Source: Halioglobus sp. (GTDB lineage Bacteria; Pseudomonadota; Gammaproteobacteria; Pseudomonadales; Halieaceae). Taken from it: DNA of 64,000 nucleotides. The position numbers were made by a program, and so were the translations under genes. The DNA lies in assembly GCA_020443425.1 (NCBI GenBank), contig JAGRIE010000002.1:162647-226646 (forward strand), read 5' to 3'. Shown piece by piece: positions 1 to 64,000 of this stretch; the first letter of the stretch is position 1; each line of letters opens with the position of its first letter. The notes beneath the pieces are model-generated. The model had not been told where the DNA came from, did not search any database, and saw only the letters and a program-made list of their open reading frames with translations.

Positions 1-519
1 GGTTTTGATCAGCAGCCAGCCGGCGCCGAGCATCACATACAGTGCCGGCAGAGTGAGCGCGATCAGGGCCGCGAACAGGGTGTTGGTCAGCGAGGCGTCC
101 AGCCCGGTGATATAGGCACCCAGCATCCAGCCCTGCGACATGGAGGCGATCAGTGAGCCGAGGAAAAACGCGCGGTTCCAGCGCTGCTTGTGCGCATCGC
201 CGGCCTTGACCCGGAAGTCGAAGGCGACGCCGCGCAGTATCAGGCCGAACAGCATCAGCGTCACCGGCAGGTACAGCGCCGTCAGGATAATGCCCTGCGC
301 CATCGGGAAGGCGATCAACAGGATACCGATGCCGAGCACGATCCAGGTCTCGTTGGCGTCCCAGAACGGGCCTATCGACGCGATCATGATGTCCTTTTCG
401 GTTTCGGTGGCCTGTGGCAGCAGCAGCCCCACGCCGAGGTCGAAGCCGTCCAGGATCACGTACAGCAGCAGTGCCAGGCCCATGGCCATCACGAAGAAAA
501 CCGGCAGGAACTGTTCCAT
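1..519 (-). CDS. cydB: Cytochrome bd ubiquinol oxidase subunit II (partial, 3' end beyond window)
   Basis: Subunit II of the membrane quinol oxidase that reduces O2 to water without proton pumping. The visible N-terminal 173 residues begin MEQFLPVFFVMAMG and contain the family signatures LDGFDLGVG, GPFWDANETWIV and LRGVAFDFR, with several hydrophobic membrane segments. The reading frame is still open at base 1, so the gene is cut by the window. Its ATG overlaps the TGA of the upstream cydA gene by one base (TGATG), indicating translational coupling in a cydAB operon. The family assignment is secure; the missing C-terminal part cannot be judged. Confidence 0.95.
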   Translation of the reverse strand, partial: MEQFLPVFFVMAMGLALLLYVILDGFDLGVGLLLPQATETEKDIMIASIGPFWDANETWIVLGIGILLIAFPMAQGIILTALYLPVTLMLFGLILRGVAFDFRVKAGDAHKQRWNRAFFLGSLIASMSQGWMLGAYITGLDASLTNTLFAALIALTLPALYVMLGAGWLLIKT

Positions 520-1874
520 CAGTTGGTTCTCCCCATCACAGCATTGCCCCGGTAGCCCGGTACCAGGGAGAGGGACTGCGCGGGCTTGGAGGCCAGGTAA
601 CGCAGCGCCTGGATATAGGAGATGAGCAGGAACACATACAGCCCGACGTAGCCGAACAGGGTGCCGCTGAGCGTCGCACTGGCGTGGTCGGCGGCGACAT
701 CGGCGGTGCTCAGCAGCCCGTACACGATCCACGGCTGGCGACCGATCTCCGTCACATACCAGCCCGCCAGCGTGGCGACCCAGCCGGAAAATGTCATCGC
801 CGACAGCACCAGCAGCAGGCGCGGGCCGATGGTGGCGCCGCGCAGGAACTGCAGTGCGGCCCACCAGGACACCAGCAGCATCAGCAGGCCCATGCCCAGC
901 ATCACGCGGAACGACCAGAACACAATCGCCACCGGCGGGTGTTCGCCCTCAAAGTCATTCAGCCCCCGCACCTCGCCCTCCAGGCTGTGGGTGAGGATAA
1001 GGCTGCCGGCATAGGGGATTTTCACCGCGTAGCGGGTGGTGCGCGTCTCCTCGTCCGGCAGCCCGACCAGGGTGAAGGCTGCGCCGCGCTCGGTGTCCCA
1101 GATGGCCTCCATCGCGGCGATCTTTGCCGGTTGGTGCTGCAGTGTATTGAGGCCGTGCAGGTCGCCGATCAGGATCTGTACCGGTATCAGTACCGCCGCC
1201 ATGATGACGCCGGTTTTCATTACCATCCGCGTGGCCGGGCCGTCGACACCGCGCCGCTCGCGCCAGGCACTGATGCCGGCGATCAGGAAAGCGCTGGTGA
1301 GGAAGCAGGCCGTCATCATGTGGAAGAAGCGATAGGGGAAGGACGGGTTGAAGATGACCTCAATCCAGTCCTGCGCGAGGAACACGCCGTCCTCAATCAC
1401 GAACCCGGCCGGCGTTTGCATCCAGGAGTTCAACGCCAGTATCCAGAAGCCGGATATCGAGGTGCCGATGGCGACAATTGCCGTGGCGAGCAGGTGGACG
1501 CGGTTTGACACGCGGCTCTTGCCGAACAGCATAATGCCGAGGAATGACGCCTCGAGGAAAAACGCGGTCAGTACCTCATAGCCCAGCAGCGGCCCGGCGA
1601 TATTGCCCGCTTTTTCCATGAACCCCGGCCAGTTGGTGCCGAACTGGAAGCTCATGGTGATACCCGAGACCACGCCGAGCGCGAAGGTCAGCGCAAACAC
1701 CTTGACCCAGAAAAAGTAGGCGTACTCCCAGGCCTGGTTGCCCGACAGCGTGAAGCGGGTGCGAAAGTACAGCAGTATCCAGGCGAGACCGATGGTGATG
1801 CTGGGGAACAGGATGTGAAAACTGATATTGGCCGCGAACTGGATGCGCGCGAGAACGAATGGGTCAAGCTCCAT
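519..1874 (-). CDS. cydA: Cytochrome bd ubiquinol oxidase subunit I (cyanide-insensitive type)
   Basis: Catalytic heme-carrying subunit of the bd quinol oxidase in the inner membrane. The 451-residue protein has the heme-ligand His near residue 20 (ISFHILFP), the conserved acidic segment LTAFFLEASFLGIMLFG, a second histidine in FHMMTACFL, and GRQPW near the C-terminus. The quinol-binding Q-loop is short, as in the cyanide-insensitive (CIO) subgroup; this subgroup call is inference from length. The start is set at the second ATG (1874): GAGGG lies six bases upstream of it, whereas it directly abuts the alternative ATG at 1880. The gene is followed by the overlapping cydB. Confidence 0.95.
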   Translation of the reverse strand: MELDPFVLARIQFAANISFHILFPSITIGLAWILLYFRTRFTLSGNQAWEYAYFFWVKVFALTFALGVVSGITMSFQFGTNWPGFMEKAGNIAGPLLGYEVLTAFFLEASFLGIMLFGKSRVSNRVHLLATAIVAIGTSISGFWILALNSWMQTPAGFVIEDGVFLAQDWIEVIFNPSFPYRFFHMMTACFLTSAFLIAGISAWRERRGVDGPATRMVMKTGVIMAAVLIPVQILIGDLHGLNTLQHQPAKIAAMEAIWDTERGAAFTLVGLPDEETRTTRYAVKIPYAGSLILTHSLEGEVRGLNDFEGEHPPVAIVFWSFRVMLGMGLLMLLVSWWAALQFLRGATIGPRLLLVLSAMTFSGWVATLAGWYVTEIGRQPWIVYGLLSTADVAADHASATLSGTLFGYVGLYVFLLISYIQALRYLASKPAQSLSLVPGYRGNAVMGRTN

Positions 1875-2013
1875 TGTCATCCCTCAGTGTCGGCACGCGC
1901 CAGGATAGCGGTGCTGGGGGTGGGTGCCACAACAGTGGGAACGGCTCTGGAGGACACCGCGAACCGGCCGGCATTATAACTGATTTCGCCTGTGATTGAG
2001 ACCGTGCCGGGAC

Positions 2014-3225
2014 TCAGGTGAGGTTCAACAGGCGCTGTGCATTCCCGCGCAGCAGTGCAAACCGCTTGTCAGGCTGCTTTTCAGTGATGAGCAACAGCTT
2101 GGCCAGGCTGGCCGCCAGGTGGTAGAACGGCCAGTCGGTGCCGAATAGCATGCGTTCGCCGCCGGTGCGCGCCAGCATGGTATGCAGTGTGGTAACGCCC
2201 TGGCCGTGGGTGTCCAGCCAGGCATTCTGGTATCGCAACGCCAGCGGCACGGCCTCGGCGACATCGCGCGCACCGGAGTGACCGAGCACGAACTGCAGGT
2301 TCGGGAATGTCTCCAGCGCTGGCTCGTAGTGGCGCGGCAGGGCGTAGCGGTGGGTCGGCTCCGGCTCAATGCCGGCGCGGCCGCAGTGAAAGAACACGAT
2401 CAGGCCCAGCCGCTCACACTCCGCGTACAGTTCCATCATCACCTCCGAGTCCGGATAGGCTCGCTGCATCGTCGGGTGAAACTTGATAATGCGGGCGCCG
2501 GCGGCGGCGTAATCGCGCAGTCGCGTGAAGCGCGCCGGGTCCTGCGGGTGCACAGAGCAGCCGGGAATCAATCGGCGGCCGGCGCCGGCGAGTTCGATGG
2601 CGTCAATCCAGCGCTCGGTGAGGTCATCGCCGAATGGCAGGTCAAAGGCGATCGGCAGAATAGCGGCGCGCTCAACATGGCAGTTGTCCATCTCATGCAG
2701 CAGGTTGGGAATGGTCTGTGTGGCGGCACTGGCGCTGCCCCAGAGGCCCTGCGAGGCCGAGCTCCACCACAGCTCGTCCAGTGCCTCGTCGCTGAAGTTC
2801 CGGTTGATGTAGACGTCCAGGTCCAGCTCACAGCCGGGGTCTGTGGCATCGCAGTCCAGCAGGTGCATGACACGCACCGTGCGCCGGTGCAAATCCACCT
2901 CCGGCGCCAGCAGCAGTGACATCCCGAGATGGCCGTGCATATCAATTGCTTTGGGCAGGTCAAGGTCTACAATGCGCAACTCGCCGTGGGCGTCGATTTC
3001 AAACCAGGGCAATTCGGCGAGGCCTCGATACCCTTTGAAGCGCAGCGGCCCGAAGGGCCCGTGCCCGGAGGCTGCCCCCTCCTGCAATCGCTGCTGCGCG
3101 AGCCGGGCGATATCGGCATCGGTATAGCGGGGGCCCGGTTCTTCGCTGCCGCAGGATGGCAGCAAAGCCACGCTGGAAAGTGCGGCAAATTGCAGGAGTC
3201 GGCGGCGGTACAGGTCGGTGGGCAT
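2014..3225 (-). CDS. Exported amidohydrolase-family (amidohydrolase 2-like) lipoprotein
   Basis: Predicted metal-dependent TIM-barrel hydrolase of the amidohydrolase superfamily; the substrate is unknown. The 403-residue protein starts MPTDLYRRRLLQFAAL and reaches a lipobox-like LLPSC, so it is probably an exported lipoprotein; the RRR followed by LLQF resembles a Tat signal. Metal-site-like motifs are visible in order: DMHGH (replacing the usual HxH), IIKFHPT, VFFHCGRAG, FVLGHSGARD and LFGTDWPF. An upstream ATG (3246) would add seven residues before the basic n-region and is less likely. It is divergent from the epimerase gene and does not form an obvious operon with cydAB. Confidence 0.75.
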   Translation of the reverse strand: MPTDLYRRRLLQFAALSSVALLPSCGSEEPGPRYTDADIARLAQQRLQEGAASGHGPFGPLRFKGYRGLAELPWFEIDAHGELRIVDLDLPKAIDMHGHLGMSLLLAPEVDLHRRTVRVMHLLDCDATDPGCELDLDVYINRNFSDEALDELWWSSASQGLWGSASAATQTIPNLLHEMDNCHVERAAILPIAFDLPFGDDLTERWIDAIELAGAGRRLIPGCSVHPQDPARFTRLRDYAAAGARIIKFHPTMQRAYPDSEVMMELYAECERLGLIVFFHCGRAGIEPEPTHRYALPRHYEPALETFPNLQFVLGHSGARDVAEAVPLALRYQNAWLDTHGQGVTTLHTMLARTGGERMLFGTDWPFYHLAASLAKLLLITEKQPDKRFALLRGNAQRLLNLT

Positions 3226-3449
3226 AGGGTGTATTCCCGGGGGCATACAGCGAGGCGATGACAGCTGTTAGAATTATTGTCCCGCAAGTATAAAGCAGAA
3301 GAATCGGTTATGGTGCCCCCTTTGAAATTACTGGCCCTGTGCCTTGCGCGCAGATCGTCTGGCTGTGTCGCCAAAGGCCGGGGCACAACCGGTGTGCGGG
3401 CTGCTGGCGGCTTATCACCCACGAATGACATCAGGGAGGCTGGCGGCCT

Positions 3450-4532
3450 TTGAACTCCACTGTGCGATCGACAGCCTATCTCGGGCACTGCCTGGTGACG
3501 GGCGCGGCCGGCTTTGTCGGCAGTCATCTGGTGAAAGCGCTGTTGCAGCGCGGTTTGCGTGTGCGCGCGCTGGTGCGCAATTCACCGCTGCCGCTGCAGC
3601 ACCCCAGGCTGGAGTGCGTCCAGGGTGATATCCGCGACGCCGGCCAGATGCAGCAGGCCTGCGCCGGTATCGACACGGTATTCCACACCGCCGCGATGAT
3701 TGCCACGCTCGGCGGCCGTGCTGTCACCCCCGCGTACCGCGAACAGGCCTACGCCATCAATGTCACCGGTACAGAGAACGTAATCCGGGCCTGCCAGCAA
3801 CAGGGTGTGCGGCGCCTGATACACACCAGCTCTGTCGATGCCTGCTTCAACGGTGAGACTGATTTGCATATGCACGAACACACCCCCTACGCCCAGCGTT
3901 TCGGCTGTGTTTACCAGGAGACCAAGGTGCCCGCGGAGCAGGCGGTACTGGCGGCGAACGCACCGGGGGGCCTGTTGACCTGTGCGTTGCGCCCCGACGG
4001 TATCTGGGGCGCGGGCGGCAGCCTGATGCTGGATACGCTGTTCGAAAAACTGAAAGCCCGCCAACTGGTCGTGCGCGTCGGCGGCATGGGCGGTATCCAC
4101 GACCATGTGCATATCGACAACCTGGTCAGCGCCCACCTGCTGGCGGCAAACGCACTGGTGCCCGGCGGTCCGGTGTGCGGCAGGGCTTACTTCATTTCGG
4201 ACGGAGTGCCGGCGCGGATGTTCCAGTTCGCGCGGCCCTTTATCGAGGGCCTCGGTTATCGTGTCCCCCGCTTCAGTATTCCCACAGCGTTTTTGATGCC
4301 GCTGATGAAAGCCTGGGAGTGGCTGTACTTCAAAGCGCGTATCCCGCCACCGATGTTCACGCCCCATGAATTGACCAAGTTGACTGTGTCCACGGTCGTG
4401 TCCAGTGCCGCCGCCGCGCGGGATTTCGGCTACCGGCCGGTGAAAACCGTGGCAGAGGGGATGCGCGAGGCGGTGGCTCACTACCGGGCAATAGAGGGCG
4501 ATGCGGGGGCTGTCCGACCACCGGCGTTGTGA
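3450..4532 (+). CDS. NAD-dependent epimerase/dehydratase (3-beta-HSD-like extended SDR)
   Basis: Extended short-chain dehydrogenase, 360 residues. The N-terminal Rossmann motif is TGAAGFVGSH, followed by the acidic-turn region and GDIRD; the catalytic region shows HTSSVDA and YQETK (YxxxK). The C-terminal half resembles the 3-beta-hydroxysteroid dehydrogenase/dihydroflavonol reductase group, suggesting oxidation or reduction of a hydroxyl on a hydrophobic or sugar-nucleotide substrate. The start is a TTG at 3450 with a GGGAGG-like ribosome site about ten bases upstream; no ATG lies close in frame. No operon partners are evident, and the substrate is unknown. Confidence 0.8.
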   Translation: MNSTVRSTAYLGHCLVTGAAGFVGSHLVKALLQRGLRVRALVRNSPLPLQHPRLECVQGDIRDAGQMQQACAGIDTVFHTAAMIATLGGRAVTPAYREQAYAINVTGTENVIRACQQQGVRRLIHTSSVDACFNGETDLHMHEHTPYAQRFGCVYQETKVPAEQAVLAANAPGGLLTCALRPDGIWGAGGSLMLDTLFEKLKARQLVVRVGGMGGIHDHVHIDNLVSAHLLAANALVPGGPVCGRAYFISDGVPARMFQFARPFIEGLGYRVPRFSIPTAFLMPLMKAWEWLYFKARIPPPMFTPHELTKLTVSTVVSSAAAARDFGYRPVKTVAEGMREAVAHYRAIEGDAGAVRPPAL

Positions 4533-4736
4533 TCTCGTTCCGGAGTTGAAGCCACGCCCGCAGCGGCGCTGCGCGGTCTGCGAGGTTGGCGCCGTATCCG
4601 GAGCTGCTGTGGTGCTGTTGCCAGGGGGCTGACATTCCCGGTTTGGGGTGTGCATAATGGTCGCACTATGCGTTCGGCATTTTCACTGCTTATGCCGGGT
4701 ACTCGAATAATGACAGAGCGATTTCCCAGAACCGTT

Positions 4737-7538
4737 ATGACTACCCGATTGACTGCGTTTGCAATAGTGTTGGCTTCACTCACCCTGTCCGCCTGCGGTG
4801 GCGGGGGTGGCAATAATTCCGGAGACGGCAGTGCCGCCACACCCGATCCGGTCACGCCTGTCCCGGTTGGTCCCAGCGACGATGCAACAATCAAACCGGA
4901 TAACTATGTATTGTTCGAGAGCGGCCAGGTGCGGCCGCTGGCGTTCTCCGGCGATGGCACACGGCTGTATGTCACCAATACGCCGGCCGGCCGCCTGGAG
5001 ATTGTCGGGCTCGGCGACGACGCCGGGCTGAGCCTGCTCGGCAGTGTCAGTGTCGGGCTGGAGCCGGTGGCAGTCGCCGCCAGAAGCAGTGATGAGGTAT
5101 GGGTGGTCAATCACCTGTCGGACTCCGTAAGTATCGTCGATGTCGGCGCGCAGCCCCATGTCAGCCGGACGCTGCTGGTGGGCGATGAGCCCCGGGATAT
5201 TGTGTTCGCCGGTACCGGGCACAACCTGGCCTTTATCACGGCGGCGTATCGCGGGCAGAACCACCCGGTGTTCGACCCTGAGGACCTGACTGTGCCCGGG
5301 CTGGGGCGGGCCGACGTGTGGGTGTACAACGCCGATGAGCTGGACGGCAGCGATATCAACGGCGGCCCGCTGACGATTCTGAATATGTTCACGGATTCGC
5401 TGCGGGCGCTGGCCGCACTCCCGGACGGCTCGCGGGTCTATGCCGCCGCGTTCATGTCGGGCAACAGGACGACGACAGTGGATGCGTCTGTCGCCGGTTG
5501 GCGCAAGCCAGAGCCGACCCGGAATATCGACAATGTGCTGGCGCCCTCGACCGGGCTTATCGTCAAGCAGACGGACGGGCGCTGGCTGGATGAGGCCGGC
5601 GTGGACTGGAGTGCACAGGTCGACTTCAACCTGCCTGACTACGATGTGTTTGAGATCGATGCCAGTACTGCCGTGCCCGAGTTGCGTCGGCAGGTGTCGG
5701 GGGTGGGTACCGGCCTGTTCAATATGGTGGTCAATGCCAGTCGCGGCGAGCTGTATGTCAGCAACCTGGAATCGCGCAACGAGGTGCGCTTTGAGGGCCC
5801 TGGCCTCGATGCGACCACAGTGCGGGGCCATATTGCCGACACACGCATCAGTGTGGTGCGCAACAGCGGTGTCAGCCATGTCGATATGAACCCGCATGTG
5901 GATTTCAGCCGGCCCGAGGGCGCGCTTGTGCCGGATGAGGAAGCCGGGAAGAGCCTCAGCCAGTTAACGGCGCTGGCCTTGAGTGCCGATGGCAACACCC
6001 TGTACGCAGCGGCGTTCGGTTCCAACAAGATAGCGGTGCTCGACACTGCCGAGCTCAACCAGGCCGCGTTTACGCCCGATGTGGCGGACCATATCCCGCT
6101 GCCCGGTGGTGGTCCCAGCGGGCTCGCCCTGTCGCCTGACGGTAAATGGCTGGTGGTCTACACCCGCTTCGACAATTCAATTGTCGTGATCGACACGCAG
6201 CAGCGCCGTATTGTCTCCACGCTGGCGCTGTACAACCCGGAGCCGGAGTCGGTGGTTGCGGGCCGGAAGTTTCTCTACGATGCCACGCTGACGTCTGCCA
6301 ACGGTGTCAACGCCTGTTCCAGCTGCCACTGGTTTGCCGACAACGATGCGCTGGCCTGGGACCTCGGTAACCCGGATGCCAGCATGCAGCGCAATACCAA
6401 TCCCTATGTCGGCAACAGCCCTGTCATGACCTCACAGTTCCACCCGATGAAGGGGCCGATGACGACACAGACACTGCGGGGCATAGCCGACAGCGGGCCG
6501 CAACACTGGCGCGGTGACAGGACGGGTGAAAACCCGGCGGCAGTGGGCGACAGTGTGGAGAGTACGGCTGAGGCGGCGTTCAAGGAGTTCAACCCGGCCT
6601 TTGTCGGCCTGGTCGGGCGGCACGAGGAGTTGTCAGAAGAGCAGATGCAGCAGTTCACGGATTTTGCGATGGCGCTCACCCCGCCGCCGAACCCGGTGCG
6701 ACAGCTGGACAACAGCCTGACACCGCAGCAGCAGGCCGGTCGCGACATCTATTTCGATATCAATAACATCACCGGCATCGGCAGCTGCAACCACTGCCAT
6801 GAGCTGGACCCGGCCGCCAGGAAATTCGGCAGCGGCGGCAAGATGTCGTTTGAAGGCGGCAGGATTGCCGAGGACTTCAAAGTCCCGCACCTGCGCAACG
6901 CCTACACCAAGGTCGGCATGTTCGGAGGTTCCAGCCCGAACCGGGATGTGGTTCGGGAGCCTCCCGATCCGGACCCGGACCCACAACCTGACCCCTGTGA
7001 CGAGGAGCTGGTACTGGTGCCTGACACCACAGTGCCGGAGCCGTGTTATTTCGATTGTGAGACGCCAGGTGATTGCCCGGTCATTCTGGAGAGCGATACC
7101 GGTATGGGTGATCAGGTGCGTGGCTTCGGGTTCCTGCACGATGGCGCGATCGATACGCTCGATACCTTCTTCCGCGACCCGGTGTTCAATTTCCCCCGGC
7201 CCGAGGCGCAGAGCCGCGCCGATGTCGTGCGCTTTGTGATGGTTGTGGACAGCAATATGGCGCCGATCGTCGGTCAGCAGGTGACACTGCGGGCGGACAG
7301 CCCGTGGACGTTTGACAGGTTGACGCTGCTGGAGCAGCGCGCCCAGGTCGACAGCCCACTGCCTGAGTGCCTGCTGATGGGCGCCGGTGTGATCGACGGT
7401 GAGCGCAAGGTCCTGCGCCTGACCGCGCCGGACACGTATACCGATACCCGTGGCGCGACCTACACCGGGACGCAACTGCGGGAGTCCGCCAGGACAGCGG
7501 GCCAGGCGTTGACGTTCACCTGCTACCCGGCAGCCTGA
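4737..7538 (+). CDS. Lipoprotein with YncE-like beta-propeller and C-terminal diheme cytochrome c peroxidase-like domain
   Basis: Exported lipoprotein of about 933 residues. The signal MTTRLTAFAIVLASLTLSAC ends in a lipobox and is followed by a Gly/Asn/Ser-rich tether. Residues about 60-510 contain repeated propeller motifs (FSGDGTRLYVTN, LSADGNTLYAAAFGSNKI, LSPDGKWLVVYTRFDNSIVVID). The C-terminal part has two heme c motifs, CSSCH near residue 527 and CNHCH near 684, and a FKVPHLRNAY segment typical of diheme cytochrome c peroxidase/MauG relatives. A Pro/Asp-rich insert (residues about 740-750) separates the last part. It probably acts as a periplasmic or surface redox protein. An in-frame ATG at 4710 is an alternative start; neither start has a clear ribosome site. 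Confidence 0.75.
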   Translation: MTTRLTAFAIVLASLTLSACGGGGGNNSGDGSAATPDPVTPVPVGPSDDATIKPDNYVLFESGQVRPLAFSGDGTRLYVTNTPAGRLEIVGLGDDAGLSLLGSVSVGLEPVAVAARSSDEVWVVNHLSDSVSIVDVGAQPHVSRTLLVGDEPRDIVFAGTGHNLAFITAAYRGQNHPVFDPEDLTVPGLGRADVWVYNADELDGSDINGGPLTILNMFTDSLRALAALPDGSRVYAAAFMSGNRTTTVDASVAGWRKPEPTRNIDNVLAPSTGLIVKQTDGRWLDEAGVDWSAQVDFNLPDYDVFEIDASTAVPELRRQVSGVGTGLFNMVVNASRGELYVSNLESRNEVRFEGPGLDATTVRGHIADTRISVVRNSGVSHVDMNPHVDFSRPEGALVPDEEAGKSLSQLTALALSADGNTLYAAAFGSNKIAVLDTAELNQAAFTPDVADHIPLPGGGPSGLALSPDGKWLVVYTRFDNSIVVIDTQQRRIVSTLALYNPEPESVVAGRKFLYDATLTSANGVNACSSCHWFADNDALAWDLGNPDASMQRNTNPYVGNSPVMTSQFHPMKGPMTTQTLRGIADSGPQHWRGDRTGENPAAVGDSVESTAEAAFKEFNPAFVGLVGRHEELSEEQMQQFTDFAMALTPPPNPVRQLDNSLTPQQQAGRDIYFDINNITGIGSCNHCHELDPAARKFGSGGKMSFEGGRIAEDFKVPHLRNAYTKVGMFGGSSPNRDVVREPPDPDPDPQPDPCDEELVLVPDTTVPEPCYFDCETPGDCPVILESDTGMGDQVRGFGFLHDGAIDTLDTFFRDPVFNFPRPEAQSRADVVRFVMVVDSNMAPIVGQQVTLRADSPWTFDRLTLLEQRAQVDSPLPECLLMGAGVIDGERKVLRLTAPDTYTDTRGATYTGTQLRESARTAGQALTFTCYPAA

Positions 7539-7577
7539 CAGCGCGTCTGCGCACCGGGTGCGGCAGGGGAGCCATGC

Positions 7578-8774
7578 ATGGCGAGCGAACTGAAACGCGC
7601 GTTCCTGCAACTGGATAACACGCTCAGTGACAGCCAGCACCTGTGGCTGCCACGCCCCTTTACTACGGACGCTCTGCCCTGGCACCACACGCATCCGCAC
7701 CTGGCAGCGGCGCTGCTGGCACTCAGTGACGATGCGGTGGCACAGTTGCACAATTCCCCGCAACTGCATCTGGACTGGTTCCGCGAGCGGGAGCCGCAAC
7801 TGTGTGCAGCGCTACACGCATTTGCGCCGCAGCCGGCGGTGGCGGTGCGGCCGCTGGCGCTTGATCAATTCGACAGCCTCCATATTCCCGGCCGCAAGTG
7901 GCAGCAGGTGGTGGCGTTTGCCGCAGCGTTGCCACAGCACCCGTATCCCTATGTGGACTGGTGTGCCGGCAAGGGGCATCTCAGTCGAATCGTGCAGCGG
8001 CACCTGCAACAGCCCGTGCACTGCATGGAGTGGGACTCCTCCCTGGTCGAGATTGGCAGGGCGCTGGCGCAGCGGCGCGGCTGTGATATCCACTACCACC
8101 ACCAGGATGTATTGCAGGCATTGCCGGCAGCCTGCGCCGATCCCGACACCGTGCATATCGGGCTGCATGCCTGCGGTGACCTGCACCAGCAACTGCTGCG
8201 CCATGTCGCCGCAGGCGGCGCCAGGGCGGTGGCGATTTCGCCCTGTTGTTATCACAAGGTGGCGTCTGACCTCTATGTGCCGCTGTCCAGTGCCGCGCAG
8301 GCCAGCCGCCTGCGGCTGGACCGGCCGGCGCTGCATCTCGCTGTGCAGGAGACAGTGACGGCCCGTCGCGCCGAACGGCCATTGCGCGAACTGGAACGCT
8401 GGTGGCGCCTGTCGTTTGACGCCCTGCAACGCGAGCTGTGTGATACCGACACCTACCTGCATGTACCCTCCTGCAAACGCGAACTGTTGCGCGCGGATTT
8501 TCCCGCATTCTGCCGCTGGGCGGCGCGCTGTAAACAGATCGAACTGCCCGTCACGATCGACTACGACAAGTATTTGCAGCGCGGCAGGGAAAAGCACCGC
8601 CAAATTGTGCGTCTTGAGCTACTCCGGCAACTGTTCACGCGGCCGCTGGAACTGTGGCTGGTGCTGGACTATGCACTGTACCTGGAGCAGCATGGGTATC
8701 GCGTCGATGTTGCGGAGTTTTGTGAACGCAATGTCAGCCCGCGCAATATCCTGATACAGGGGCGGCGGGACTAG
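7578..8774 (+). CDS. SAM-dependent methyltransferase domain protein (METTL25/RRNAD1-like)
   Basis: Predicted class I methyltransferase, 398 residues. The SAM-binding motif I region reads YVDWCAGKGHLSR, followed by an acidic HCMEWDSS, then HIGLHACGDLH and AISPCCYH. The CAGKGH...HACGDLH...SPCCYH combination characterises the Methyltransf_32/METTL25-like family, whose bacterial members lack a well-known substrate. The start ATG at 7578 has AGGGGAG six bases upstream. It lies 39 bases after the propeller/cytochrome gene on the same strand and may be cotranscribed. The C-terminal 120 residues are basic and contain no motif I recognise. Confidence 0.75.
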   Translation: MASELKRAFLQLDNTLSDSQHLWLPRPFTTDALPWHHTHPHLAAALLALSDDAVAQLHNSPQLHLDWFREREPQLCAALHAFAPQPAVAVRPLALDQFDSLHIPGRKWQQVVAFAAALPQHPYPYVDWCAGKGHLSRIVQRHLQQPVHCMEWDSSLVEIGRALAQRRGCDIHYHHQDVLQALPAACADPDTVHIGLHACGDLHQQLLRHVAAGGARAVAISPCCYHKVASDLYVPLSSAAQASRLRLDRPALHLAVQETVTARRAERPLRELERWWRLSFDALQRELCDTDTYLHVPSCKRELLRADFPAFCRWAARCKQIELPVTIDYDKYLQRGREKHRQIVRLELLRQLFTRPLELWLVLDYALYLEQHGYRVDVAEFCERNVSPRNILIQGRRD

Positions 8775-8968
8775 CATCGAGGAGGCGGGACAGGGTGGCA
8801 CGTCCGCAGCGTGTGTCCGGTAGCGGCAGCGGTGCAGGCCAGTGCCGGTGGTCGCAGCGGCACGAGCTACCGCCTGACCTCGTACTGCCGCCTGGCGGCT
8901 GACAACAGCCTTTGCGGGAACGCCCTGTCGGGTATACTGGCGGGCAGACCAATTCCCGGAGTAATTAC

Positions 8969-10273
8969 ATGAGCCAGCGCGCAGGCAACCACTGTCGGAT
9001 TGAAGGGTCCGTGGCACCCGGCTTCGAGTCCGTGAAGCAACTCTATGAACACAAGATGCGGACCCTGGCCGAGAAGAGCACACAGCTGTGCGTCTACTAC
9101 AATGGCGAAAAAGTGGTTGATCTGTGGGCCTCGGTCACCGATGAGCCCGGTTTCTCGCCGGATTCACTGGTGAATGTCTTCAGCAGCGGCAAAAGCCTGG
9201 AGTCCATCGCTATCGCCTCCCTGGTGGACAAGGGGCTGCTGCGCTACGACGACAGGATCAGCCAGCACTGGCCGGAGTTTGCCGCCAACGGCAAAGGGGA
9301 ACTCACCGTCGCTGAGCTGATGCGGCACGAGGCGGGGCTGGCCTCGTTCAGCCAGCCGCTGGACCCGGACGATCTGCTGACGGAAAACATCAAGCGGAAC
9401 AAAGTTGGCGAGTTTATCGCCAGCCAGGTTCAGCGGTTCCGCAAAGGGGAGAAAAACCGCAGGGAGTACCACGCTGTGACCCGCGGCTGGATAGCGAATG
9501 AACTGTTTCGCCGGGTCGATCCGCAGGGGCGGACAATGGGTGAATTCCTGCGCGAGGACATCAGCCAGCCGCTGGGTGCCGAAGCCATCATCGGGGTCAG
9601 GCGCGAGGAGCTGCCCCGCGTCAAGCAAGTGGCGCCACTGGGGTTCTGGTTCCAGCTTCGCCAAAGCCTCAGGCCCAAATTCCTGAAGCGCAGAATGGAG
9701 CACAATATTTTCCAGTTGCTGGCGAAGGTGATACGGCTGTTGCCGGCGGTTCGCAATGCCACTGTGCGCAAAGCGCCGCCGCCCTACAAGGGGATGAAGA
9801 AAATCGCGTTTTTCAACGAGCCCCGGGTGGCGATGGGCGAGACGCCTTCAGCGAACACCAACTCCAACGCCAGGGGGCTGGCAAAAATCGCCGCGATGAT
9901 GGCGGCGGGGGGCACATGGGAGGGCCGGCAGTACCTCGGGGAGGCGGCCTGGCAGGCACTGCATGCCGAGCCCGTGGAGGCGGATATGGCGTTTGTCTCG
10001 ACCTGTTTCACGCAGGGTGGTGTCGCCCTGTTCTCGGAGGCCAGCGCCAGGCTTGGAAAGTCCGAGCAGGGCCTGAATGCGGGCCGGGAGGGTTTTTACG
10101 GCTGGCTGGGGCTGGGCGGTTCGATCTTCCAGTGGCACCCCCGGTTCAGGATCGGCTTCGGTTATGTGCCCACCTCGCTGAATGTGCTGGACCTGGTGAA
10201 CGAGCGGGGCAAGTCCTACCAGGCTGAGGTGTTGCGCTGCGTGGAGCGTTTACGCAGCAGTTCCACAGCCTAG
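8969..10273 (+). CDS. Serine hydrolase, beta-lactamase/EstB family
   Basis: Class C beta-lactamase-like serine hydrolase or esterase, 434 residues, probably cytoplasmic because no signal peptide follows the chosen start. The SxxK motif is in VFSSGKSLES, with the nucleophile serine and its lysine. The second-motif tyrosine is probably in REYHAVTRGW, where the classical YxN is replaced as in EstB-type esterases. A C-terminal LGGSIFQWHP may supply the third active-site strand. The ATG at 8969 has GGAG seven bases upstream, whereas the open frame extends further 5' without a ribosome site. It converges tightly with the quinoprotein gene (2-bp gap). Carboxylesterase activity is more likely than antibiotic resistance. 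Confidence 0.82.
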   Translation: MSQRAGNHCRIEGSVAPGFESVKQLYEHKMRTLAEKSTQLCVYYNGEKVVDLWASVTDEPGFSPDSLVNVFSSGKSLESIAIASLVDKGLLRYDDRISQHWPEFAANGKGELTVAELMRHEAGLASFSQPLDPDDLLTENIKRNKVGEFIASQVQRFRKGEKNRREYHAVTRGWIANELFRRVDPQGRTMGEFLREDISQPLGAEAIIGVRREELPRVKQVAPLGFWFQLRQSLRPKFLKRRMEHNIFQLLAKVIRLLPAVRNATVRKAPPPYKGMKKIAFFNEPRVAMGETPSANTNSNARGLAKIAAMMAAGGTWEGRQYLGEAAWQALHAEPVEADMAFVSTCFTQGGVALFSEASARLGKSEQGLNAGREGFYGWLGLGGSIFQWHPRFRIGFGYVPTSLNVLDLVNERGKSYQAEVLRCVERLRSSSTA

Positions 10274-10275
10274 CC

Positions 10276-11943
10276 TCACGGCGGCAGTCCCAACACGAAC
10301 AGCGCGTTCCCCGGCCCGGCCTGGTAGCGCCCATCCACACCCTGGAACGTGCTGTAGCCGGAGTTGATCAACAGGCCATCTCCCGCCACCACGATACCGA
10401 CGGAATCGATAGTGCCGCCATTTCCCGGTACGCCATTGATATCGGTGAAAGTGACGGCCGTATCGAGGGACCACCGCTCAGTGCCGTCGCGCGTATCAAA
10501 TGCCCTGGCCACACCGTCGAGTGAAGCGGCGAACAACAGGTCGTTGCTGACGGACAGCGATGCCGAATACAGCGACGGTGTCGCCAGGCCCTCGAACATA
10601 TGGGTGGGGTGTATCTCCCAGTCGATGGCGCCGGTGGCGAGATCAAGGGCGTAAATGCCCGGTCTGGCGCCGGGGATGAGATCGGCCAGGCCGCCGCTGG
10701 CCTTGTCGATGCTGAAGTCGGTGGCGGCGACATACACCCGCGCCTGATCCACCGCCATGCCCCAGTGAATGCCGCCCAGCGTCGAGCCCTCGCTCACTTT
10801 ATTGGACCAGTTCAGCGCGCCTGTGGCTGCCTGGATCGAATACACCACGCCGCCCTTGTCGCCGGCAATCAGCGTGTCGCCATCGTCGAGCAGTATCGGC
10901 GCCGCGCCGAAATCAAAATCATGCCCGGGCGGTACCGAGCAGCGCAGCGAGGCGGGATTACTGCAGTTTCCATTCCAGGTGTCGTTGGCCCGTGCCTGGA
11001 AAATCCAGTTGACCTCACCGCTGTCCATATCCAGTGAAATGATCGCGTCCGAGGTCATCGTCGCGGGCTCGGTGTAGTTCTGGCCGGTACCGATATAGAT
11101 CGCGTTGCGCGGGATATCCAGGGTGGGTGTGGTCCATACCGGAGCCCCGTTGGGCCCGATACGCTCGCCCGGCAATACCGACTCCTGCGCTTCGCCGGTG
11201 GTGTGGTACTGCCACAACAGCTCCCCGGTGCCAGCCGCCAGCGCCACCAGCATGCCGTGACTCTTGCAGCAGGCGCCCGGAATGGCGACCGTCGCCAGCA
11301 CCTCCTTGCTGGAGACGGGGACAAACAGCTTGCCCGCGTGGTACTGCATACCACCGGTGACAAAATGCAGGTAGGGGATGGTGCCGACAAATCGCTGCCA
11401 CAGGGGGCTTCCGGTGGCCGCGTCGATGGCGTACACATAACCATTGAAATCCGCCGTGTACAGCACCGCCGGTGTCGTCTCATCGCCCTGGACCAGCAGT
11501 ATGGAGCCGGAGCGGAAATTGCCGCCCTTCTCGCCAGTGGTGAAGGACCAGTACTGGCAGCCGGACAGCCTGTTGATTGCGAGCAGTTCCCTGCCGGATG
11601 TCAGGTAGATCACCTGTGCGGTGACGGCGGGCGCCCCGCGCTTTTCATTGGCCGCAGCCGGGGCGTGTAGGTAATTGAGCGCCAGCGTGTGAACGTTGGT
11701 GGAGTCGATCAGCGAGGCCTGGTTGCGTGTGTTGGAGTGGTTGAAGCCGAAACCGTTGACAATGACGGGGGCATTCACATCCACGGTATCGTTGCATTGC
11801 CCGCCCCTGGGTTGCGGTTCTGACGTGTAGGAGAGAAACGGCAGGGCGGTGTCCTGTTGTGCGGTGGGACTGCCGGTATTGCTGGTGTCACTGCAAACCG
11901 TTAACAGGGGTAACAACAGCGTGAGAAACAGGGCGCGACGCAT
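10276..11943 (-). CDS. PQQ-dependent dehydrogenase-like beta-propeller lipoprotein (PVA-dehydrogenase-like)
   Basis: Exported quinoprotein-like protein, 555 residues, with signal MRRALFLTLLLPLLTVC ending in a lipobox and a Ser/Asp/Asn tether. Repeated propeller blades show W-motif remnants (GSPLWQRF, GELLWQY, GAIDWEIHP, GTERWSLD). The segment NGFGFNHSNTRNQ and the adjacent-cysteine motif GACCKSHGMLVAL resemble polyvinyl-alcohol dehydrogenase, where the Cys-Cys disulfide lies near PQQ. Unlike typical PVADH, no CxxCH heme motif is present, so electrons would have to go to a separate acceptor. The start at 11943 is chosen because it begins directly at the signal peptide. The natural substrate (secondary or polymeric alcohol) is inferred. 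Confidence 0.75.
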   Translation of the reverse strand: MRRALFLTLLLPLLTVCSDTSNTGSPTAQQDTALPFLSYTSEPQPRGGQCNDTVDVNAPVIVNGFGFNHSNTRNQASLIDSTNVHTLALNYLHAPAAANEKRGAPAVTAQVIYLTSGRELLAINRLSGCQYWSFTTGEKGGNFRSGSILLVQGDETTPAVLYTADFNGYVYAIDAATGSPLWQRFVGTIPYLHFVTGGMQYHAGKLFVPVSSKEVLATVAIPGACCKSHGMLVALAAGTGELLWQYHTTGEAQESVLPGERIGPNGAPVWTTPTLDIPRNAIYIGTGQNYTEPATMTSDAIISLDMDSGEVNWIFQARANDTWNGNCSNPASLRCSVPPGHDFDFGAAPILLDDGDTLIAGDKGGVVYSIQAATGALNWSNKVSEGSTLGGIHWGMAVDQARVYVAATDFSIDKASGGLADLIPGARPGIYALDLATGAIDWEIHPTHMFEGLATPSLYSASLSVSNDLLFAASLDGVARAFDTRDGTERWSLDTAVTFTDINGVPGNGGTIDSVGIVVAGDGLLINSGYSTFQGVDGRYQAGPGNALFVLGLPP

Positions 11944-11982
11944 AGCGGTGATCGATTTATTATTAAAACCCAACGATAGCAT

Positions 11983-12014
11983 TCAACGCTGCAAAGACCA
12001 ATAATCTGCGTTGA
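11983..12014. promoter_or_regulatory. Inverted repeat in the divergent promoter region of the quinoprotein and esterase genes
   Basis: Perfect 7-bp arms TCAACGC (11983-11989) and GCGTTGA (12008-12014) are separated by 18 bases. They lie between two divergently transcribed lipoprotein genes (starts at 11943 and 12054), which is where a shared operator would be expected. No regulator is adjacent, so function is a guess. Confidence 0.3.
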
Positions 12015-12053
12015 GTCTCCCTTCCACAACCGGTTTGGAATTTCTGTCTACTT

Positions 12054-13082
12054 ATGGCGAAACGAACAGCATCCGGAAAATGTGCTACAGGCAGTGCGCG
12101 AAGGCGTGTCCTGTGCTGTCTGGTGATGATCGCACTGTGCAGCCTGGCGGGCGCAGGATGCGACAGCAGTGCTTCGCATGCGCCGCGCGCGGTCCAGACC
12201 ACGCGGTGTATCACTGATGTCAGCGCATCGTCGCGGCACCACTTCGAGTGTGACGGCGTCGCGTTCAAGGTGCTCTTGACGCAGCAGTGTATCGAAACCG
12301 CCTGTGGCCTGGTTGTCGATGTGCACGGCTGGCTCAGCTCTGCGGATGAGCAGGAGCGCCGCTCCAACCTGGCGCGGGTCGCCGAGGAGACCGGCGGCTA
12401 CATTGTGGTGCAGCCGGGTGAGTTGAGTACGCCGGCCAGCTGGGATCCGGCTGTTCACTACGACATTATCTTCGACTTCATGCAGCAGGCGATGACAGCG
12501 TTTGCGGTGGATCGCAACCGGGTGCACTTCACCGGTTTCTCCCAGGGCGGGCAGATGACCTGGAAATTCATCTGTGATCACGCGGATATTATCGCCAGCG
12601 CCGTGCCGGTGTCGGCGCCGGAGGTGTACTGTTTTCTCAATGGCAGCGGACCCGCGCGGAGTGTACCCCTGCTGTATATCAGCGGCACCGCGGATGTGCT
12701 GGTGCGGTACTACCATACCGATAAACCGCTGTCTGTCGTCGATTCGGTGCTGGGTGTGATGTACGACTACGGTATGAGCACTGTCGATGCGCGGGCCTAC
12801 GATTTTTCCGACCGCGGCGATCTCGTGCTGGACGAGTCCGGAAAAATTGTTGTCGCCGCCGATGACGCGGCCTTTGAGATAGTGCAGGGCGGGCCACAGC
12901 TGAGCTATTTCTGGACCCGTTACACCGCCGCCGATGGCGTGGTGTTTGAACACCTGCGCCACAGCAACGGGCATGTGTACCCGGACAACCCTGACAGCAC
13001 GGTGATTCCCGAGGATCCCGCGGTGTGGTTCCCTGTCGGCGAGGCCATACTACAGTTTTTTATCGCACACCCGCGAACATAA
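12054..13082 (+). CDS. PHB-depolymerase/LpqC-like esterase lipoprotein
   Basis: Alpha/beta-hydrolase of the esterase D/polyhydroxybutyrate-depolymerase/feruloyl-esterase-like group, 342 residues. The N-terminus is basic, then hydrophobic, and ends in AGAGC, a lipobox, so export and lipidation are likely. The oxyanion region DVHGW is followed by the nucleophile elbow GFSQGG and a C-terminal HSNGHVYP that supplies the catalytic histidine. Polyester or small-ester hydrolysis is inferred. A second esterase of the same broad family is found at 26.4-27.4 kb. The start codon lacks a clear ribosome site; downstream in-frame starts would shorten the signal peptide. Confidence 0.78.
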   Translation: MAKRTASGKCATGSARRRVLCCLVMIALCSLAGAGCDSSASHAPRAVQTTRCITDVSASSRHHFECDGVAFKVLLTQQCIETACGLVVDVHGWLSSADEQERRSNLARVAEETGGYIVVQPGELSTPASWDPAVHYDIIFDFMQQAMTAFAVDRNRVHFTGFSQGGQMTWKFICDHADIIASAVPVSAPEVYCFLNGSGPARSVPLLYISGTADVLVRYYHTDKPLSVVDSVLGVMYDYGMSTVDARAYDFSDRGDLVLDESGKIVVAADDAAFEIVQGGPQLSYFWTRYTAADGVVFEHLRHSNGHVYPDNPDSTVIPEDPAVWFPVGEAILQFFIAHPRT

Positions 13083-13251
13083 GCGGCGATCGCGCTGGCA
13101 TGGACTCGGCTATCTACCCTATAGTTGGGCCTGCCCGCGTTTTGCTATGCGCGCGCCGGCCCTGGCCGGGTTGTATCGCGCACAATGCAGTGCGAACAAC
13201 ATCATCGGGATCAATCAGGACAACACCATAAAGAACGGGACTGCACTGCGA

Positions 13252-14316
13252 ATGTTACGCTTAATCAAACTCCCAGCGCTGGCGATTTTCTGCCTGCTCA
13301 GCTTCGGCGCTACCGCCAGGAATAACCTCGCGGGTCCGCCGCCGGGCGATGAGCCGGTGGTGGTGGATATCGGCTTTATGCTCAGCAATATCAACGCCAT
13401 CTATGAAGAGGATGAGACCTACGATTTCGAAGGTGTACTGAGCATGCACTGGAAGGATGCAAGGCTGGCGTTCGATCCGGTCGAGACAGGTTACGAGCAG
13501 CTGTACTACCAGGGTGGTTTCCAGTTCAACGAGGTGTTCAGCGGCTGGTGGCCGCAGGTCTTCCTGGCCAATGAAGCGGGGCGTTTCGACCGCGAGGGTG
13601 TGATGCTGAGGGTGACCCCCGACGGCGATGTCTATTACACCGAGGAAATTGATGCGATCGCGAAGTCGCACCTGGAGCTGGCCCGCTACCCGTTTGATCG
13701 CCAGCAGCTGGTGGCCATTTTTGAAGTGCTGGGTTTGAACCGCGACCAGGTGGTGCTGCGGGCCGACCCCCGGACAAGTGGTATCTGGGACGATGCGCAG
13801 CACCGGGTCCGTGTGCCGCAGTGGCATGCGCCCGAGCTCTCCAGTTCCGTCGTGGAGTACTCGCCGGTGTACCAGGACGGCCACGATGTCGTGCAGACGG
13901 CATTTAAGGTGCAGATCGATATACAGCGCGACTACTGGTACGCGCTGCGTCTCGTCGCGCTGCCAGTAATGCTCTTTGTGATGATGTCGTGGTCCGTATT
14001 CTGGATGGACAGGTCTTCGCTGGGGGATCGCATGGACATCTCCTTTATCGGCATCCTGACCGTGGTCGCCTACCAGATCATGTCCAGTGAAAGCCTGCCG
14101 AAAATCTCTTACGTCACCGTGCTGATGTCGTTCATGATAATCAGTTTCATGATGATGTGTGCCAGCATCGTGGTGAACCTGCGGGTGGCGGCACTGGACA
14201 ACAGCAGCCGCCAGGCGCAGGGCGACCGTGTCGATCGACTGTGCCGGGTGCTGTTTCCTGTTGGCTATGTGCTGATCAATACCCTGGTGTGTACTTTCGT
14301 GTACTGGCGCGGCTAG
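13252..14316 (+). CDS. Pentameric ligand-gated ion channel homologue (prokaryotic Cys-loop-type receptor)
   Basis: 354 residues. A signal peptide (MLRLIKLPALAIFCLLSFGA) leads into a beta-rich extracellular domain of about 200 residues containing YPFDRQQL, the conserved Pro-Phe-Asp of the Cys-loop. The flanking cysteines are missing, as in bacterial GLIC/ELIC. Four transmembrane segments follow: RLVALPVMLFVMMSWSVFW (M1), a pore-lining M2 beginning ISFIGILTVVAYQIM followed by SESLPKISYVT, M3 to MMMCASIVVNL, and a C-terminal M4 ending in VYWRG. The acidic residue before M2 (RMDISF) would favour cation selectivity. The ligand is unknown. The start is set at the methionine of the signal peptide. 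The gene stands alone between an esterase and a sulfatase. Confidence 0.88.
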   Translation: MLRLIKLPALAIFCLLSFGATARNNLAGPPPGDEPVVVDIGFMLSNINAIYEEDETYDFEGVLSMHWKDARLAFDPVETGYEQLYYQGGFQFNEVFSGWWPQVFLANEAGRFDREGVMLRVTPDGDVYYTEEIDAIAKSHLELARYPFDRQQLVAIFEVLGLNRDQVVLRADPRTSGIWDDAQHRVRVPQWHAPELSSSVVEYSPVYQDGHDVVQTAFKVQIDIQRDYWYALRLVALPVMLFVMMSWSVFWMDRSSLGDRMDISFIGILTVVAYQIMSSESLPKISYVTVLMSFMIISFMMMCASIVVNLRVAALDNSSRQAQGDRVDRLCRVLFPVGYVLINTLVCTFVYWRG

Positions 14317-14359
14317 CCTGCGGTTGCGGTCCAGGCGCGGCCGCCGGGCGCAAGTTGCA

Positions 14360-15997
14360 TCAATCGCTGTCTGCCTCCAGGCAGATACCGCCCAGCCACC
14401 ATTTGGGCGTGCAGTCATAGGACAGCCTGCCTCGGTCCCCGTGCTGGAAATCCAGTATGCGTTCAATGGTCTTGTCCGGCGGCATACCGGGTGCGGGCCC
14501 GGGCTGCAATTCGGACAGCGGTATCGGGTAGCTCGCCCAGTCCCGGGGAGCGCGCCAGCCCGGTGGTGGCATGATCTGGCTGCGGGTCCCGTTGATCGGG
14601 TACAGCGCCCGCCAGTCCCGGATCATGCCTGACAGTGCCTGCACCACATCCGGGTGCGACTGGGCGAGGTTGTTGTACTCGTTCGGGTCATCCTCAATCC
14701 TGAACAAATAGTTGGTTACGGTCGTCTCCAGTTGATCCTGTTCAATCTCCTGCACCAGCTTCCACTCATCGTTGAAGGCAGTGAGATTGAAATGGCCGTA
14801 GATCGGTGTCTCCGAGGCGAAATACACCAGTTCCTGCCGCGGCATGGCGACGCCGTCCGCAATCGCCGGCCACAGGCTGTGGCCGTCAAACCGGCGCCTG
14901 TTCCGGGGCTCAACCCCGGCGGCCTCGGCCAGCGTCGGGAACACGTCCATCACCGTCATGATGTCCGTCATTTTTTCGCCCGCGGGGATATGGCCGGGCC
15001 AGCGCATGATCGATACCACGCGGATGCCGCCTTCAAAGGTTTCACCCTTGCCACCGCGCAGTGGTGCATTGTCGGCGCCGCCCACGGAGTACGCGGCGCC
15101 GCCGTTATCGCTGAAGAACAGGACAATGGTATTGTCGGCCAATGCCTCGCTGTCGAGGGTGGCCAGCACCTGCCCGATGGCCTGGTCCATCGCATCGACC
15201 ACGGCGGCGTACATCGGGCGTGCGGAGTCCTGCAGCATAAGCCTGGAGAGGCGCCGCGTATTGTCGGTCTGCCTGGCGCGCGCGGGCGCCAGGTCGGTAT
15301 TGATGTCGCGGTATTTGTCCTGCAGCTCCTGAGGCGCATCCAGCGGTGTATGGGGCGCGATAAAGGGCATATAGATAAAGAACGGCCGCTCCCGGTCGCG
15401 CTCGCGGATGAAACGCGATACCTCGTCGGCGAGCAGAAAGGTCTCGTAGCCCTGGTCGTCAATGGAGACACCGTTGCGCTGGAAATCCTTTCCCCCCTGG
15501 TTGGCGAACGGCGGGTAGAAGCCCACCTCGGTGTGCAGGTGTCCGTAGAAATGCTCAAAGCCCCGGTTGTTCGGGTGGTAGGTCATCTGGGCATGGCCGA
15601 GATGCCATTTCCCGACCATTGCCGTCTGGTACCCGGCGGCCAGGAAGCTCTCCGGCAGGAAGTGTTCATCAGGGTGAATCCCGTTGGTATCCCAGGGGAG
15701 AATAACGCCGTAGGCGACGCCCAGTCGCATCGGGTCGCGACCGGTCATCAGCGCTGCGCGGGTCGGCGAGCAGATCGGTGTGGTGTAAAACCGGTTCAAC
15801 TCCATACCTTCAGCGGCGAGTCGGTCCAGCGAGGGGGTGTCGATATCGCCGCCGTGAAACCCGACGTCGTTCCAGCCGAGGTCGTCCGCGACGATCACAA
15901 TCACATTCGGGCGCGGTGCGTCTGCCATCGGGATGGCGGCAGTGAACAGCAGCGACAGGGTTGTCAGCAGCAGGAGCGGGTTCTTCAGTGTAGGCAT
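14360..15997 (-). CDS. Exported arylsulfatase (Cys-type, formylglycine-dependent)
   Basis: Sulfatase of the alkaline-phosphatase superfamily, 545 residues. A Sec signal (MPTLKNPLLLLTTLSLLF, then TAAIPMADA) precedes the metal-binding IVADDLGWNDVGF. The maturation motif CSPTRAALMTGR contains CxPxR, where the cysteine becomes formylglycine. Further active-site pieces are GKWHLGH, PFFIYMPF-APHTPL and FFSDNGGA. It therefore probably hydrolyses sulfate esters in the periplasm or medium, as marine bacteria do with algal polysaccharides or sulfolipids; the substrate is not deducible. A separate formylglycine-generating enzyme would be required and is not in the window. The gene is divergent from the sensor kinase. 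Confidence 0.9.
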   Translation of the reverse strand: MPTLKNPLLLLTTLSLLFTAAIPMADAPRPNVIVIVADDLGWNDVGFHGGDIDTPSLDRLAAEGMELNRFYTTPICSPTRAALMTGRDPMRLGVAYGVILPWDTNGIHPDEHFLPESFLAAGYQTAMVGKWHLGHAQMTYHPNNRGFEHFYGHLHTEVGFYPPFANQGGKDFQRNGVSIDDQGYETFLLADEVSRFIRERDRERPFFIYMPFIAPHTPLDAPQELQDKYRDINTDLAPARARQTDNTRRLSRLMLQDSARPMYAAVVDAMDQAIGQVLATLDSEALADNTIVLFFSDNGGAAYSVGGADNAPLRGGKGETFEGGIRVVSIMRWPGHIPAGEKMTDIMTVMDVFPTLAEAAGVEPRNRRRFDGHSLWPAIADGVAMPRQELVYFASETPIYGHFNLTAFNDEWKLVQEIEQDQLETTVTNYLFRIEDDPNEYNNLAQSHPDVVQALSGMIRDWRALYPINGTRSQIMPPPGWRAPRDWASYPIPLSELQPGPAPGMPPDKTIERILDFQHGDRGRLSYDCTPKWWLGGICLEADSD

Positions 15998-16152
15998 GGC
16001 ACTACCCTTTTATTCTGTGTGAGGAGGCTGGACGTCTGCGGTGTCTGACATACTATACGTTTCACTACACAAACTTCATATTGTCTGCACATTGCCACCG
16101 TTTAATCCGCACTGGCTTCATGTGGCCGGCGCGACGCCGGAGTGGGCAGGAG

Positions 16153-16227
16153 ATGACCGTGGAATCGAAAAGTCAATGTGAACGCGGCTGGTCTGGTAAC
16201 CGCATAACACCTGGCGTGGCGCTGTGA
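16153..16227 (+). CDS. Possible 24-residue leader ORF coupled to the sensor kinase
   Basis: A short reading frame (MTVESKSQCERGWSGNRITP, then GVAL) ends in a TGA that overlaps the kinase GTG start (GTGA). AGGAG is immediately before its ATG, closer than ideal. The kinase GTG itself lacks a good ribosome site, so translational coupling from this leader would make sense, but there is no homology support. Confidence 0.25.
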   Translation: MTVESKSQCERGWSGNRITPGVAL

Positions 16228-17693
16228 CACTGTCGATCGCGCAAAAACTGGTCGCCGCTATCGTCGGGGTCACACTGCTGGTTGTGGCAGCCACGCTGGG
16301 CCTGGCGCGCTGGAGTTTCGAGCAGGGTTTCCTGGACTATGTGAATGCCCTGGAGTACACCCGTCTGGAGCGCGTGCGCACGGAACTGGTGGAGGGGTAT
16401 CTGGCAGCAGGCCGCAACTGGGATTTCCTGGGTGACGATGCGCTGCTACTGATGCTGCGCCGCTCCCTGCCGCGAGGGTCCGTCGATGGCCCGGCGCCCC
16501 GCTTGCCGCCGCCACCGATAGCCGATGAGGAGATGCCGCCACCCGCCGGTGCGCCGGGTCGGCAGCGGATGCTGGAGCAGGGATTTCCGCCGACCGCCCT
16601 GTATGACGCACAGGGCGCCAGAATTGCGGGCCTGGATGTGGGTACGGATGGCGCACCGGTCACGCGTATTCCGATTGTGGTCGATGGCCGCACCATCGCC
16701 GAGCTGCGCAGTGAGCCGCGGCGGCGACTGGTGTCCTCGCTGGAGACGGAGTTTTCCCGGCAGCAACTGCAGACCAGTTGGCTGCTCGGCGCAATGAGCC
16801 TGGTGCTGGCGTTGACTGTGTCCCTGCTGCTGGCACGCGGCCTGCTTGCGCCGGTGCGGCGCATGATGGACGCCGTGGCGCAGTTGTCTGCGGGCAATTA
16901 CGCGCACAGGATGAATGAGAGCCGGGGCGATGAGCTGGGTGTGCTGACGCGCAATGTGGATCGGCTGGGCGCCACACTGGAGGCGAACCAGTCCTCGCGC
17001 AAGCGCCTGCTGGCGGATATCTCGCATGAACTGCGCACGCCGCTCACGGTGCTGGCCGGCGAAATCGAGGCCCTGAAGGACGGTGTCCGCGATTTCGACG
17101 CCAGGCAACTGGGCTCCCTGGACCAGGAGGTGCAGCGATTGCGCTATCTGGTCGATGACCTGTACCAGCTGTCGATTTCCGATGTGGGCGGGCTGCGCTA
17201 CACCTTTGCTGACGTCAATGTAGGCACCTGCGCCCGCGAGGCTGTTGCGGCGGTAAGCCCGCGCGCGTCGGCGTTGGGTATTGAGCTGGTGCTGGTGGCG
17301 CGTGACGATGTCGATGGTGGTACACCGCTGGTGGTAACGGCCGATACCCGGCGACTGCAGCAACTGCTGCATAATCTGCTGGAGAATTCGCTGGCGTATA
17401 CGGATGCGCCGGGCCGGGTGGTGGTCAAACTGTCTCGAACTGGGTCGATCGCGGTGATCACCATCGACGATACCGCACCCGGGGTGGGTGAGGGCGATTG
17501 TGAGAAGCTGTTCGACCCCCTGTACCGGCCGGAGGAGTCTCGCAGCCGCCGCTACGGTGGCGCCGGCCTGGGTCTGGCGATCTGCAAAAACATAGTGGCC
17601 GCCCACGGTGGCAATATCGTCGCCGCGCCGTCGCCACTGGGCGGTTTGACGATGCGTACTGAAATTCCGCTGGCGCGGGAGGGTGATTCATGA
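16224..17693 (+). CDS. Sensor histidine kinase, BaeS-like
   Basis: Inner-membrane two-component sensor, 489 residues. TM1 (about residues 7-27) and TM2 (about 188-210) flank a periplasmic domain of about 160 residues that includes a Pro-rich stretch (RLPPPPIADEEMPPPAG). A HAMP domain (LLAPVRRMMDAVAQLSAGNY) follows, then the phospho-acceptor His268 in DISHELRTPL. The ATP-binding domain has an N-box LLHNLLENSLAYTD and a G-box GGAGLGLAICK. It resembles BaeS, which senses envelope stress. Its TGA overlaps the ATG of the response-regulator gene (ATGA), so the two are translationally coupled. The start is GTG; the frame is closed by a TAA at 16197. Confidence 0.9.
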   Translation: MTLSIAQKLVAAIVGVTLLVVAATLGLARWSFEQGFLDYVNALEYTRLERVRTELVEGYLAAGRNWDFLGDDALLLMLRRSLPRGSVDGPAPRLPPPPIADEEMPPPAGAPGRQRMLEQGFPPTALYDAQGARIAGLDVGTDGAPVTRIPIVVDGRTIAELRSEPRRRLVSSLETEFSRQQLQTSWLLGAMSLVLALTVSLLLARGLLAPVRRMMDAVAQLSAGNYAHRMNESRGDELGVLTRNVDRLGATLEANQSSRKRLLADISHELRTPLTVLAGEIEALKDGVRDFDARQLGSLDQEVQRLRYLVDDLYQLSISDVGGLRYTFADVNVGTCAREAVAAVSPRASALGIELVLVARDDVDGGTPLVVTADTRRLQQLLHNLLENSLAYTDAPGRVVVKLSRTGSIAVITIDDTAPGVGEGDCEKLFDPLYRPEESRSRRYGGAGLGLAICKNIVAAHGGNIVAAPSPLGGLTMRTEIPLAREGDS

Positions 17694-18379
17694 CGGCTTG
17701 CGACGTGATGGTGATAGAGGACGAGCCCAAGATCGCGTAGCTGCTGGTCGACTACCTGCAGCGCGACGGGTTCGAGGTCACGGTGCTGGGCGACGGCAGG
17801 CATGCGGTGGAAATGATCAGGGAGCGCGAGCCCGGTTTTCTCATTCTCGACCTGATGCTGCCGGGAAAGGACGGCCTCACCATCTGCCGGGAGGTGCGGC
17901 AGTTCTCAACCGTGCCGATCATGATGTTGACCGCGAAAGTGGATGAAATCGATCGCCTGATCGGTCTCGAACTGGGCGCGGATGATTATGTCTGCAAGCC
18001 TTTCAGCCCGCGTGAGGTCGTCGCCCGAATCCGCACGATACAGCGCCGCCTGCAGCAGCAATACCGGCAGCCCACAGCGGGCAGTGAGCTGAGGTACCGC
18101 GATATCACGCTGGCGCTGGAAAAGTACCAGTGCAGCGTAGAGGGGCAGCGCATTGAACTGACCCCCGTCGAGTTCAAGATGCTGCGTGGTTTCGTGTCGC
18201 AGCCCGGGCGTGTTTTCTCCCGCGATCAGCTGATGGATATGGCGTATACCGATGAGCGTGTGGTCAGTGATCGCACCATCGATACCCACGTTAAAAACCT
18301 GCGCCGGAAACTGTCGCGTTCCGGCACCGAGGAGGCGCAGATCCAATCTATCTACGGCGTCGGCTACAAGCTTGAGTAA
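17690..18379 (+). pseudogene. BaeR-like response regulator interrupted by an in-frame TAG at codon 17
   Basis: From the ATG at 17690 the frame reads MTACDVMVIEDEPKIA, then TAG (17738-17740), then LLVDYLQRDGFEV and on without interruption to 18379: 229 residues in all. It has a receiver domain (phospho-acceptor Asp54 in LILDLMLPGKDG, switch TAK, and CKPFSPREVVAR) and an OmpR-type winged-helix DNA-binding domain (VVSDRTIDTHVKNLRRKL). In E. coli BaeR the aligned stretch is EDEPKLGQLL, so the stop replaces Gln (CAG to TAG, one transition). A restart at GTG 17783 would lose beta-1 and the acidic-pocket Glu10/Asp11, giving a probably unphosphorylatable protein. Otherwise the gene is intact, so the lesion is recent, or it is a sequence error. 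Confidence 0.85.
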
Positions 18380-18395
18380 ATACGCTTTACATTTA

Positions 18396-18491
18396 TTGAC
18401 ACTATCCTGCAATTCTTCACCTTTTCTCCGTATCAACTCCTTGCTCAATCACTAACCTGTAACTGTTCCACTTACCAACAAGGAGAGCCGT
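18396..18491 (+). promoter_or_regulatory. Possible promoter/leader region upstream of the small exported proteins
   Basis: The 112-base gap after the regulator gene is AT-richer than its surroundings and holds a perfect TTGACA at 18396-18401. No convincing -10 hexamer lies 17 bases downstream. An AAGGAGAG ribosome site precedes the ATG at 18492. A BaeR-type operator here would be logical, but I could not recognise one. Confidence 0.3.
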
Positions 18492-18776
18492 ATGACAGTC
18501 AGCAATATCGTTCGCGGAGTGACGCGATCATTCATTATCGTCAGCTACCTGACCTACCAGGTTGCCAATGCCCAGCCCTCCCAGCAGGGAGGCGACAGAC
18601 GCGGTCCGCCGCCGGAAGCCATAGAGGCCTGTGCAGACCAGTCCGAGGGCGCGGCGTGTTCGTTTTCAGGTCGGCGCGGCGACGTCACCGGTACCTGTAT
18701 CACCCTGCCGCAGGAAGATGAAGGCCTGGCTTGTGCGCCCGAAGGAGGGCCCCCTGGTGGCGACCGTGATCAGTAG
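18492..18776 (+). CDS. Small exported Cys-rich protein downstream of the BaeSR-like system
   Basis: 94 residues with an N-terminal signal-like segment (ITRSFIIVSYLTYQVANA-like; mature part begins near QPSQQGG). The mature protein has spaced cysteines in EACADQSEGAACSFSGRRGD, GTCITLP and LACAPEG, a small-protein pattern often seen next to envelope two-component systems. The ATG has a strong AAGGAGAG six bases upstream. The gene overlaps the following gene by 20 bases, so they are probably one unit. Function is unknown; periplasmic location and regulation by the neighbouring kinase/regulator are inferences. Confidence 0.65.
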   Translation: MTVSNIVRGVTRSFIIVSYLTYQVANAQPSQQGGDRRGPPPEAIEACADQSEGAACSFSGRRGDVTGTCITLPQEDEGLACAPEGGPPGGDRDQ

Positions 18777-19395
18777 GCCTGTTCGCAGCGTGCGTACGAC
18801 GACAGCGGTCGCCGTGGCGATCCTGTTGCTGCTGGCCGCGCCTGCGGTGTTGGCGGCGGGGCCTCCCGGTACGCAGGGCCCGCACGGCCGCTATCCCGCT
18901 GTCGGGGAACAGGTGAAAGCGCTGCCCCCCGGGCATCGGCAGGTGAACGTCGGGCCGCAGAGCTACCGCTATGCCAACGGCAGCTTCTACCGGCCCGGCC
19001 CCGGCGGTGCCTATGTGGTGGTGCAGGCTCCCATCGGGGCGCAGGTGAATGTGCTGGCGCCTGGTTCTATCAGTTTCGGGATTGCTGGTGGGCGGTATTT
19101 CTATGCCAACTTCACCTACTACATCCAGAACGAGGATCGCACCGCCTACGTGGTGGTTGAGAAACCGGAGGGAGCGGAGGCAGCGGTAGCCGCCGCCACC
19201 GCGGAGGTCTTCGTCTACCCCGGCAAGGGGCAGAGCGCCGAGCAGCAGGACCGGGATCGCTACGAGTGCTATCGCTGGGCGGTGGCGCAGACAGGGTATG
19301 ATCCGGTCGCGGTAAGCGCCGATGCGGACAGCGCCCGCAACTACCAGCGGGCAAACGCCGCCTGTCTTGAAGGGCGGGGTTACACGGTGCGCTGA
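18757..19395 (+). CDS. Exported DUF6515-like protein
   Basis: 212 residues from a GTG at 18757 that has AAGGAGGG seven bases upstream; earlier in-frame starts lie deep in the previous gene. A signal peptide (TTAVAVAILLLLAAPAVLAA) precedes a mature domain with PPGHRQVNVGPQSYRYANG, YRPGPGGAYVVVQAPIGAQV and a second Tyr/Val-rich block (RTAYVVVEKPEGAE), typical of DUF6515-type envelope proteins. The C-terminal part (YECYRWAVAQTGYDP...ANAACLEGRGYTVR) looks like the glycine-zipper-associated 'YxCYxWAxxQTGxDP' tail found in many small periplasmic proteins. It is probably envelope-associated and coexpressed with the preceding small protein. Confidence 0.7.
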   Translation: MATVISRPVRSVRTTTAVAVAILLLLAAPAVLAAGPPGTQGPHGRYPAVGEQVKALPPGHRQVNVGPQSYRYANGSFYRPGPGGAYVVVQAPIGAQVNVLAPGSISFGIAGGRYFYANFTYYIQNEDRTAYVVVEKPEGAEAAVAAATAEVFVYPGKGQSAEQQDRDRYECYRWAVAQTGYDPVAVSADADSARNYQRANAACLEGRGYTVR

Positions 19396-19404
19396 GGCGC
19401 GCGC

Positions 19405-21078
19405 TCAATCATTGTGTGACAGCGTGCCCCGGTGGCGTTCGACGCGCAGGGAGTCCGGTTTCAGCGGCCGTTCCAGCGCTTGCAACATCGCCGGATCGCG
19501 CTGGTAGGGGTCACTTTTAAAATCGACGGTGCCGTCCTCCTGTACCTGCACTGTCCAGTACACGAGATAGATCGGCACAGACTCCCGCAGCGACACGCGC
19601 CGGGTCTTCTGCTGATCGATCACGCTGGCAATTGCGGCCTGGTCCCAGGCCGGGTCGTCCAGCAGCAACTCCGCCAGTTCCATGATTTCTTCCACGCGGA
19701 TACAGCCGGAACTGAAGGTGCGCTCGCTGCGGCGGAACAGCTCCCTGCTGGGGGTGTCGTGCAGATAGACCATATGCTCATTGGGGAACATGACCTTGAG
19801 CCTGCCCAGTGCATTCTTGGGCCCGGGACGCTGGCGCAGGATGTAGGGGAAACCCTGTTGCGGGTAGAGTTGCCAGTTCACGGTCGCCGGGTCCACCTCG
19901 CGGCCATCCCTGGTCAACACCTGCATGTTTTTGGTTTGCAGGTAGCCGGGGTCGCGTTTGATCGCGGGCAGGGTATCCTTGGCGAGAATGGTGGGCGGCA
20001 CGGTCCAGGTCGGGTTGAACTCGATGTAGGTGATGCGATCGCGAAACGTCGGCGTGCTGCGGTAGGGTGTCCCGACCTGCGCCCGGCTGCGCAGCAGGCG
20101 CTTGCCGTCGCGAAACAGCGATACCTCATAACCGGCGATATCGACCACCACCGCGGTGTCCGGTATGTCCTGCAGCATGCGCGCGCGCTCCAGGTTGACA
20201 CGGATCTGCCCGATACGCTGCTCGACGGGCACGTTCAATGCCGCCAGGGTCTGCTTGCCGACCACGCCGTCGTCATCGAGGTGATGGCGGCGCTGGAACT
20301 GCTGTGTGGCTGCCTTGAGGGTGGCATCGAAATAGGCGGGATCGGCGGCACTGTCGTCAGCCAGTGCACCGTCGACCAGCAGGCGATGGCGCAACTGTAT
20401 CACGCGCGGCCCCGAATCGCCGGGGTGCAGGGTTGGGCCGGGGTCCACCGAGGGCCATCCGCCCGCGGCGGCAATGGCGCGGTACTGGGCCAGGGCGGTC
20501 ACCAGCCGTTGGTAGAGCGGATCGGAAGGCTTGAGCTGCTGCAGCCCGGCGAGGATACCGCCCTGGCTGACCACTTTCCGGGACCACTGCACCGGGTCTG
20601 TCTGTGGCAGCTTGCGGTCAAAATTCCACGAGGCGACGTGTTCCTTCGGGTCAACCTTGCCGAAGGCGTAGTGGTAGGTCAGGCGCACCAGGCTGTCAGT
20701 GAGTAGCAGGTCCCGCGACGCGGCGTCGAGGGACAGGGTGCCGTGCAGCAGGCCGTCGACCTGCTGCTGGTGATAATCAGCGGGGTTCATGCCCTCGCGC
20801 TCGGCCTCATCGATGGCGGCCGACAGTTCGTTCAGTGCCAGCGGGTTGGTCCAGGCAACGGCGTAGGCGTTGTCCCGGTAAAAGGCCTGGGTGACAGAGA
20901 GGTCGTAGACCGTTTCACCCGCGATCTGGATCTGGCCCTGGCTGCTGAGCTGGTGCAGCAGCTCCTGCAGTGACGTCTGTGCGAAGCCGGGCAAAGGCAG
21001 CAGCAACAGGCTGCACAGGCACAGCATATGCGCCAGCCTGACCACCGGAGTGAATTGTTGGTGCGCGGTTTTAGTCAA
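19405..21078 (-). CDS. L,D-transpeptidase (YcbB/LdtD-like)
   Basis: Periplasmic peptidoglycan cross-linking enzyme, 557 residues. After a signal peptide (LAHMLCLCSLLLLPLPGFAQ) comes a scaffold domain, then a peptidoglycan-binding helix bundle (LHPGDSGPRVIQLRHRLLVD and DDDGVVGKQTLAALN). The YkuD catalytic domain contains HDTPSRELF and the active-site SSGCIRVEE, where Cys forms the acyl-enzyme. This domain order matches YcbB-type enzymes that make 3-3 cross-links; the 557-residue length is slightly below E. coli LdtD. It may contribute to envelope-stress tolerance, which fits its position facing the BaeSR-like locus, but no shared operator was seen. Confidence 0.92.
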   Translation of the reverse strand: MTKTAHQQFTPVVRLAHMLCLCSLLLLPLPGFAQTSLQELLHQLSSQGQIQIAGETVYDLSVTQAFYRDNAYAVAWTNPLALNELSAAIDEAEREGMNPADYHQQQVDGLLHGTLSLDAASRDLLLTDSLVRLTYHYAFGKVDPKEHVASWNFDRKLPQTDPVQWSRKVVSQGGILAGLQQLKPSDPLYQRLVTALAQYRAIAAAGGWPSVDPGPTLHPGDSGPRVIQLRHRLLVDGALADDSAADPAYFDATLKAATQQFQRRHHLDDDGVVGKQTLAALNVPVEQRIGQIRVNLERARMLQDIPDTAVVVDIAGYEVSLFRDGKRLLRSRAQVGTPYRSTPTFRDRITYIEFNPTWTVPPTILAKDTLPAIKRDPGYLQTKNMQVLTRDGREVDPATVNWQLYPQQGFPYILRQRPGPKNALGRLKVMFPNEHMVYLHDTPSRELFRRSERTFSSGCIRVEEIMELAELLLDDPAWDQAAIASVIDQQKTRRVSLRESVPIYLVYWTVQVQEDGTVDFKSDPYQRDPAMLQALERPLKPDSLRVERHRGTLSHND

Positions 21079-21212
21079 GGTGCCCCTTCAGGAGTAACAG
21101 TGTATGGGGACCGCATCCCCTGTGCGACGGTATCCCCTGAACCCGCATAGACTAACGCCCCGCTCTCGCGCTTGCCACCTCGGGTGTCGGGGAAAAATAC
21201 AGCCGGCAAGTG

Positions 21213-22691
21213 CTAGACAAATGTCTGCTCGTAGAAGTTACCGTGAAATCCGAAGGGCACATGGTGGGTGAGCGGGACTACAGCCAGTTCCCGCTGCATG
21301 TCAGCGGCGTCGACGATGACGATTTCACTCTTTTTTCGGGTGTGATTGTAGACAATGGATACCAGGTAGCCGTCATCCTCAGCGGCGCCGCCCGCCCGCG
21401 GGATAAAGTTCGGCTCGGCGGTGAATCGCCCCTCACCGAAATCGTGCAGTTTCAGTTCGCCGGTGCGGTGATCGACCTTCTGGAAGGCGTTGAAGCTGTA
21501 GGGCGTGCCGTTCTCAACAATGGTGGCCAGCCAGGTGTAGCGGTTGTCGCGGCCGGTGTGCTGCGAGTTCCAGGCCGGGAACTCGCCTGCAAGCGCACCC
21601 TCTACCGGGCTCTTTCGGCTCGCGCCGGTGGCGAGATTGAGGCTGAGGCGGTAGAACCTGGCGCCGTCGGCGAGAAACTGGAAGTCATCGCCGCGCTCCA
21701 TGAACACATCGGAGAGGCCGCCCATGACATCCATGGTATCCAGGCACAGGGCATCAATGGACAACTCGTCGCCCTGCTGCCGGGCGTTGCCCAGATGGAA
21801 GCCGAAGAAACAGTCGAACTGGAATTCCCTGACGATGCGGGCCGTTGCCAACTCCACGACAAGCACTTTGGTATTCCTGCTGGCGTCGTACTCGATGGCC
21901 TCAAACACGCTGCGCAAGCCCAGCAGGAACTTGAACGGCGAGCGCATGAAGGCGGGGCAGAGAATGAAAATGGCGTAGCGGTCAGTGATCGCAAAATCGT
22001 GGCACATCGAATAGTCGCCCACATACTGCGAGGTATTGGCCACCATCGCGCCGTCCGGGCCGACTTTGTACAGGTGCAGTTTCGGCTTCGGTACGCCGAA
22101 CACGCCGAAGTTGTACAGTTCCCCTGAATGTGGGTCCACCCGCGGATGGGCGCTGAACGGCTGCAGGGTAGAGAGGCCGCCGTTGTAGGTGTATTCACCC
22201 ACGGTTTGCAGTGTGGCAGGGTCCAGCTCCCAGGGTTTGCCACCCTCCCACAGCGCCAACAGCCTGCCGCCGTGCAGTATCACATTGGTATTGGCGGCAT
22301 TGCCCGGTGCGCGGAACATGTTTTTCAGTGGGCCGCCGGGAATCTGTGTGCCCACCCCGCGGTACAGGATCTTTTGCGCGGCCGTCTCGTCGATGTATTT
22401 GGGTGTGCGGACATAGCGGTTTTTATAGTGCACGCGGCCACCGGTGATGGTCACTGCGCTGATCATGCCGTCGCCATCAAACCAGTGGCCGTACTGTTGC
22501 TCGCCGATCCGGTTGCGCCCGGGGCCGTTGTAGAACAGGGTGCCTTCCAGCCCGGCGGGTATTTCCCCGGTGATCTGGTCGGCATCAATCCAGTACGACA
22601 GCTCCTCGAACAGGGTTTCATAGCCGGCCAGTTCGCAACCGGGAAGCCGGCGGGCCCTGTGCGGGAGTTGCGGTTGCAGCGCGACGTTCAT
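21213..22691 (-). CDS. Carotenoid oxygenase-family dioxygenase
   Basis: Non-heme iron dioxygenase of the RPE65/carotenoid-cleavage/lignostilbene-dioxygenase family, 492 residues. The four conserved iron-ligand histidines are visible in context: SAHPRVDP, CHDFAITDRY, FGFHLGNA and, at the C-terminus, FGFHGNFYEQ. The N-terminal TGEIPAGLEGTLFYNGPGR and GHWFDGDGM are family signatures. It cleaves a conjugated double bond in a carotenoid, apocarotenoid or stilbene; the substrate is unknown. There is no signal peptide. A perfect hairpin lies directly before its GGAGGA ribosome site (22703-22723), suggesting operator or RNA-level control. Confidence 0.92.
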   Translation of the reverse strand: MNVALQPQLPHRARRLPGCELAGYETLFEELSYWIDADQITGEIPAGLEGTLFYNGPGRNRIGEQQYGHWFDGDGMISAVTITGGRVHYKNRYVRTPKYIDETAAQKILYRGVGTQIPGGPLKNMFRAPGNAANTNVILHGGRLLALWEGGKPWELDPATLQTVGEYTYNGGLSTLQPFSAHPRVDPHSGELYNFGVFGVPKPKLHLYKVGPDGAMVANTSQYVGDYSMCHDFAITDRYAIFILCPAFMRSPFKFLLGLRSVFEAIEYDASRNTKVLVVELATARIVREFQFDCFFGFHLGNARQQGDELSIDALCLDTMDVMGGLSDVFMERGDDFQFLADGARFYRLSLNLATGASRKSPVEGALAGEFPAWNSQHTGRDNRYTWLATIVENGTPYSFNAFQKVDHRTGELKLHDFGEGRFTAEPNFIPRAGGAAEDDGYLVSIVYNHTRKKSEIVIVDAADMQRELAVVPLTHHVPFGFHGNFYEQTFV

Positions 22692-22702
22692 GTACCATCC
22701 TC

Positions 22703-22723
22703 CGACACCAGGCGCTGGTGTCG
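22703..22723 (-). promoter_or_regulatory. Perfect palindrome/hairpin before the carotenoid oxygenase ribosome site
   Basis: Nine-base arms CGACACCAG and CTGGTGTCG surround a three-base centre. On the gene strand the hairpin is immediately followed by GGAGGA and, a few bases on, the ATG at 22691. It could be a repressor operator or an mRNA hairpin controlling access to the ribosome site. Confidence 0.5.
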
Positions 22724-22826
22724 TATCGGTATTAGATTTATCCGGCTGACGTTACCGCGTTGTATACGGCACTTCAAGCGCGGGATGCGGCACGCGGAGG
22801 GGGGTGGCCGGCTGCCGGCCACCGTG

Positions 22827-23195
22827 TCAGAACGGGATGTCGTTGTCGTCGAAATCGGAAGGTGCAGGGTGGTGTGGCGCAGCGGCCGCATCGTCGTTGC
22901 CAAGGTCGCGCCCGGCGCCCGGGCTGCTGACTTTCCAACCCTGTAAGTTGTTGAAATAGCGGCCGTTATACTCGCGGCCACGTATGTCGAAGCTGACAGT
23001 CACCTCCTGCCCCGGCTGCAGGTTGTCGAGCAGGCTGGCTTTGTCCTGTACGAACTCGAGATTGATCTCCTGCGGGTACCGGCCGTCCTCGACAATGACC
23101 ACCATCTCTCGCTTGGTGAAGCCACTGTCGAATGTCTTCGCTTCCTGGATCAGCTTGATTTTGCCGGTTAGTTCGTATGCCACGCGGTTCTCCAT
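22827..23195 (-). CDS. DUF3127 OB-fold-like protein with SSB-like C-terminal tip
   Basis: 122 residues. The first 85 residues (YELTGKIKLIQEAKTFDSGF, KREMVVIVEDGRYPQEINLE, FDIRGREYNGRYFNNLQGWK) are typical of DUF3127, a family predicted to adopt an OB fold. A disordered Ala/His/Pro linker then leads to a final DFDDNDIPF. This nearly matches the acidic-aromatic tip of single-stranded DNA-binding protein (DFDDDIPF in E. coli), which recruits DNA-repair partners. A role in ssDNA binding or in docking SSB-interacting proteins is inference. It is followed on the same strand by the carotenoid oxygenase but has no functional link to it. Confidence 0.82.
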   Translation of the reverse strand: MENRVAYELTGKIKLIQEAKTFDSGFTKREMVVIVEDGRYPQEINLEFVQDKASLLDNLQPGQEVTVSFDIRGREYNGRYFNNLQGWKVSSPGAGRDLGNDDAAAAPHHPAPSDFDDNDIPF

Positions 23196-23295
23196 TGTGT
23201 CCGTTTGAAATGCCTGTCTGTGCTGCGCCCAAGCGCCTGCGATTCTGCGAGTGATGCTGCCGCGCCGGCCCGTTGCCGCAACGGCGTTGGCTGCG

Positions 23296-23826
23296 CTAGT
23301 GGTGTTTGAAGAGCTTGGCGCCCAGGAACAGTATCAGCACCGCCACCGCAGTGACGATGAAGAGAAACCAGATAAACTCCTCGATGAAGGCGATGCCGGC
23401 GGTGGCGACGGCCAGTGCCAGGCCGATGACCGCAATGCGCCAGTTGCTGTACACCCCGAACAGGTAGCTGCCCAGCGCCAGCAAGACGCCGTTGGTGAGG
23501 CCGATATCGGCATTCGCCATGCGCCCTGAAAAAACGAAATAATGTACCAGTTGGATGGCGAGCAGGACGCCGAGCCAATGCAGTGTGATCGTCACTGCGC
23601 TGGGCAGGTGACCGATGGAGTGCCCGGTGTGCAGCCGGTCCGAGACAAACGCGGTGACAGCGAAGATCAACACCAGCGCAGTCCAGTAGGTGCGGGTGCC
23701 TGTGGCCGAGACGTCGCTGGAGGCGATGGCGAAGAATGCCAGCACCAACAAGGCCAGGCCGACAGTGGCCTCGATCAACAGTCGCCGGGGGAATAACGTA
23801 GTGCGGGGTGTATCAAGCTCGTCCAT
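23296..23826 (-). CDS. Unknown inner-membrane protein, five predicted TM segments
   Basis: 176 residues, strongly hydrophobic, with predicted membrane segments starting near LLIEATVGLALLVLAFFAIA, YWTALVLIFAVTAFV, AVTITLHWLGVLLAIQLVHY, GLTNGVLLALGSYLFGVY and AVIGLALAVATAGIAFIEEF, the last running into a hydrophobic C-terminus that ends KLFKHH. There is no motif I can tie to a function. It lies 100 bases upstream of, and on the same strand as, the DUF3127 gene. Divergent from the DUF6491 lipoprotein. The initiator ATG at 23826 is followed by a short acidic cytoplasmic N-terminus. Confidence 0.7.
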   Translation of the reverse strand: MDELDTPRTTLFPRRLLIEATVGLALLVLAFFAIASSDVSATGTRTYWTALVLIFAVTAFVSDRLHTGHSIGHLPSAVTITLHWLGVLLAIQLVHYFVFSGRMANADIGLTNGVLLALGSYLFGVYSNWRIAVIGLALAVATAGIAFIEEFIWFLFIVTAVAVLILFLGAKLFKHH

Positions 23827-24052
23827 TATCTATCGCTCCTGTGCAGGCCTCCCAGTGTAGGTACTGGAAAACGGGCTGTCCAGACGCGCGCGGCTATGCG
23901 GGCGGGGAAGTGCCTGACGGGCAAAAATTGTGCAGCAATATCAGGGCTGTCTATAATGTCACCGGGCCGGTCGCGCCACTCGCCGATGCCGATGGTCGCC
24001 ACCGTGATGTATCCAGCTGATCCATGTAACTGTGCCGGAGGTTCAAAATACC

Positions 24053-24484
24053 ATGAAGAAAACCCATTACCTGATGGCGCTGATCTGGAGCTATGCTCTC
24101 CTCGCCGGTTGTGCCTCCATGGAGCAGGCCTCCGCTGAACGCGAGAAGCTGGAAACCGAGCCACTGCCGCAGGCGCTGGCCAGTCTGGGTTACGAGATGG
24201 AAGCTCCGGTAGAGCAGGTAACGGACTGGAGTCTCTACAACTGGCAGGCCATCAACCAGAGCGCGCTGATCATCTGGGTGGATGCATTTCACCCCTACCT
24301 GTTTACGCTGCGTGAGCGCTGCCCCGACCTGATGTTTGCCCAGGCTGTGGGTGTGTCAAACACCGGCTCTATCATCAACGCCAATTTTGACGCCATTGTG
24401 GTGCCCAATCCGCCGGGTGGCGGACAGAGCTGCCTTATCGACGCGATCTACCCGCTGAAGAAGACCGGGGAAACCGGCCAGTAG
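24053..24484 (+). CDS. DUF6491-like lipoprotein
   Basis: 143 residues. MKKTHYLMALIWSYALLAGC is a lipoprotein signal with lipobox LAGC. The mature domain contains WSLYNWQAINQSALIIWVDA, YLFTLRERCPDLMFAQAVGV and a C-terminal GQSCLIDAIYPL, matching the DUF6491 pattern of an envelope protein of unknown function with two conserved cysteines. The ATG at 24053 is preferred because it begins at the positively charged signal; GGAGG lies 7-11 bases upstream. Confidence 0.7.
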   Translation: MKKTHYLMALIWSYALLAGCASMEQASAEREKLETEPLPQALASLGYEMEAPVEQVTDWSLYNWQAINQSALIIWVDAFHPYLFTLRERCPDLMFAQAVGVSNTGSIINANFDAIVVPNPPGGGQSCLIDAIYPLKKTGETGQ

Positions 24485-24495
24485 TGCCGCAGTAG

Positions 24496-24654
24496 CTACA
24501 GCGGTAAGGGGGCCTCCTCGTCGGCACTGTGAGCGGTATCGGCGCCCGGCAGTTCCGGCGCCGGGGACGACTTGCTGATCGGCTTGCCGATAGCGTAAAT
24601 CGCTATCGCCGAAAGTATCGAAAGTGTTGCGAACACGATTGTGTGCGTAAGCAT
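24496..24654 (-). CDS. Small single-TM protein (52 residues)
   Basis: MLTHTIVFATLSILSAIAIY followed by AIGKPISKSSPAPELPGADT and an acidic tail ending in PLPL. One N-terminal membrane segment precedes a Pro/Ser/Glu-rich periplasmic or cytoplasmic tail. The ribosome site AGGGGAGG lies seven bases before the ATG, which is the main support for translation. It converges with the DUF6491 lipoprotein (11-bp gap). No homologue is recognised. Confidence 0.55.
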   Translation of the reverse strand: MLTHTIVFATLSILSAIAIYAIGKPISKSSPAPELPGADTAHSADEEAPLPL

Positions 24655-24867
24655 GATCAAACCTCCCCTATCGTTTGGTTTGAGATGCCAGTGAAGCAGT
24701 TGGGTCTAGAATAGACATACTAAATACTTGTGAAGTACGTCGGGTTGAAACAGGATTTATTGAGTAAAGCCTTATAGATCAATCAGTTATATGGACTCTC
24801 TGCGCAGTCACGCGATGTAAATAATGCCGTATGCGGCACTGTGGCAGCCGGGAGGGGGAGTAGAGCG
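24655..24867. other. AT-rich divergent intergenic region
   Basis: About 210 bases between the small membrane protein and the alcohol dehydrogenase, clearly AT-richer than its surroundings. It should hold promoters for both genes, but no pair of -35/-10 hexamers is strong enough to call, and there is no palindrome of note. Confidence 0.4.
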
Positions 24868-25851
24868 ATGAAGGCCATGGTACTGGAGTCAGCCAACACG
24901 AGGCTGCAATTGCGTGAAGTTGCGGTGCCGGACCCGGGTGCCGGTGAATTGCTGTTGCAGGTAAAGGCCTGTGGTATCTGTCGTACCGACCTGCATGTGC
25001 TGGACGGTGATCTGACAGCGCCGAGCCTGCCGCTGATCCCGGGTCACCAGATTATCGGCGAAGTGATCGGCATCGGTGAGCAGGTCACCGGTTTCGCAAT
25101 CGGGCAGCGGGTCGGCGTACCCTGGCTGGGCGGCAGTTGCGGGTACTGTTGGTACTGCAGTCACCACCGCGAGAATCTCTGCGATGAAGCGCGCTACACC
25201 GGCTACCAGATCAACGGCGGCTTTGCCGAGTATACCGTTGCCGACGCCGCCTACTGTTTCCCGATTCCGGCACAGTACAGCGATCAGCAGGCCGCACCGC
25301 TGTTGTGTGCCGGGCTGATCGGGTATCGCGCCTACCGTATGCTGGGCGCCTGCGAAACCATCGGCCTTTACGGTTTTGGCGCGGCAGCCCATATCCTGAT
25401 CCAGGTGGCGCGGCACCATCGGCAGGCGGTGTATGCCTTCACCCGCGAGGGAGATAGTGAAGCGCAGGCGTTCGCACGACAGCTGGGGGCCTGCTGGGCG
25501 GGCGACTCGCTGCAGGTGGCCCCGGTGCCACTGGACGGGGCCATTATTTTTGCACCGGCCGGTGAGCTGGTGCCGCAGGCCCTGCGGTCAGTGCGCAAGG
25601 GCGGGCGAGTGGTCTGCGCCGGGATTCACATGTCCGACATCCCCTCATTTCCCTACGATATTCTCTGGGGTGAGCGCGAGCTGTGCTCGGTGGCAAACCT
25701 GACCCGGATCGATGGCGAGGAGTTCCTGCCGCTGGCGGCGGCCATCCCGGTGCAGACCACGGTGCATGTCTACCCGCTGGAACAGGCCAATGAAGCGCTG
25801 GAGGATCTGCGCCAGGGGCGCTTCACCGGCGCTGCGGTACTGGTGCCCTGA
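24868..25851 (+). CDS. Zinc-dependent alcohol dehydrogenase (AdhA-type MDR)
   Basis: Medium-chain dehydrogenase, 327 residues, that interconverts alcohols and aldehydes with NAD(P). The catalytic zinc site includes CGICRTDLHV and GHQIIGEV. The structural zinc site is the four-cysteine loop CGYCWYCSHHRENLC. The nucleotide-binding GLYGFGAAAHIL is the Rossmann glycine motif. QINGGFAEY and the overall pattern match the AdhA 'zinc-binding alcohol dehydrogenase' subgroup. The ATG at 24868 has GGGAGGGGGAG upstream; an in-frame GTG at 24841 precedes this site and is rejected. Confidence 0.9.
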   Translation: MKAMVLESANTRLQLREVAVPDPGAGELLLQVKACGICRTDLHVLDGDLTAPSLPLIPGHQIIGEVIGIGEQVTGFAIGQRVGVPWLGGSCGYCWYCSHHRENLCDEARYTGYQINGGFAEYTVADAAYCFPIPAQYSDQQAAPLLCAGLIGYRAYRMLGACETIGLYGFGAAAHILIQVARHHRQAVYAFTREGDSEAQAFARQLGACWAGDSLQVAPVPLDGAIIFAPAGELVPQALRSVRKGGRVVCAGIHMSDIPSFPYDILWGERELCSVANLTRIDGEEFLPLAAAIPVQTTVHVYPLEQANEALEDLRQGRFTGAAVLVP

Positions 25852-25889
25852 GCCTTATCATCCCGGGGCCCGGCCGCAGTCGGCCAGTG

Positions 25890-26249
25890 TCAGAAAATCA
25901 TCCCGCTGAGGAACAGGAAAGCCATCACGGCATCGACGACAATTCCCGGCGCGGACTGTTTCAGGCTGGTCTTGTCCGCCACCATCGAGTAGAAGCGCGC
26001 CAGTAAGCCGAAGGCCCAGGCCACACCGAGCGTCATATAGATCAGTGGTTCCTGCAGGGCCAGCGCCATAATCCCGCTGCCGAGGTGCAGCCCGCCGAAC
26101 ACCACACGCGCCTCTGACACCGCCATCGCGCTGCCGAGTTCGATCTGCTGGCTGGCAGTGATCGCGCGCGGTTTGAAAAAGCCGATCAATCCCAGCAGGA
26201 TCGTGATGCCGGCGCCTATGCGAGGCAGCCACTCTGCGAGTATATCCAT
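25890..26249 (-). CDS. Small membrane protein, DUF4345-like
   Basis: 119 residues with four hydrophobic segments: ITILLGLIGFF, FGGLHLGSGIMALAL, PLIYMTLGVAWAFGLLARF and IVVDAVMAFLFLSGMIF. The pattern SEARVVFGGLHLGSGI followed by a conserved Arg at the end of the third segment matches DUF4345. Function is unknown. It converges with the alcohol dehydrogenase and is followed by an unannotated gap before the next gene on the same strand. Confidence 0.65.
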   Translation of the reverse strand: MDILAEWLPRIGAGITILLGLIGFFKPRAITASQQIELGSAMAVSEARVVFGGLHLGSGIMALALQEPLIYMTLGVAWAFGLLARFYSMVADKTSLKQSAPGIVVDAVMAFLFLSGMIF

Positions 26250-26431
26250 TGTCTTGTTATCCCGGTTGCCAGTAGTGGCCTAGCCTAGCAACTGCGGGCC
26301 TGAAAAGCATCGCGCGCGGCCGTGCGGGCGCCGGGGCGGGCGTCCGATTTAAGCGTCTGGCGCAATATATTATACGGCCGCGCCAATGTGCCACGGCTGC
26401 AGGCGCGCTGCTGTAGTGGCCCTGTTCGCTG

Positions 26432-27385
26432 TCACGGCCGCGGATGATCCAGCAGCCACTCGACGAAGGCGTCCAGCCCGGCCTCCACCCACGGTCCCGG
26501 GATATGCGGGCCGCCGTTCATTTTCCAGAACTCCACTTCGGCGCCTCCCAGGCACCCCGGCCAGCTGGTGATGGCGGTTTCAGCGCCGTCGATATTCCCC
26601 ACCAGGTCGAAATCGGGCTTGGCCATCGGGCTGTTGGTATCGCAGCCGGCGAGCATGGCAAACCGGTCTGCGGCGGCCGGTGCGCTCAGATAGGCGCCCT
26701 CCACACCGTCGAAGAATACTGTGTCGTCGAGGTCGCCGTGTATGGTGAGCACGCTGACCCGCTCGGTCGCAGGCTTGCATTTGTCCAGGTCAACAAAGGT
26801 GGAGCCGGCCAGGTTGACCATCGCGGTCACGAGGTGGGATGCCTCGCAGGCCATGGTGAACGACATAAAGCCACCGCTGGAGTGGCCGATAAGTCCGATG
26901 CGGCTGGTGTCAATGCTGTAGGTGGCGGCCGCTTCCTCGATCAGGCCGGTCAGGTAACTGACGTCGCTGATGTCCGCTGCCTCTTCTTCCGGCGTGTCAC
27001 AGCAAGTCGGTGAGAATCGCCACTGCTTGCGGCCGCCGATTGACAGTCCATCGGGATAGACCAGTACAAACTGGTGGCTTTCGACCCGGTCGAACAGGCC
27101 CAGGTAGAGCGATTGTATCCAGCCATCGACGCCGCGGCCGTGCAACACCATCACCAGCGGGTACCGCGTATTGATATCGTAGTCGGCCGGTATCGCGACC
27201 ATGGAAGGGCGCTCGCCGCCGATGGTGAGGGTCGGGTTGGAAGCGCAGCTGCCGTCGTCGGCGCACCCCGGTAGCCGGTAACCGGCATCGCCGGTATCGC
27301 TATTGTTGTTGCTGCTGTCGCTGCAGGCGGTGAGCGCGATCACAGCGGCGAGGGCGGAAAGCAGGGTGCGCAGTGGAGTTATCAC
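26432..27385 (-). CDS. PHB-depolymerase-family esterase lipoprotein
   Basis: 317 residues. The signal TLLSALAAVIALTAC ends in a lipobox and is followed by a tether SDSSNNNSDTGD. The alpha/beta-hydrolase core has the oxyanion motif MVLHGRGVDGW, the nucleophile elbow GLIGHSSGG, an aspartate in HGDLDDTVFF and a C-terminal histidine in GGPHIPGPW. This is the LpqC/esterase-PHB family, also represented at 12-13 kb; the substrate may be a polyester, feruloyl or acetyl ester. It is divergent from the LLM flavin oxidoreductase, with a palindrome in between. Confidence 0.85.
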   Translation of the reverse strand: MITPLRTLLSALAAVIALTACSDSSNNNSDTGDAGYRLPGCADDGSCASNPTLTIGGERPSMVAIPADYDINTRYPLVMVLHGRGVDGWIQSLYLGLFDRVESHQFVLVYPDGLSIGGRKQWRFSPTCCDTPEEEAADISDVSYLTGLIEEAAATYSIDTSRIGLIGHSSGGFMSFTMACEASHLVTAMVNLAGSTFVDLDKCKPATERVSVLTIHGDLDDTVFFDGVEGAYLSAPAAADRFAMLAGCDTNSPMAKPDFDLVGNIDGAETAITSWPGCLGGAEVEFWKMNGGPHIPGPWVEAGLDAFVEWLLDHPRP

Positions 27386-27517
27386 AGTATTATGCTCCGG
27401 GGCAGGCCAGTTGGCCTGTCATTCTGCCCCGCGGTGGTGCGGCACCGCAATACCAAACTGCCCGCCCCGGCGCAGAGGTTGCCGTCACTCGGGCGACCTG
27501 TGGGGGACCACTTGTTG

Positions 27518-27533
27518 TTGACAATCGTGTCAA
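27518..27533. promoter_or_regulatory. Perfect 16-bp palindrome in the esterase/LLM oxidoreductase divergent region
   Basis: TTGACA-ATCG-TGTCAA, with six-base arms and a four-base centre. It lies about 67 bases before the LLM oxidoreductase ATG and 130 bases before the divergent esterase. The left arm is also a perfect -35 hexamer, so a repressor binding here could compete with RNA polymerase. No regulator gene is adjacent. Confidence 0.45.
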
Positions 27534-27599
27534 ATACCCTAGTGCAGCCATCTCCGGTTTGGAGTCGGCCTGTGGCCCACCGTATTGCAGGAGTCCCGC

Positions 27600-28601
27600 A
27601 TGGAACTGACAATCACCTACGACCTGCGTGCGCCGGATTTCGGCGCCGATCGCAATGCGCTGTACGCGGCGGCGCTGGAGCAGGCGGAGTGGGCCGATGA
27701 GCTGGGTTTCGATGTCATCGGACTCGGCGAGCACCACGGTGCGGCCGACGGCTATAATCCGTCACCGCTGGTGCTTGCCAGCGCGATGGCCGCGCGCACG
27801 CGCTCGATCAAGCTGCGCACCTCGGTGCTGCTAGCGCCCCTGTACGACCTGGCGAAACTGGCTGAGGACGCGGCAGTTACGCAGATTGTCTCCAACGGGC
27901 GCCTGTTGCTCGGTATCGGCGCCGGCTATCGCCCCAGCGAGTTTGAAACCTTCGGGCGCAAACTGGAGGACCGCTGGCGGGTGATGGGTGAGACCTGTGA
28001 ATTCCTGCGACTGGCGTGGACGGGCGAGGAGTTTGAGTGGCGGGGCAGGCGCTGCCGGGTCACACCGGCTCCGGCACCGTTCGCGCCGCCGATACTCCTC
28101 GGCGGCAGCTCCGCCGCAGCGGCCCGTCGCGCGGCGCGTATCGCCGACGGCTGGTTTCCGCCACTGGACCCGCGGCTGTGGCAGCCCTACCGCCAGCAGT
28201 GCCTGGCGCTGGGCAAGGCGGACCCGGGTGAATACCCCCGTCACGGCCCGATCTTCCTGTGGGTGACGCGCGAGCCGGAAAAGGCCTGGCGGCAACTCAT
28301 GCCGCACATCCAGCACCAGTTGCAGTCTTACAGCGAGTGGACGACGGAGGCGTTCGGCCGCCCGGCCGGCCCCTATGCCGGGGAAATCACCCCCGAGACC
28401 GTGCGCAACAGCCCTGCCTACCAGGTGTTGACGCCCGAGCAGGTGCTGGAGCTGGCGCAGCAGCTGGGCGACCACAGTGTGCTCTACCTGAACCCGTTGT
28501 TGGCCGGTATCGACCCGGCGCTGTCCTGGCAGATGCTGTCGCTGTATGAACGCGAGGTGCACCCCTACCTGCCGCGCGCTGCGGACCCGTTATCACTGTA
28601 G
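27600..28601 (+). CDS. LLM-class flavin-dependent oxidoreductase
   Basis: Luciferase-like TIM-barrel monooxygenase or reductase, 333 residues. The N-terminal MELTITYDLRAP, the FDVIGLGEHHG segment, the LKLRTSV-like ITLRT region (IKLRTSVLLAPL), SNGRLLLGIGAGYRPSEF and PILLGGSSAAAARRAARIAD are standard LLM signatures for FMN or F420 binding. The ATG at 27600 has GGAG seven bases upstream. The substrate is unknown; the family includes alkane-sulfonate, aldehyde and F420-dependent enzymes. It converges on the GH5 pseudogene. Confidence 0.88.
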   Translation: MELTITYDLRAPDFGADRNALYAAALEQAEWADELGFDVIGLGEHHGAADGYNPSPLVLASAMAARTRSIKLRTSVLLAPLYDLAKLAEDAAVTQIVSNGRLLLGIGAGYRPSEFETFGRKLEDRWRVMGETCEFLRLAWTGEEFEWRGRRCRVTPAPAPFAPPILLGGSSAAAARRAARIADGWFPPLDPRLWQPYRQQCLALGKADPGEYPRHGPIFLWVTREPEKAWRQLMPHIQHQLQSYSEWTTEAFGRPAGPYAGEITPETVRNSPAYQVLTPEQVLELAQQLGDHSVLYLNPLLAGIDPALSWQMLSLYEREVHPYLPRAADPLSL

Positions 28602-28649
28602 CGTCGCGGCGGCTGTGTGCGCCGCCACCTGCGCAGCTGCACGGCCGGC

Positions 28650-30101
28650 TCAATACACTTCGACAGTGAACGTGCCCGGCTGCGTGGGCAGGTCCAGCAG
28701 TACACGCTGCGTCTGGGCGTCACGCTCAAAGGGCACGGTGCTGCCATTGACCAGGATTGTCGGCAGCGCTTCGTACCAGTGCTGTGGCAGGTACAGTAGT
28801 GCGCCACCGTGTTCATCGCCTGAGGCGAGAAAGGAAAAAGACAGCACGCCGCTGTCGGGGTCAAAATGGTGGTCCAGCAGTTTGCCGGGTACCGCCTGGG
28901 CGTACGGTTGGGAGAAGTGCTGCACAGCGTTATCGCGCAGTATCCACTCCCCGCTGGCCGGATCCACGTCGTAAAAGCCCCATGAATCCTGGCTGTCCTC
29001 TTTCCACAGCCAGGTGATCTGCCCGGACGCCAGCGCAGTGGCCGCTTCCTGCTGTGCCCGGATATACCCCTCGGCCTCTGGTGAGTCGGGGTGTGTGCCC
29101 CATTCGCCCACCACCAGTGCGGCGCCCCAGGAGTCCGCCTCGACCCGCATGCTGCTGTAGTTTCCATCCAGCCAGGTTTTCCACTCCTCGTAGGCGGAGG
29201 CGTCCACGCCACTGGGGTAGATATGCGGGCAGTACACGATATTCCCATCGGGGAAGGGCTGCTCCAGCAGCGGTGCGCTGTGCAGGTAGTTGCGAACGAC
29301 TCCGGGTTCCAGCCAGAGCAGGTGCCGCTCGTCGAGTTCGCGCAGCGGCGGCACGAGCTTGCGATAGAAGTCGTGCAGTGTTTTCTGCGAGGGGTCGAAG
29401 TGGGACACGAAGGGCTCGTTCATCGGTTGGAAGCCGATTACCTCAGGGCGGTTGGCATAGCGTGCTACGAGGTGTTTCCACACCGGCAGGAAACGGTCCT
29501 GTATGCCCTCGCGATTTTCAAAAAACCCCTAGAAGGCGTTCCTCACCTGCGGCGAGACGCGCCGCGCGGCGAGGTCATCGAGAGGCCCCTCAAGCAGCTG
29601 CACCGGCGGCGGCACAATAGCCCACAGCGGTGCGCCGTCTTCGCCGATCTCCTTGGACCAGGCGTCCTGGTGGAAATCCAGCAGTACATAGAGCCCGGCA
29701 GCACTGGCGAGATCAATAACCTGGTCCAGCCTCTCAAAGTACGCCTCTGAGAACTCGCCTTCATGCGGCTCCATGCCACTCCAGTTGACCGGCAGGCGCA
29801 ACACGTTGAAGCCCAACCGGACCATGTCCCGCGCATCTTCACCCGAGAACGCCGGTATCGGCTCCAGCGCCAGCCGGCCATCGTCGAACGTGACATCGAA
29901 CAGGCCCTCCACGCGCGCATTGATGCCGCGAATCGCAATCTCCCGGCCGAGGCTGTCGACCAATCGCGTCTCCTCGGCGGCGACCCAGGGCAGCGAGCGC
30001 ACGGTGAGCGGCTCGGCCGCCCGGTCGCTGTGGTTGGAGTGATCACTGCAACCGGCAGTGCCGATCACAAGGGTGAGCACGGCAGTGGCTATTCTGGGCA
30101 T
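28650..30101 (-). pseudogene. Endoglycoceramidase-like GH5 lipoprotein interrupted by in-frame TAG at codon 191
   Basis: The frame from ATG 30101 encodes a lipoprotein signal (MPRIATAVLTLVIGTAGC), then a GH5 barrel with NVLRLPVNWSGMEPHEG and LLDFHQDAWSKE, and reaches a TAG at 29531-29529 in VRNAF-TAG-GFFENREGIQDRF. The same frame continues without shift for 292 codons, including the acid/base Glu229 (QPMNEPF), the nucleophile Glu333 (VVGEWGTHP) and a C-terminal beta-sandwich. Family members usually have Trp after the Phe, so TGG to TAG is the simplest change. Termination leaves only half a barrel and no catalytic residues. The gene starts 13 bases inside the end of the cation-efflux gene. The intact form would cleave glycosphingolipids. 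Confidence 0.85.
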
Positions 30102-31015
30102 GGCTTCTTCTCTATCTGTACGGTGGCGTGATCGACATGGAACCGGTCGACCAGTCGGCTCGTCACCGCATTGAGTGATTCGTCCGCATCGGCATCGGCC
30201 TGTATGCGCGCGTGCAGGGTCACCAGGTGTCGCTCTTGGGTCAGTGACCAGATATGGATGTGGTGTACGTCCTCCACCGCGGGGATGTGCTGGACCAGAT
30301 CCGCCTTGATATCCTCGGGGTGCAGCCCCGCGGGTGTGCCTTCCATCAGGATGTGCGCGGATTGCCGGGTGATCATCCAGGCGGAGCGCAGGATCAGCAG
30401 GGCGACGGCAATGGACAGCAGCGGGTCCACCGGCGTCCAGCCTGTCCACAGGATAATTGCGGCAGCGAGTATGGCGCCAACGGAGCCGAGCAGGTCGCCG
30501 GCGACATGGACAGCCGCACCCCTGACATTGAGATTGTCGCTGGAACCCGTGTGCAGCAGCCAGAACGCGACACAGTTGACGAGCAGGCCGCCGATCGCGA
30601 CCCAGAGCATTAGCCCGCCGAGGACATCGACTGGCGCATTCAGGCGCTGTATCGCCTCCACCAGGATCCAGCCGACCAGCGCAATCATCGCGATGCCATT
30701 GATAAACGCGGCCAGCACCTCGCCGCGGTGGAATCCGTATGAGCGGCTCGTGTCAGCGGGGCGCCTCGACAGGCGGAACGCGAACCACGCCAGTGCCAGC
30801 GCAGCGGTATCGGTCGCCATATGGCCGGCATCGGCAATCAGTGCCAGCGAGCCGGACAGCAGCCCGCCGATCACTTCGACGACCATAAACCCGCCGGTCA
30901 GCAGCATCGCGAGGAAAATGCGCCGCTCGTTGTCGCCGCTCACCTGCGGTGTATGGCTGTGCCCTGCATGATCGTGGTGATGCTCATGCGAATGCTGGTG
31001 GGAAGTTGGCGACAT
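30089..31015 (-). CDS. Cation diffusion facilitator family transporter (ZitB/CzcD-like)
   Basis: Inner-membrane Zn/Cd/Co-proton antiporter, 308 residues. A His-rich N-terminus (HQHSHEHHHDHAGHSH) is followed by six TM helices. Helix II carries the metal-site motif ALIADAGHMATDTAAL (HxxxD) and helix V repeats it less exactly. The C-terminal cytoplasmic domain (GVHPEDIKADL-like, DVHHIHIWSLTQE, HVDHATVQIEK) is the metal-sensing CDF dimerisation domain. The gene is the upstream partner of the GH5 gene, whose ATG lies 13 bases before this stop codon. Expression is usually zinc-inducible, but no MerR or Zur gene is in the window. Confidence 0.92.
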   Translation of the reverse strand: MSPTSHQHSHEHHHDHAGHSHTPQVSGDNERRIFLAMLLTGGFMVVEVIGGLLSGSLALIADAGHMATDTAALALAWFAFRLSRRPADTSRSYGFHRGEVLAAFINGIAMIALVGWILVEAIQRLNAPVDVLGGLMLWVAIGGLLVNCVAFWLLHTGSSDNLNVRGAAVHVAGDLLGSVGAILAAAIILWTGWTPVDPLLSIAVALLILRSAWMITRQSAHILMEGTPAGLHPEDIKADLVQHIPAVEDVHHIHIWSLTQERHLVTLHARIQADADADESLNAVTSRLVDRFHVDHATVQIEKKPCPE

Positions 31016-31193
31016 ACGCTACCTGCGGTAAACAAGGGCGCAGTTTACTACGCATTATCCCGGGGCGCATGAGAGGGTTTCGGGCGCTGTGGCGGGTGCC
31101 AGCGCAATCTCGATCTCGCAGTTGATGTCGAGTTGCCGGTTGCTGGATTTTGCCTGTGCAATCAGCGTGATGAGGTCGTCCCTGGCCGTGAGC

Positions 31194-33656
31194 TCACGCC
31201 GGTGTCGCCCAGTCCTGCCACGCGCCGTCCCGGTACATCTCGGTCTGTGTGCCATCGAGGCGGACCAGGTAGAGCCAGCGGTTCTCCACCAGCTGCCGCA
31301 CGGTCTCGTGCCTGGCGATCACGTCCTCGATAGGGCCCCGCGGTGCCTGTATCACCACGGTCAGCCGCAGCGGGGTGTGGCGCCACTGGCGGCCATCGTG
31401 TACCGACTGCCACGGCAGGCCGATACGGAGGTCGCCGCCGTTGCCTTCGAACACCCCGAGCCGGCCACCGGTGACGTTGTGCAGCGTCTTGTTGCCGCTG
31501 CCGTAGCGGTGGTTGTCCACGGTGGAGGCGTAGTACTGCATATTGATCCAGTGCGTGACCACCATGGGGGCAGTCATGATCTGCTCCAGCCGGGTGCCGT
31601 CGGGGTCGCTGTCGGCGTCGTAGTCGTGCAGGAAGCAGCGACCCTGCAGGTCGATGTTGCGGGTGGTGGCGCGCGGCGCCACGATGAACGCCGCGTTGTT
31701 GGCCAGACCCCATTCGGGACGTGTCTGCGCCCAGTCGTTGGCGCGCTGACGCACGGCCCGTGCCAGAGCCGCCGGCTTGTGCTGCAGTGCCTGCAGGCCC
31801 AGTGCAGGCGCGCGCTCGCTGCGCGCAGCCTGTTCCGCCGCTGCCAGCTGCGTCTCCACGGCGGCGATATCCCCGCTGTGGCTGGCGGGGGCGTCTGCGA
31901 CATCGTACAGCGTCACCTCATCGGTGGTGGTGTTGTGCAGCCCGGCGATGAAATGCGTGGTGGCGGGAATGTCGATACCGGTCTCACGCAGGCGCTGGCG
32001 TACCGCCGGGTTGTTCAGCAGGCCCGCCAGTGCCCTGGCGTTGACATCGCCGGCCCGGCCGCAACAGGCCCCGCAATCGAGGCCGGCCCGGTGTGGGTTG
32101 TTACGCGTCTGGCTGCCGTGACCGACCAGCAGTACCAGGCGCGCGAACCCGTCCCGGAGCCCCATCGCCGTCAGCACCGCGGCCGCCAGTGCGGACTGTC
32201 CGTCAACGCCGCCGGCCACGGTCGCGTCGAGTGTCGGTCGCAGTGCCTGCGCCGCGGCGTCGCCCAGGCCCCAGCTGTCGCCGGATTCGCGCGCTGCCCT
32301 GCTCGGCAGGGTGCGCTTCACCAGCTGCCAGAGATAGCTCAGTCCCAGCGTCTCCACCAGCGTGAAGGCCGACAGCGGCACCGACTGGAAGATGCGCCAG
32401 CCCAGGACACTGCGCAGGGAGCGGCGCCGCTGTTGCGCGATGCTGAGGTCTGTGGCGCTGTCACCGGTGCTGTCGGTGATCTGCAATGCCGGTGCCAGCA
32501 AACCGGGCAACTGCGGCCTGCTGGCGTCAGTGCCCAGTGGCGCATAGCTGATCGGCAGCCCGAAAAAGCCGGCGAACCCCAGTGTCTGTAGCCTGTCGGA
32601 GCCGGCTTCCAGGTGGCGGCGCAGCACCTCGGAGCGCACGTCGATGCAGAAGGCGGCCTGCACCGCCGGTGTCGCGGCAACTGCAGCGGGTCTCGGCGCC
32701 GACAGTGTGCGCAGCAGTTGCTGTTGATACGCGATCTCCTGGGCGCGCTGCCAGATCGACTGTGCCTGCACAGGGCTGTTGTCGGCATCCTGCAGATGCT
32801 GGCGCCAGGCTGACTGCCAGCGACTCCAGGTGGACCCGGCACTGCGCTCGCCGTCGTCGAGCAGGCACTCCCAGCTCAGTCGTATTGCCAGCAGGTCGAC
32901 AATGGTGCGGTCGTCACTGCCCTCCAGTTGCGCCTGCCAGCGCAGATAGGCGCACCACGCGGCCCAGCCACTGAGGCGCATGATGACGGTTTGCAGGTAA
33001 TCCGCCTGCTGCGCGGCCGGCACGCCCAGTTGCGTCAACCCGAGCAGGATCTGCTGCTCGGGATCCGGCGCCAGGGTGGCCACTTTCGCCCCGATCCAAT
33101 CCGATTGCATCAGCAGGGCGACACTGTGGTCGCTGGCCATCGCCGCACGCCAGCTGGCGTAAAGGCCCTGTGCCTGGTCCGGTCGCCAGTCCGCCTGTTC
33201 CCGGTCGAAGTAGGCCGCGCAGAACTGGGCGACCTGATGGGTGATGGTGTCACACCAGGCCGGTTGGTGGCGCAGCTCGCGCTGCCGGTCGAGCGTATCC
33301 CCCAGCAGCGGGGCCGGCGTCGCCGCGGGGCCCTGTGTCTCCAGCGCCTGCAGCAATTGCCCGGTGGTGAACGGTGACTGCATTTCCTGCGCCGCCTGCT
33401 GCAGGTGTGCCGTCGTGATCTCGCCGCGCTGCCACGCTTCGCGGTACCACGCCAGCGGCAGGCTGAGGGTTGAGCCCGCCAGTTTTGCCAGGTGTCGGCC
33501 CACCTCCCCGAACGGCTGCTGGCGTCGCCCCCAGTAAGGGTTGACCGCGATCATGCGGTCCAGCGGCCAGGTCGGCGCCACGCTGTCGATGGCGGCCTCG
33601 ATAGCGGCAGTGACGGATTGGTCGGTTGCCAGCACTTGCAGAGTGGACGCGTTCAC
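31194..33656 (-). CDS. dabA: Inorganic-carbon transporter subunit DabA (DUF2309)
   Basis: Cytoplasmic subunit of the DAB CO2/bicarbonate accumulation complex, 820 residues. The beta-carbonic-anhydrase-like zinc site is visible as AFCIDVRSEVLRRHLE (Cys and Asp) and, further on, VGHGSQTRNNPHRAGLDCGA (His and Cys). The start is a GTG at 33656 with AGGAGA six bases upstream; it overlaps the dabB stop (GTGA), so the two subunits are translationally coupled in the usual dabB-dabA order. Known DAB complexes use ion-gradient energy to hydrate CO2 one way. Here they would supply bicarbonate for anaplerosis, or CO2 fixation if the genome encodes it. Confidence 0.93.
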   Translation of the reverse strand: MNASTLQVLATDQSVTAAIEAAIDSVAPTWPLDRMIAVNPYWGRRQQPFGEVGRHLAKLAGSTLSLPLAWYREAWQRGEITTAHLQQAAQEMQSPFTTGQLLQALETQGPAATPAPLLGDTLDRQRELRHQPAWCDTITHQVAQFCAAYFDREQADWRPDQAQGLYASWRAAMASDHSVALLMQSDWIGAKVATLAPDPEQQILLGLTQLGVPAAQQADYLQTVIMRLSGWAAWCAYLRWQAQLEGSDDRTIVDLLAIRLSWECLLDDGERSAGSTWSRWQSAWRQHLQDADNSPVQAQSIWQRAQEIAYQQQLLRTLSAPRPAAVAATPAVQAAFCIDVRSEVLRRHLEAGSDRLQTLGFAGFFGLPISYAPLGTDASRPQLPGLLAPALQITDSTGDSATDLSIAQQRRRSLRSVLGWRIFQSVPLSAFTLVETLGLSYLWQLVKRTLPSRAARESGDSWGLGDAAAQALRPTLDATVAGGVDGQSALAAAVLTAMGLRDGFARLVLLVGHGSQTRNNPHRAGLDCGACCGRAGDVNARALAGLLNNPAVRQRLRETGIDIPATTHFIAGLHNTTTDEVTLYDVADAPASHSGDIAAVETQLAAAEQAARSERAPALGLQALQHKPAALARAVRQRANDWAQTRPEWGLANNAAFIVAPRATTRNIDLQGRCFLHDYDADSDPDGTRLEQIMTAPMVVTHWINMQYYASTVDNHRYGSGNKTLHNVTGGRLGVFEGNGGDLRIGLPWQSVHDGRQWRHTPLRLTVVIQAPRGPIEDVIARHETVRQLVENRWLYLVRLDGTQTEMYRDGAWQDWATPA

Positions 33657-35206
33657 GGTGTGTCTCCTGTGTTGAGGGTGTTGCGGTGTACCAGGGTCTG
33701 AGCCTGGGCTGGACTGAGCCGTGCCGGCCACAGCTTGAATGTCAGTCGGGTAAAGGTCTCATCGAGATAGAATCCGCAGTAGGCCCAGGGGTAAAGGGTT
33801 CGGGCCAGGCGGCCGCGGGGGTGGCAGCGCAGCCATATCTGGGTTGCGTACAGCGTGCAGAAACACAGCAGGGCCACGGCGACCAGTGGTGCCGATGCCG
33901 CTGTCGCGGTCGGCGCCAGGCCGCTGAACAGCAAGTGCCACAGCAGGTAGAGCTGGGTCAGCCCGAGTACCTGTGCGCATCCGCGCAGCACTGGGCCGGC
34001 CCCGGGTCCCTGCTCCAGCCACAGCAGGGGTGCCAGCCCCAGGGCCACAATCGCCAGTGCAATCGGCGGCAGGCTGAGTGTCGGCAGCAGTGCCTGCCAG
34101 AGTGCGGCCGACACGGCGACCAGTGCGGCGCTGCCGAGCAACGCTGCCAGATACCAGCCGGGCGCGCGGATGCCGCCGTGGCCGCGCAGGAAATCGTTCT
34201 CGCTCGCCTGTCGCACGGTGTCACCCGCGCTCAGGAAGGCGTGCGCCTTGTACAGGGAGTGCGCGACCAGGTGCAGCAGAGCCAGTTCGTAGAGGCCCAG
34301 CCCTATCTCCATCAGCATGAAGCCCATCTGGGCACAGGTTGACCAGGCGAGGCGGACCTTGATGCTGATGCGGGTCATCGAGACCAGTCCCGCCAGCACA
34401 GCGGTGAAACCGCCCACGATCACCAGCATGGCCTGCGCAGCGGGTGCCATCGACAGCAGTTCGGCGAGGCGGATCAGCACGAAGCCGCCCATATTCACCA
34501 CCCCGGCATGCAACAGTGCGGAGACCGGCGTCGGCGCCTCCATCACCTGGATCAGCCATCCGTGCAGGGGCAGTTGTGCCGACTTCAGGATGGCGGCCAG
34601 CGCAAACAGTGCGGCCGCCCAGTGCAGCTGCGGCGGCAGCTCCGCGGCCTGCTCGATGGCAGTGCGCAGGCCGTCCAGTGTGAGGCTGGATGTGGCCTGG
34701 TACACGAGTACCAGCGCGGCGACCAGGCAGACCTCTGCCATGCGGCTGGCCAGGAATTTCTTGTGCGCCACGATCTGCGCCGTCTTGCGCTGGTCGTAGT
34801 GCGTGAGCAGGAAGTGCAGGCCGATGCTGGTGCTGCTCCAGGCGATGGCGATGACGAGCAGGTTCTGGCTGAGTACCAGCACACTCACTGCTCCCAGCGT
34901 GAACAGCATCGCGCGGACAAAACGCGGCTGGTTGGGCTCACCGGCCAGATAGCGGGAGGAGTAGTTGATGATCACCCAGCCCAGCAGCGCGACCAGCAGG
35001 GCGGCGGTGAAACCGGTTTTGTCGACAGCGGTGCCGTTGGACCAGGACGAGATGACGCTGCCCGCAGTCAGTATCACTGTCTCGCCCAGGGCGATGGCGG
35101 CCGTGGTGCGGGCGACCCGCCACAAGCCGCGTGATCGGCGCAGCGCGATCAGCGTGCCGGCGAAGTAAATGAGCGGCAGCAGCCACCCTCCAGTGATATC
35201 CAACAT
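33653..35206 (-). CDS. dabB: Inorganic-carbon transporter membrane subunit DabB (complex I-like)
   Basis: Proton- or sodium-conducting membrane subunit of the DAB pump, 517 residues, homologous to NuoL/MrpA-type antiporter subunits. There are about 13 hydrophobic helices. The complex I core signature is recognisable in LKSAQLPLHGWLIQVMEAPT, where a buried Lys and Glu carry protons, and in LLHAGVVNMGGFVLIRL. Start ATG 35206 has AGGAGG five bases upstream; the in-frame GTG at 35212 abuts that site. It is the first gene of dabBA and faces a divergent LysR gene across a palindrome-rich promoter region. Confidence 0.92.
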   Translation of the reverse strand: MLDITGGWLLPLIYFAGTLIALRRSRGLWRVARTTAAIALGETVILTAGSVISSWSNGTAVDKTGFTAALLVALLGWVIINYSSRYLAGEPNQPRFVRAMLFTLGAVSVLVLSQNLLVIAIAWSSTSIGLHFLLTHYDQRKTAQIVAHKKFLASRMAEVCLVAALVLVYQATSSLTLDGLRTAIEQAAELPPQLHWAAALFALAAILKSAQLPLHGWLIQVMEAPTPVSALLHAGVVNMGGFVLIRLAELLSMAPAAQAMLVIVGGFTAVLAGLVSMTRISIKVRLAWSTCAQMGFMLMEIGLGLYELALLHLVAHSLYKAHAFLSAGDTVRQASENDFLRGHGGIRAPGWYLAALLGSAALVAVSAALWQALLPTLSLPPIALAIVALGLAPLLWLEQGPGAGPVLRGCAQVLGLTQLYLLWHLLFSGLAPTATAASAPLVAVALLCFCTLYATQIWLRCHPRGRLARTLYPWAYCGFYLDETFTRLTFKLWPARLSPAQAQTLVHRNTLNTGDTP

Positions 35207-35276
35207 TCGCACCTCCTCTGAATACAGCGTGTAACCGATTGGCTTGGGCGCATTCTGGAGGCGGGTAACACTTTTG

Positions 35277-35319
35277 TATAATAGATAGTTAAGATACTAT
35301 CGTTCTATTTAAGAGAACG
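35277..35319. promoter_or_regulatory. Divergent dabB/LysR control region: TATAAT and two overlapping palindromes
   Basis: A perfect TATAAT lies at 35277-35282 (+ strand). It is followed by GATAGT-N6-ACTATC (35284-35301) and CGTTCT-N7-AGAACG (35301-35319), both with perfect six-base arms and sharing one base. LysR proteins usually autoregulate and control the divergent target from such sites. The second palindrome ends six bases before the LysR ATG, consistent with autorepression. Confidence 0.6.
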
Positions 35320-35324
35320 AACAC

Positions 35325-36227
35325 ATGAGAAACCTCAACTTCCACCACCTCTACTATTTTTGGGTTGTCGCCAAGGAGGGGCACCTGACGCGCGCCGCCG
35401 AACAGCTCCATGTCTCACAATCCGCACTGTCGTCACAGATCCGCCAGTTGCAGGACCAGCTGGGGCATGAGTTGTTCAGTCGCGACGGTCGCTCCCTGCG
35501 GCTGACCGAGGTGGGCTATCTGGTGCTGGAGTACGCCGAGAGTATCTTCAACCTCGGCAGCGAACTGCTGGCGCTGACGGAGAGTGGCGATCTGCAGCGC
35601 CTGCAGCGCCTGCGCATCGGCTCTGTGGCCACGCTGTCGCGCAACTTCCAGGAGAATTTCCTGCGCCCGGTGATCGGTGAGGCCAAGGTGAAGCTGATCA
35701 TACGCTCCGCCAGTCTCGAGGAACTGCTGGAGCAGCTCAAGGTGCACAAACTGGACCTGATCCTGTCCAACCGCGCGGTGGCCGCAGACTCCTCCACCCC
35801 GTGGCGCTGCCAGCAGGTCGCGCAGCAGAGTGTGTGCATTGTCGGGCCGCCCGGCAAAGCGGCCAAACGCTTCCGGTTTCCACAGGATCTCGGCACGCTG
35901 CCACTGATTTTACCCGGCCCCAGCAGTGATATCCGCAGCCAGTTTGACCTGATGTGTGAGCAGTTGGGGGTGGAAGTCGACCCCTATGCGGAGGTGGAGG
36001 ACATGGCGATGTTGCGACTGCTGACCCGTGATTCTGGCGGTCTGGCGGTGGTGCCGGAAGTGGTGGTGCAGGACGAGTTGCAGAGCGGGCGCCTGCAGAA
36101 ATACCGGGTGTTGGAGAACGTCGTCGAGTGTTTCTACGCGATCACGGCAAAACGCCATTTTGAGCTGGTGGCGCTGAATACGCTGCTTGAACAGTCGCTG
36201 GCCAGCATGCAGGCAACGGCGCCATAG
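35325..36227 (+). CDS. LysR-family regulator (NhaR-like), probable regulator of dabBA
   Basis: 300 residues. The N-terminal winged helix-turn-helix reads NFHHLYYFWVVAKEGHLTRA, then AEQLHVSQSALSSQIRQLQD; the LNYHHLxYFWxVAxEG beginning is characteristic of the NhaR subgroup. A linker helix and a periplasmic-binding-protein-like effector domain follow (residues about 90-300). It is divergent from dabB with 118 bases between start codons, the standard LysR arrangement. In known DAB systems a LysR-type regulator is a common partner, so CO2-responsive control is a reasonable inference. NhaR proper responds to sodium, another possibility given the ion-driven pump. Confidence 0.88.
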   Translation: MRNLNFHHLYYFWVVAKEGHLTRAAEQLHVSQSALSSQIRQLQDQLGHELFSRDGRSLRLTEVGYLVLEYAESIFNLGSELLALTESGDLQRLQRLRIGSVATLSRNFQENFLRPVIGEAKVKLIIRSASLEELLEQLKVHKLDLILSNRAVAADSSTPWRCQQVAQQSVCIVGPPGKAAKRFRFPQDLGTLPLILPGPSSDIRSQFDLMCEQLGVEVDPYAEVEDMAMLRLLTRDSGGLAVVPEVVVQDELQSGRLQKYRVLENVVECFYAITAKRHFELVALNTLLEQSLASMQATAP

Positions 36228-36251
36228 CGTAGCGGCCGCCGCGGCGTTTTG

Positions 36252-37376
36252 CTAGAACACATAGGTGAGGGCGAAAAAGCCCTTGAAGACATAGTCGTCA
36301 TCGACGATGGGGCTGTCGGTGATCTCATCGTCAAAAAACTCAACCGCGACATTCATCACCACCAGCCAGTCTGTGTTGATCTCATACATGACGCCCACGC
36401 CGGCGTCCGTGGTGAAGGCGGCATCCACGCGGTAGGCGGGCCTGTCGGCGGTCGCCTTGTCCTGTGGCACGCCGAAATCGTAATCGGCCAGATCCCGCGT
36501 CAGCCAGTTGATGCCCAGCGTGGGTGAGAATCGGAACGCGCCCCACTGGAAGGACTTGTCGACCGCAATGCGCGCCTCCCCGCCGCCGGTTCGGTCCAGC
36601 ACATCGTGCTGGTAGCCGAGTGCCAGATCAAATCCCATCGGCAGTTCTGCCAGCAGCGCGAGGCCGGCGGTGAAGGTGCTGTCGCGGTCACCCATGCCCT
36701 TGAGGTAGTCGCTGTCATCCTCCTCGTAGACCCCGGGGCGATAACTGCCGGCCGCCGCCAGGCGCAATGTGCCGCTGCCGATGAGGCCGTAGCGTATGTT
36801 GGGGCCCAGTACCTGCAGGCGGTCGCCGTTGTAGGTAATGGCGGGAATGACCTGGGTTACGCCGCCGCTGTAGTCCCGGTACGGGCTGCTGCGGCTGATG
36901 GCGCCCACGCCGACGCCCAACCGTCCCAGCTTGCCCAGCGGGCGGTACAGTCCCACCGTGAACAGCCGCTCTGTGTCACCTTCCGCCACCGTGAAGGCCG
37001 CGCTGGAATAACTGGGCGGGCCTTTGGGCCGGTAGTTATTGGAGAATCCCAGCGGTTCGGTGGGTATCCCGATAAAATTTTTGTCGATCTCGCGGTTACT
37101 GTTTTCATCGTAGTAGACCAGCAGGGCATATTCGCCCGGGGCGACGTCCGTGATGACGTAACGAGCGCGCCCATCGAGCGTGAAGACCTCGACCCGGTCG
37201 GGATCCCTCAGGTCGCCGAAGGTATTGGCCGAGCTGAACAGCGCAAGCACAACAGCGCCGGACTCGGGCGGGCTGGCAAGCGCCACAGCGACGTCCGCCG
37301 CCAGTGCGCGGCTGGTGAGCAGCGCCAGTAGTGCGGTCGCGGCGGCGGCCCGCTTCAGGATGGCTATTGTCTTCAT
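36252..37376 (-). CDS. Exported DUF2141-MipA/OmpV fusion protein
   Basis: 374 residues. A signal peptide (MKTIAILKRAAAATALLALL, then TSRALA) leads to a DUF2141 beta-sandwich (residues about 26-130; FTLDGRARYVITDVAPGEYA, VYYDENSNREID, IPTEPLGFSNN). After that comes a MipA/OmpV-type outer-membrane beta-barrel: GVGVGAISRSSPYRDYSGGV, QVIPAITYNGDRLQVLGPNI, alternating strands, and the terminal FFALTYVF with aromatic C-terminus typical of BAM substrates. The two domains usually occur as separate proteins. The role is unclear; MipA scaffolds peptidoglycan enzymes in E. coli. It converges with the LysR gene. The start at 37376 begins at the signal peptide. Confidence 0.8.
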   Translation of the reverse strand: MKTIAILKRAAAATALLALLTSRALAADVAVALASPPESGAVVLALFSSANTFGDLRDPDRVEVFTLDGRARYVITDVAPGEYALLVYYDENSNREIDKNFIGIPTEPLGFSNNYRPKGPPSYSSAAFTVAEGDTERLFTVGLYRPLGKLGRLGVGVGAISRSSPYRDYSGGVTQVIPAITYNGDRLQVLGPNIRYGLIGSGTLRLAAAGSYRPGVYEEDDSDYLKGMGDRDSTFTAGLALLAELPMGFDLALGYQHDVLDRTGGGEARIAVDKSFQWGAFRFSPTLGINWLTRDLADYDFGVPQDKATADRPAYRVDAAFTTDAGVGVMYEINTDWLVVMNVAVEFFDDEITDSPIVDDDYVFKGFFALTYVF

Positions 37377-37701
37377 GGTCTGTTTTTCCGGGTTGTGACA
37401 GATAGGGTGGGAACACGGTTGCAGCGCGACGCTCCGGCGCCGCTGTGGCGGCGGGTCAGGCAATGCTGACGGACAGGGGCACGAGGCTTCGGGCCTGTAT
37501 ACGGTTGTCGACGCCCGGTGGATGACTGCAAACCTGTGCGCATGCCGTGCAGTGTGCCTGAAGTGTGCCTGAAGTGTGCCTGAAGTGGGTGCCCCGCACC
37601 AAAAAAGAACACCCCCCTGCCTTTATCGGTGCGCCCACGGCTGGCGGCAAAGTGGCGAAATCCTGGCTTTTTATGGAAATAATCATATAAAACAATACCT
37701 T
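37377..37701. other. Intergenic region upstream of the MipA fusion and the isomerase operon
   Basis: About 325 bases without a supported gene. It contains three perfect tandem copies of the 11-base unit AGTGTGCCTGA (37551-37583) and an AT-rich stretch (37660-37700) leading into the sigma-54-like promoter. Presumably it carries the divergent promoter of the MipA fusion. Confidence 0.4.
37551..37583. repeat. Three tandem copies of an 11-bp unit
   Basis: AGTGTGCCTGA is repeated exactly three times without gaps and followed by a partial fourth (AGTG). It could be a slippage product or a set of direct-repeat binding sites upstream of the operon at 37.7 kb. Confidence 0.6.
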
Positions 37702-37718
37702 GGAATTATACATACAAG

Positions 37719-37735
37719 TTGGCATGGTTTATGCC
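37719..37735 (+). promoter_or_regulatory. Sigma-54-like promoter of the isomerase/desaturase/ABC operon
   Basis: TTGGCATGGTTTATGCC has GG and GC dinucleotides 10 bases apart, as in the -24/-12 sigma-54 consensus. It is embedded in a 34-bp block (37702-37735) shared with sites before the Rieske and GlnT-like genes. Transcription would start about 37746, before the ATG at 37770. An alternative is a TetR operator. Confidence 0.55.
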
Positions 37736-37769
37736 TTTGCTACAGCAACAGCAGCGCAAAGGTAAGGTC

Positions 37770-38642
37770 ATGCAATTACTCAACTTCAAAACACTCTGGG
37801 GCCACACCACCAGCATTGAGCACGCCGCTCTGCTGGCCAAGGCAGCCCAATTTTCCGGGCTGGAAGCGCCCGCCGTCCACACCGACCCGGGCCATCTGCA
37901 GGCACTGGGTGAGGCGCTGGCCGCACACGAGTTGCAGTGGATACAGGAGATCTGTACCGCAGGCTCCTACGTCCCCAGACGGCAGGCCAGCGTCTGCGAA
38001 CACCTCGAGGACCTGGAGGCGCAAATTGTCATCGGCAAGCCGCTGGCACCCCGGTTCGTCAATGTGATGGGCGGCTGCGATGCCTGGCCGATTGCCACCA
38101 GTGTGGATTTTTTCAAGGCGGCGATGGAGATCGCGGATAAACACAATGTCCTGTGTTCCTTTGAAACCCACCGCGGTCGCTCTTTCTACTGCCCGTGGAA
38201 TACTGCGGCAGTGCTGGAGCAGATTCCCGATATCAGGATCACCTGCGACTTCAGCCACTGGGTTGTCGTCAGCGAGCGACTCATGGACAGCGAGTGGGAT
38301 GCCATCGAACTGGCGGCACAGCACGCGCATCACGTGCACAGCCGCGTCGGTTACGACCAGGGCCCGCAGGTGCCGCATCCGGCGGCGCCGGAGTATGCCG
38401 AGGCGCTCGCCAGCCACCAGCGCTGCTGGGAGGCGGTCTGGACGGCGCAACAGGCACGCGGCTACCAGCAGACAACCATGACACCGGAGTTCGGCCCGGA
38501 CGGTTACCTGCACCACCTCCCGTTCACCAATGCCCCGATCGCCGACCTGTGGGATATCAACCAGTGGATCGGCGCCACCGAACAGCAACATTTCGCAGCG
38601 TGGTCACAGGCGGCCACCCCACAGGAGGCCCAACGTGCTTAA
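37770..38642 (+). CDS. Sugar-phosphate isomerase/epimerase-like TIM-barrel protein
   Basis: 290 residues of the xylose-isomerase/AP-endonuclease-2 TIM-barrel family. Likely divalent-metal ligands are Glu in CSFETHRGRSF, Asp in ITCDFSHW, His in HAHHVHSRVG and Glu in TPEFGPDGY. Family members isomerise sugars, hydroxypyruvate or inositol derivatives, or act as lyases on small metabolites; the substrate here is unknown. The ATG at 37770 follows an AAGGTAAGG-type site and lies about 24 bases after the predicted start of transcription. First gene of a five-gene operon with desaturase, permease, binding protein and ATPase. Confidence 0.78.
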   Translation: MQLLNFKTLWGHTTSIEHAALLAKAAQFSGLEAPAVHTDPGHLQALGEALAAHELQWIQEICTAGSYVPRRQASVCEHLEDLEAQIVIGKPLAPRFVNVMGGCDAWPIATSVDFFKAAMEIADKHNVLCSFETHRGRSFYCPWNTAAVLEQIPDIRITCDFSHWVVVSERLMDSEWDAIELAAQHAHHVHSRVGYDQGPQVPHPAAPEYAEALASHQRCWEAVWTAQQARGYQQTTMTPEFGPDGYLHHLPFTNAPIADLWDINQWIGATEQQHFAAWSQAATPQEAQRA

Positions 38643-39648
38643 AGCCCTCGAACTGCGCGACCCACAGGGCGCGCACTACACCGCAGCTGTGCTGCTCTAT
38701 ATCGCGGTCGCCTATATCGGCGGCTGGGTGGCACTGTTCCAGGACAGTGTCGCGCTCAATGCCATCGGGGTCATCGCACTGGCCCACGGTATGTTCATTG
38801 CAGCCTACCTGCTGCACGACTGCGGTCACAACGCCATCTTCCTGTCTACACAGCGCAATGCCTGGCTGGGCGAGGTGTTGAACTGGATCGTCGGCAGCAG
38901 TTATGGGCGCTATGAGGATATCCGCTACAAGCACATGCGCCACCACGTCGATAACTACGATCCGGTGGTCTGGGACTACCGCAGTTTCCTGCAGCGTCAC
39001 CCGGCGCTGGAGGCTGTGGTGAAAGCGGCGGAGTGGGCTTACATCCCGGCAGTTGAGATCATGATGCACGCCATGATGGTCGCCGCGCCGTGGTGTATCG
39101 AATCCAAGCGGGCGCAGCGCAAACGGGTACTGACTGTGGTGCTGGTCCGCGGCAGCCTGCTGGCACTGGTATTCCTCGCCAGCCCGTTGGCATTCGCGCT
39201 GTATGTGCTCGCGCAGCTGTTGTTGATGACGGCACTGCGCTTCATGGACTGCTACCAGCACAACTACGAGGTGGTGTTCAACCTCGACGAGAAAGACGTT
39301 GACATCCCCCACCGTGGTGACGCCGAGTTCGAGCAGCGCAATACCTACAGCAACCTGCTGTCGGCGCGCTACCCGCTGATCAACCTGCTGGCGCTGAACT
39401 TCTGCTATCACAACGCGCATCACGAGAAGCCGACCCTGGGCTGGTACCGGCTGCCGGCGCTGCATGCGCAGATGTACCCGGATGTAGAGCCGCAGGTACT
39501 GGGCTTTGTCGAACAGGCGCGCGCTTTCCACAAACACCGGGTGGCGCGTATCTACGCCGAGGACTACGGCGATGACGAGGTCAAGCAATCGCTGGCGGAG
39601 GGGCGCGCCGTCGGCGCCGATGCCCTCAGCTTCCTGACCGCATTCTAG
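38635..39648 (+). CDS. Membrane fatty-acid desaturase/hydroxylase family protein
   Basis: Di-iron integral membrane oxygenase, 337 residues. The three histidine boxes are visible: HDCGHN, HMRHH and HNAHHEKP, with hydrophobic helix pairs between them. Proteins of this family desaturate or hydroxylate acyl chains or other hydrocarbon substrates using O2 and a redox partner. The start is a GTG at 38635 with AGGAGG seven bases upstream; it overlaps the end of the isomerase gene by eight bases. Its place within an ABC-importer operon suggests it acts on the imported compound rather than on membrane lipids (inference). Confidence 0.85.
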   Translation: MLKALELRDPQGAHYTAAVLLYIAVAYIGGWVALFQDSVALNAIGVIALAHGMFIAAYLLHDCGHNAIFLSTQRNAWLGEVLNWIVGSSYGRYEDIRYKHMRHHVDNYDPVVWDYRSFLQRHPALEAVVKAAEWAYIPAVEIMMHAMMVAAPWCIESKRAQRKRVLTVVLVRGSLLALVFLASPLAFALYVLAQLLLMTALRFMDCYQHNYEVVFNLDEKDVDIPHRGDAEFEQRNTYSNLLSARYPLINLLALNFCYHNAHHEKPTLGWYRLPALHAQMYPDVEPQVLGFVEQARAFHKHRVARIYAEDYGDDEVKQSLAEGRAVGADALSFLTAF

Positions 39649-39658
39649 AGGCCGGACG

Positions 39659-40468
39659 ATGGACGTTGCTGAAACAACATCACCTGACGCCCTGGCGAGC
39701 GTGCGCGCGCTGTTCGGCTCCCGTGTATTCCTGGGCGCACTGGGCTGGACGATGTTCGTCGGCGGCTGGTGGCTGGCCGCCAATGCGCAACTGGCGCCGG
39801 AGCGACTGTTTCCCGGCCCCGACCGGGTCTTTGTCAGCCTCTACGAACTGCTCACCGAGAAAAATTTCGCCGCCGACATCTGGGCCAGCGTGAAACGCAT
39901 TCTCACCAGCTTCTCCATCGCGGTACTGCTGGCCATGCCGTTCGGCCTGTTGATCGGCGCCTACCGGCCAGTCGATCGCCTGCTGGCGCCGCTCGCTGGC
40001 GCCTTCCGCTACCTGCCGGCACCGGCCTTCATCCCGCTGCTGCTGATGTGGCTGGGCACCGGCGAGGAGCAGAAGATCGCGCTGCTGGTGATCGGTGTGG
40101 TGTTCTTCCTGATCATCATGATTGCGGATGTCACGCGGCAGGTGCCGAGGGTGTATACGGAGACCGCGCGCACGCTGGGCCTGCGCCCGGTGCAGATCCT
40201 GGGCTCGGTCATTTTCCGTGCCAGCCTCGCCGGCTATGTCGATGTCTTCCGGCAGCTGCTGGCTGTCAGCTGGACCTACCTTGTTATCGCCGAGATCGTG
40301 GCGGCCACGGATGGTATCGGCGCGATGATGATGCGCGCCAAACGGTTTGTCCATGTCGACGACATCATGGCCGGCATTCTGGTCATCGGGCTGCTTGGCC
40401 TGTTGTTCGACGCCCTGTTCAAAGCACTGCACCGCGGTGCATTTCGATACCTTCAACCCAACCAGTAG
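39659..40468 (+). CDS. ABC transporter permease, NitT/TauT/SsuC type
   Basis: 269 residues with six predicted membrane helices; the cytoplasmic coupling EAA-type loop is recognisable around TARTLGLRPVQILGSVIFRA. The N-terminal VGGWWLAANAQLAPERLFPGP is typical of SsuC/TauC/nitrate permeases. It probably forms a homodimeric channel with the ATPase at 41.5 kb and receives substrate from the binding protein at 40.5 kb. The family transports taurine, sulfonates, nitrate, cyanate, thiamine precursors and similar small nitrogen or sulfur compounds. The start is 11 bases after the desaturase stop. Confidence 0.9.
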   Translation: MDVAETTSPDALASVRALFGSRVFLGALGWTMFVGGWWLAANAQLAPERLFPGPDRVFVSLYELLTEKNFAADIWASVKRILTSFSIAVLLAMPFGLLIGAYRPVDRLLAPLAGAFRYLPAPAFIPLLLMWLGTGEEQKIALLVIGVVFFLIIMIADVTRQVPRVYTETARTLGLRPVQILGSVIFRASLAGYVDVFRQLLAVSWTYLVIAEIVAATDGIGAMMMRAKRFVHVDDIMAGILVIGLLGLLFDALFKALHRGAFRYLQPNQ

Positions 40469-40493
40469 TTCCCATCAACCGAGGAGAAACACC

Positions 40494-41519
40494 ATGCACT
40501 ACCTTAAACTAGGCATCGCCATGCTGGCACTCACCCTGTGCGCCAGTGCGTACAGTTCCGAGCCCGTAAAACTGTCGCTGTTCTCGTGGCCGGGCTACGG
40601 CTTCTGGTTCATCGCGAAAGAGAAAGGGCTCACCGAGGGCCTGGAGCTGGATATCAGCATCATTGAGGACCCGTACCAGAGCTTCGGCATGATGACTGCC
40701 GGTGAACTGGATGCGACGTCCAGTACCGCTGAGTACGGTCCTATCGCGGCCGACAAGGACGTGGGGATCAAGCTGGTCACCTATACCAACCCCTCGTACG
40801 GCACCGATAAAATCATTCTGGCGCCGGGCATCACCAGCGCCGAGCAGCTCAAGGGACAAACCGTCGCTGTGTTGGAAGGTGGCTTGACCCAGATCTTCAT
40901 GGCGGAGTGGCTGACTGACAACGGCGTGGCGATTGACGAGGTCACCTTCACCAACCTGATCATGGACGATGCGGTCGGCGCGATGGTCGGCGGCACGGCG
41001 GCGGCCGCCGAATTCTGGGAACCGTTTGGCTCCCAGGTGCTGGAAGCACTGCCGGGTTCGACGGTCGCAGCGGACTCCACCGAGGAGAAATACATCACCA
41101 CCGCCATGCTGGGGGACGCGATGTATATGAGCACTGCCTTTCTCGAGAAGCGCCCGGAAGACGCGGCAAAACTGGTGCGCGCCTATTTCAAGGCGGTGGA
41201 TTTCTGGAAGTCGAATACCGCTGAGGCGAACCAGATCATCGCCGATGGCCTGAAGTTCAGCGTGGCCGACGTGGAGCAGGTGCTGGGCAGTACCGGTGAG
41301 ATCCACAAGGGTGGGATCTTCATTTTCGACCTGCAACAGGCGGCAATTTTCATGGGACTTATCCCCGGTGAACTGCCCCTGAATATCGCGGCCGACGGTA
41401 TGCAGGCGCACTGGGATGTCACCACTGACTGGTGGTTGCAGTTCGGTTTTATCGAGAAGGAGATGCCGATGTCCGCCGGTGTGGATACGGCTCCCCTGGC
41501 AGCGGCGCTCAACAAATGA
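40494..41519 (+). CDS. ABC transporter substrate-binding protein, NMT1/SsuA-like
   Basis: 341 residues with signal peptide MHYLKLGIAMLALTLCASAY. The mature protein has the two-lobed NMT1/THI5-like pattern: KLSLFSWPGYGFWFIAKEKG near the N-terminus, GELDATSSTAEYGPIAADKD for the ligand lobe and LKGQTVAVLEGGLTQIFMAE. Many relatives bind taurine, aliphatic sulfonates, nitrate or pyrimidine precursors. The strong GAGGAGAA site is about seven bases from the ATG at 40494. It delivers ligand to the permease encoded just upstream; its stop overlaps the ATPase start. Confidence 0.9.
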   Translation: MHYLKLGIAMLALTLCASAYSSEPVKLSLFSWPGYGFWFIAKEKGLTEGLELDISIIEDPYQSFGMMTAGELDATSSTAEYGPIAADKDVGIKLVTYTNPSYGTDKIILAPGITSAEQLKGQTVAVLEGGLTQIFMAEWLTDNGVAIDEVTFTNLIMDDAVGAMVGGTAAAAEFWEPFGSQVLEALPGSTVAADSTEEKYITTAMLGDAMYMSTAFLEKRPEDAAKLVRAYFKAVDFWKSNTAEANQIIADGLKFSVADVEQVLGSTGEIHKGGIFIFDLQQAAIFMGLIPGELPLNIAADGMQAHWDVTTDWWLQFGFIEKEMPMSAGVDTAPLAAALNK

Positions 41520-42310
41520 TTGAGCAACCGGATAACGGATTACTGGTACAGGGCGTCAGCAAGACCTTCCGGCTGCGCTCTGGCCAGGCCCTGAAAGCGC
41601 TGGACGATATCAATTTCGAACTGGAAAAAAACCAGGTGGGCGTGTTACTCGGGCCCTCCGGTTGCGGTAAATCAACGCTGCTGAGAATCATCGCCGGGCT
41701 CGAGTCCCATGAGCAGGGTGATATTTCAGTGGCGGGGCACTCCATACACGGTCCCGGTGTGGACCGCGGTATGGTGTTCCAGAATTACAGCTCCTTCCCG
41801 TGGTTGACGGTGGAGGACAATGTCGCGTTCGGGCTGAAAGCCCGGCGCGAGTCGCTGGACCTGCGCGAGGGCGTGGTCGATCATTTCATCCAGGCGGTGA
41901 AACTGGGTGGCTTCGAGAAAGCCTACCCCCACCAGTTGTCAGGCGGCATGCAGCAGCGCGTGGCCATTGCCCGCAGCCTGGTGAGCAGCCCGTCGATACT
42001 GTTGATGGATGAACCGTTCGGTGCGCTCGACCCGGAGACGCGCTGGCAGATGCAGAGCCTGCTGCTGGAGATTGTGAAGAAGGAGCGCACCACGGTGCTG
42101 ATGGTGTCGCACGATATTGAAGAGGCACTCTACCTGGGTGATGTGGTGTATTTTATGGGCACGCGTCCCGGCCGCATCCTGGAGACGATCCGCCCCGGCA
42201 TTGAACGCAGCAGCACGGACCGCGATGCGATTCTCGACGACACCGAATACCGCCAGCTCGAGCGCGAGATACGGCAGATGATGCGTTCCCAGTCACTGGT
42301 CTGTGCGTAG
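41516..42310 (+). CDS. ABC transporter ATP-binding protein, SsuB/TauB-like
   Basis: 264 residues. Walker A is [12 protein letters not shown], the signature is [15 protein letters not shown], Walker B is [12 protein letters not shown], and the switch histidine is in [12 protein letters not shown]. The ATG overlaps the binding-protein stop (ATGA), so translation is coupled. Together with the permease and binding protein it forms a complete importer of the nitrate/taurine/sulfonate class. Its 3' end overlaps the convergent TetR gene by 18 bases, which may allow antisense interference between the two transcripts. Confidence 0.93.
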
Positions 42311-42904
42311 CAGGCGGAGAAATTCTCCGACAAAGAAATCCAGGTTGTTGTCGAGATCAGTGATTTTGGAATCGAACAGCCAGCTCTGGGTAATACCCAT
42401 CAGGTAACCGTACATCGACAGTGCCACTGTATCGCTGGCGCTCGCCGCGCGCAGCCCCGCCTGTTCGCGATACCGTGTCACCCATGAGGCAAAGGTTGCT
42501 ATCAGTGATGCGGTCAGGGCGCGCTCGCGCACCAGCGACTCCGATACCGCTTCGGTGAACTCGGTTTTGTTCAGGAAAATCTCAAACGACTGTCGGAAGT
42601 AGGTGTCGTCTATCAGCAGCCGAAGCCACTGCCGTGAGAAGGCGTCGGCGGCCTGCTCCGGGTCACCGCTGTCGTGATGCATCGCCACCAGCTGTTCCAA
42701 TGGCGCCTGCGAGAACGCGAGGATTTCCTCGAACAGCTCTTCCTTGTTGGCGAAATGCCAGTAGATGGGGCCGCGCGAACAGCCGGCCTCCTCGGCGATA
42801 AGGCGCAGGGTGGTGCCGCTGTACCCGCGCTGCCCGAACAGTTTTAGCGCCGCGTCGACCAGGCTCTGGCGTGTCCTGGCTGCATCCTCTTTGGTTCTTC
42901 TCAT
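42293..42904 (-). CDS. TetR-family repressor, candidate regulator of the flanking cluster
   Basis: 203 residues. The N-terminal helix-turn-helix is in LFGQRGYSGTTLRLIAEEAG and CSRGPIYWHFANKEEL, with the AcrR-type YWHFxNKEEL motif. The C-terminal ligand domain is predicted all-helical with an aromatic pocket (YFRQSFEIF). It sits between the importer operon and the GlnT-like gene, so it is the natural candidate to sense the imported compound or a pathway intermediate. The 34-bp block found before three nearby genes has partial dyad symmetry and could be its operator; this competes with the sigma-54 reading. Confidence 0.88.
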   Translation of the reverse strand: MRRTKEDAARTRQSLVDAALKLFGQRGYSGTTLRLIAEEAGCSRGPIYWHFANKEELFEEILAFSQAPLEQLVAMHHDSGDPEQAADAFSRQWLRLLIDDTYFRQSFEIFLNKTEFTEAVSESLVRERALTASLIATFASWVTRYREQAGLRAASASDTVALSMYGYLMGITQSWLFDSKITDLDNNLDFFVGEFLRLLRTDQ

Positions 42905-42941
42905 GCGCAGTTCTGCTTGCGTAAAGTGAGTAGTCTAAAGA

Positions 42942-42967
42942 CGCGGCGTTGAAAGGTAAACGCCGCG
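42942..42967 (-). terminator. Probable terminator after the GlnT-like gene
   Basis: Perfect 9-bp stem CGCGGCGTT/AACGCCGCG with an 8-base loop, lying between the GlnT-like gene and the TetR gene. On the gene strand it is followed by TCTTT, a weak T-tract. It could also partly insulate the TetR promoter. Confidence 0.55.
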
Positions 42968-42998
42968 TGCGGTTGTGACAGTCGAGACAGCGCTTGTG

Positions 42999-44351
42999 TC
43001 AGCCGAACAGTCGCAGGTAGCGCTGCATTTCCCACTCCGACACGGTGTTGTGGTAGCTGTCCCACTCGGCGCGTTTGAAGTCGACAAATGCCTTGTGCAT
43101 GTCGGCGCCCATGACCGTCATCGCCAGCGGGTCAGCGGCGATGGCGTCGGTGGCCTCGGACAGGTTCTTCGGCAGGCACTCGATGCCGGCGTCGGCGATC
43201 TCCTTGTCACTGTAGCAGTACATGTTTTCGCGGTGTGGCAGGCCGGGATCGATGCCCTGCTCAATACCCTCCAGACCGGCGGCCAGCATCAGCGCGGTGC
43301 CGAGATAGGGGTTGCAGGCGATATCCGGTGCGCGGCATTCAACGCGGGAGCCGGCGCTGGGTATGCGCAGCATATTGGTCCTGTTGTTGTTGCCGTAGCA
43401 GCAGAACACCGGCGCCCAGGTGGAGCCGGACATACTGCCCTGCCGCACCAGTCGCTTGTAGCTGTTCACCGTCGGCGCGACCACGGCGCTGATCGCCTTG
43501 GCGTGACGCAGTATGCCGCCGATAAACTGGTAGGCCAGTGCCGACACCCCGCAGTCGTAGCGGTCGTCATCGGCGCCCGGTGCGAACAGGTTCTCGCCCG
43601 TTTCCAGGCTGGCGAGGGACATATTGTAGTGCGCGCCACTGCCGGTGCGATCGGCAAACGGCTTCGGCATAAAGCTGGCGAAGGCGCCGTGTTTACGCGC
43701 AATTTCGTTGGCCAGCAGGCGGAAGTAGATCAGCCGGTCCGCCATGGTGAGGGCGTCGCTGAAATTGAAGTCGATCTCAAACTGGCCGTTGGCGTCCTCG
43801 TGATCGAAGGAGTAGACACCCCAGCCCATATCCGTGAGCGCTTGCACCAGTTCGTCGATGATGCCGATATTGTCCATCATGCTGGGCACGTCGTAGCAGG
43901 GCTTGTCCAGTGTATCCCTGGTGCTGAACGGCACTATGCCGCCGTCCGCCGCTTTGCGCAGCACAAAGAACTCGGTCTCGATGCCGAGGTTGAGTGAGAA
44001 ACCCATGGCGGCGGCTTTCTCCAACTGCCGCTTCAGTATATTGCGCGAGCAGGCCTCAAACGGTTTTCCGTCGAGGTGGAGATCGCTGGCGAACCAGGCC
44101 AGCTCCGGGTTCCACTGGCACTGCTGCATGGAGCCGATATCGGGCATGGCGGCTACCTCGTTGTCGGAGATATCCTGTGGCACGCCGTCAAGGGCGGCGC
44201 CGGTGAACAGTTCCGAGCCGTTGAACATCTTGCCGAAATGCGCCACCGGCACAAATTTACCCTTGCTGGCACCGTGGATGTCGACGTAGCTGGCGATACC
44301 GTATTTGATGCCCTGCTCGATGCACTGTTGTTGCAATTTTTCGATATTCAT
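42999..44351 (-). CDS. glnT: Glutamine synthetase-family ligase, GlnT/GmaS type
   Basis: 450 residues, close in pattern to GlnT ('type III' glutamate-ammonia ligase) and gamma-glutamylmethylamide synthetase. N-terminal DIHGASKGKFVPVAHFGKMF and GSELFTGAALDGVPQD are characteristic of that group. The catalytic domain shows GIETEFFVL, DHEDANGQFEIDF, GSGAHYNMSL and SRVECRAPD, supplying metal, glutamate and ATP sites. It would join glutamate to ammonia or, more likely in this context, to a primary amine. ATG 44351 has AAAGGAAA upstream; the longer frame to 44411 is not favoured because it runs into the conserved promoter block. The gene is monocistronic, with a hairpin terminator downstream. Confidence 0.85.
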   Translation of the reverse strand: MNIEKLQQQCIEQGIKYGIASYVDIHGASKGKFVPVAHFGKMFNGSELFTGAALDGVPQDISDNEVAAMPDIGSMQQCQWNPELAWFASDLHLDGKPFEACSRNILKRQLEKAAAMGFSLNLGIETEFFVLRKAADGGIVPFSTRDTLDKPCYDVPSMMDNIGIIDELVQALTDMGWGVYSFDHEDANGQFEIDFNFSDALTMADRLIYFRLLANEIARKHGAFASFMPKPFADRTGSGAHYNMSLASLETGENLFAPGADDDRYDCGVSALAYQFIGGILRHAKAISAVVAPTVNSYKRLVRQGSMSGSTWAPVFCCYGNNNRTNMLRIPSAGSRVECRAPDIACNPYLGTALMLAAGLEGIEQGIDPGLPHRENMYCYSDKEIADAGIECLPKNLSEATDAIAADPLAMTVMGADMHKAFVDFKRAEWDSYHNTVSEWEMQRYLRLFG

Positions 44352-44394
44352 GTCGTTTCCTTTGAGTGGGAATGGTTCTTGCTGTCTAACAGCA

Positions 44395-44411
44395 TCCAAG
44401 AAACATGCCAA
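44395..44411 (-). promoter_or_regulatory. Sigma-54-like promoter of the GlnT-like gene
   Basis: On the minus strand TTGGCATGTTTCTTGGA resembles the sigma-54 -24/-12 element, but the -12 GC is GG, so it is the weakest of three related sites. The surrounding 34-bp block is 44395-44428. The predicted transcription start is near 44384, ahead of the ATG at 44351. Confidence 0.45.
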
Positions 44412-44455
44412 GATGCATATTTAATCCCGGGCCCCAGGCGGTTGGAGATAAGTCT

Positions 44456-45484
44456 TTGATAGATAAACAGGAATGGCACGAGTACACGTTCGATCTGGGC
44501 GATTTCCCGCTGCTTCGCGGCGGCGTCCTCAAGGACGGGAAACTTCACTATCACCAACTCGGTGCACTGAACGCACCAAAAGATAACCTGGTGCTGATGC
44601 CGACCTATTACGGCGGCGGTGGCGCCAGCAATCGGGCCTGGGTGGACGACGCCCTCAGCCCGCTGCACCGGCAGGGTTACTGCGTGGTGATTCCCTGCCT
44701 GTTCGGCGCGGGTGAGTCCAGCTCCCCCAGCAATACCAGCGGCGCCCAGGCGGGACCGGGCTTCCCTGCGCTCAGCCTGTCCGACAATGTGCGCGCGCAG
44801 CGGGCGCTGCTGCAGGGCCGGTTCAGCGATGCCATGCCCCGCCTCGTGATGGGCTGGTCGATGGGCGGCATGCAGGCACTGCAGTGGGCCAGCGAATACC
44901 CGGGCCGCGTGGGCAGTGTGCTGGCGGTCTGTGCGACGGCCAGATGCTATCCCCACAATCGCGTGTTCCTGGAGGGAGTGGCCAGTGCGCTGGCGGCGGA
45001 TGCCGGGTTTGCCGGCGGCCACTACACGGCGCCGCCGGTGCGGGGGCTGACGGCGTTTGCCACCGTGTATGCGGGCTGGGCCTACAGCCAGGCGTTCTTT
45101 CGCGACGCGCGCTATCGCGAGTTGGGTTTCGCGTCGATCGAGGAGTTGTTGGCATTCTGGGTGGAGGATCACCTGCAACAGGACGCCAACGACCTGCTGG
45201 TTCAGCTGCGCACCTGGCAGCGGGGCGACATCAGGGATACGGGTGCCGGTGATACCGGGACGCAGCCGCTGGGCTGTCCGGGTGTGATGATGCCGTGCAG
45301 TACGGATTTATATTTTACCGAGGCGGACGCGCGCCGCGACGCGCGGGCGCTGGGGCTGGCGTGTCGGCCCCTGGTCTCCGATTTTGGCCATGTCGCGGGC
45401 GGGCCCGGGCGCCTGCCCGGTGCAAGCCGGGCGATCTACGATGTGGTGAAAACCCTGCTGGCTGAGACGCAGGAGTGGGGATAA
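44456..45484 (+). CDS. MetX-like alpha/beta-hydrolase (homoserine acetyltransferase family)
   Basis: 342 residues. The nucleophile elbow is [15 protein letters not shown]; the catalytic Asp is probably in PCSTDLYF and the His in [11 protein letters not shown]-terminal [20 protein letters not shown] matches the MetX family. Residues LVMGWSMGG rather than the strict MetX pattern, and the context, make acyl-transfer to homoserine uncertain; hydrolase or acyltransferase activity on the cluster's substrate is equally possible. The start is proposed as TTG 44456, preceded by GGAG; an in-frame ATG at 44405 lies inside the conserved control block. The gene is divergent from the GlnT-like gene and converges with the Rieske gene (1-bp gap). 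Confidence 0.75.
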
Positions 45485-45485
45485 A

Positions 45486-46730
45486 TCAGCCGTTGGCGCC
45501 CGCATTGCGGCGTGCGGACTGCTGCTGAATCTGCCGCGCCAGATAGCGCTGGAACAACCAGATAGGCTGTTCCAGTTCGTTCAGGGGGCCGGGGCGGTAG
45601 GTCGACGAGGCCAGCCCGGACTGCACTGCGCCGCACATCTCCATATCCTCGAGATGGAATTTGCGCATCAGTTCAATCTCATCGGCGAGTACCTGCGGGT
45701 AGTTGTCGGCGCCAGCGGCGTCGGGGTGCACCAGCATGGTGGTGCGGATCTGCATGCGATCGGCGGCCAGCGGTTGCAGCCGGTACCAGTAGACGCGGTC
45801 TGCCGCGACAAACAGCAGGGTCGCGGGTGCCGCCAGATACACTGTCCACTCGAGGAAGTCAGACCGCTGCAGCCCGGGCATCGGCCGGAAGCTCAACAGC
45901 TGGGGCTCGCCCTGTTTCACTTTATCCTGCAGCGCATCTGCCAGCGGCAGGTGGCACACCTGGAAGTGCTCGCCCTCGGTGTCGGTCCAGCAACCCTGGG
46001 CCGGCATAATCGGTTGGAACAGTGTGTGGTGCGCGCCGGCGTGATGGTAGGGTTCCATGAAATTCTCCACCAGCACCTTCCAGTTGAACGGGCAGTCCCA
46101 GGCGATATCGGCGACCATGGTCAGCTCCTCCATATGCCAGCGTTGCAGGTGCTCATCCAGGCCGCCGAACAGGGTGCTGGCTGGCGCGGCGTCGCCGCTG
46201 AAATTCACCAGCACCAGGCCCTGCCAGACCGTGCTGTTGAACTCGTGCAGCCGCAGGCTTTTCTGCGCCACCTCAGGGTGGGTCTTCATGAACGGCGCAC
46301 CTTTGATATTGCCGTCGAGGCCGTAGACCCAGTGGTGGTAGGGGCAGCGGTACTGTGAGCAATTGCCCTGCTGTTCATGACCGAACTCGGGCGGCATCAC
46401 ATCCATGCCCCTGTGCGCGCATACACGCGATAGCACTTTGATGCCGCCGTCGCCGCTGTTGACCACACTGATGCGCTCACCCAGCAGTTCCAGATTGACG
46501 AAATCCCCGGTGTTTCGCAGTTGTGACAGATGCGCCACACTGAGCCACTGGCGCCGCAGGATGTGTTCGCGCTCCCAGTTGAAGTGCGACGGGTCGGTGA
46601 ATGCGGCTGCCGGCAGCGCCCGCGCTTCGGCCAGCGGTTTGTGCGCCGTGCGGCATATCGCCTCGTGCAGCTGGTCGAGGTTGCCCTCGCCGCTGTGAAT
46701 TTCCAGTGTAGGGAGGAGGGATGAATTCAT
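45486..46730 (-). CDS. Rieske non-heme iron oxygenase, alpha subunit
   Basis: 414 residues. The Rieske 2Fe-2S ligands are in CAHRGMDVMPPEFG and CPYHHWVYGLDG (CxH...CxxH). The mononuclear iron site is ENFMEPYHHAGAHH, which supplies two histidines; the third ligand lies near the C-terminus. Single-subunit enzymes of this type (GbcA-like) hydroxylate or N-/O-demethylate small molecules such as betaines; larger systems dihydroxylate aromatics. No ferredoxin, reductase or beta subunit is nearby, so partners must be elsewhere. ATG 46730 has AGGGG seven bases upstream; the promoter block lies about 70 bases before it. Confidence 0.88.
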   Translation of the reverse strand: MNSSLLPTLEIHSGEGNLDQLHEAICRTAHKPLAEARALPAAAFTDPSHFNWEREHILRRQWLSVAHLSQLRNTGDFVNLELLGERISVVNSGDGGIKVLSRVCAHRGMDVMPPEFGHEQQGNCSQYRCPYHHWVYGLDGNIKGAPFMKTHPEVAQKSLRLHEFNSTVWQGLVLVNFSGDAAPASTLFGGLDEHLQRWHMEELTMVADIAWDCPFNWKVLVENFMEPYHHAGAHHTLFQPIMPAQGCWTDTEGEHFQVCHLPLADALQDKVKQGEPQLLSFRPMPGLQRSDFLEWTVYLAAPATLLFVAADRVYWYRLQPLAADRMQIRTTMLVHPDAAGADNYPQVLADEIELMRKFHLEDMEMCGAVQSGLASSTYRPGPLNELEQPIWLFQRYLARQIQQQSARRNAGANG

Positions 46731-46797
46731 AGTGTGCCCCTGTCTTTCAGCTTTACATGGAGATGCCCGGTGGTGTCCCGGTGCGCTGTCCTGAAGA

Positions 46798-46814
46798 GGC
46801 AATATCTATGCCAA
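46798..46814 (-). promoter_or_regulatory. Sigma-54-like promoter of the Rieske oxygenase gene
   Basis: On the minus strand TTGGCATAGATATTGCC has GG-N10-GC and both half-elements close to consensus; this is the best of the three sites. It lies in a 34-bp block (46798-46831) shared with the other two. The predicted transcription start is near 46787. Confidence 0.6.
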
Positions 46815-46995
46815 GATGTATGTATAATGCCGGGGTGTTGATTTATCGCGATTTTCGCGGAATATGGGTGTTTTGACGGCGTTTTATTGCAGTACTGTTG
46901 CACCGAGGGTGGGGCATTGGGAGTCAATTCTGGTGCATTTGGCGCTGTGATGGGGCGTCGCCGCAGGGCTGCCGCTATACAGAGGGACAGGTACT

Positions 46996-47778
46996 ATGAC
47001 CCAGGTTCGACGATTCTGGCCGCTGCTCACCGGCACCCACCGCTACGAGAAAACCCTGTCCACGCGCGGTCGCGGCCACGGCGTGTTTCTGCAGGCGCCC
47101 ATTCTCGCCTACCTGATCGAGACGGCCAATGGCCGCATCCTGTACGCCGTCGGTTGTGACTATGGCAAGATCGGCGACCCGCTGCGACGGCGGCAGTACT
47201 ACGAGAATGCGGACTTCCCCTTCGGCCCGCCCGAGATGAGCGAAGAGCAGCGGCTGCCCAGCCGGCTGGCGCGCCTCGGCCTGCGGCCTGAGGATGTCGA
47301 CGTGGTGTTTGTCGGCCACCTGCATTTTGACCACGGCGGCGGCCTGTGCGAGATGCAGCACGCGGAGATCCATGTGCACGAACAGGAGCTGGTCGCGGCC
47401 CGGGAGCCGGCAGACAGCGCCTACTTCGCCGATGACTTCAGCGGCTCCTACAACTGGAGTGTCAAAGCCGCCGAATACGACCTGGTAGACGGGGTGTCGG
47501 CGATAGAGTCGCCGGGGCACACCGCCGGGCATATGTCGATGCTGGTGGAGCTGCCGAAAGGGCCCCCCATCCTGCTGGCCGGGGACGCCGCCGATCTGCA
47601 GGAAAATATCGATGAAGAGGTGGCGCCCGGGCTGTGCTGGCGCGACCGCGAGGACATGGCTGTGGCGAGTATCTGCAAGCTCAAGGATATAGCCGGCCGC
47701 ACCGGCGCCCGCATCTGGCCCAATCACGATATGGCGTTTTTCCAGCGCTGCCATCCCTTTCCGATGCACTATGAGTAG
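46996..47778 (+). CDS. MBL-fold metallo-hydrolase, N-acyl-homoserine-lactonase-like
   Basis: 260 residues. The di-metal site is built by HLHFDHGGG (HxHxDH), GHTAGHMSM and LLAGDAAD, with a C-terminal WPNHDM histidine. The MTQVRRFWPLLTGTHRYEKT beginning and the order of motifs resemble the quorum-quenching lactonase AttM/AiiB subgroup, which open lactone rings. A lactone intermediate of the neighbouring pathway is an alternative substrate. It is the first gene of a three-gene operon with an APH-type kinase and a phosphatase-like gene. A GAGGGACAGG stretch ends about five bases before the ATG. Confidence 0.85.
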   Translation: MTQVRRFWPLLTGTHRYEKTLSTRGRGHGVFLQAPILAYLIETANGRILYAVGCDYGKIGDPLRRRQYYENADFPFGPPEMSEEQRLPSRLARLGLRPEDVDVVFVGHLHFDHGGGLCEMQHAEIHVHEQELVAAREPADSAYFADDFSGSYNWSVKAAEYDLVDGVSAIESPGHTAGHMSMLVELPKGPPILLAGDAADLQENIDEEVAPGLCWRDREDMAVASICKLKDIAGRTGARIWPNHDMAFFQRCHPFPMHYE

Positions 47779-48826
47779 CCGGATCGTCCGACCGCTGGCC
47801 GCACAGCCCGGGCACCTCCGGCAGCTGTGTGCGGCACTCAGGCTGGGAGCGCCTGTCGCCGTGCCCGAACGGGTCACCGGAGGCTTCCACCACCTGATGT
47901 GGCACCTGCAAACAGATGCCGGGCGCTTTGCGGTGAAACAGCTGGGGCCCGATACCGATGTGCTCGCTGCGGCTACCGTTCGCCACTACAATGCCACCGA
48001 AGCGATCGCCGAGGCATTCGCACAGCAGGGCGTTGTCGCGGTACATGCACTGCAGCAGCAGTCCCAGTACCTGCAGGTAATCGACGGGGAGGGCTATCTG
48101 GTCTACCCGTGGACGGATGCGGCAGCGCTGGACAGGAAACATCTCTCCGCCGCCCATGCCGTGAAAGTCGCCAGCCTGCTGGCGCATATGCACCGCGTCG
48201 ATATCCGTGTCACGGGTTTGCAGGAGGTGCCGCTGGCCAGCCATGCGCAGGATAATATCCTGCTGCTGGTCGACCGCGCCGTCGCCGCGCATGCGCGCGG
48301 CTGCGGGGAGCTGGAGCGGCACCTGCCGGACTGGCTGGACATCGCCGCGCGCCAGCCGCAGGCGAGGCGGGCGCTGGCGCAACACCGCGTCATCAGCCAC
48401 GGCGATATGGACCAGAAGAACATCCTGTGGGATGCCGGCGGTGAGCCGGTGCTGATCGACTGGGAGTCGGCGCGCCCGCTCAACCCCACCCACGACGCAC
48501 TGGTGGTGGCGCTGGACTGGAGCGGTATCACCTCCGCCTTTGAGCAGGCGCTGTTCGACCGCTTCATCGCCGCGTACCGCCGCGCCGGCGGCGAGATCGA
48601 TGAGGCCGTGCTGCCGCTGGCGTTCGATCGCATACTCGGCAACTGGCTGGACTGGCTGATGTTCAATGTCGGCCGCTCGCTCGAAATGCATGACAGGGAG
48701 CAGCGCGCGCTGGGAGCGACACAGGTCGACCTGGCGCTGGCGACGCTGCTGCGCCTGCAACGCTTTATGCCGAAGCTGGCCCGCAGTGTGCGCGGACAGC
48801 CGGCGACAGACTGTGGAGGAGAGTGA
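47771..48826 (+). CDS. Aminoglycoside phosphotransferase/choline kinase-like protein
   Basis: 351 residues. Kinase-like fold with the catalytic Brenner motif SHGDMDQKNILWD (HxDxxxxN) and the metal motif PVLIDWESARP. A Lys in FAVKQLG probably contacts ATP. Proteins of this family phosphorylate hydroxyls of aminoglycosides, choline, ethanolamine, homoserine or methylthioribose. In this operon it may phosphorylate a pathway intermediate that the next gene product could dephosphorylate. It starts eight bases inside the end of the lactonase-like gene and its TGA overlaps the next ATG (TGATG), so all three genes are translationally coupled. Confidence 0.82.
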   Translation: MSSRIVRPLAAQPGHLRQLCAALRLGAPVAVPERVTGGFHHLMWHLQTDAGRFAVKQLGPDTDVLAAATVRHYNATEAIAEAFAQQGVVAVHALQQQSQYLQVIDGEGYLVYPWTDAAALDRKHLSAAHAVKVASLLAHMHRVDIRVTGLQEVPLASHAQDNILLLVDRAVAAHARGCGELERHLPDWLDIAARQPQARRALAQHRVISHGDMDQKNILWDAGGEPVLIDWESARPLNPTHDALVVALDWSGITSAFEQALFDRFIAAYRRAGGEIDEAVLPLAFDRILGNWLDWLMFNVGRSLEMHDREQRALGATQVDLALATLLRLQRFMPKLARSVRGQPATDCGGE

Positions 48827-49848
48827 TGTTTGACCTGAGTGCCTGCCATGTCGAGCGCGCCGGCAATGGTGACTACCTGGTCAGCTGGCGCCTGCCGCAT
48901 GCCAGCGACCGCGTGACGGTGTATATGTCGGAGGACCCGGACCGCTTCTACGCCGGTGGCGACCCCGGCACACCGGTGTTGAGCACGCAGGCGCGCGAGG
49001 CGCTGGTACCCTGTCCCGACGACGGCGTCAGGCACTATTTCTACCTGCAGTCGGAGCACGGGGAGGGGGTGATCCTGGCGGAGCGCAAGCTGGCACTGGA
49101 GGGCACGCCGAATTTCCGCGACCTCGGCGGTTACCAGGGGCATGAGGGGCGCAAGCTGCGCTGGGGCAAGCTCTACCGTTCCAGCAAGCTGTCGGCGCTG
49201 TCGGAAAAAGACCGCGGGATTGTGCGCCGCCTCGGGCTCACCCTGATCTGTGATTTCAGGCAGGTGCTGGAGCAGGAGTTGGAGCCGACCGCGCTCGGCG
49301 ACGGGCACCTGCACACGCTGGCCAGCCTGCCGGTGACGCCCGGCAGTTCACAGAGCTTCCTGCAGAGCCTGCACGACGGCATTATCGCCGTGGATGATGC
49401 CGCCAAATTCATGGAGGACACCAACCGCGATTTTGTCATCAACCAGATGCCGCAGTACGCGGAGATGTTCCAGCTGCTGCTGCGCGGTGACCAGCCGACC
49501 CTGATTCACTGCGCCTCCGGCAAGGACCGCACCGGCTTCGGGGCGGCACTGATACTGGACGTGCTCGGCGTGGAGGAGGACGCCATTGTCGAGGACTACC
49601 TGCTGACCAATCGCTACCTGCCGATCGAGCAGGAGATCAAGCGGCTGTCATCGGCGTTCACCGATCGCAGCGGCGCGGCAGTCCCCGAGCATGTCCTGCG
49701 CCCGATGCTGGAAGTGCGGCCGGAGTACATCCGCGCCTGCTTTGAGGAGATCAGGCGCCGCTACCGATCGAAGCAGCACTTCTATGAGACCGCGCTGCGC
49801 CTGGATAATACCGCGCTGGAAACACTGAAGACACGCTACCTCGAGTAG
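48826..49848 (+). CDS. Tyrosine-phosphatase-like (Y_phosphatase3) protein
   Basis: 340 residues. The catalytic CX5R loop is IHCASGKDRTGFGAAL. The first 90 residues form a beta-rich domain (YLVSWRLPHASDRVTVYMSE) before the family segment NFRDLGGYQGHEGRKLRWGK, LYRSSKLSALSEKD and LICDFRQVLEQE. Relatives include lipid and tyrosine phosphatases such as LipA/PtpB-type enzymes. Its function beside a small-molecule kinase could be removal of phosphate from a metabolite or phospholipid rather than protein. The ATG overlaps the kinase stop by one base; GGAGGAGA precedes it. It converges with ferritin. Confidence 0.83.
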   Translation: MFDLSACHVERAGNGDYLVSWRLPHASDRVTVYMSEDPDRFYAGGDPGTPVLSTQAREALVPCPDDGVRHYFYLQSEHGEGVILAERKLALEGTPNFRDLGGYQGHEGRKLRWGKLYRSSKLSALSEKDRGIVRRLGLTLICDFRQVLEQELEPTALGDGHLHTLASLPVTPGSSQSFLQSLHDGIIAVDDAAKFMEDTNRDFVINQMPQYAEMFQLLLRGDQPTLIHCASGKDRTGFGAALILDVLGVEEDAIVEDYLLTNRYLPIEQEIKRLSSAFTDRSGAAVPEHVLRPMLEVRPEYIRACFEEIRRRYRSKQHFYETALRLDNTALETLKTRYLE

Positions 49849-49859
49849 CGGTGGCAGGG

Positions 49860-50366
49860 CTAGGGTGCGGCGCTGGCAGCCTGCCGTGCGCCGAGTTCGT
49901 TGTCGATCATCAGCAGGCCGTAGCCGTCATCCTTCACCAGTTTCAGTTTGGAGATGATGCCGCCCAGGGTTGCCTCCTCCTCCACTTGCTCGTTCACAAA
50001 CCATTGCAGCAGGTTATAGGTGGCGTGGTCTTTCTCTTTCAGCGCGTGGTCACTGAGATCGTTGAGTTGCGAGGTCATCGCCTGTTCATGGGCCAGTGCC
50101 GCCTTGAATACGTCCAGCAGCGTGCCGTAGTCGCTGGGCGGGGCTGGCACTTCGCCGAGCACAACCTGCACACCCTGCTCGACGAGGTAGTTGTAGATTC
50201 TGGTGGCGTGGGTGTGCTCTTCCTCGTACTGCAGCTTGAACCAACTGGCGGCGCCGTTGAATTCGAGGTGGCTGCAGTAGGCCGACATGGCCAGGTAGAG
50301 GTAGGCGGACGAAAATTCTCGGTTCAGCTGCCCGAAAAGGGCCTGCTCCATAGCATTGGAAATCAT
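49860..50366 (-). CDS. ftnA: Non-heme ferritin (FtnA-like)
   Basis: 168 residues forming a four-helix bundle iron-storage protein that assembles into 24-mers. Ferroxidase ligands are visible in LNREFSSAYLYLAMSAYCSH (Glu near the start), KLQYEEEHTHATRIYNYLVE (Glu and His) and NEQVEEEATLGGI (Glu). Start ATG 50366 is chosen because MISNAMEQALFGQLN fits known N-termini; an in-frame start seven residues upstream exists. Regulation is not evident, and no Fur box was recognised. Confidence 0.92.
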   Translation of the reverse strand: MISNAMEQALFGQLNREFSSAYLYLAMSAYCSHLEFNGAASWFKLQYEEEHTHATRIYNYLVEQGVQVVLGEVPAPPSDYGTLLDVFKAALAHEQAMTSQLNDLSDHALKEKDHATYNLLQWFVNEQVEEEATLGGIISKLKLVKDDGYGLLMIDNELGARQAASAAP

Positions 50367-50531
50367 AAATCTGCCTGAGTGATGCATTGGGCTTGTATTC
50401 TAACGGTTTCAGTCAGGAAGTCATTGTAGTTATTTCGCTGCCGACTTTATGACATTATGGCCGCTGTCGCATCTATTGCGGCAATGGGTGCCTCGCGCTG
50501 CCGAATAAAAAAATAGAAGGACGTTGTCGCA

Positions 50532-53500
50532 ATGAAATACCTGTCATTGTTTGGTGTACTGCTCAGCGCCGGGGTCTGGTTGACTGCCTGCGGCAATGGC
50601 GGCAATAACGCGGGCAGCGGCAGTGTCGCTGCCAACGGCCCGATAAACAATGCCCCGCTGGCCCATGCCGGCAGCGATACCCAGGTGCTTGTCGACCACA
50701 GTGTTCGCCTTGATGGCAGCCTGTCGTCGGACCCTGACGGCGACACCCTGACGCTTTCCTGGTCCCTGGTGTCCGGGCCACCGGGCAGCTCCGCAACCCT
50801 CTCCGATGCGCAGGCAGTGCAACCCCTGTTTGTGCCTGACAAGGTCGGCACCTACCAGTTCGAGTTGGTGGTGCACGATGGCCAGCTCGGCAGCAGCGCG
50901 TCCCCGGCAGCGGCGGACAGTGACCATATCGTGAACCTGACAGCGGTGGCGGCCGGTGGCCCCTGTTGTCTGGAAAACCAGTTCCAGATCAACACCCAGG
51001 CCTGCCCGAACCCGGCCACCCTGCCCTGGAAAAACATTTCAAAGTGCCCTGCGGGTACGGACGGCACCATTACTATCGGCAGTGGTGAGACCTGCCAGTA
51101 TGCGTATATCGACGACAGCAACAAGGGTTTCGCGCTCGGCCAACTGCAGGTCGGTGCGGGGGGGCGCGTGGTGTTCCTGGACAAGGGCCAGCAACTGTCG
51201 GCTCAGCGAATCCAGGTCAGCGGTGGCAGTGACGCCGCGGACCTGCTGCCGCCGGGCCAGCTGGTGATCGGCAGCCAGCACTGCCCCATCACTGGCAGCG
51301 CATCCCAGCTGGCACTCGAATTCACCGGCAGCAGGCCGGCCGATGGCAGTGCCAACAGCCTCGACGGGAAGGGTATTTTTGTCGGCAGCGGTGGCGAGTT
51401 GCTACTGCACGGCGCCAAGGGTGTGGTCTCCAGCGACCCGGACGGCAGTGCCGGCAGCCACAGCTGGACCTACCTCAGTCTCCCGGCCGGCCCGGCCCGT
51501 TTCAGCGCTGCCAACGGGGTGGCGGCACCGGTGCCCGCTGCGGCACCGGACACCACGCTCACACTGGCGCGCACCGTCGACTGGGCTGTGGGTGACTGGA
51601 TCGCCGTGACTGGAACGGGTTTTGCCTCTGACCAGACCGAGTTCGTGAAGATACAGGCCATCGACAGCAGCACCGGCGTCAGCGTCATCAGCCTGCAGCC
51701 CTCGACCCCCCTGCTGCATTACCACTACGGCAGCCAGGCGCCGAGTGCGGGCAGCCTCGGTGCGGCCACCACGCTTTGCAACGGCGTCGAACTGGAGGGC
51801 GAGGCGAAAATCACCGGCTTGCCGGCCAGCTTCTGTGATGGCCCGGAGCGGAACTACGGCGTCGACGAGCGCGCTGTCGTCGCCCTGGTCAGCCGCAGTC
51901 TCAAGCTCACCAGCGATGCCCCGGCGATGGGCAGCGATGCGCACTACGGCGGCCAGATCAAAATCCTGCCCGGCTATGGCGTCGCTGAGATCGAGGGTGT
52001 GGAAATCGAGAAATTCGGCCAGGACGTGACCAATGCGGCCGCCGGTGTGAGTAATGTGAAGCTGATGAGCGCCTACCCGATTCACTTCCATATGGTGGGT
52101 GACGCCAGTGCCGACACGGTGGTCAGCAGCAACAGTATCCATCACAGCTACAACAAATGCGTGACGGTGCATATGAGCAACAACGCCGTGATCGAGCACA
52201 ATGTCTGCGCGCGCGCTGTCGGTCACAGTTTTTACCTTGAAGAGGGCGATGAGGTCGGCAACACCTTCCGCTTCAACCTCGTTGCCGGCGCGATGGCGAC
52301 CCAGTTTACGCCCAGTACTGACGCCGGCGCATTCTGGATCGGCGACTACCTCGCTCCGCTGATCAACTACAACGGCATCGATGTGGCGACCACAACCAAT
52401 GGCAGTACGCCGGTCGCGGTCCCCGCGGGCTCTACCACGTTCGTCAACCTGAACAAGGTCGAGGCCACCAACCCCACCGGTTTCTGGATATCCAGTCCCG
52501 GCAACGCCTTTGACAACAATGTCGTCGCCGGCTGCCAGTTGCAGGGCAGGGGTTACTGGGTGCTGCCGGAGACGGCCGATGTACTGCATACCCGGATCAC
52601 CAGTTTCCGCAACAACCGGGTGCACAGCTGCTACAACGGCCTGGATACGGCGGCAGACCTCGGGTCTATCGGGCAGAACTATACCCCCTACCTGAACGGT
52701 GAGGACGCACTGGCGGTGTTCGATGGTGTCACCGCCAGCAGGAACCGCAATCGCGGTATCTGGTTGCGGCCGAACTGGTATCACGTCAGCAATGCACGGC
52801 TGGCCACTAACCGGGACAGTGTGTCGCTGGTCTCCGCCGGGGGCTCGGAGGGGTCGCCGCCGGGAGAGTGGTCGCTGTTGACCGACTCCGTGATCGTGGG
52901 TGTGTCCAGCAACAACCCGGAGCGGTTTGGTCCCTGCCCCGACAATACCGCGGACGGCAGCTGCTACGGCATGCAGGGCAAGGGCGGCAATGCGATTCCC
53001 TCGCCGTCGTGGAATTTCGCCGGCTTCATGTTCTACGATGGCCCCGCTCGCCTCGAGAACAACCGCTTCGTCAACTTCCTGGTCGACCCGGCGCCGCTGT
53101 TGACCAGCAGCGACAGCCAGTTTATGAAGAGCTATACCAGCAATGCGCCCGGGCAGACCCTGCCGCCCTATGAAGGCGATGCCGCCATGGGCTGGTTCCA
53201 GTCCAATGTGAACAACTACCCGCCGACGCAGTACAGCCTCGCCAGCATCTTTGAGAATGTCGACCTGCGGCACCAGGTCTATACGGAGGAGGTGAACCTG
53301 TCGCTGTTTGTCGACGGCGACAAGAACACGGTTATTCTGGATCGCGACGGTACGCTCTCCGGCTATAAAGTGGTGGATGACAACGGCGTCGATGTGCCGG
53401 GTAAGTTCCCCATCTCCCTGAACAACCTGGCGTTCAATGGCTCGCCCTACTCGGTGGATGAGTGCCTGTCGACCGGTGCCCAGGACAAGATCATCGAGAA

Positions 53501-54809
53501 TCGCGCCACCGCGCTGATGAGCCCGCAGAGTTACGCGACGCTGGAAGTCACGGCATGGAACCCCACGTTCACCATCACCGGGCCGGACGCGGTGGACAAC
53601 CTGGTGAAAAAGGCGCCGATCACGTTTATCAAGGATGCGCAGGATTATGTTGGCTCGACCAGCCAGTACGCACCGGCAGACAGCCATTACTCGATGACCC
53701 TGGTCGGGCGCAACAATACCCAGGTGCGCGAACCCAAAGTGATGAGCGGCATGGGTTATACCCTGCATTCCACCCAGCAGTGCACCGAGGTCGGCGCCAA
53801 GACGGTGAACAATGCCGCCGTGCCACTGATCGCGCCGCCCGCAGCGTTTCCGCGCTATGTCTCCATGGGGTTCACCGATGCCACCTCATCAACGGAGCTC
53901 GATGAAAGCGGTCACTGGAAGCGGCCGGTGCGGGTACGCGTCGGCCTGTGCTATAAAACCGAGAGCGGCCCGGATGTGTCCGGCGTCAACCCGGCAGACT
54001 TCTTTGAGGTGAAAAAAGGGCGCAAGAGTTACGGTGGGCCGACCGGCCCGACCGATCCCAAATGGCAGCCGGTACCGGGCTGCAACAATTTTGCTTTCAC
54101 CGAGCCCGCCAACTTTGACCCTGCGGGGGGCACGGACCCGGCCAGGATCCAGCCGGGCTGCCCCGGTACGCTGGACGCCGCCGGCGACCCGGTGAAAACC
54201 CTGGTGCAGGCACCGTCGTGGGAGGACTTCACTGCGCCGGCCAATGAGGATGATTACTACTGGTGGGATGGTGACAAGGGCATGCTGTTCTTCTACGTGG
54301 AGCAGAAGGAGCCCAACCTGTCTGGCGGGACGCCGCTGGCCACCTGTGGCCCCAATGGCACCGGTGGCGCCGCCTGCGACCTGGCGGATGATTTCTACCC
54401 CTGCCCCGAGGCGGGCTGTGTGCTGTACACCGTGCGCGCGGTGGACGGCGGCGCCTCACCGATCGGCTACGCGCCGACCGCAGTCGGCAATGACTACGGT
54501 GCCACCAGCTGCGATGACGTATACAGCGCAAGCACGGGCCGCGACTACACCCAGACCTACCCGCCGAATGACACAGTGAACTGGACGCCGCACAAACTGG
54601 CGCGTATGGACGGCACTGTCCTGCACAGTACCGACATCACCCCTGTTGCGGACAACGAGGGGACGTTCTTCTGCACCACGACGCCGACCCCGCCGGCGCC
54701 GACCTGTGCCGTGCCCGTAGCGAAACAGCAGTGCACCAACAACTTCCCCCACAACGTGCCTGTTGTCGCGGCCAGTTGCGCAGTCAATGCGCCGGCCCCG
54801 CCGCAGTGA
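50532..54809 (+). CDS. Giant lipoprotein with PKD-like and G8/parallel-beta-helix (CEMIP-like) domains
   Basis: 1,425 residues. The signal MKYLSLFGVLLSAGVWLTAC ends in a lipobox, followed by a Gly/Asn tether. A PKD/cadherin-like domain follows (DHSVRLDGSLSSDPDGDTLT, GTYQFELVVHDG), then a G8 domain (TVDWAVGDWIAVTGTGFA, EFVKIQAIDS). After that comes a long right-handed beta-helix with HFHMVGDASADTVVSSNSIH, NAVIEHNVCARAVGHSFYLE and further parallel repeats. G8 plus beta-helix is the architecture of CEMIP/TMEM2-type hyaluronan-degrading proteins and of bacterial polysaccharide-acting exoproteins. The last 400 residues hold cysteine pairs and Pro-rich loops of unknown role. Probably surface-exposed and acting on polysaccharide (inference). 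Confidence 0.82.
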   Translation: MKYLSLFGVLLSAGVWLTACGNGGNNAGSGSVAANGPINNAPLAHAGSDTQVLVDHSVRLDGSLSSDPDGDTLTLSWSLVSGPPGSSATLSDAQAVQPLFVPDKVGTYQFELVVHDGQLGSSASPAAADSDHIVNLTAVAAGGPCCLENQFQINTQACPNPATLPWKNISKCPAGTDGTITIGSGETCQYAYIDDSNKGFALGQLQVGAGGRVVFLDKGQQLSAQRIQVSGGSDAADLLPPGQLVIGSQHCPITGSASQLALEFTGSRPADGSANSLDGKGIFVGSGGELLLHGAKGVVSSDPDGSAGSHSWTYLSLPAGPARFSAANGVAAPVPAAAPDTTLTLARTVDWAVGDWIAVTGTGFASDQTEFVKIQAIDSSTGVSVISLQPSTPLLHYHYGSQAPSAGSLGAATTLCNGVELEGEAKITGLPASFCDGPERNYGVDERAVVALVSRSLKLTSDAPAMGSDAHYGGQIKILPGYGVAEIEGVEIEKFGQDVTNAAAGVSNVKLMSAYPIHFHMVGDASADTVVSSNSIHHSYNKCVTVHMSNNAVIEHNVCARAVGHSFYLEEGDEVGNTFRFNLVAGAMATQFTPSTDAGAFWIGDYLAPLINYNGIDVATTTNGSTPVAVPAGSTTFVNLNKVEATNPTGFWISSPGNAFDNNVVAGCQLQGRGYWVLPETADVLHTRITSFRNNRVHSCYNGLDTAADLGSIGQNYTPYLNGEDALAVFDGVTASRNRNRGIWLRPNWYHVSNARLATNRDSVSLVSAGGSEGSPPGEWSLLTDSVIVGVSSNNPERFGPCPDNTADGSCYGMQGKGGNAIPSPSWNFAGFMFYDGPARLENNRFVNFLVDPAPLLTSSDSQFMKSYTSNAPGQTLPPYEGDAAMGWFQSNVNNYPPTQYSLASIFENVDLRHQVYTEEVNLSLFVDGDKNTVILDRDGTLSGYKVVDDNGVDVPGKFPISLNNLAFNGSPYSVDECLSTGAQDKIIENRATALMSPQSYATLEVTAWNPTFTITGPDAVDNLVKKAPITFIKDAQDYVGSTSQYAPADSHYSMTLVGRNNTQVREPKVMSGMGYTLHSTQQCTEVGAKTVNNAAVPLIAPPAAFPRYVSMGFTDATSSTELDESGHWKRPVRVRVGLCYKTESGPDVSGVNPADFFEVKKGRKSYGGPTGPTDPKWQPVPGCNNFAFTEPANFDPAGGTDPARIQPGCPGTLDAAGDPVKTLVQAPSWEDFTAPANEDDYYWWDGDKGMLFFYVEQKEPNLSGGTPLATCGPNGTGGAACDLADDFYPCPEAGCVLYTVRAVDGGASPIGYAPTAVGNDYGATSCDDVYSASTGRDYTQTYPPNDTVNWTPHKLARMDGTVLHSTDITPVADNEGTFFCTTTPTPPAPTCAVPVAKQQCTNNFPHNVPVVAASCAVNAPAPPQ

Positions 54810-54875
54810 GCGGGATGATTCAGGTCCGCGCGCGGGCGCAGTGCTTTATGCACCCCGAACCAGGAGAGATGCCCT

Positions 54876-56009
54876 GTGCGTAATTCCCTCACCCTGGCCT
54901 GTCTGGCGACAGGCGTTGTACTGGCACTGGCCGGTTGTTCCAACAGCAGCAATAACAGTGCCGACGGTGCCCCACAGGACTACAGCTATGATGAGATGGG
55001 GCCGTATGCGGTCGGCAACCAGACCATCCGTGTGATGAACCACAGCGAGGGCAGGACGCTGGCTGTCGAGATCTGGTATCCCGCAGCCAGTGCACAGGGC
55101 ACACAGTCGATAGAGGATTTTGCCGCTGATGAGGCCGAGCGCGAGGAGATACTGACCCTGCTGGAGACAGTGCCGGGCCAGTGCACACGGCGGGACACCT
55201 CCTCCAGTTACGGAGTGTCGCCCGCCGCCAGCCCCGCCGCGCTGCCACTGGTGATTTTCTCCCACTGTTTTGAATGCACGCGCTACTCCTCCTTTTCGCT
55301 GGCCGAGCGCCTGGCCAGCCACGGTATCGCGGTGGCGGCGCCGGATCACGCGCGCAACACGCTGTTCGATTCAGGTGCCATGCTGAACGTGGCGTTCCTG
55401 GTGACGCGGGCCAGCGATGTGGCTGCGGTGCTGGATGAACTGCTGATGCCCGATTCCCAGGCTGTGCCCGAGGCGCTGCAGGGCCGTTTTGACGCCAGCC
55501 GTGTGGGGGTGGCCGGCCACAGCTACGGTGCGGTGACGGCGGGCAAGGTGCTGCAGGATGATGCACGCTTCAAGGCCGGGATGGTTATCGCCGCGCCGTT
55601 CGAAAGCCCGGTGTTCCCGGGTGTGAGCGTGGCCAATGTGGAAGAGCCGCTGCTGTTTATGGTGGCACAGGAGGACAACAGTATCGGCAGCCTCGGCAAT
55701 GCGGTATTGCGCGCCAACTACGAGGCGGCGGTGGGCGATGCCTGGAAAGTGGAGATCGCCGATGCCGGCCACTGGTCGTTTTCCGATATTGCCGGCATCG
55801 TGCCCGCCTTCAATGCCGGATGCGGTGACGGCGAGCGCCAGACCGTCCCCGGCGAGCCCTTCACCTACATCGACAACGTCCTGGCGCGGGATATTACTGC
55901 CACCTACGGCATGCTGTTCTTCGCCACCCACCTGCTGGACGACCAGGATGCCGCAGCAGCGCCAGGCGTCTCACGTCATCCGGATATTGTTGATGTGCAA
56001 ATGAAGTGA
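54876..56009 (+). CDS. Alpha/beta-hydrolase lipoprotein (dienelactone hydrolase/PAF-acetylhydrolase-like)
   Basis: 377 residues from a GTG with AGGAGAG upstream. The signal LACLATGVVLALAGC ends in a lipobox followed by SNSSNNSADG. The catalytic serine is in VGVAGHSYGAVTAG, an aspartate is likely in MVAQEDNSIGSLG and the histidine in DAGHWSFSD. The N-terminal region (GNQTIRVMNHSEGRTLAVEI, WYPA) is typical of predicted dienelactone-hydrolase/PAF-acetylhydrolase relatives. It follows the giant G8 lipoprotein by 66 bases on the same strand and may be cotranscribed. Esterase activity on an unknown extracellular substrate is inferred. Confidence 0.82.
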   Translation: MRNSLTLACLATGVVLALAGCSNSSNNSADGAPQDYSYDEMGPYAVGNQTIRVMNHSEGRTLAVEIWYPAASAQGTQSIEDFAADEAEREEILTLLETVPGQCTRRDTSSSYGVSPAASPAALPLVIFSHCFECTRYSSFSLAERLASHGIAVAAPDHARNTLFDSGAMLNVAFLVTRASDVAAVLDELLMPDSQAVPEALQGRFDASRVGVAGHSYGAVTAGKVLQDDARFKAGMVIAAPFESPVFPGVSVANVEEPLLFMVAQEDNSIGSLGNAVLRANYEAAVGDAWKVEIADAGHWSFSDIAGIVPAFNAGCGDGERQTVPGEPFTYIDNVLARDITATYGMLFFATHLLDDQDAAAAPGVSRHPDIVDVQMK

Positions 56010-56024
56010 GCCATCCCGCGCAAC

Positions 56025-56065
56025 GGAAAAGGGGGACGGGGAAAAGGGGGACGGAAAAGGGGGAC
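56025..56065. repeat. Three copies of a 13-bp purine-rich unit next to a REP-like arm
   Basis: GGAAAAGGGGGAC occurs at 56025-56037, 56040-56052 and 56053-56065; the last merges into the left arm of the inverted repeat starting at 56060. It begins 16 bases after the hydrolase stop codon. Confidence 0.75.
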
Positions 56066-56162
56066 GGAGGGAATATTTTTTCACCACTACCCGAATTTCC
56101 TATAACGCAGACATTTGTTTCCCGACCTATGCTACTGGTCAAGAAATAACCCCTCCGTCCCC
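56060..56162. repeat. REP-like inverted repeat (BIME-like) between two convergent genes
   Basis: Left arm GGGGACGGAGGG (56060-56071) and right arm CCCTCCGTCCCC (56151-56162) are perfect 12-base inverted repeats around an 80-base AT-rich centre. The right arm, read on the minus strand, begins right at the TAG stop of the DUF2846-like gene (AAATAGGGGACGGAGG). The same AAATAGGGGACGGAGG string recurs at 63421. Such sequences resemble RAYT-mobilised REP elements; no RAYT transposase is in the window. Confidence 0.65.
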
Positions 56163-56665
56163 TATTTAGCGCGGGTGGTGTTGCGGATCTCGTAGGGGGC
56201 GTCTGCAGCGTCGACGGGGATCAGGTTGATGAGATATTTGGCGCCGGTCTGGCCGAGGTTCATCTCGTCGAGATTGTATTCGACCTGCAGTTTCATGAAT
56301 ACCTGCTTGCCCGCGCTCTGTGGAATCGCTCGTTCAATATCCCGTTCAGCCCAGCCGCTGGCCGCTGTCGTTAAGCCGGTGATCGTCACGGTGTGCGGTC
56401 CCGGGGGCAGTTCCGTTACCAGGTATTCATCGTATTTGAGGACGCCGATACTCTTGCCATCGACCAGCACATCCGGGTAATCGTACTTCAGTGGCTTCAT
56501 CAGGCCGGGTGTGGTGGCAGCGGGGCGGTAGAGGTAGAAGACGGTGTTGTCGGGGTTGGCAGCCACTGTCGGCGTGAAGTGGCCTACTGTCTGTGTGCAG
56601 GCCGCGGTCAGGAGCAGCAGGGTTGACACCAACAGGTAGCGGGGCAGGGCGGTTGCTTGTTGCAT
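56162..56665 (-). CDS. DUF2846-like lipoprotein
   Basis: 167 residues. A signal (YLLVSTLLLLTAAC) ends in a lipobox. The mature part reads NTVFYLYRPAATTPGLMKPL, DVLVDGKSIGVLKYDEYLVT and ELPPGPHTVTITG, the pattern of DUF2846-type lipoproteins that present a small beta-sandwich domain on the envelope. Function is unknown. The stop codon TAG is the first triplet of an AAATAGGGGACGGAGG element, so the insertion of the REP-like repeat may have set the end of the coding sequence. Confidence 0.75.
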   Translation of the reverse strand: MQQATALPRYLLVSTLLLLTAACTQTVGHFTPTVAANPDNTVFYLYRPAATTPGLMKPLKYDYPDVLVDGKSIGVLKYDEYLVTELPPGPHTVTITGLTTAASGWAERDIERAIPQSAGKQVFMKLQVEYNLDEMNLGQTGAKYLINLIPVDAADAPYEIRNTTRAK

Positions 56666-56753
56666 GGGTTGTGCTCCAAAAGTGTTTAACGGGGTGCCGC
56701 GCTTGAATGGACACCGGGTCCGGCGCGGCGGTCACTGTAGCTGCGGCCGGCCG

Positions 56754-57374
56754 CTAATTCAACGCGTCGGTGATAGCCTCCAGCATCGGCAGGTGTGACT
56801 CGTAGCACACCGCTATCGATGACAGGTCATCGCCGCGAGCCAGCACCAGCGAGGGAAATGAGCGCACACCGAGCCTGATGCGCAGCGCCAGTTGTGCCTG
56901 CAGCGCTTCCTCGACCTCCACACTGGCGAGGTCGCCGGCAAATCGCACCGCATCCAGGCCGCACTCCGCCGCCAGCGTGATCAGGGTGCTGTTGTCCGAG
57001 GGGTTCATGGCGCGCAGGTAGTAGGCGTGCTGGATGGCGTCAATCATCTGCTGTTCCGCCTGCTGGCGTGCGGCGGCCAGCACCGCGCGACAGGCCGGGT
57101 ACGTACAGCGGCGCGGCTGGCAGAGATCCCAGAACGCGAAATTGAATTCGGCGCCGGTGCGCTGGTTGATCTCCGCCCAGTAACCGCGAATGGCGGCCTG
57201 CTGTGCGTCGGGCATCGGCTCATCGCTGTCGGGTGCCAACCCCCCGACCACGTTGGTGACAGCGACCGCCGGCGGCAGCGCGGCCTGCAGCGCGTCCCAG
57301 CTGCGGCGGAACCCCCAGCACCAACTGCACATCGGGTCGTGAACGTGATACAGGGTCGCAGCGGCTGAAGTCAT
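56754..57374 (-). CDS. DsbA-family thioredoxin-fold protein
   Basis: 206 residues without a signal peptide. The active-site motif is HDPMCSWCWGFRRSW (CxxC), and the cis-proline loop GVRSFPSLVL follows near residue 170. The helical insertion resembles FrnE-like and 2-hydroxychromene-2-carboxylate-isomerase-like DsbA relatives acting as cytoplasmic thiol oxidoreductases. There is no transcriptional coupling with neighbours beyond orientation. The start is ATG 57374; an open frame further upstream lacks a ribosome site. Confidence 0.85.
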   Translation of the reverse strand: MTSAAATLYHVHDPMCSWCWGFRRSWDALQAALPPAVAVTNVVGGLAPDSDEPMPDAQQAAIRGYWAEINQRTGAEFNFAFWDLCQPRRCTYPACRAVLAAARQQAEQQMIDAIQHAYYLRAMNPSDNSTLITLAAECGLDAVRFAGDLASVEVEEALQAQLALRIRLGVRSFPSLVLARGDDLSSIAVCYESHLPMLEAITDALN

Positions 57375-57463
57375 GCGAGCAGTATGCCATGTAATTCCAC
57401 ATCCGTGTGCAGTTGGGCTACCATGCAACCCCGATCAGTGAACCCGACCATCAGGAACCCGAT

Positions 57464-58570
57464 ATGAGCAATGACCTGGGCGTGCTTTTCAGCCCCTACA
57501 CCCTGAATAAACTCCAATTGGCCAACCGTATCGTGATGGCACCGATGACCCGTGAGTTCTCACCCGATGGTATCCCGGGTGACGATGTCGCCGCCTACTA
57601 CCGGCGCCGCGCGGAAGGCGGCACCGGCCTGATTATCACCGAGGGCACCACCATCAATGACCCAGTGGCGTCCATGGGCGAGAACATACCCGTTTTCCAC
57701 GGTGAGCAGGCGCTGGCCGGCTGGCAGCATGTCGTCAACGAGGTGCATGCGGCCGGCGGCAAGATTTTTCCGCAGCTGTGGCACACCGGCACCGCCCGCA
57801 ACCCCGCCAAGATGAAAAACTCCGATGTGCCCAGTGCCAGCCCCTCCGGCCTGCAGGCGCCCGGCAAAAAAGTCTCTGAGCCGCTGACGGTGAAAGAGAT
57901 TGAGCACCTCATTGCGAGTTTTGCCGCTGCCGCCGCCGACGCCCAGCGTCTCGGCTTCGACGGCATCGAAATCCACGGTGCCCACGGCTACCTGATCGAC
58001 CAGTTCTTCTGGGAGGGCCTGAACCAGCGCACCGATGCCTTCGGTGGCAGCATGGAGAACCGGGGCCGTTTTGCGGTGGAGATCATCAAGGCATCGAGGG
58101 CGGCGACGGGGCCGGATTTCCCGATTGTGCTGCGTTACTCGCAGTGGAAACAGCAGGACTTCGAGGCCAGACTGGCCGAGACCCCCGAGCTGCTGGAGCA
58201 GTTCCTGGCGCCGCTGGTCGAGGCCGGCGTGGACGCCTTCCACTGCTCAACCCGGCGCTACTGGGAGCCGGAGTTTGCCGGCAGCGACCTGAATCTCGCA
58301 GGCTGGACCAAGAAGCTCACAGGCAAAACGGCGATCACTGTGGGCTCGGTGGGCCTCGATGCCGACTTTATCGGCGCCATAGCGATGCAGGAATCCAGTG
58401 GCACCCGCGCCATTGATGACCTGCTGGAGCGTTTGGACAAGGGTGAATTCGACCTGGTGGCTATCGGCCGCGCCCTGTTGCAGGACGCGCAGTGGCCGCG
58501 CAAGCTGCGCGAGGGGCGGTTGGACGAGGTCGAGAGTTTTGACGCCAAGTCGCTGGCCAGCCTGGCTTGA
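57464..58570 (+). CDS. Old Yellow Enzyme family NADH:flavin oxidoreductase
   Basis: FMN-dependent ene-reductase, 368 residues. It begins with YTLNKLQLANRIVMAPMTRE and continues with the flavin-contacting GGTGLIITEGT, GKIFPQLWHTGT, the active-site region GIEIHGAHGYLIDQFFW, LRYSQWKQQDFE and the C-terminal phosphate-binding AIGRALLQDAQWPRK. It would reduce activated alkenes, or in related enzymes nitro compounds. ATG 57464 has AGGAA upstream. Divergent from the DsbA-like gene; converges with the 89-residue unknown. Confidence 0.92.
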   Translation: MSNDLGVLFSPYTLNKLQLANRIVMAPMTREFSPDGIPGDDVAAYYRRRAEGGTGLIITEGTTINDPVASMGENIPVFHGEQALAGWQHVVNEVHAAGGKIFPQLWHTGTARNPAKMKNSDVPSASPSGLQAPGKKVSEPLTVKEIEHLIASFAAAAADAQRLGFDGIEIHGAHGYLIDQFFWEGLNQRTDAFGGSMENRGRFAVEIIKASRAATGPDFPIVLRYSQWKQQDFEARLAETPELLEQFLAPLVEAGVDAFHCSTRRYWEPEFAGSDLNLAGWTKKLTGKTAITVGSVGLDADFIGAIAMQESSGTRAIDDLLERLDKGEFDLVAIGRALLQDAQWPRKLREGRLDEVESFDAKSLASLA

Positions 58571-58603
58571 GCCAGGCGCCGTTGCCGTGGCGGTGCGTCG
58601 TCG

Positions 58604-58873
58604 CTAGAGCTCGATGCGCCGCTCGAACACAAACTCATTGGCGAGATAGGACACCTCATACTCGGCGCCCGGCACCAGCGTGTAGGGTGCCGGTGACTGG
58701 ATGAGGCACCAGCCCTGTTCGAGCGCGGCCAGCCCGCTTGCATAGGGTGGTTCGCCCTCGGGCAACTGCGGGCCTTTGCCGCTGGTGCCATCGTGGAAGG
58801 CCCAGCCCACGGTCTCCGTGTCGAGTGCGCCCTCTGCCAGCCACAGGTACAGCACCTGTTGCCGCACGGCCAT
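58604..58873 (-). CDS. Unknown 89-residue protein coupled to the PhyH-like gene
   Basis: Starts MAVRQQVLYLWLAEGALDTE and ends LANEFVFERRIEL. There are no membrane segments or signal peptide. Its ATG overlaps the stop of the upstream dioxygenase-like gene (TGATG), a strong sign of real, coupled translation. It may be an accessory subunit or chaperone for that enzyme; I do not recognise the family. Confidence 0.6.
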   Translation of the reverse strand: MAVRQQVLYLWLAEGALDTETVGWAFHDGTSGKGPQLPEGEPPYASGLAALEQGWCLIQSPAPYTLVPGAEYEVSYLANEFVFERRIEL

Positions 58874-59790
58874 CAGTGCTGCTCCCCGGCAATGCGCCCG
58901 CGCTGTTCGATGCGGGTGTGGTAGTAGTCGACATCGAAGCCCGGGTCGTCGCTCAGGTAGCGCCAGAGACGCGCGCGTTGCATCTGTTCATAGCGGCTCT
59001 CGTGGCCCTTCTGCCACGGCTGCATGGTGCGAAACACCTGTGCGACGCTGTCATGGCGCATCAGCGCGAAGGTGTGGTCACTGGCATCGTTCTGCATCTG
59101 CGCAAAGTCATCGAGGTTCCAGCGCTTGACCTGGGAGGCGCTCGGGTTGAGCCGCACCTTGTACATCCAGCGATCGGTATCACTCGGGTTGGGCTGGCCG
59201 GCATGCCAGAGGCCGTGATGAAACACCATCAGGGTGCCGGCGCTACCGCTGTACTGCTGTTCTCCCAGCAGGTGTTGATAGCGGCTGACACCTTCCGCGC
59301 GGGTGCGCCGCAGGTGCGTGCCGGGCACGAAACGCGTGCCACCGGCGCCGGCTGCGACATCGTGCGGGAAGTAGAACAGCTGGATATCGAAGGACGGGTC
59401 GCTGCTGTCGATAACCGCGTCCACATGCAGGTGCTGGTGATAGGTGCTCCCCGCCGGCAGTCGGTGCACAAAGTCGTGGTCAAACAGCGGGTCGGGGCCC
59501 ACCAGTGACTCGATGATGCCCTGTACCTCGGGCAGCCTCAGCAGGGTGCCGAGAACGGACGGTGTCGGGTAGCAGCGCGACAGCGGGGTCAGGCTGGCGG
59601 GCCTTGGCGGGCCGCCGGCCTCGGCGGGCATGCCCAGTATCTGGTGGATCTTGTCCGACTCCAGCGCGCGCAGTTCCTCGATGACCGGCTGGTTGATCTC
59701 GTCGGGGATCAGCGCGTCGAAACGAAGGAAGCCGTCGGCGACAAAGCGCGCCATCTCGTGTGTTGTGAGCTTGTAATTATCAGCTGGCAT
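58873..59790 (-). CDS. Phytanoyl-CoA dioxygenase (PhyH)-family protein
   Basis: Predicted Fe(II)/2-oxoglutarate-dependent oxygenase, 305 residues. The iron-binding HxD is in YHQHLHVDAVIDS and the distal His in VFHHGLWHAGQPNPS, followed by the 2-oxoglutarate Arg in YKVRLNPS. The DHEMARFVADGFLRFDALIP-like N-terminus (TTHEMARFVADGFLRFDAL) is typical of PhyH proteins, which hydroxylate acyl-CoA or other small molecules. Start ATG 59790 is preferred; the longer frame adds 25 residues without support. It forms a coupled pair with the downstream 89-residue protein. Confidence 0.85.
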   Translation of the reverse strand: MPADNYKLTTHEMARFVADGFLRFDALIPDEINQPVIEELRALESDKIHQILGMPAEAGGPPRPASLTPLSRCYPTPSVLGTLLRLPEVQGIIESLVGPDPLFDHDFVHRLPAGSTYHQHLHVDAVIDSSDPSFDIQLFYFPHDVAAGAGGTRFVPGTHLRRTRAEGVSRYQHLLGEQQYSGSAGTLMVFHHGLWHAGQPNPSDTDRWMYKVRLNPSASQVKRWNLDDFAQMQNDASDHTFALMRHDSVAQVFRTMQPWQKGHESRYEQMQRARLWRYLSDDPGFDVDYYHTRIEQRGRIAGEQH

Positions 59791-59973
59791 GGGGCAATGC
59801 TGGCCGAGCTCGTGACAATTGTCAATATAAGATGTGAGCGTCTGGCGGCGTGTCGCAGGGGCCACATGTGTGGTTGGACCTGTGCGCCCAGCGCCATCAC
59901 AGTGGCGTCCATGATGGCGTTGGGCGAGGCCAGCGAGGCCGCAGATGCAGCGGCGCTGCGTTCGGAGTGAGGG

Positions 59974-61110
59974 TCAGAAACCTTTCAGTGCTGCATAGCG
60001 ATGGCGGTGATAGGCGCGGTTGCCGTAACTGGTCTCCAGTACCCGGGCGCGCTTCAGGTACAGCCCGGCATCGAACTCGTCGGTCATGCCGATGCCGCCG
60101 TGGATCTGGATCAGCTCGTTCGACATGTCGAACAGGAATTTGCCCACCTGGCACTTCGCCAGCGCGGCCAGCTCCGCGACATTATCCGCGTCGGCGTCCA
60201 CCGCCTGCAGTGCGGCCTCAACGCAGGAGCGCGACAGCTCCATGCGCGAATACAGTGCCGCCGCGCGGTGGCCCAGTGCCTGGAACGAGCCGATAACGCT
60301 GCCGAACTGCTCCCGGGTCTTCAGGTAGTCCAGCGTCATGTCGAACGCCTGGCTGGCGGTGCCCAGCATCTCCGCCGCGATGCCGATACGGGCGCGGTCA
60401 AGAATGGCCTCCAGCACAGGCATGGCCTCGTCCGGCGCGCCCAGTAAGGCCGCGCTATCGACCTCGACCTCACCAAAAGAGAGCCGGGCGTGGTCGCGGC
60501 TGTCTATCGTGGGCAGGGCGCTGCGGGTGAGGCCGGCGGCATCTGCCGGCACCAGCAACAGGCTGATACCTCGGGCGTCACCGGGGCTGCCCGCTGTGCG
60601 CGCCGCGACCACAAAATGTGTGGCACACATCCCTTCGTCGACAAACGTCTTGGTGCCGCTGAGGCGGAAACCGTCGCCGCCCGGCCCGGCCCGCAGCGCG
60701 GTGTGCGCGGGCGCGTGTTGTGAGGTTTCCTCCAGCGCGAGGGTGACGATGGCACTGCCGTTCACAATGGCCGGCAGCAGTGCTTCCTGCTGCTCCGGGT
60801 TACCCGCCAGCAGCAGGGCGGTGGCGCCCACCAGCGACGAGGCGAACAGCGGCGACGCGGTGAGTTGTCGGCCGAGTTGCTCCAGAATCAGACCGCAGGT
60901 GAGGTGCCCCAGGTCCGAGCCGCCGTACTGCTCCGGCACCAGGATGCCGCTCCAGCCCATATCGACCATCGCCTGCCAGGTGTCCGGCAGGAACGACTGC
61001 CCCGGGTGACTGTCGCGCAGTGCACGCAGACGGCTGACCGGGGCTTTGGTCTTCACCCAGTCGCTGGCCTGGTCTTTGATAAACGCCTGTTCTTCAGTGA
61101 GTACTGCCAT
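59974..61110 (-). CDS. Acyl-CoA dehydrogenase family protein (steroid/CoA-ester type)
   Basis: 378-residue flavoprotein that oxidises a CoA ester to the 2,3-enoyl-CoA, passing electrons to ETF. The FAD and substrate regions are IVTLALEETSQHA, FRLSGTKTFVDEG, the central DRARIGIAAEMLG and the C-terminal HGGIGMTDEFDAGLYLKRAR. The short N-terminal domain and partner gene match the heterotetrameric FadE pairs used for sterol side chains, where two related proteins assemble. It starts two bases after the stop of the other acyl-CoA dehydrogenase. The substrate is not predictable. Confidence 0.9.
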   Translation of the reverse strand: MAVLTEEQAFIKDQASDWVKTKAPVSRLRALRDSHPGQSFLPDTWQAMVDMGWSGILVPEQYGGSDLGHLTCGLILEQLGRQLTASPLFASSLVGATALLLAGNPEQQEALLPAIVNGSAIVTLALEETSQHAPAHTALRAGPGGDGFRLSGTKTFVDEGMCATHFVVAARTAGSPGDARGISLLLVPADAAGLTRSALPTIDSRDHARLSFGEVEVDSAALLGAPDEAMPVLEAILDRARIGIAAEMLGTASQAFDMTLDYLKTREQFGSVIGSFQALGHRAAALYSRMELSRSCVEAALQAVDADADNVAELAALAKCQVGKFLFDMSNELIQIHGGIGMTDEFDAGLYLKRARVLETSYGNRAYHRHRYAALKGF

Positions 61111-61112
61111 GT

Positions 61113-62315
61113 TCAACCCTTCTGTGTGGTTTCGGGAAGACCGAGAATGTTCTTGGAGATGATGTTCTTCTGCACCTCGTAGGAGCCGCCGTAGATCGAC
61201 ATCGCCTTGCCGCCCAGCCATTCGCGCACGGTGCGCGCCTCCTCCTCGGAGTACTCGCCGGGCTCCCAGCCCACACCCCGGTTGCCCATGATCTCCAGCA
61301 ACAGCTCAGAGCGCCCCTGGGCGGCATCGGTGGCCGAGTTTTTGAGTATGGAAGCCGTTGCGGACACCTCGACATTGCCGCCGCGGGCATCGGTCATGAT
61401 GCGGGCGATGGTGAGTTCATGCGCCGCGGTGTCCATCAGGTGATCGGCAAGCCGGCCGCGCAGGTCGGTGTCAGTGAGTGTGCCGTCGGTGTTCACGCCC
61501 AGGTAGCGCCTGGCGATGGCCTCCAGTGGTTCCACTGCGGTGGCGGTAGCCGGGGCGCTGGTCTGGCTCTGCCGCTCGTGCTGCAGCAGCCGTTTGACCA
61601 CCGACCAGCCGTCGTTCAGGTCGCCGAGCAGATCGTCCTCGCGGGCCCGGGCGCGGGTGAAGAAGGTTTCGCAAAACGGCGACTCCCCGGCAATCAGTGC
61701 GATCGGCCGCGTCTCGACGCCCGGCTGATCCATCGGCAGCATCAGGAAACTGATGCCATTGCGCTTGGCGGCGCTGCGGTCGGTGCGCACGAGGACGCCA
61801 CACCACTGGCTTTTGTCGGCGCCGGATGTCCAGGTTTTCTGCCCGTTGACCACCCAGCCCTGTGCATCGCGTTCGGCACTGGTGGTGAGTGAAGCGAGAT
61901 CGGAGCCGGCATTGGGTTCGGACAGGCCGAGGCACCAGCGCACCTCGCCGCTGGCCATGCCCGGCAGGTGTCGCGCCTTCTGCTCGGGGGTGCCGTACTC
62001 CAGCAGGGTCGGGCCGACCATGGTGACGCCCATGCCGGCGAGATACGGTATCGGGTTCATGCTGCCGGCACTGGCAATCACGCGGCTGACAATTTTGGCC
62101 TCGGCATCGGTCAGCCCCGCGCCGCCGTACTCGCGCGGCCAGGTGGGTGCGCCCCAGCCCTGCTCCGCGAGACGCTGGCGCCAGAGCGCAAAGGCGTCCT
62201 GCTGCGCCTGGTCGCCGGACACCACGCCGTACATATCGATGCGCGCGCCGACGAGCACCTGCGGCAAGTTGTCGCGAACCCACTCGCGAACGCTGGCTTC
62301 AAATTGGTCGGTCAT
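61113..62315 (-). CDS. Acyl-CoA dehydrogenase family protein, partner subunit
   Basis: 400 residues. N-terminal WGAPTWPREYGGAGLTDAEA, WCLGLSEPNAGSDLASLTT and GWVVNGQKTWTSGAD are acyl-CoA-dehydrogenase signatures for FAD and substrate binding; the C-terminus ends with a MSIYGGSYEVQKNIISKNIL segment that includes the arginine-loop type YGGSxEVQxNII. Its upstream position and two-base gap before the second dehydrogenase gene suggest an alpha2-beta2 enzyme. ATG 62315 has GGAG nine bases upstream; an in-frame GTG at 62330 directly overlaps that site. Confidence 0.92.
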   Translation of the reverse strand: MTDQFEASVREWVRDNLPQVLVGARIDMYGVVSGDQAQQDAFALWRQRLAEQGWGAPTWPREYGGAGLTDAEAKIVSRVIASAGSMNPIPYLAGMGVTMVGPTLLEYGTPEQKARHLPGMASGEVRWCLGLSEPNAGSDLASLTTSAERDAQGWVVNGQKTWTSGADKSQWCGVLVRTDRSAAKRNGISFLMLPMDQPGVETRPIALIAGESPFCETFFTRARAREDDLLGDLNDGWSVVKRLLQHERQSQTSAPATATAVEPLEAIARRYLGVNTDGTLTDTDLRGRLADHLMDTAAHELTIARIMTDARGGNVEVSATASILKNSATDAAQGRSELLLEIMGNRGVGWEPGEYSEEEARTVREWLGGKAMSIYGGSYEVQKNIISKNILGLPETTQKG

Positions 62316-62509
62316 ACTCGTTGTCTCCACTGCCTGTTATCAAACTGCTTTTTTGGCCCTGTGTGATGCGATAGAACAATAGCCTGATTTACCGGCTTTT
62401 GGTATGTACGCGCGCACCGCATATCCGGATGGCTACTGCTACACTAAACTGGCGAAGCAGTTGTATACCGCTCACAATGCGTGACAAACACTACCGAGGA
62501 TTGCCAGCT

Positions 62510-63415
62510 ATGGCCACCACATCGCCCTTCAACTCCCGCAGCTCGGCCGATGATGTTTTGCGCGGCCGGGATCTCAGCGGGCAGGTGATCATTGTCACGG
62601 GTGCCAATACCGGCATTGGGTATGAGACGGCGCGCTCACTGGCCGCCGCCGGTGCGACGGTGATCGCCACCTGTCGCTCTGCCGAAAAAGCCGCAGCGAC
62701 CCGGCAGCGTTTGCTGCAGGCCCACCCCGACAGCGTGGTTGACTCCGCCGTGATGGATCTCGGCTCGCTGGCCAGCGTCAGTGATTTTTGCGCACAGCTG
62801 CCGCACAGCAGGATCGACACCATCATCTGTAACGCCGGCATAGTCGCCCCGGGTTATGCCGAGACCGTCGACGGTTTTGAGCAGACAGTCGGCGTCTGCC
62901 ATGTCGGTCACTTCCTGCTGGTACAGAAGCTGCTACCGAAACTGTTGGCAGCGCCGGCACCGCGTGTGGTGATGGTGTCCAGCGAATCGCACCGTGCGCC
63001 GCCCCGCCTCAACTTTGATGCGCTGCCGTACCCGAAGGACAAGTTCAGCCCGATGAAAGCCTACGGCCAGGGCAAGCTGTGTAACGCGCTGATGGCAGTG
63101 GAGTTGCAGCGACGCTATGCGGAGAAGGGGCTCACCGCCTGCTACCTGCATCCGGGCACGATGGTCACCACCGAGATAGGCCGCGATTCCGCGATCGTCA
63201 GGTTCGCCATGTGGCTGGCGCGTCCCTTCACCAAAACCGCCAACCAGGGCGCGGCCACCTCGGTATTCTGCGCGACCTGGGAGAATCGCAGCGAACTCGC
63301 CGGCAACTACTTCTCGCACTGCGCCAGGGCAAAGCCCAGCGCCGAGACCGCCAACGCAGACGCCGCCCGGCGCCTGTGGGAGCTCTCCGAAAACTGGGTG
63401 CGCGCCTACAAATAG
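62510..63415 (+). CDS. Short-chain dehydrogenase/reductase (retinol-dehydrogenase-like)
   Basis: 301 residues. The NAD(P) site is VTGANTGIGYETA, followed by IICNAG, the catalytic serine in VMVSSESH and YGQGK (YxxxK). Similarity in layout to WWOX/RDH-like classical SDRs suggests a hydrophobic alcohol or ketone. It starts at ATG 62510, with GAGGA ten bases upstream, and is divergent from the acyl-CoA dehydrogenases. The final Tyr-Lys-stop (TACAAATAG) is tandemly repeated as TACAAATAGG directly downstream, where a REP-like sequence begins. Confidence 0.9.
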   Translation: MATTSPFNSRSSADDVLRGRDLSGQVIIVTGANTGIGYETARSLAAAGATVIATCRSAEKAAATRQRLLQAHPDSVVDSAVMDLGSLASVSDFCAQLPHSRIDTIICNAGIVAPGYAETVDGFEQTVGVCHVGHFLLVQKLLPKLLAAPAPRVVMVSSESHRAPPRLNFDALPYPKDKFSPMKAYGQGKLCNALMAVELQRRYAEKGLTACYLHPGTMVTTEIGRDSAIVRFAMWLARPFTKTANQGAATSVFCATWENRSELAGNYFSHCARAKPSAETANADAARRLWELSENWVRAYK

Positions 63416-63436
63416 GTACAAATAGGGGACGGAGGC
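63407..63436 (+). repeat. 10-bp tandem duplication followed by a REP-like half element
   Basis: TACAAATAGG occurs twice in direct succession (63407-63416 and 63417-63426); the second copy runs into GGGACGGAGG and then a T-tract. AAATAGGGGACGGAGG is identical to the element at the end of the DUF2846-like gene. The first copy contains the SDR stop codon TAG, so the duplication may be an insertion scar. Confidence 0.65.
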
Positions 63437-63502
63437 TTTTTTTAATCCCGTCTATCGCGCGCCTCCGGATCACACTGAGAGTAAATCACCAGGAGGTATC
63501 AG

Positions 63503-64000
63503 ATGCGCCAGAAAATCGATTTCACCAGCAACGGGGTGAGCCTCAGCGGCGCGCTTGAATTACCGGAATCGGGAGTACGCTGTTACGCCGTATTTGCCCA
63601 CTGTTTCACCTGCGGTAAGGATATCGCTGCGGCGTCCCGAATAGCTCGCGCGTTAACAGCCTCGGGTATCGCCGTGTTGCGGTTTGATTTCACCGGCTTG
63701 GGAAGCAGCGACGGCGACTTCTCCAATACCAATTTTTCCTCCAACCTCGACGATCTCCTGGCCGCAGTGGATTTTTTGCGCAGGGAGTACGCCGCCCCGC
63801 AATTGCTGATCGGCCATAGCCTCGGCGGCGCTGCTGTGCTGGCCATCGCATCGAGCGTGGCCGAGGTGAAGGCGGTGGTTACGATTGGGGCGCCGCAAAG
63901 TGCAGAGCATGTGAAGAAAAATTTCAGGGCGTCCCTGCCAGAGATCGACCGGGACGGCGAGGCGGCAGTAGAACTGGGAGGGCGCCATTTTGTGATCAGG
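63503..64000 (+). CDS. Alpha/beta-hydrolase (partial, runs off the right edge; OsmC-fusion type)
   Basis: The 166 visible residues begin [20 protein letters not shown] at ATG 63503, with AGGAGG seven bases upstream. [12 protein letters not shown] provides the oxyanion region, [15 protein letters not shown] follows and the catalytic serine is in [12 protein letters not shown]. This N-terminal half is typical of the 'bifunctional alpha/beta hydrolase/OsmC' family, whose C-terminal OsmC domain would lie beyond base 64000. The frame is still open at the edge, so the domain composition is inference. Confidence 0.85.

Follow-up and report, generated by a model that had tools for sequence, protein, structure and literature searches.

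A 34-bp block shared by three transcription units in Halioglobus sp. is a candidate composite of an AcrR-type operator and a sigma-54 promoter

The rut operon of Escherichia coli is repressed by RutR, a TetR-family protein whose operator is TTGACCA-N2-TGGTCAA. In PMC8743547, rutABCDEFG is an RpoN target that lies beside the divergent rutR gene. Another E. coli regulator of the TetR family, AcrR, is described in PMC10597343 with the palindromic operator TACATACAT-N6-ATGTATGTA upstream of acrAB, and according to PMC9769551 AcrR also controls puuA, another glutamate-amine ligase gene. In Vibrio harveyi, the TetR-family protein LuxR binds and controls the sigma-54-dependent qrr promoters and closes a feedback loop; it activates them, and the sites given in PMC2680268 lie 30-40 bp upstream of the LuxO site rather than at the -24 box. 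The TetR repressor at sigma-70 promoters described in PMC4424350 is no precedent for the sigma-54 case.

Here we analyzed a 64,000-nucleotide stretch of Halioglobus sp. DNA (the window) in which a 34-bp block precedes three transcription units. We propose, with a probability of about two in three, that this block is a composite in which an AcrR-type operator lies over a sigma-54 promoter that is repressed by a TetR protein and driven by NtrC at an isomerase operon and a Rieske oxygenase gene, with glnT governed mainly by the repressor. As upstream of acrAB, the same palindrome goes together with an AcrR-like TetR regulator; here, however, the predicted operator overlaps a sigma-54-type promoter in front of metabolic genes, there are no efflux genes among the ten proteins scanned, and the site has a conserved TGGC in its spacer and a degenerate right arm. 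The locus resembles rut as a nitrogen-scavenging operon with sigma-54 and a dedicated TetR-family repressor, both predicted here, although the RutR operator differs and, unlike in rut, the operator and the -24 box have bases in common and the block recurs at several units. It would have in common with LuxR a TetR-family protein that controls sigma-54 promoters within a feedback loop. The genes of the cluster are as follows:

37770-38642, + strand: xylose-isomerase-like TIM barrel protein (PF01261), first gene of the operon
38530-39648, + strand: fatty-acid-desaturase-family protein (PF00487), start codon uncertain
39659-40468, + strand: ABC transporter permease
40488-41519, + strand: ABC transporter substrate-binding protein, NMT1/SsuA-like, start codon uncertain
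41516-42310, + strand: ABC transporter ATP-binding protein
42293-42904, - strand: AcrR-like TetR-family regulator, 94 bp downstream of glnT on the same strand
42999-44351, - strand: GlnT, type III glutamate-ammonia ligase family
44405-45484, + strand: MetX-like alpha/beta hydrolase, divergent from glnT
45486-46730, - strand: Rieske non-haem iron oxygenase alpha subunit

The tetR gene is probably part of the glnT operon. The listed start of the MetX-like gene falls inside the glnT block, and a TTG at 44456 is the likelier start. Because the closest solved structure to GlnT is glutamate--methylamine ligase and the Rieske enzyme is closest to carnitine monooxygenase among solved structures, the substrate of the cluster may yield an amine.

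The three copies of the block are located as follows:

37702-37735, + strand: 34-bp block upstream of the isomerase/desaturase/ABC operon
44395-44428, - strand: 34-bp block between glnT and the divergent MetX-like gene
46798-46831, - strand: 34-bp block upstream of the Rieske oxygenase gene

Recomputing the gapless three-way alignment, we obtained the same 21 identical columns of 34 as the original prediction, with pairwise identities of 27/34, 23/34 and 24/34; the top match to any block elsewhere in the window reaches 20/34. The likeness of the three blocks is far beyond chance. As also predicted, the blocks lie shortly before start codons, with 34, 67 and 43 bases between block end and ATG (at 37770, 46730 and 44351, respectively). 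A search of the complete genome, which had been suggested as a check, matched exactly these three copies in 4.33 Mb when up to three mismatches were allowed and variable columns were left open, and the reversed control gave none. Since all three lie within ~9 kb, they might have arisen by recent copying of a single upstream region and not be regulated together; we consider this hardly credible, as the likeness does not reach into the flanks and orthologous genes of several genera have block-like sites as well.

By its sequence, the block is predicted to contain at its centre an operator palindrome like that of E. coli AcrR, TACATACAT-N6-ATGTATGTA:

37709-37732, + strand: AcrR-type operator TACATACAAGTTGGCATGGTTTAT, 12/18 arm positions of the E. 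coli AcrR operator
44398-44421, - strand: AcrR-type operator AATATGCATCTTGGCATGTTTCTT, 12/18 arm positions, -24 GG present and -12 C absent
46801-46824, - strand: AcrR-type operator TACATACATCTTGGCATAGATATT, 14/18 arm positions

The query was the 24-bp E. coli operator given in PMC10597343, which is independent of the blocks, scored on its 18 arm positions. In the window the Rieske block ranks first (14/18), a score for which 0.04 two-strand matches, or ~0.02 places, are expected by chance per Markov-simulated window. The three blocks are among five places with at least 12, where ~3 are expected, so that the 12/18 of the isomerase and glnT operators is unexceptional for either alone. Operators in relatives reach 16/18, and in 39 of the 40 loci (L055-L099) with a TetR gene in the fetched stretch the best place (13-16 of 18) is the block; the remaining one, L060, has no place at 13 or more of 18. 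The Rieske operator of one relative (G056) is weak, at 10/18. Counted over the Halieaceae sites, the mean right-arm score is 6.0 of 9 for glnT and 5.2 for the isomerase operon. This recount weakens the idea of a clearly greater symmetry of the glnT operator; a wider gap had come from out-of-register sites. TTGGCAT, predicted as the -24 box, is by sequence also the middle and right side of the operator. In the three Marinobacter genomes examined, the isomerase-operon operator is inverted and separate, starting ~40 bp upstream of the sigma-54 element. In a further search the block pattern matched 38 places in 15 genomes against 6 in the reversed control, many of them by chance, and from these, besides the glnT sites, four chosen by eye were examined (L174, L175, L176 and L183). 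As a positive control, the block pattern also picked up the stretch that separates an AcrR/MtrR-type gene from a gene for an RND efflux adaptor in one genome of Marinobacter.

The best NCBIfam model for the local TetR is AcrR, and its best PDB matches are NalD, AcrR and TtgR; its recognition-helix region reads GCSRGPIYWHF compared to GVTRGAIYWHF. Because its score against the AcrR equivalog model is 106.5 bits, below the curated NCBIfam cut-off of 271, and the ten proteins scanned include no efflux genes, the regulator is AcrR-like and not AcrR itself. Among 140 family genomes, high-scoring blocks were found in exactly the 12 that carry an AcrR-like TetR; the bit-score matrix was built from 15 of the true sites, so this co-occurrence shares its sites. 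The block pattern itself matched 18 genomes, six of which were judged chance matches (loci below 14 bits, versus at least 38 bits), and the other 122 family genomes were covered by the three-mismatch pattern alone. Three loci (L087, L094 and L098) have the block and no TetR in the fetched stretch. The co-occurrence could also arise if the locus is inherited as a unit. The suggestion that the upstream half of the block may bind the local TetR is supported in its link to TetR; the predicted site, however, is the palindrome centred in the block and not the upstream half alone.

The sigma-54 consensus is GG-N10-GC within YTGGCAYR-N4-TTGC surroundings. Two of the blocks contain a predicted element of this type:

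37720-37734, + strand: sigma-54 -24/-12 element TGGCATGGTTTATGC in the isomerase-operon block
46799-46813, - strand: sigma-54 -24/-12 element TGGCATAGATATTGC in the Rieske block

As originally described, TTGGCAT is accompanied by GG-N10-GC in the isomerase and Rieske blocks and by GG-N10-GG in the third, at glnT. GG-N10-GC is found in 10/10 block-located Halieaceae isomerase sites and in 5/5 Rieske sites found among six Rieske orthologues; the sixth orthologue (G122) has no site and was left out of the counts, as were a 40% Rieske paralogue (L155) and an isomerase relative with an in-frame TGA that the start motif missed (L192). In six isomerase promoters of Marinobacter, Alloalcanivorax and Methylophaga the sigma-54 element scores 22-23 of 23; the out-of-family isomerase sites, and likewise L193, L195 and L151, were selected with sigma-54 or composite patterns, and their -12 GC is therefore partly a matter of choice. 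From these sequences, the promoter of the isomerase operon and that of the Rieske gene each look like a sigma-54 -24/-12 promoter. The sigma-54-like element was originally assigned to all three units; the assignment is supported for these two, but glnT does not have a normal promoter of this type: the -12 C occurs in 0/45 orthologous sites and the enhancer pair, at its isomerase-operon distance, in 0/45, versus 10/10 Halieaceae sites for the pair at the isomerase operon.

This pair consists of NtrC-like half-sites, which the original description of the control elements, right about the shared block, had overlooked upstream of the isomerase and Rieske units:

37596-37601, + strand: NtrC-like half-site GCACCA, isomerase operon
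37628-37632, + strand: NtrC-like half-site GGTGC, isomerase operon
46931-46936, - strand: NtrC-like half-site GCACCA, Rieske gene
46899-46904, - strand: NtrC-like half-site GGTGCA, Rieske gene

The GCACCA...GGTGC pair lies ~90-124 bp upstream at both units, and recurs at the isomerase-operon distance in 10/10 Halieaceae isomerase sites and 0/45 glnT sites. A composite pattern, GCACCA-N{20,36}-GGTGC-N{75,98}-TGGCA-N7-TGC, finds only the isomerase and Rieske blocks when run on the own genome (two matches) and matches 38/140 family genomes, with a single match in all for the reversed control. Of 20 composite matches that were fetched, 17 precede a gene for GlnA, P-II, a TorF-type porin, a formate/nitrite-family transporter or the isomerase (four downstream proteins, as fragments, were named by HMM and the others recognised by likeness to those four); the other three (L196, L211 and L212) have no recognisable target downstream. 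Because relatives carry this composite ahead of glnA, P-II and porin genes, the sequences point to NtrC as the suspected activator. The glnA and P-II NtrC/sigma-54 promoters of Halieaceae likewise carry the pair ~90-125 bp upstream of a -24/-12 element, whereas here an operator is added and the window sites are half-sites with no significant 17-bp NtrC box. Scored against that box (TGCACCAnnnTGGTGCA, from PMC8743547), the window promoters are not significant (isomerase P = 0.33, Rieske P = 0.85). The box is matched at 11/12 positions in two of three Marinobacter isomerase promoters, two Halieaceae isomerase promoters and one Rieske promoter, and TGCACC-N5-GGTGCA with one mismatch has 17 palindromic places in the own genome versus 4 in the control.

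These observations bear on whether the block is purely a TetR operator, its -24/-12 resemblance being a by-product and another sigma factor transcribing the genes. The AcrR operator does overlap the -24 box exactly and the glnT block lacks the -12 C, but the sigma-54 elements of Marinobacter, Alloalcanivorax and Methylophaga keep their high scores where the operator is elsewhere, degenerate or shifted, the NtrC-like pair keeps a constant distance, and relatives have the composite in front of glnA and P-II genes. We consider this explanation unlikely for the block as a whole; it could hold for glnT by itself.

None of the 45 glnT sites has the -12 C, and the TACATACAT-like arms are kept (the table holds 45 of 46 loci, L061 being dropped as its contig ends before the glnT block). 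TGGCAYG-N4-TTG, more asymmetric than a plain operator needs, is kept at 45/46 glnT loci examined, among them two from Methylophaga whose fetched stretch contains no TetR. An NtrC-like box (10/12) lies at -156 of the glnT promoter in the window (P = 0.01-0.03), and GCACCA/TGGTGC half-sites occur between -150 and -230 in most relatives. These far-upstream half-sites lie inside the MetX-like gene and may reflect coding conservation; by sequence, they leave room for sigma-54 and NtrC at glnT. A tblastn search at 1e-15, with enhancer-binding-protein frames from 7 of 8 strong own-genome matches as queries (L138 gave none under the motif filter), found no enhancer-binding protein at 80 glnT loci. The glnT leaders of Marinobacter contain, after TGGCATG, an inverted CRTGCCA that could pair with it, so that the block might be part of an RNA leader, a hairpin or riboswitch. 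However, the alignment fold of 14 glnT leaders gave no consensus pair, the only Rfam match at E ≤1 in 37000-47500 was a miRNA family that scores 24.5 bits, far below its gathering score of 66, and is not credible, and a sigma-54 start would fall downstream of the first arm; we regard an RNA element as extremely improbable.

The glnT sites also weigh on an alternative in which the whole block, its upstream half included, is a sigma-54/NtrC promoter that TetR does not bind. It would account for the enhancer pair at two units and the NtrC-like half-sites farther upstream of glnT, as well as for rpoN in 12/12 genomes with the block and for TGGCA and the -13 G in register at 68/68 tabulated sites, most of them selected by patterns holding these letters. 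Yet the glnT sites keep their palindrome arms without a -12 C, the palindrome is apart from and inverted to the sigma-54 element in three Marinobacter genomes, and the block tracks the TetR gene. This alternative therefore seems to us improbable.

Under the composite reading, which draws on the operator likeness, the sigma-54 element, the half-site pair and the co-occurrence with TetR in the sequences, we infer binding and repression: the AcrR-like TetR would occupy the block, and until a pathway ligand releases this repressor, sigma-54 RNA polymerase would be either excluded or locked. When the repressor is released and nitrogen is short, NtrC, as the putative activator at the GCACCA...GGTGC pair, would activate transcription of the isomerase/desaturase/ABC operon and of the Rieske gene. 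Because tetR is directly downstream of glnT, TetR is probably autoregulated. The least certain part concerns glnT-tetR, which would be mainly repressor-governed from a promoter of another type, since its site retains the operator but has neither the -12 C nor the pair at that distance.

A more far-reaching version, which we put forward tentatively and at slightly less than even odds, is that 34 bp hold a two-input AND gate: the NtrC/sigma-54 -24 box would double as the core of the TetR operator and the repressor would block the poised polymerase directly. Relatives keep these elements apart, so fusion or separation would have arisen in evolution; the third unit would keep the operator with an altered -12, and the nitrogen scavenged through the regulon would come from a methylated or quaternary amine. 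The predicted repressor site and sigma-54 promoter share bases in one family and are apart in Marinobacter, making direct occlusion of the sigma-54 closed complex testable. If the composite reading is right, it would give a regulon with a named repressor and a predicted operator, sigma factor and activator, covering an uncharacterised nitrogen-acquisition cluster of marine bacteria whose expression may require both a shortage of nitrogen and the right compound.

The original prediction held that three transcription units share a 34-bp control block, and the three 34-mers were recovered as described, identical at 21 of 34 positions in all three:

37702-37735, plus strand: block preceding the isomerase/desaturase/ABC operon
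46798-46831, minus strand: block preceding the Rieske oxygenase gene
44395-44428, minus strand: block preceding glnT, which is followed by tetR

Pairwise identities are 27, 23 and 24 of 34 positions, and no other place in the window matches any block at more than 20. A search of the 4.33-Mb genome at up to 3 mismatches returned exactly three matches, the blocks themselves, and a reversed control pattern returned none. The claimed proximity to gene starts was also borne out, the distance from block end to ATG being 34, 67 and 43 bases. According to Pfam and NCBIfam, the isomerase operon encodes a TIM-barrel isomerase-like protein, a fatty-acid-desaturase-family protein and a three-part ABC transporter; the remaining neighbours are an AcrR-like TetR regulator, GlnT (type III glutamate-ammonia ligase), a MetX-like hydrolase and the Rieske oxygenase. 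Among solved structures, the top match of GlnT is glutamate--methylamine ligase and that of the Rieske protein is carnitine monooxygenase. The nearest named loci come from Haliea, Halioglobus and Litorirhabdus, and the window groups with Halieaceae. tetR follows glnT on the same strand after a gap of 94 bp, and the MetX-like gene is divergent from glnT with the block between them; loci of Halieaceae, Marinobacter, Stutzerimonas and Alloalcanivorax share this order.

The two 9-base arms of the published AcrR operator of E. coli, TACATACATTTGTGAATGTATGTA (PMC10597343), were scored across the window with the block left out of the query. The Rieske block was the top place at 14/18, a score that a Markov-simulated window would be expected to reach at about 0.02 places. 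At 12/18 each, the isomerase and glnT blocks are unexceptional on score alone, since five window places, three of them the blocks, reach at least 12/18 versus about 3 expected. The signal is stronger in relatives: in 39 of 40 loci with TetR in the fetched stretch (L060 being the sole exception), the best operator place, at 13-16 of 18, fell at a block, and Marinobacter operators reach TACATACAT-GCTGGC-ATGTAAGTT. Across 35 loci with no such TetR by tblastn at 1e-8 (L100-L134), block-matrix scores never exceeded 15.3 bits and just three stray 13/18 operator matches occurred; L087, L094 and L098 have the block, with TetR not in the fetched stretch. TetR is encoded in 12 of 140 family genomes and high-scoring blocks occur in exactly those 12, in a search whose matrix derives from such sites and which blocks with more than 3 mismatches would escape. 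The best PDB alignments of TetR are to NalD, AcrR and TtgR, whose recognition-helix region closely resembles its own. A Marinobacter intergenic region with an AcrR/MtrR-type gene on one side and an RND efflux adaptor gene on the other was likewise matched by the block pattern and serves as a positive control.

Each block had also been proposed to contain a sigma-54 element. This stood for the isomerase and Rieske units, where TGGCA and GC are found at -24/-12 spacing, and is doubtful for glnT. GC was present at -12 in 10/10 Halieaceae isomerase sites located by the block and in all five sites found among six Rieske orthologues (at least 71% identity), one of which, in L151, was found with a pattern that requires GC; the orthologue in G122 had no site. 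The L151 gene (73% identical, genome G128) contains one in-frame TGA as read. Outside the family, taking the best sigma-54 score within 260 bp, which demonstrates presence and not frequency, we found TGGCAYARCGGTTGCA upstream of the isomerase gene in three Marinobacter genomes, TTGGCACGCTGGTTGCT in Alloalcanivorax mobilis and TTGGCATGGCTATTGCC in Methylophaga. The Marinobacter palindrome (11-13 of 18) stands apart from the sigma-54 element, is inverted and begins some 40 bp ahead of it; in A. mobilis the operator score never exceeds 10/18, and the operator-like palindrome of Methylophaga (13/18) is shifted upstream by about 11 bp relative to Halieaceae. Because a sigma-54 element is found at promoters whose operator is displaced or missing, we read the two as separate elements. 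Upstream of the isomerase gene in Methylophaga locus L187, palindrome-like stretches TTTACATGCAAA and TATGCATAATTGCATGTA precede the sigma-54 element, and no relative of the window TetR was detected at the glnT locus of that genome (L093). rpoN was found in 12/12 family genomes bearing the block.

Upstream of glnT, TGGCAYG-N4-TTG was present in 45 of 46 genes examined, and in these 45 sites TTG is followed by A, G or T and in no case by the C expected at -12. The glnT-tetR block is therefore predicted to be mainly an operator rather than a normal sigma-54 promoter, a view held with doubt owing to half-sites farther upstream. NtrC-like half-sites occur at -150 to -230 (L055-L099; -156 to -184 in the window, where one box at -156 matches 10/12 positions, p 0.01-0.03), with TGGTGC near -167 and GCACCA near -154 in most Halieaceae, and GCACCA near -228 and TGGTGC near -187 in most Marinobacter. 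Lying inside the MetX-like gene, they may reflect coding conservation or a distant enhancer. The listed ATG of that gene (44405-45484) falls within the glnT block; a TTG at 44456 with GGAG upstream is the likelier start, which would place the operator between two divergent genes. Downstream of the block, at 44353-44395 and in the glnT leaders of L073, L074, L077 and L087, is another conserved element, read as AAGAA-N2-ATTCCC in most aligned Halieaceae leaders and as AAGAAAC-RTGCCAG or a variant in Marinobacter. The Marinobacter form carries TGGCAYG in inverted orientation, and the element may act as a second half of the operator.

Both the isomerase and the Rieske promoter are preceded by a GCACCA/GGTGC pair at about -124 and -91; the pair occurs in 10/10 Halieaceae isomerase sites and, at that distance, in 0/45 glnT sites. 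The composite pattern GCACCA-N{20,36}-GGTGC-N{75,98}-TGGCA-N7-TGC has exactly two matches in the genome, at the isomerase and Rieske units, and matches in 38/140 family genomes, with one match in all for the reversed control. Among 20 matches fetched, 10 precede a TorF-type porin, three the isomerase, two P-II, one glnA and one a formate/nitrite-family transporter, and three look like chance (one downstream gene per non-isomerase kind was named by HMM, the transporter scoring under its curated threshold). NtrC classically targets glnA and P-II genes. The porin loci (L199-L201, L203-L208 and L210, from other Halieaceae) share the enhancer-plus-sigma-54 pattern, and by eye a P-II or ammonium-transporter-like frame comes next in several. 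The half-sites of the pair are those composing the NtrC box, given as TGCACCAnnnTGGTGCA in PMC8743547. The window isomerase and Rieske promoters hold half-sites only, with no significant 17-bp box, which leaves NtrC as a putative activator; no enhancer-binding protein gene was found at 80 glnT loci, which fits a global activator.

Searches of the open-licence library listed no paper recognisable as describing this cluster. The rut operon is repressed by RutR. As an RpoN target adjoining rutR (PMC8743547), it offers a precedent for the logic of dual control proposed here, a sigma-54 promoter combined with a TetR-type repressor. Vibrio harveyi LuxR, a TetR-family activator acting at sigma-54 qrr promoters (PMC2680268), is a precedent for such a protein at such promoters, although LuxR binds far upstream and activates. 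The unusual part is that operator and -24 box have bases in common, with separation in Marinobacter. Cyanobacterial loci L103, L122, L128 and L134 encode GlnT with distant relatives of the ABC transporter and isomerase, and in some the Rieske and MetX-like proteins, with block and TetR both absent from the fetched stretch; the pathway may thus be wider in distribution than this regulation. Judging from the sequence, the isomerase and Rieske units would be switched on only when a pathway compound releases TetR and NtrC activates them for lack of nitrogen, and glnT-tetR would respond to the pathway compound, providing feedback.
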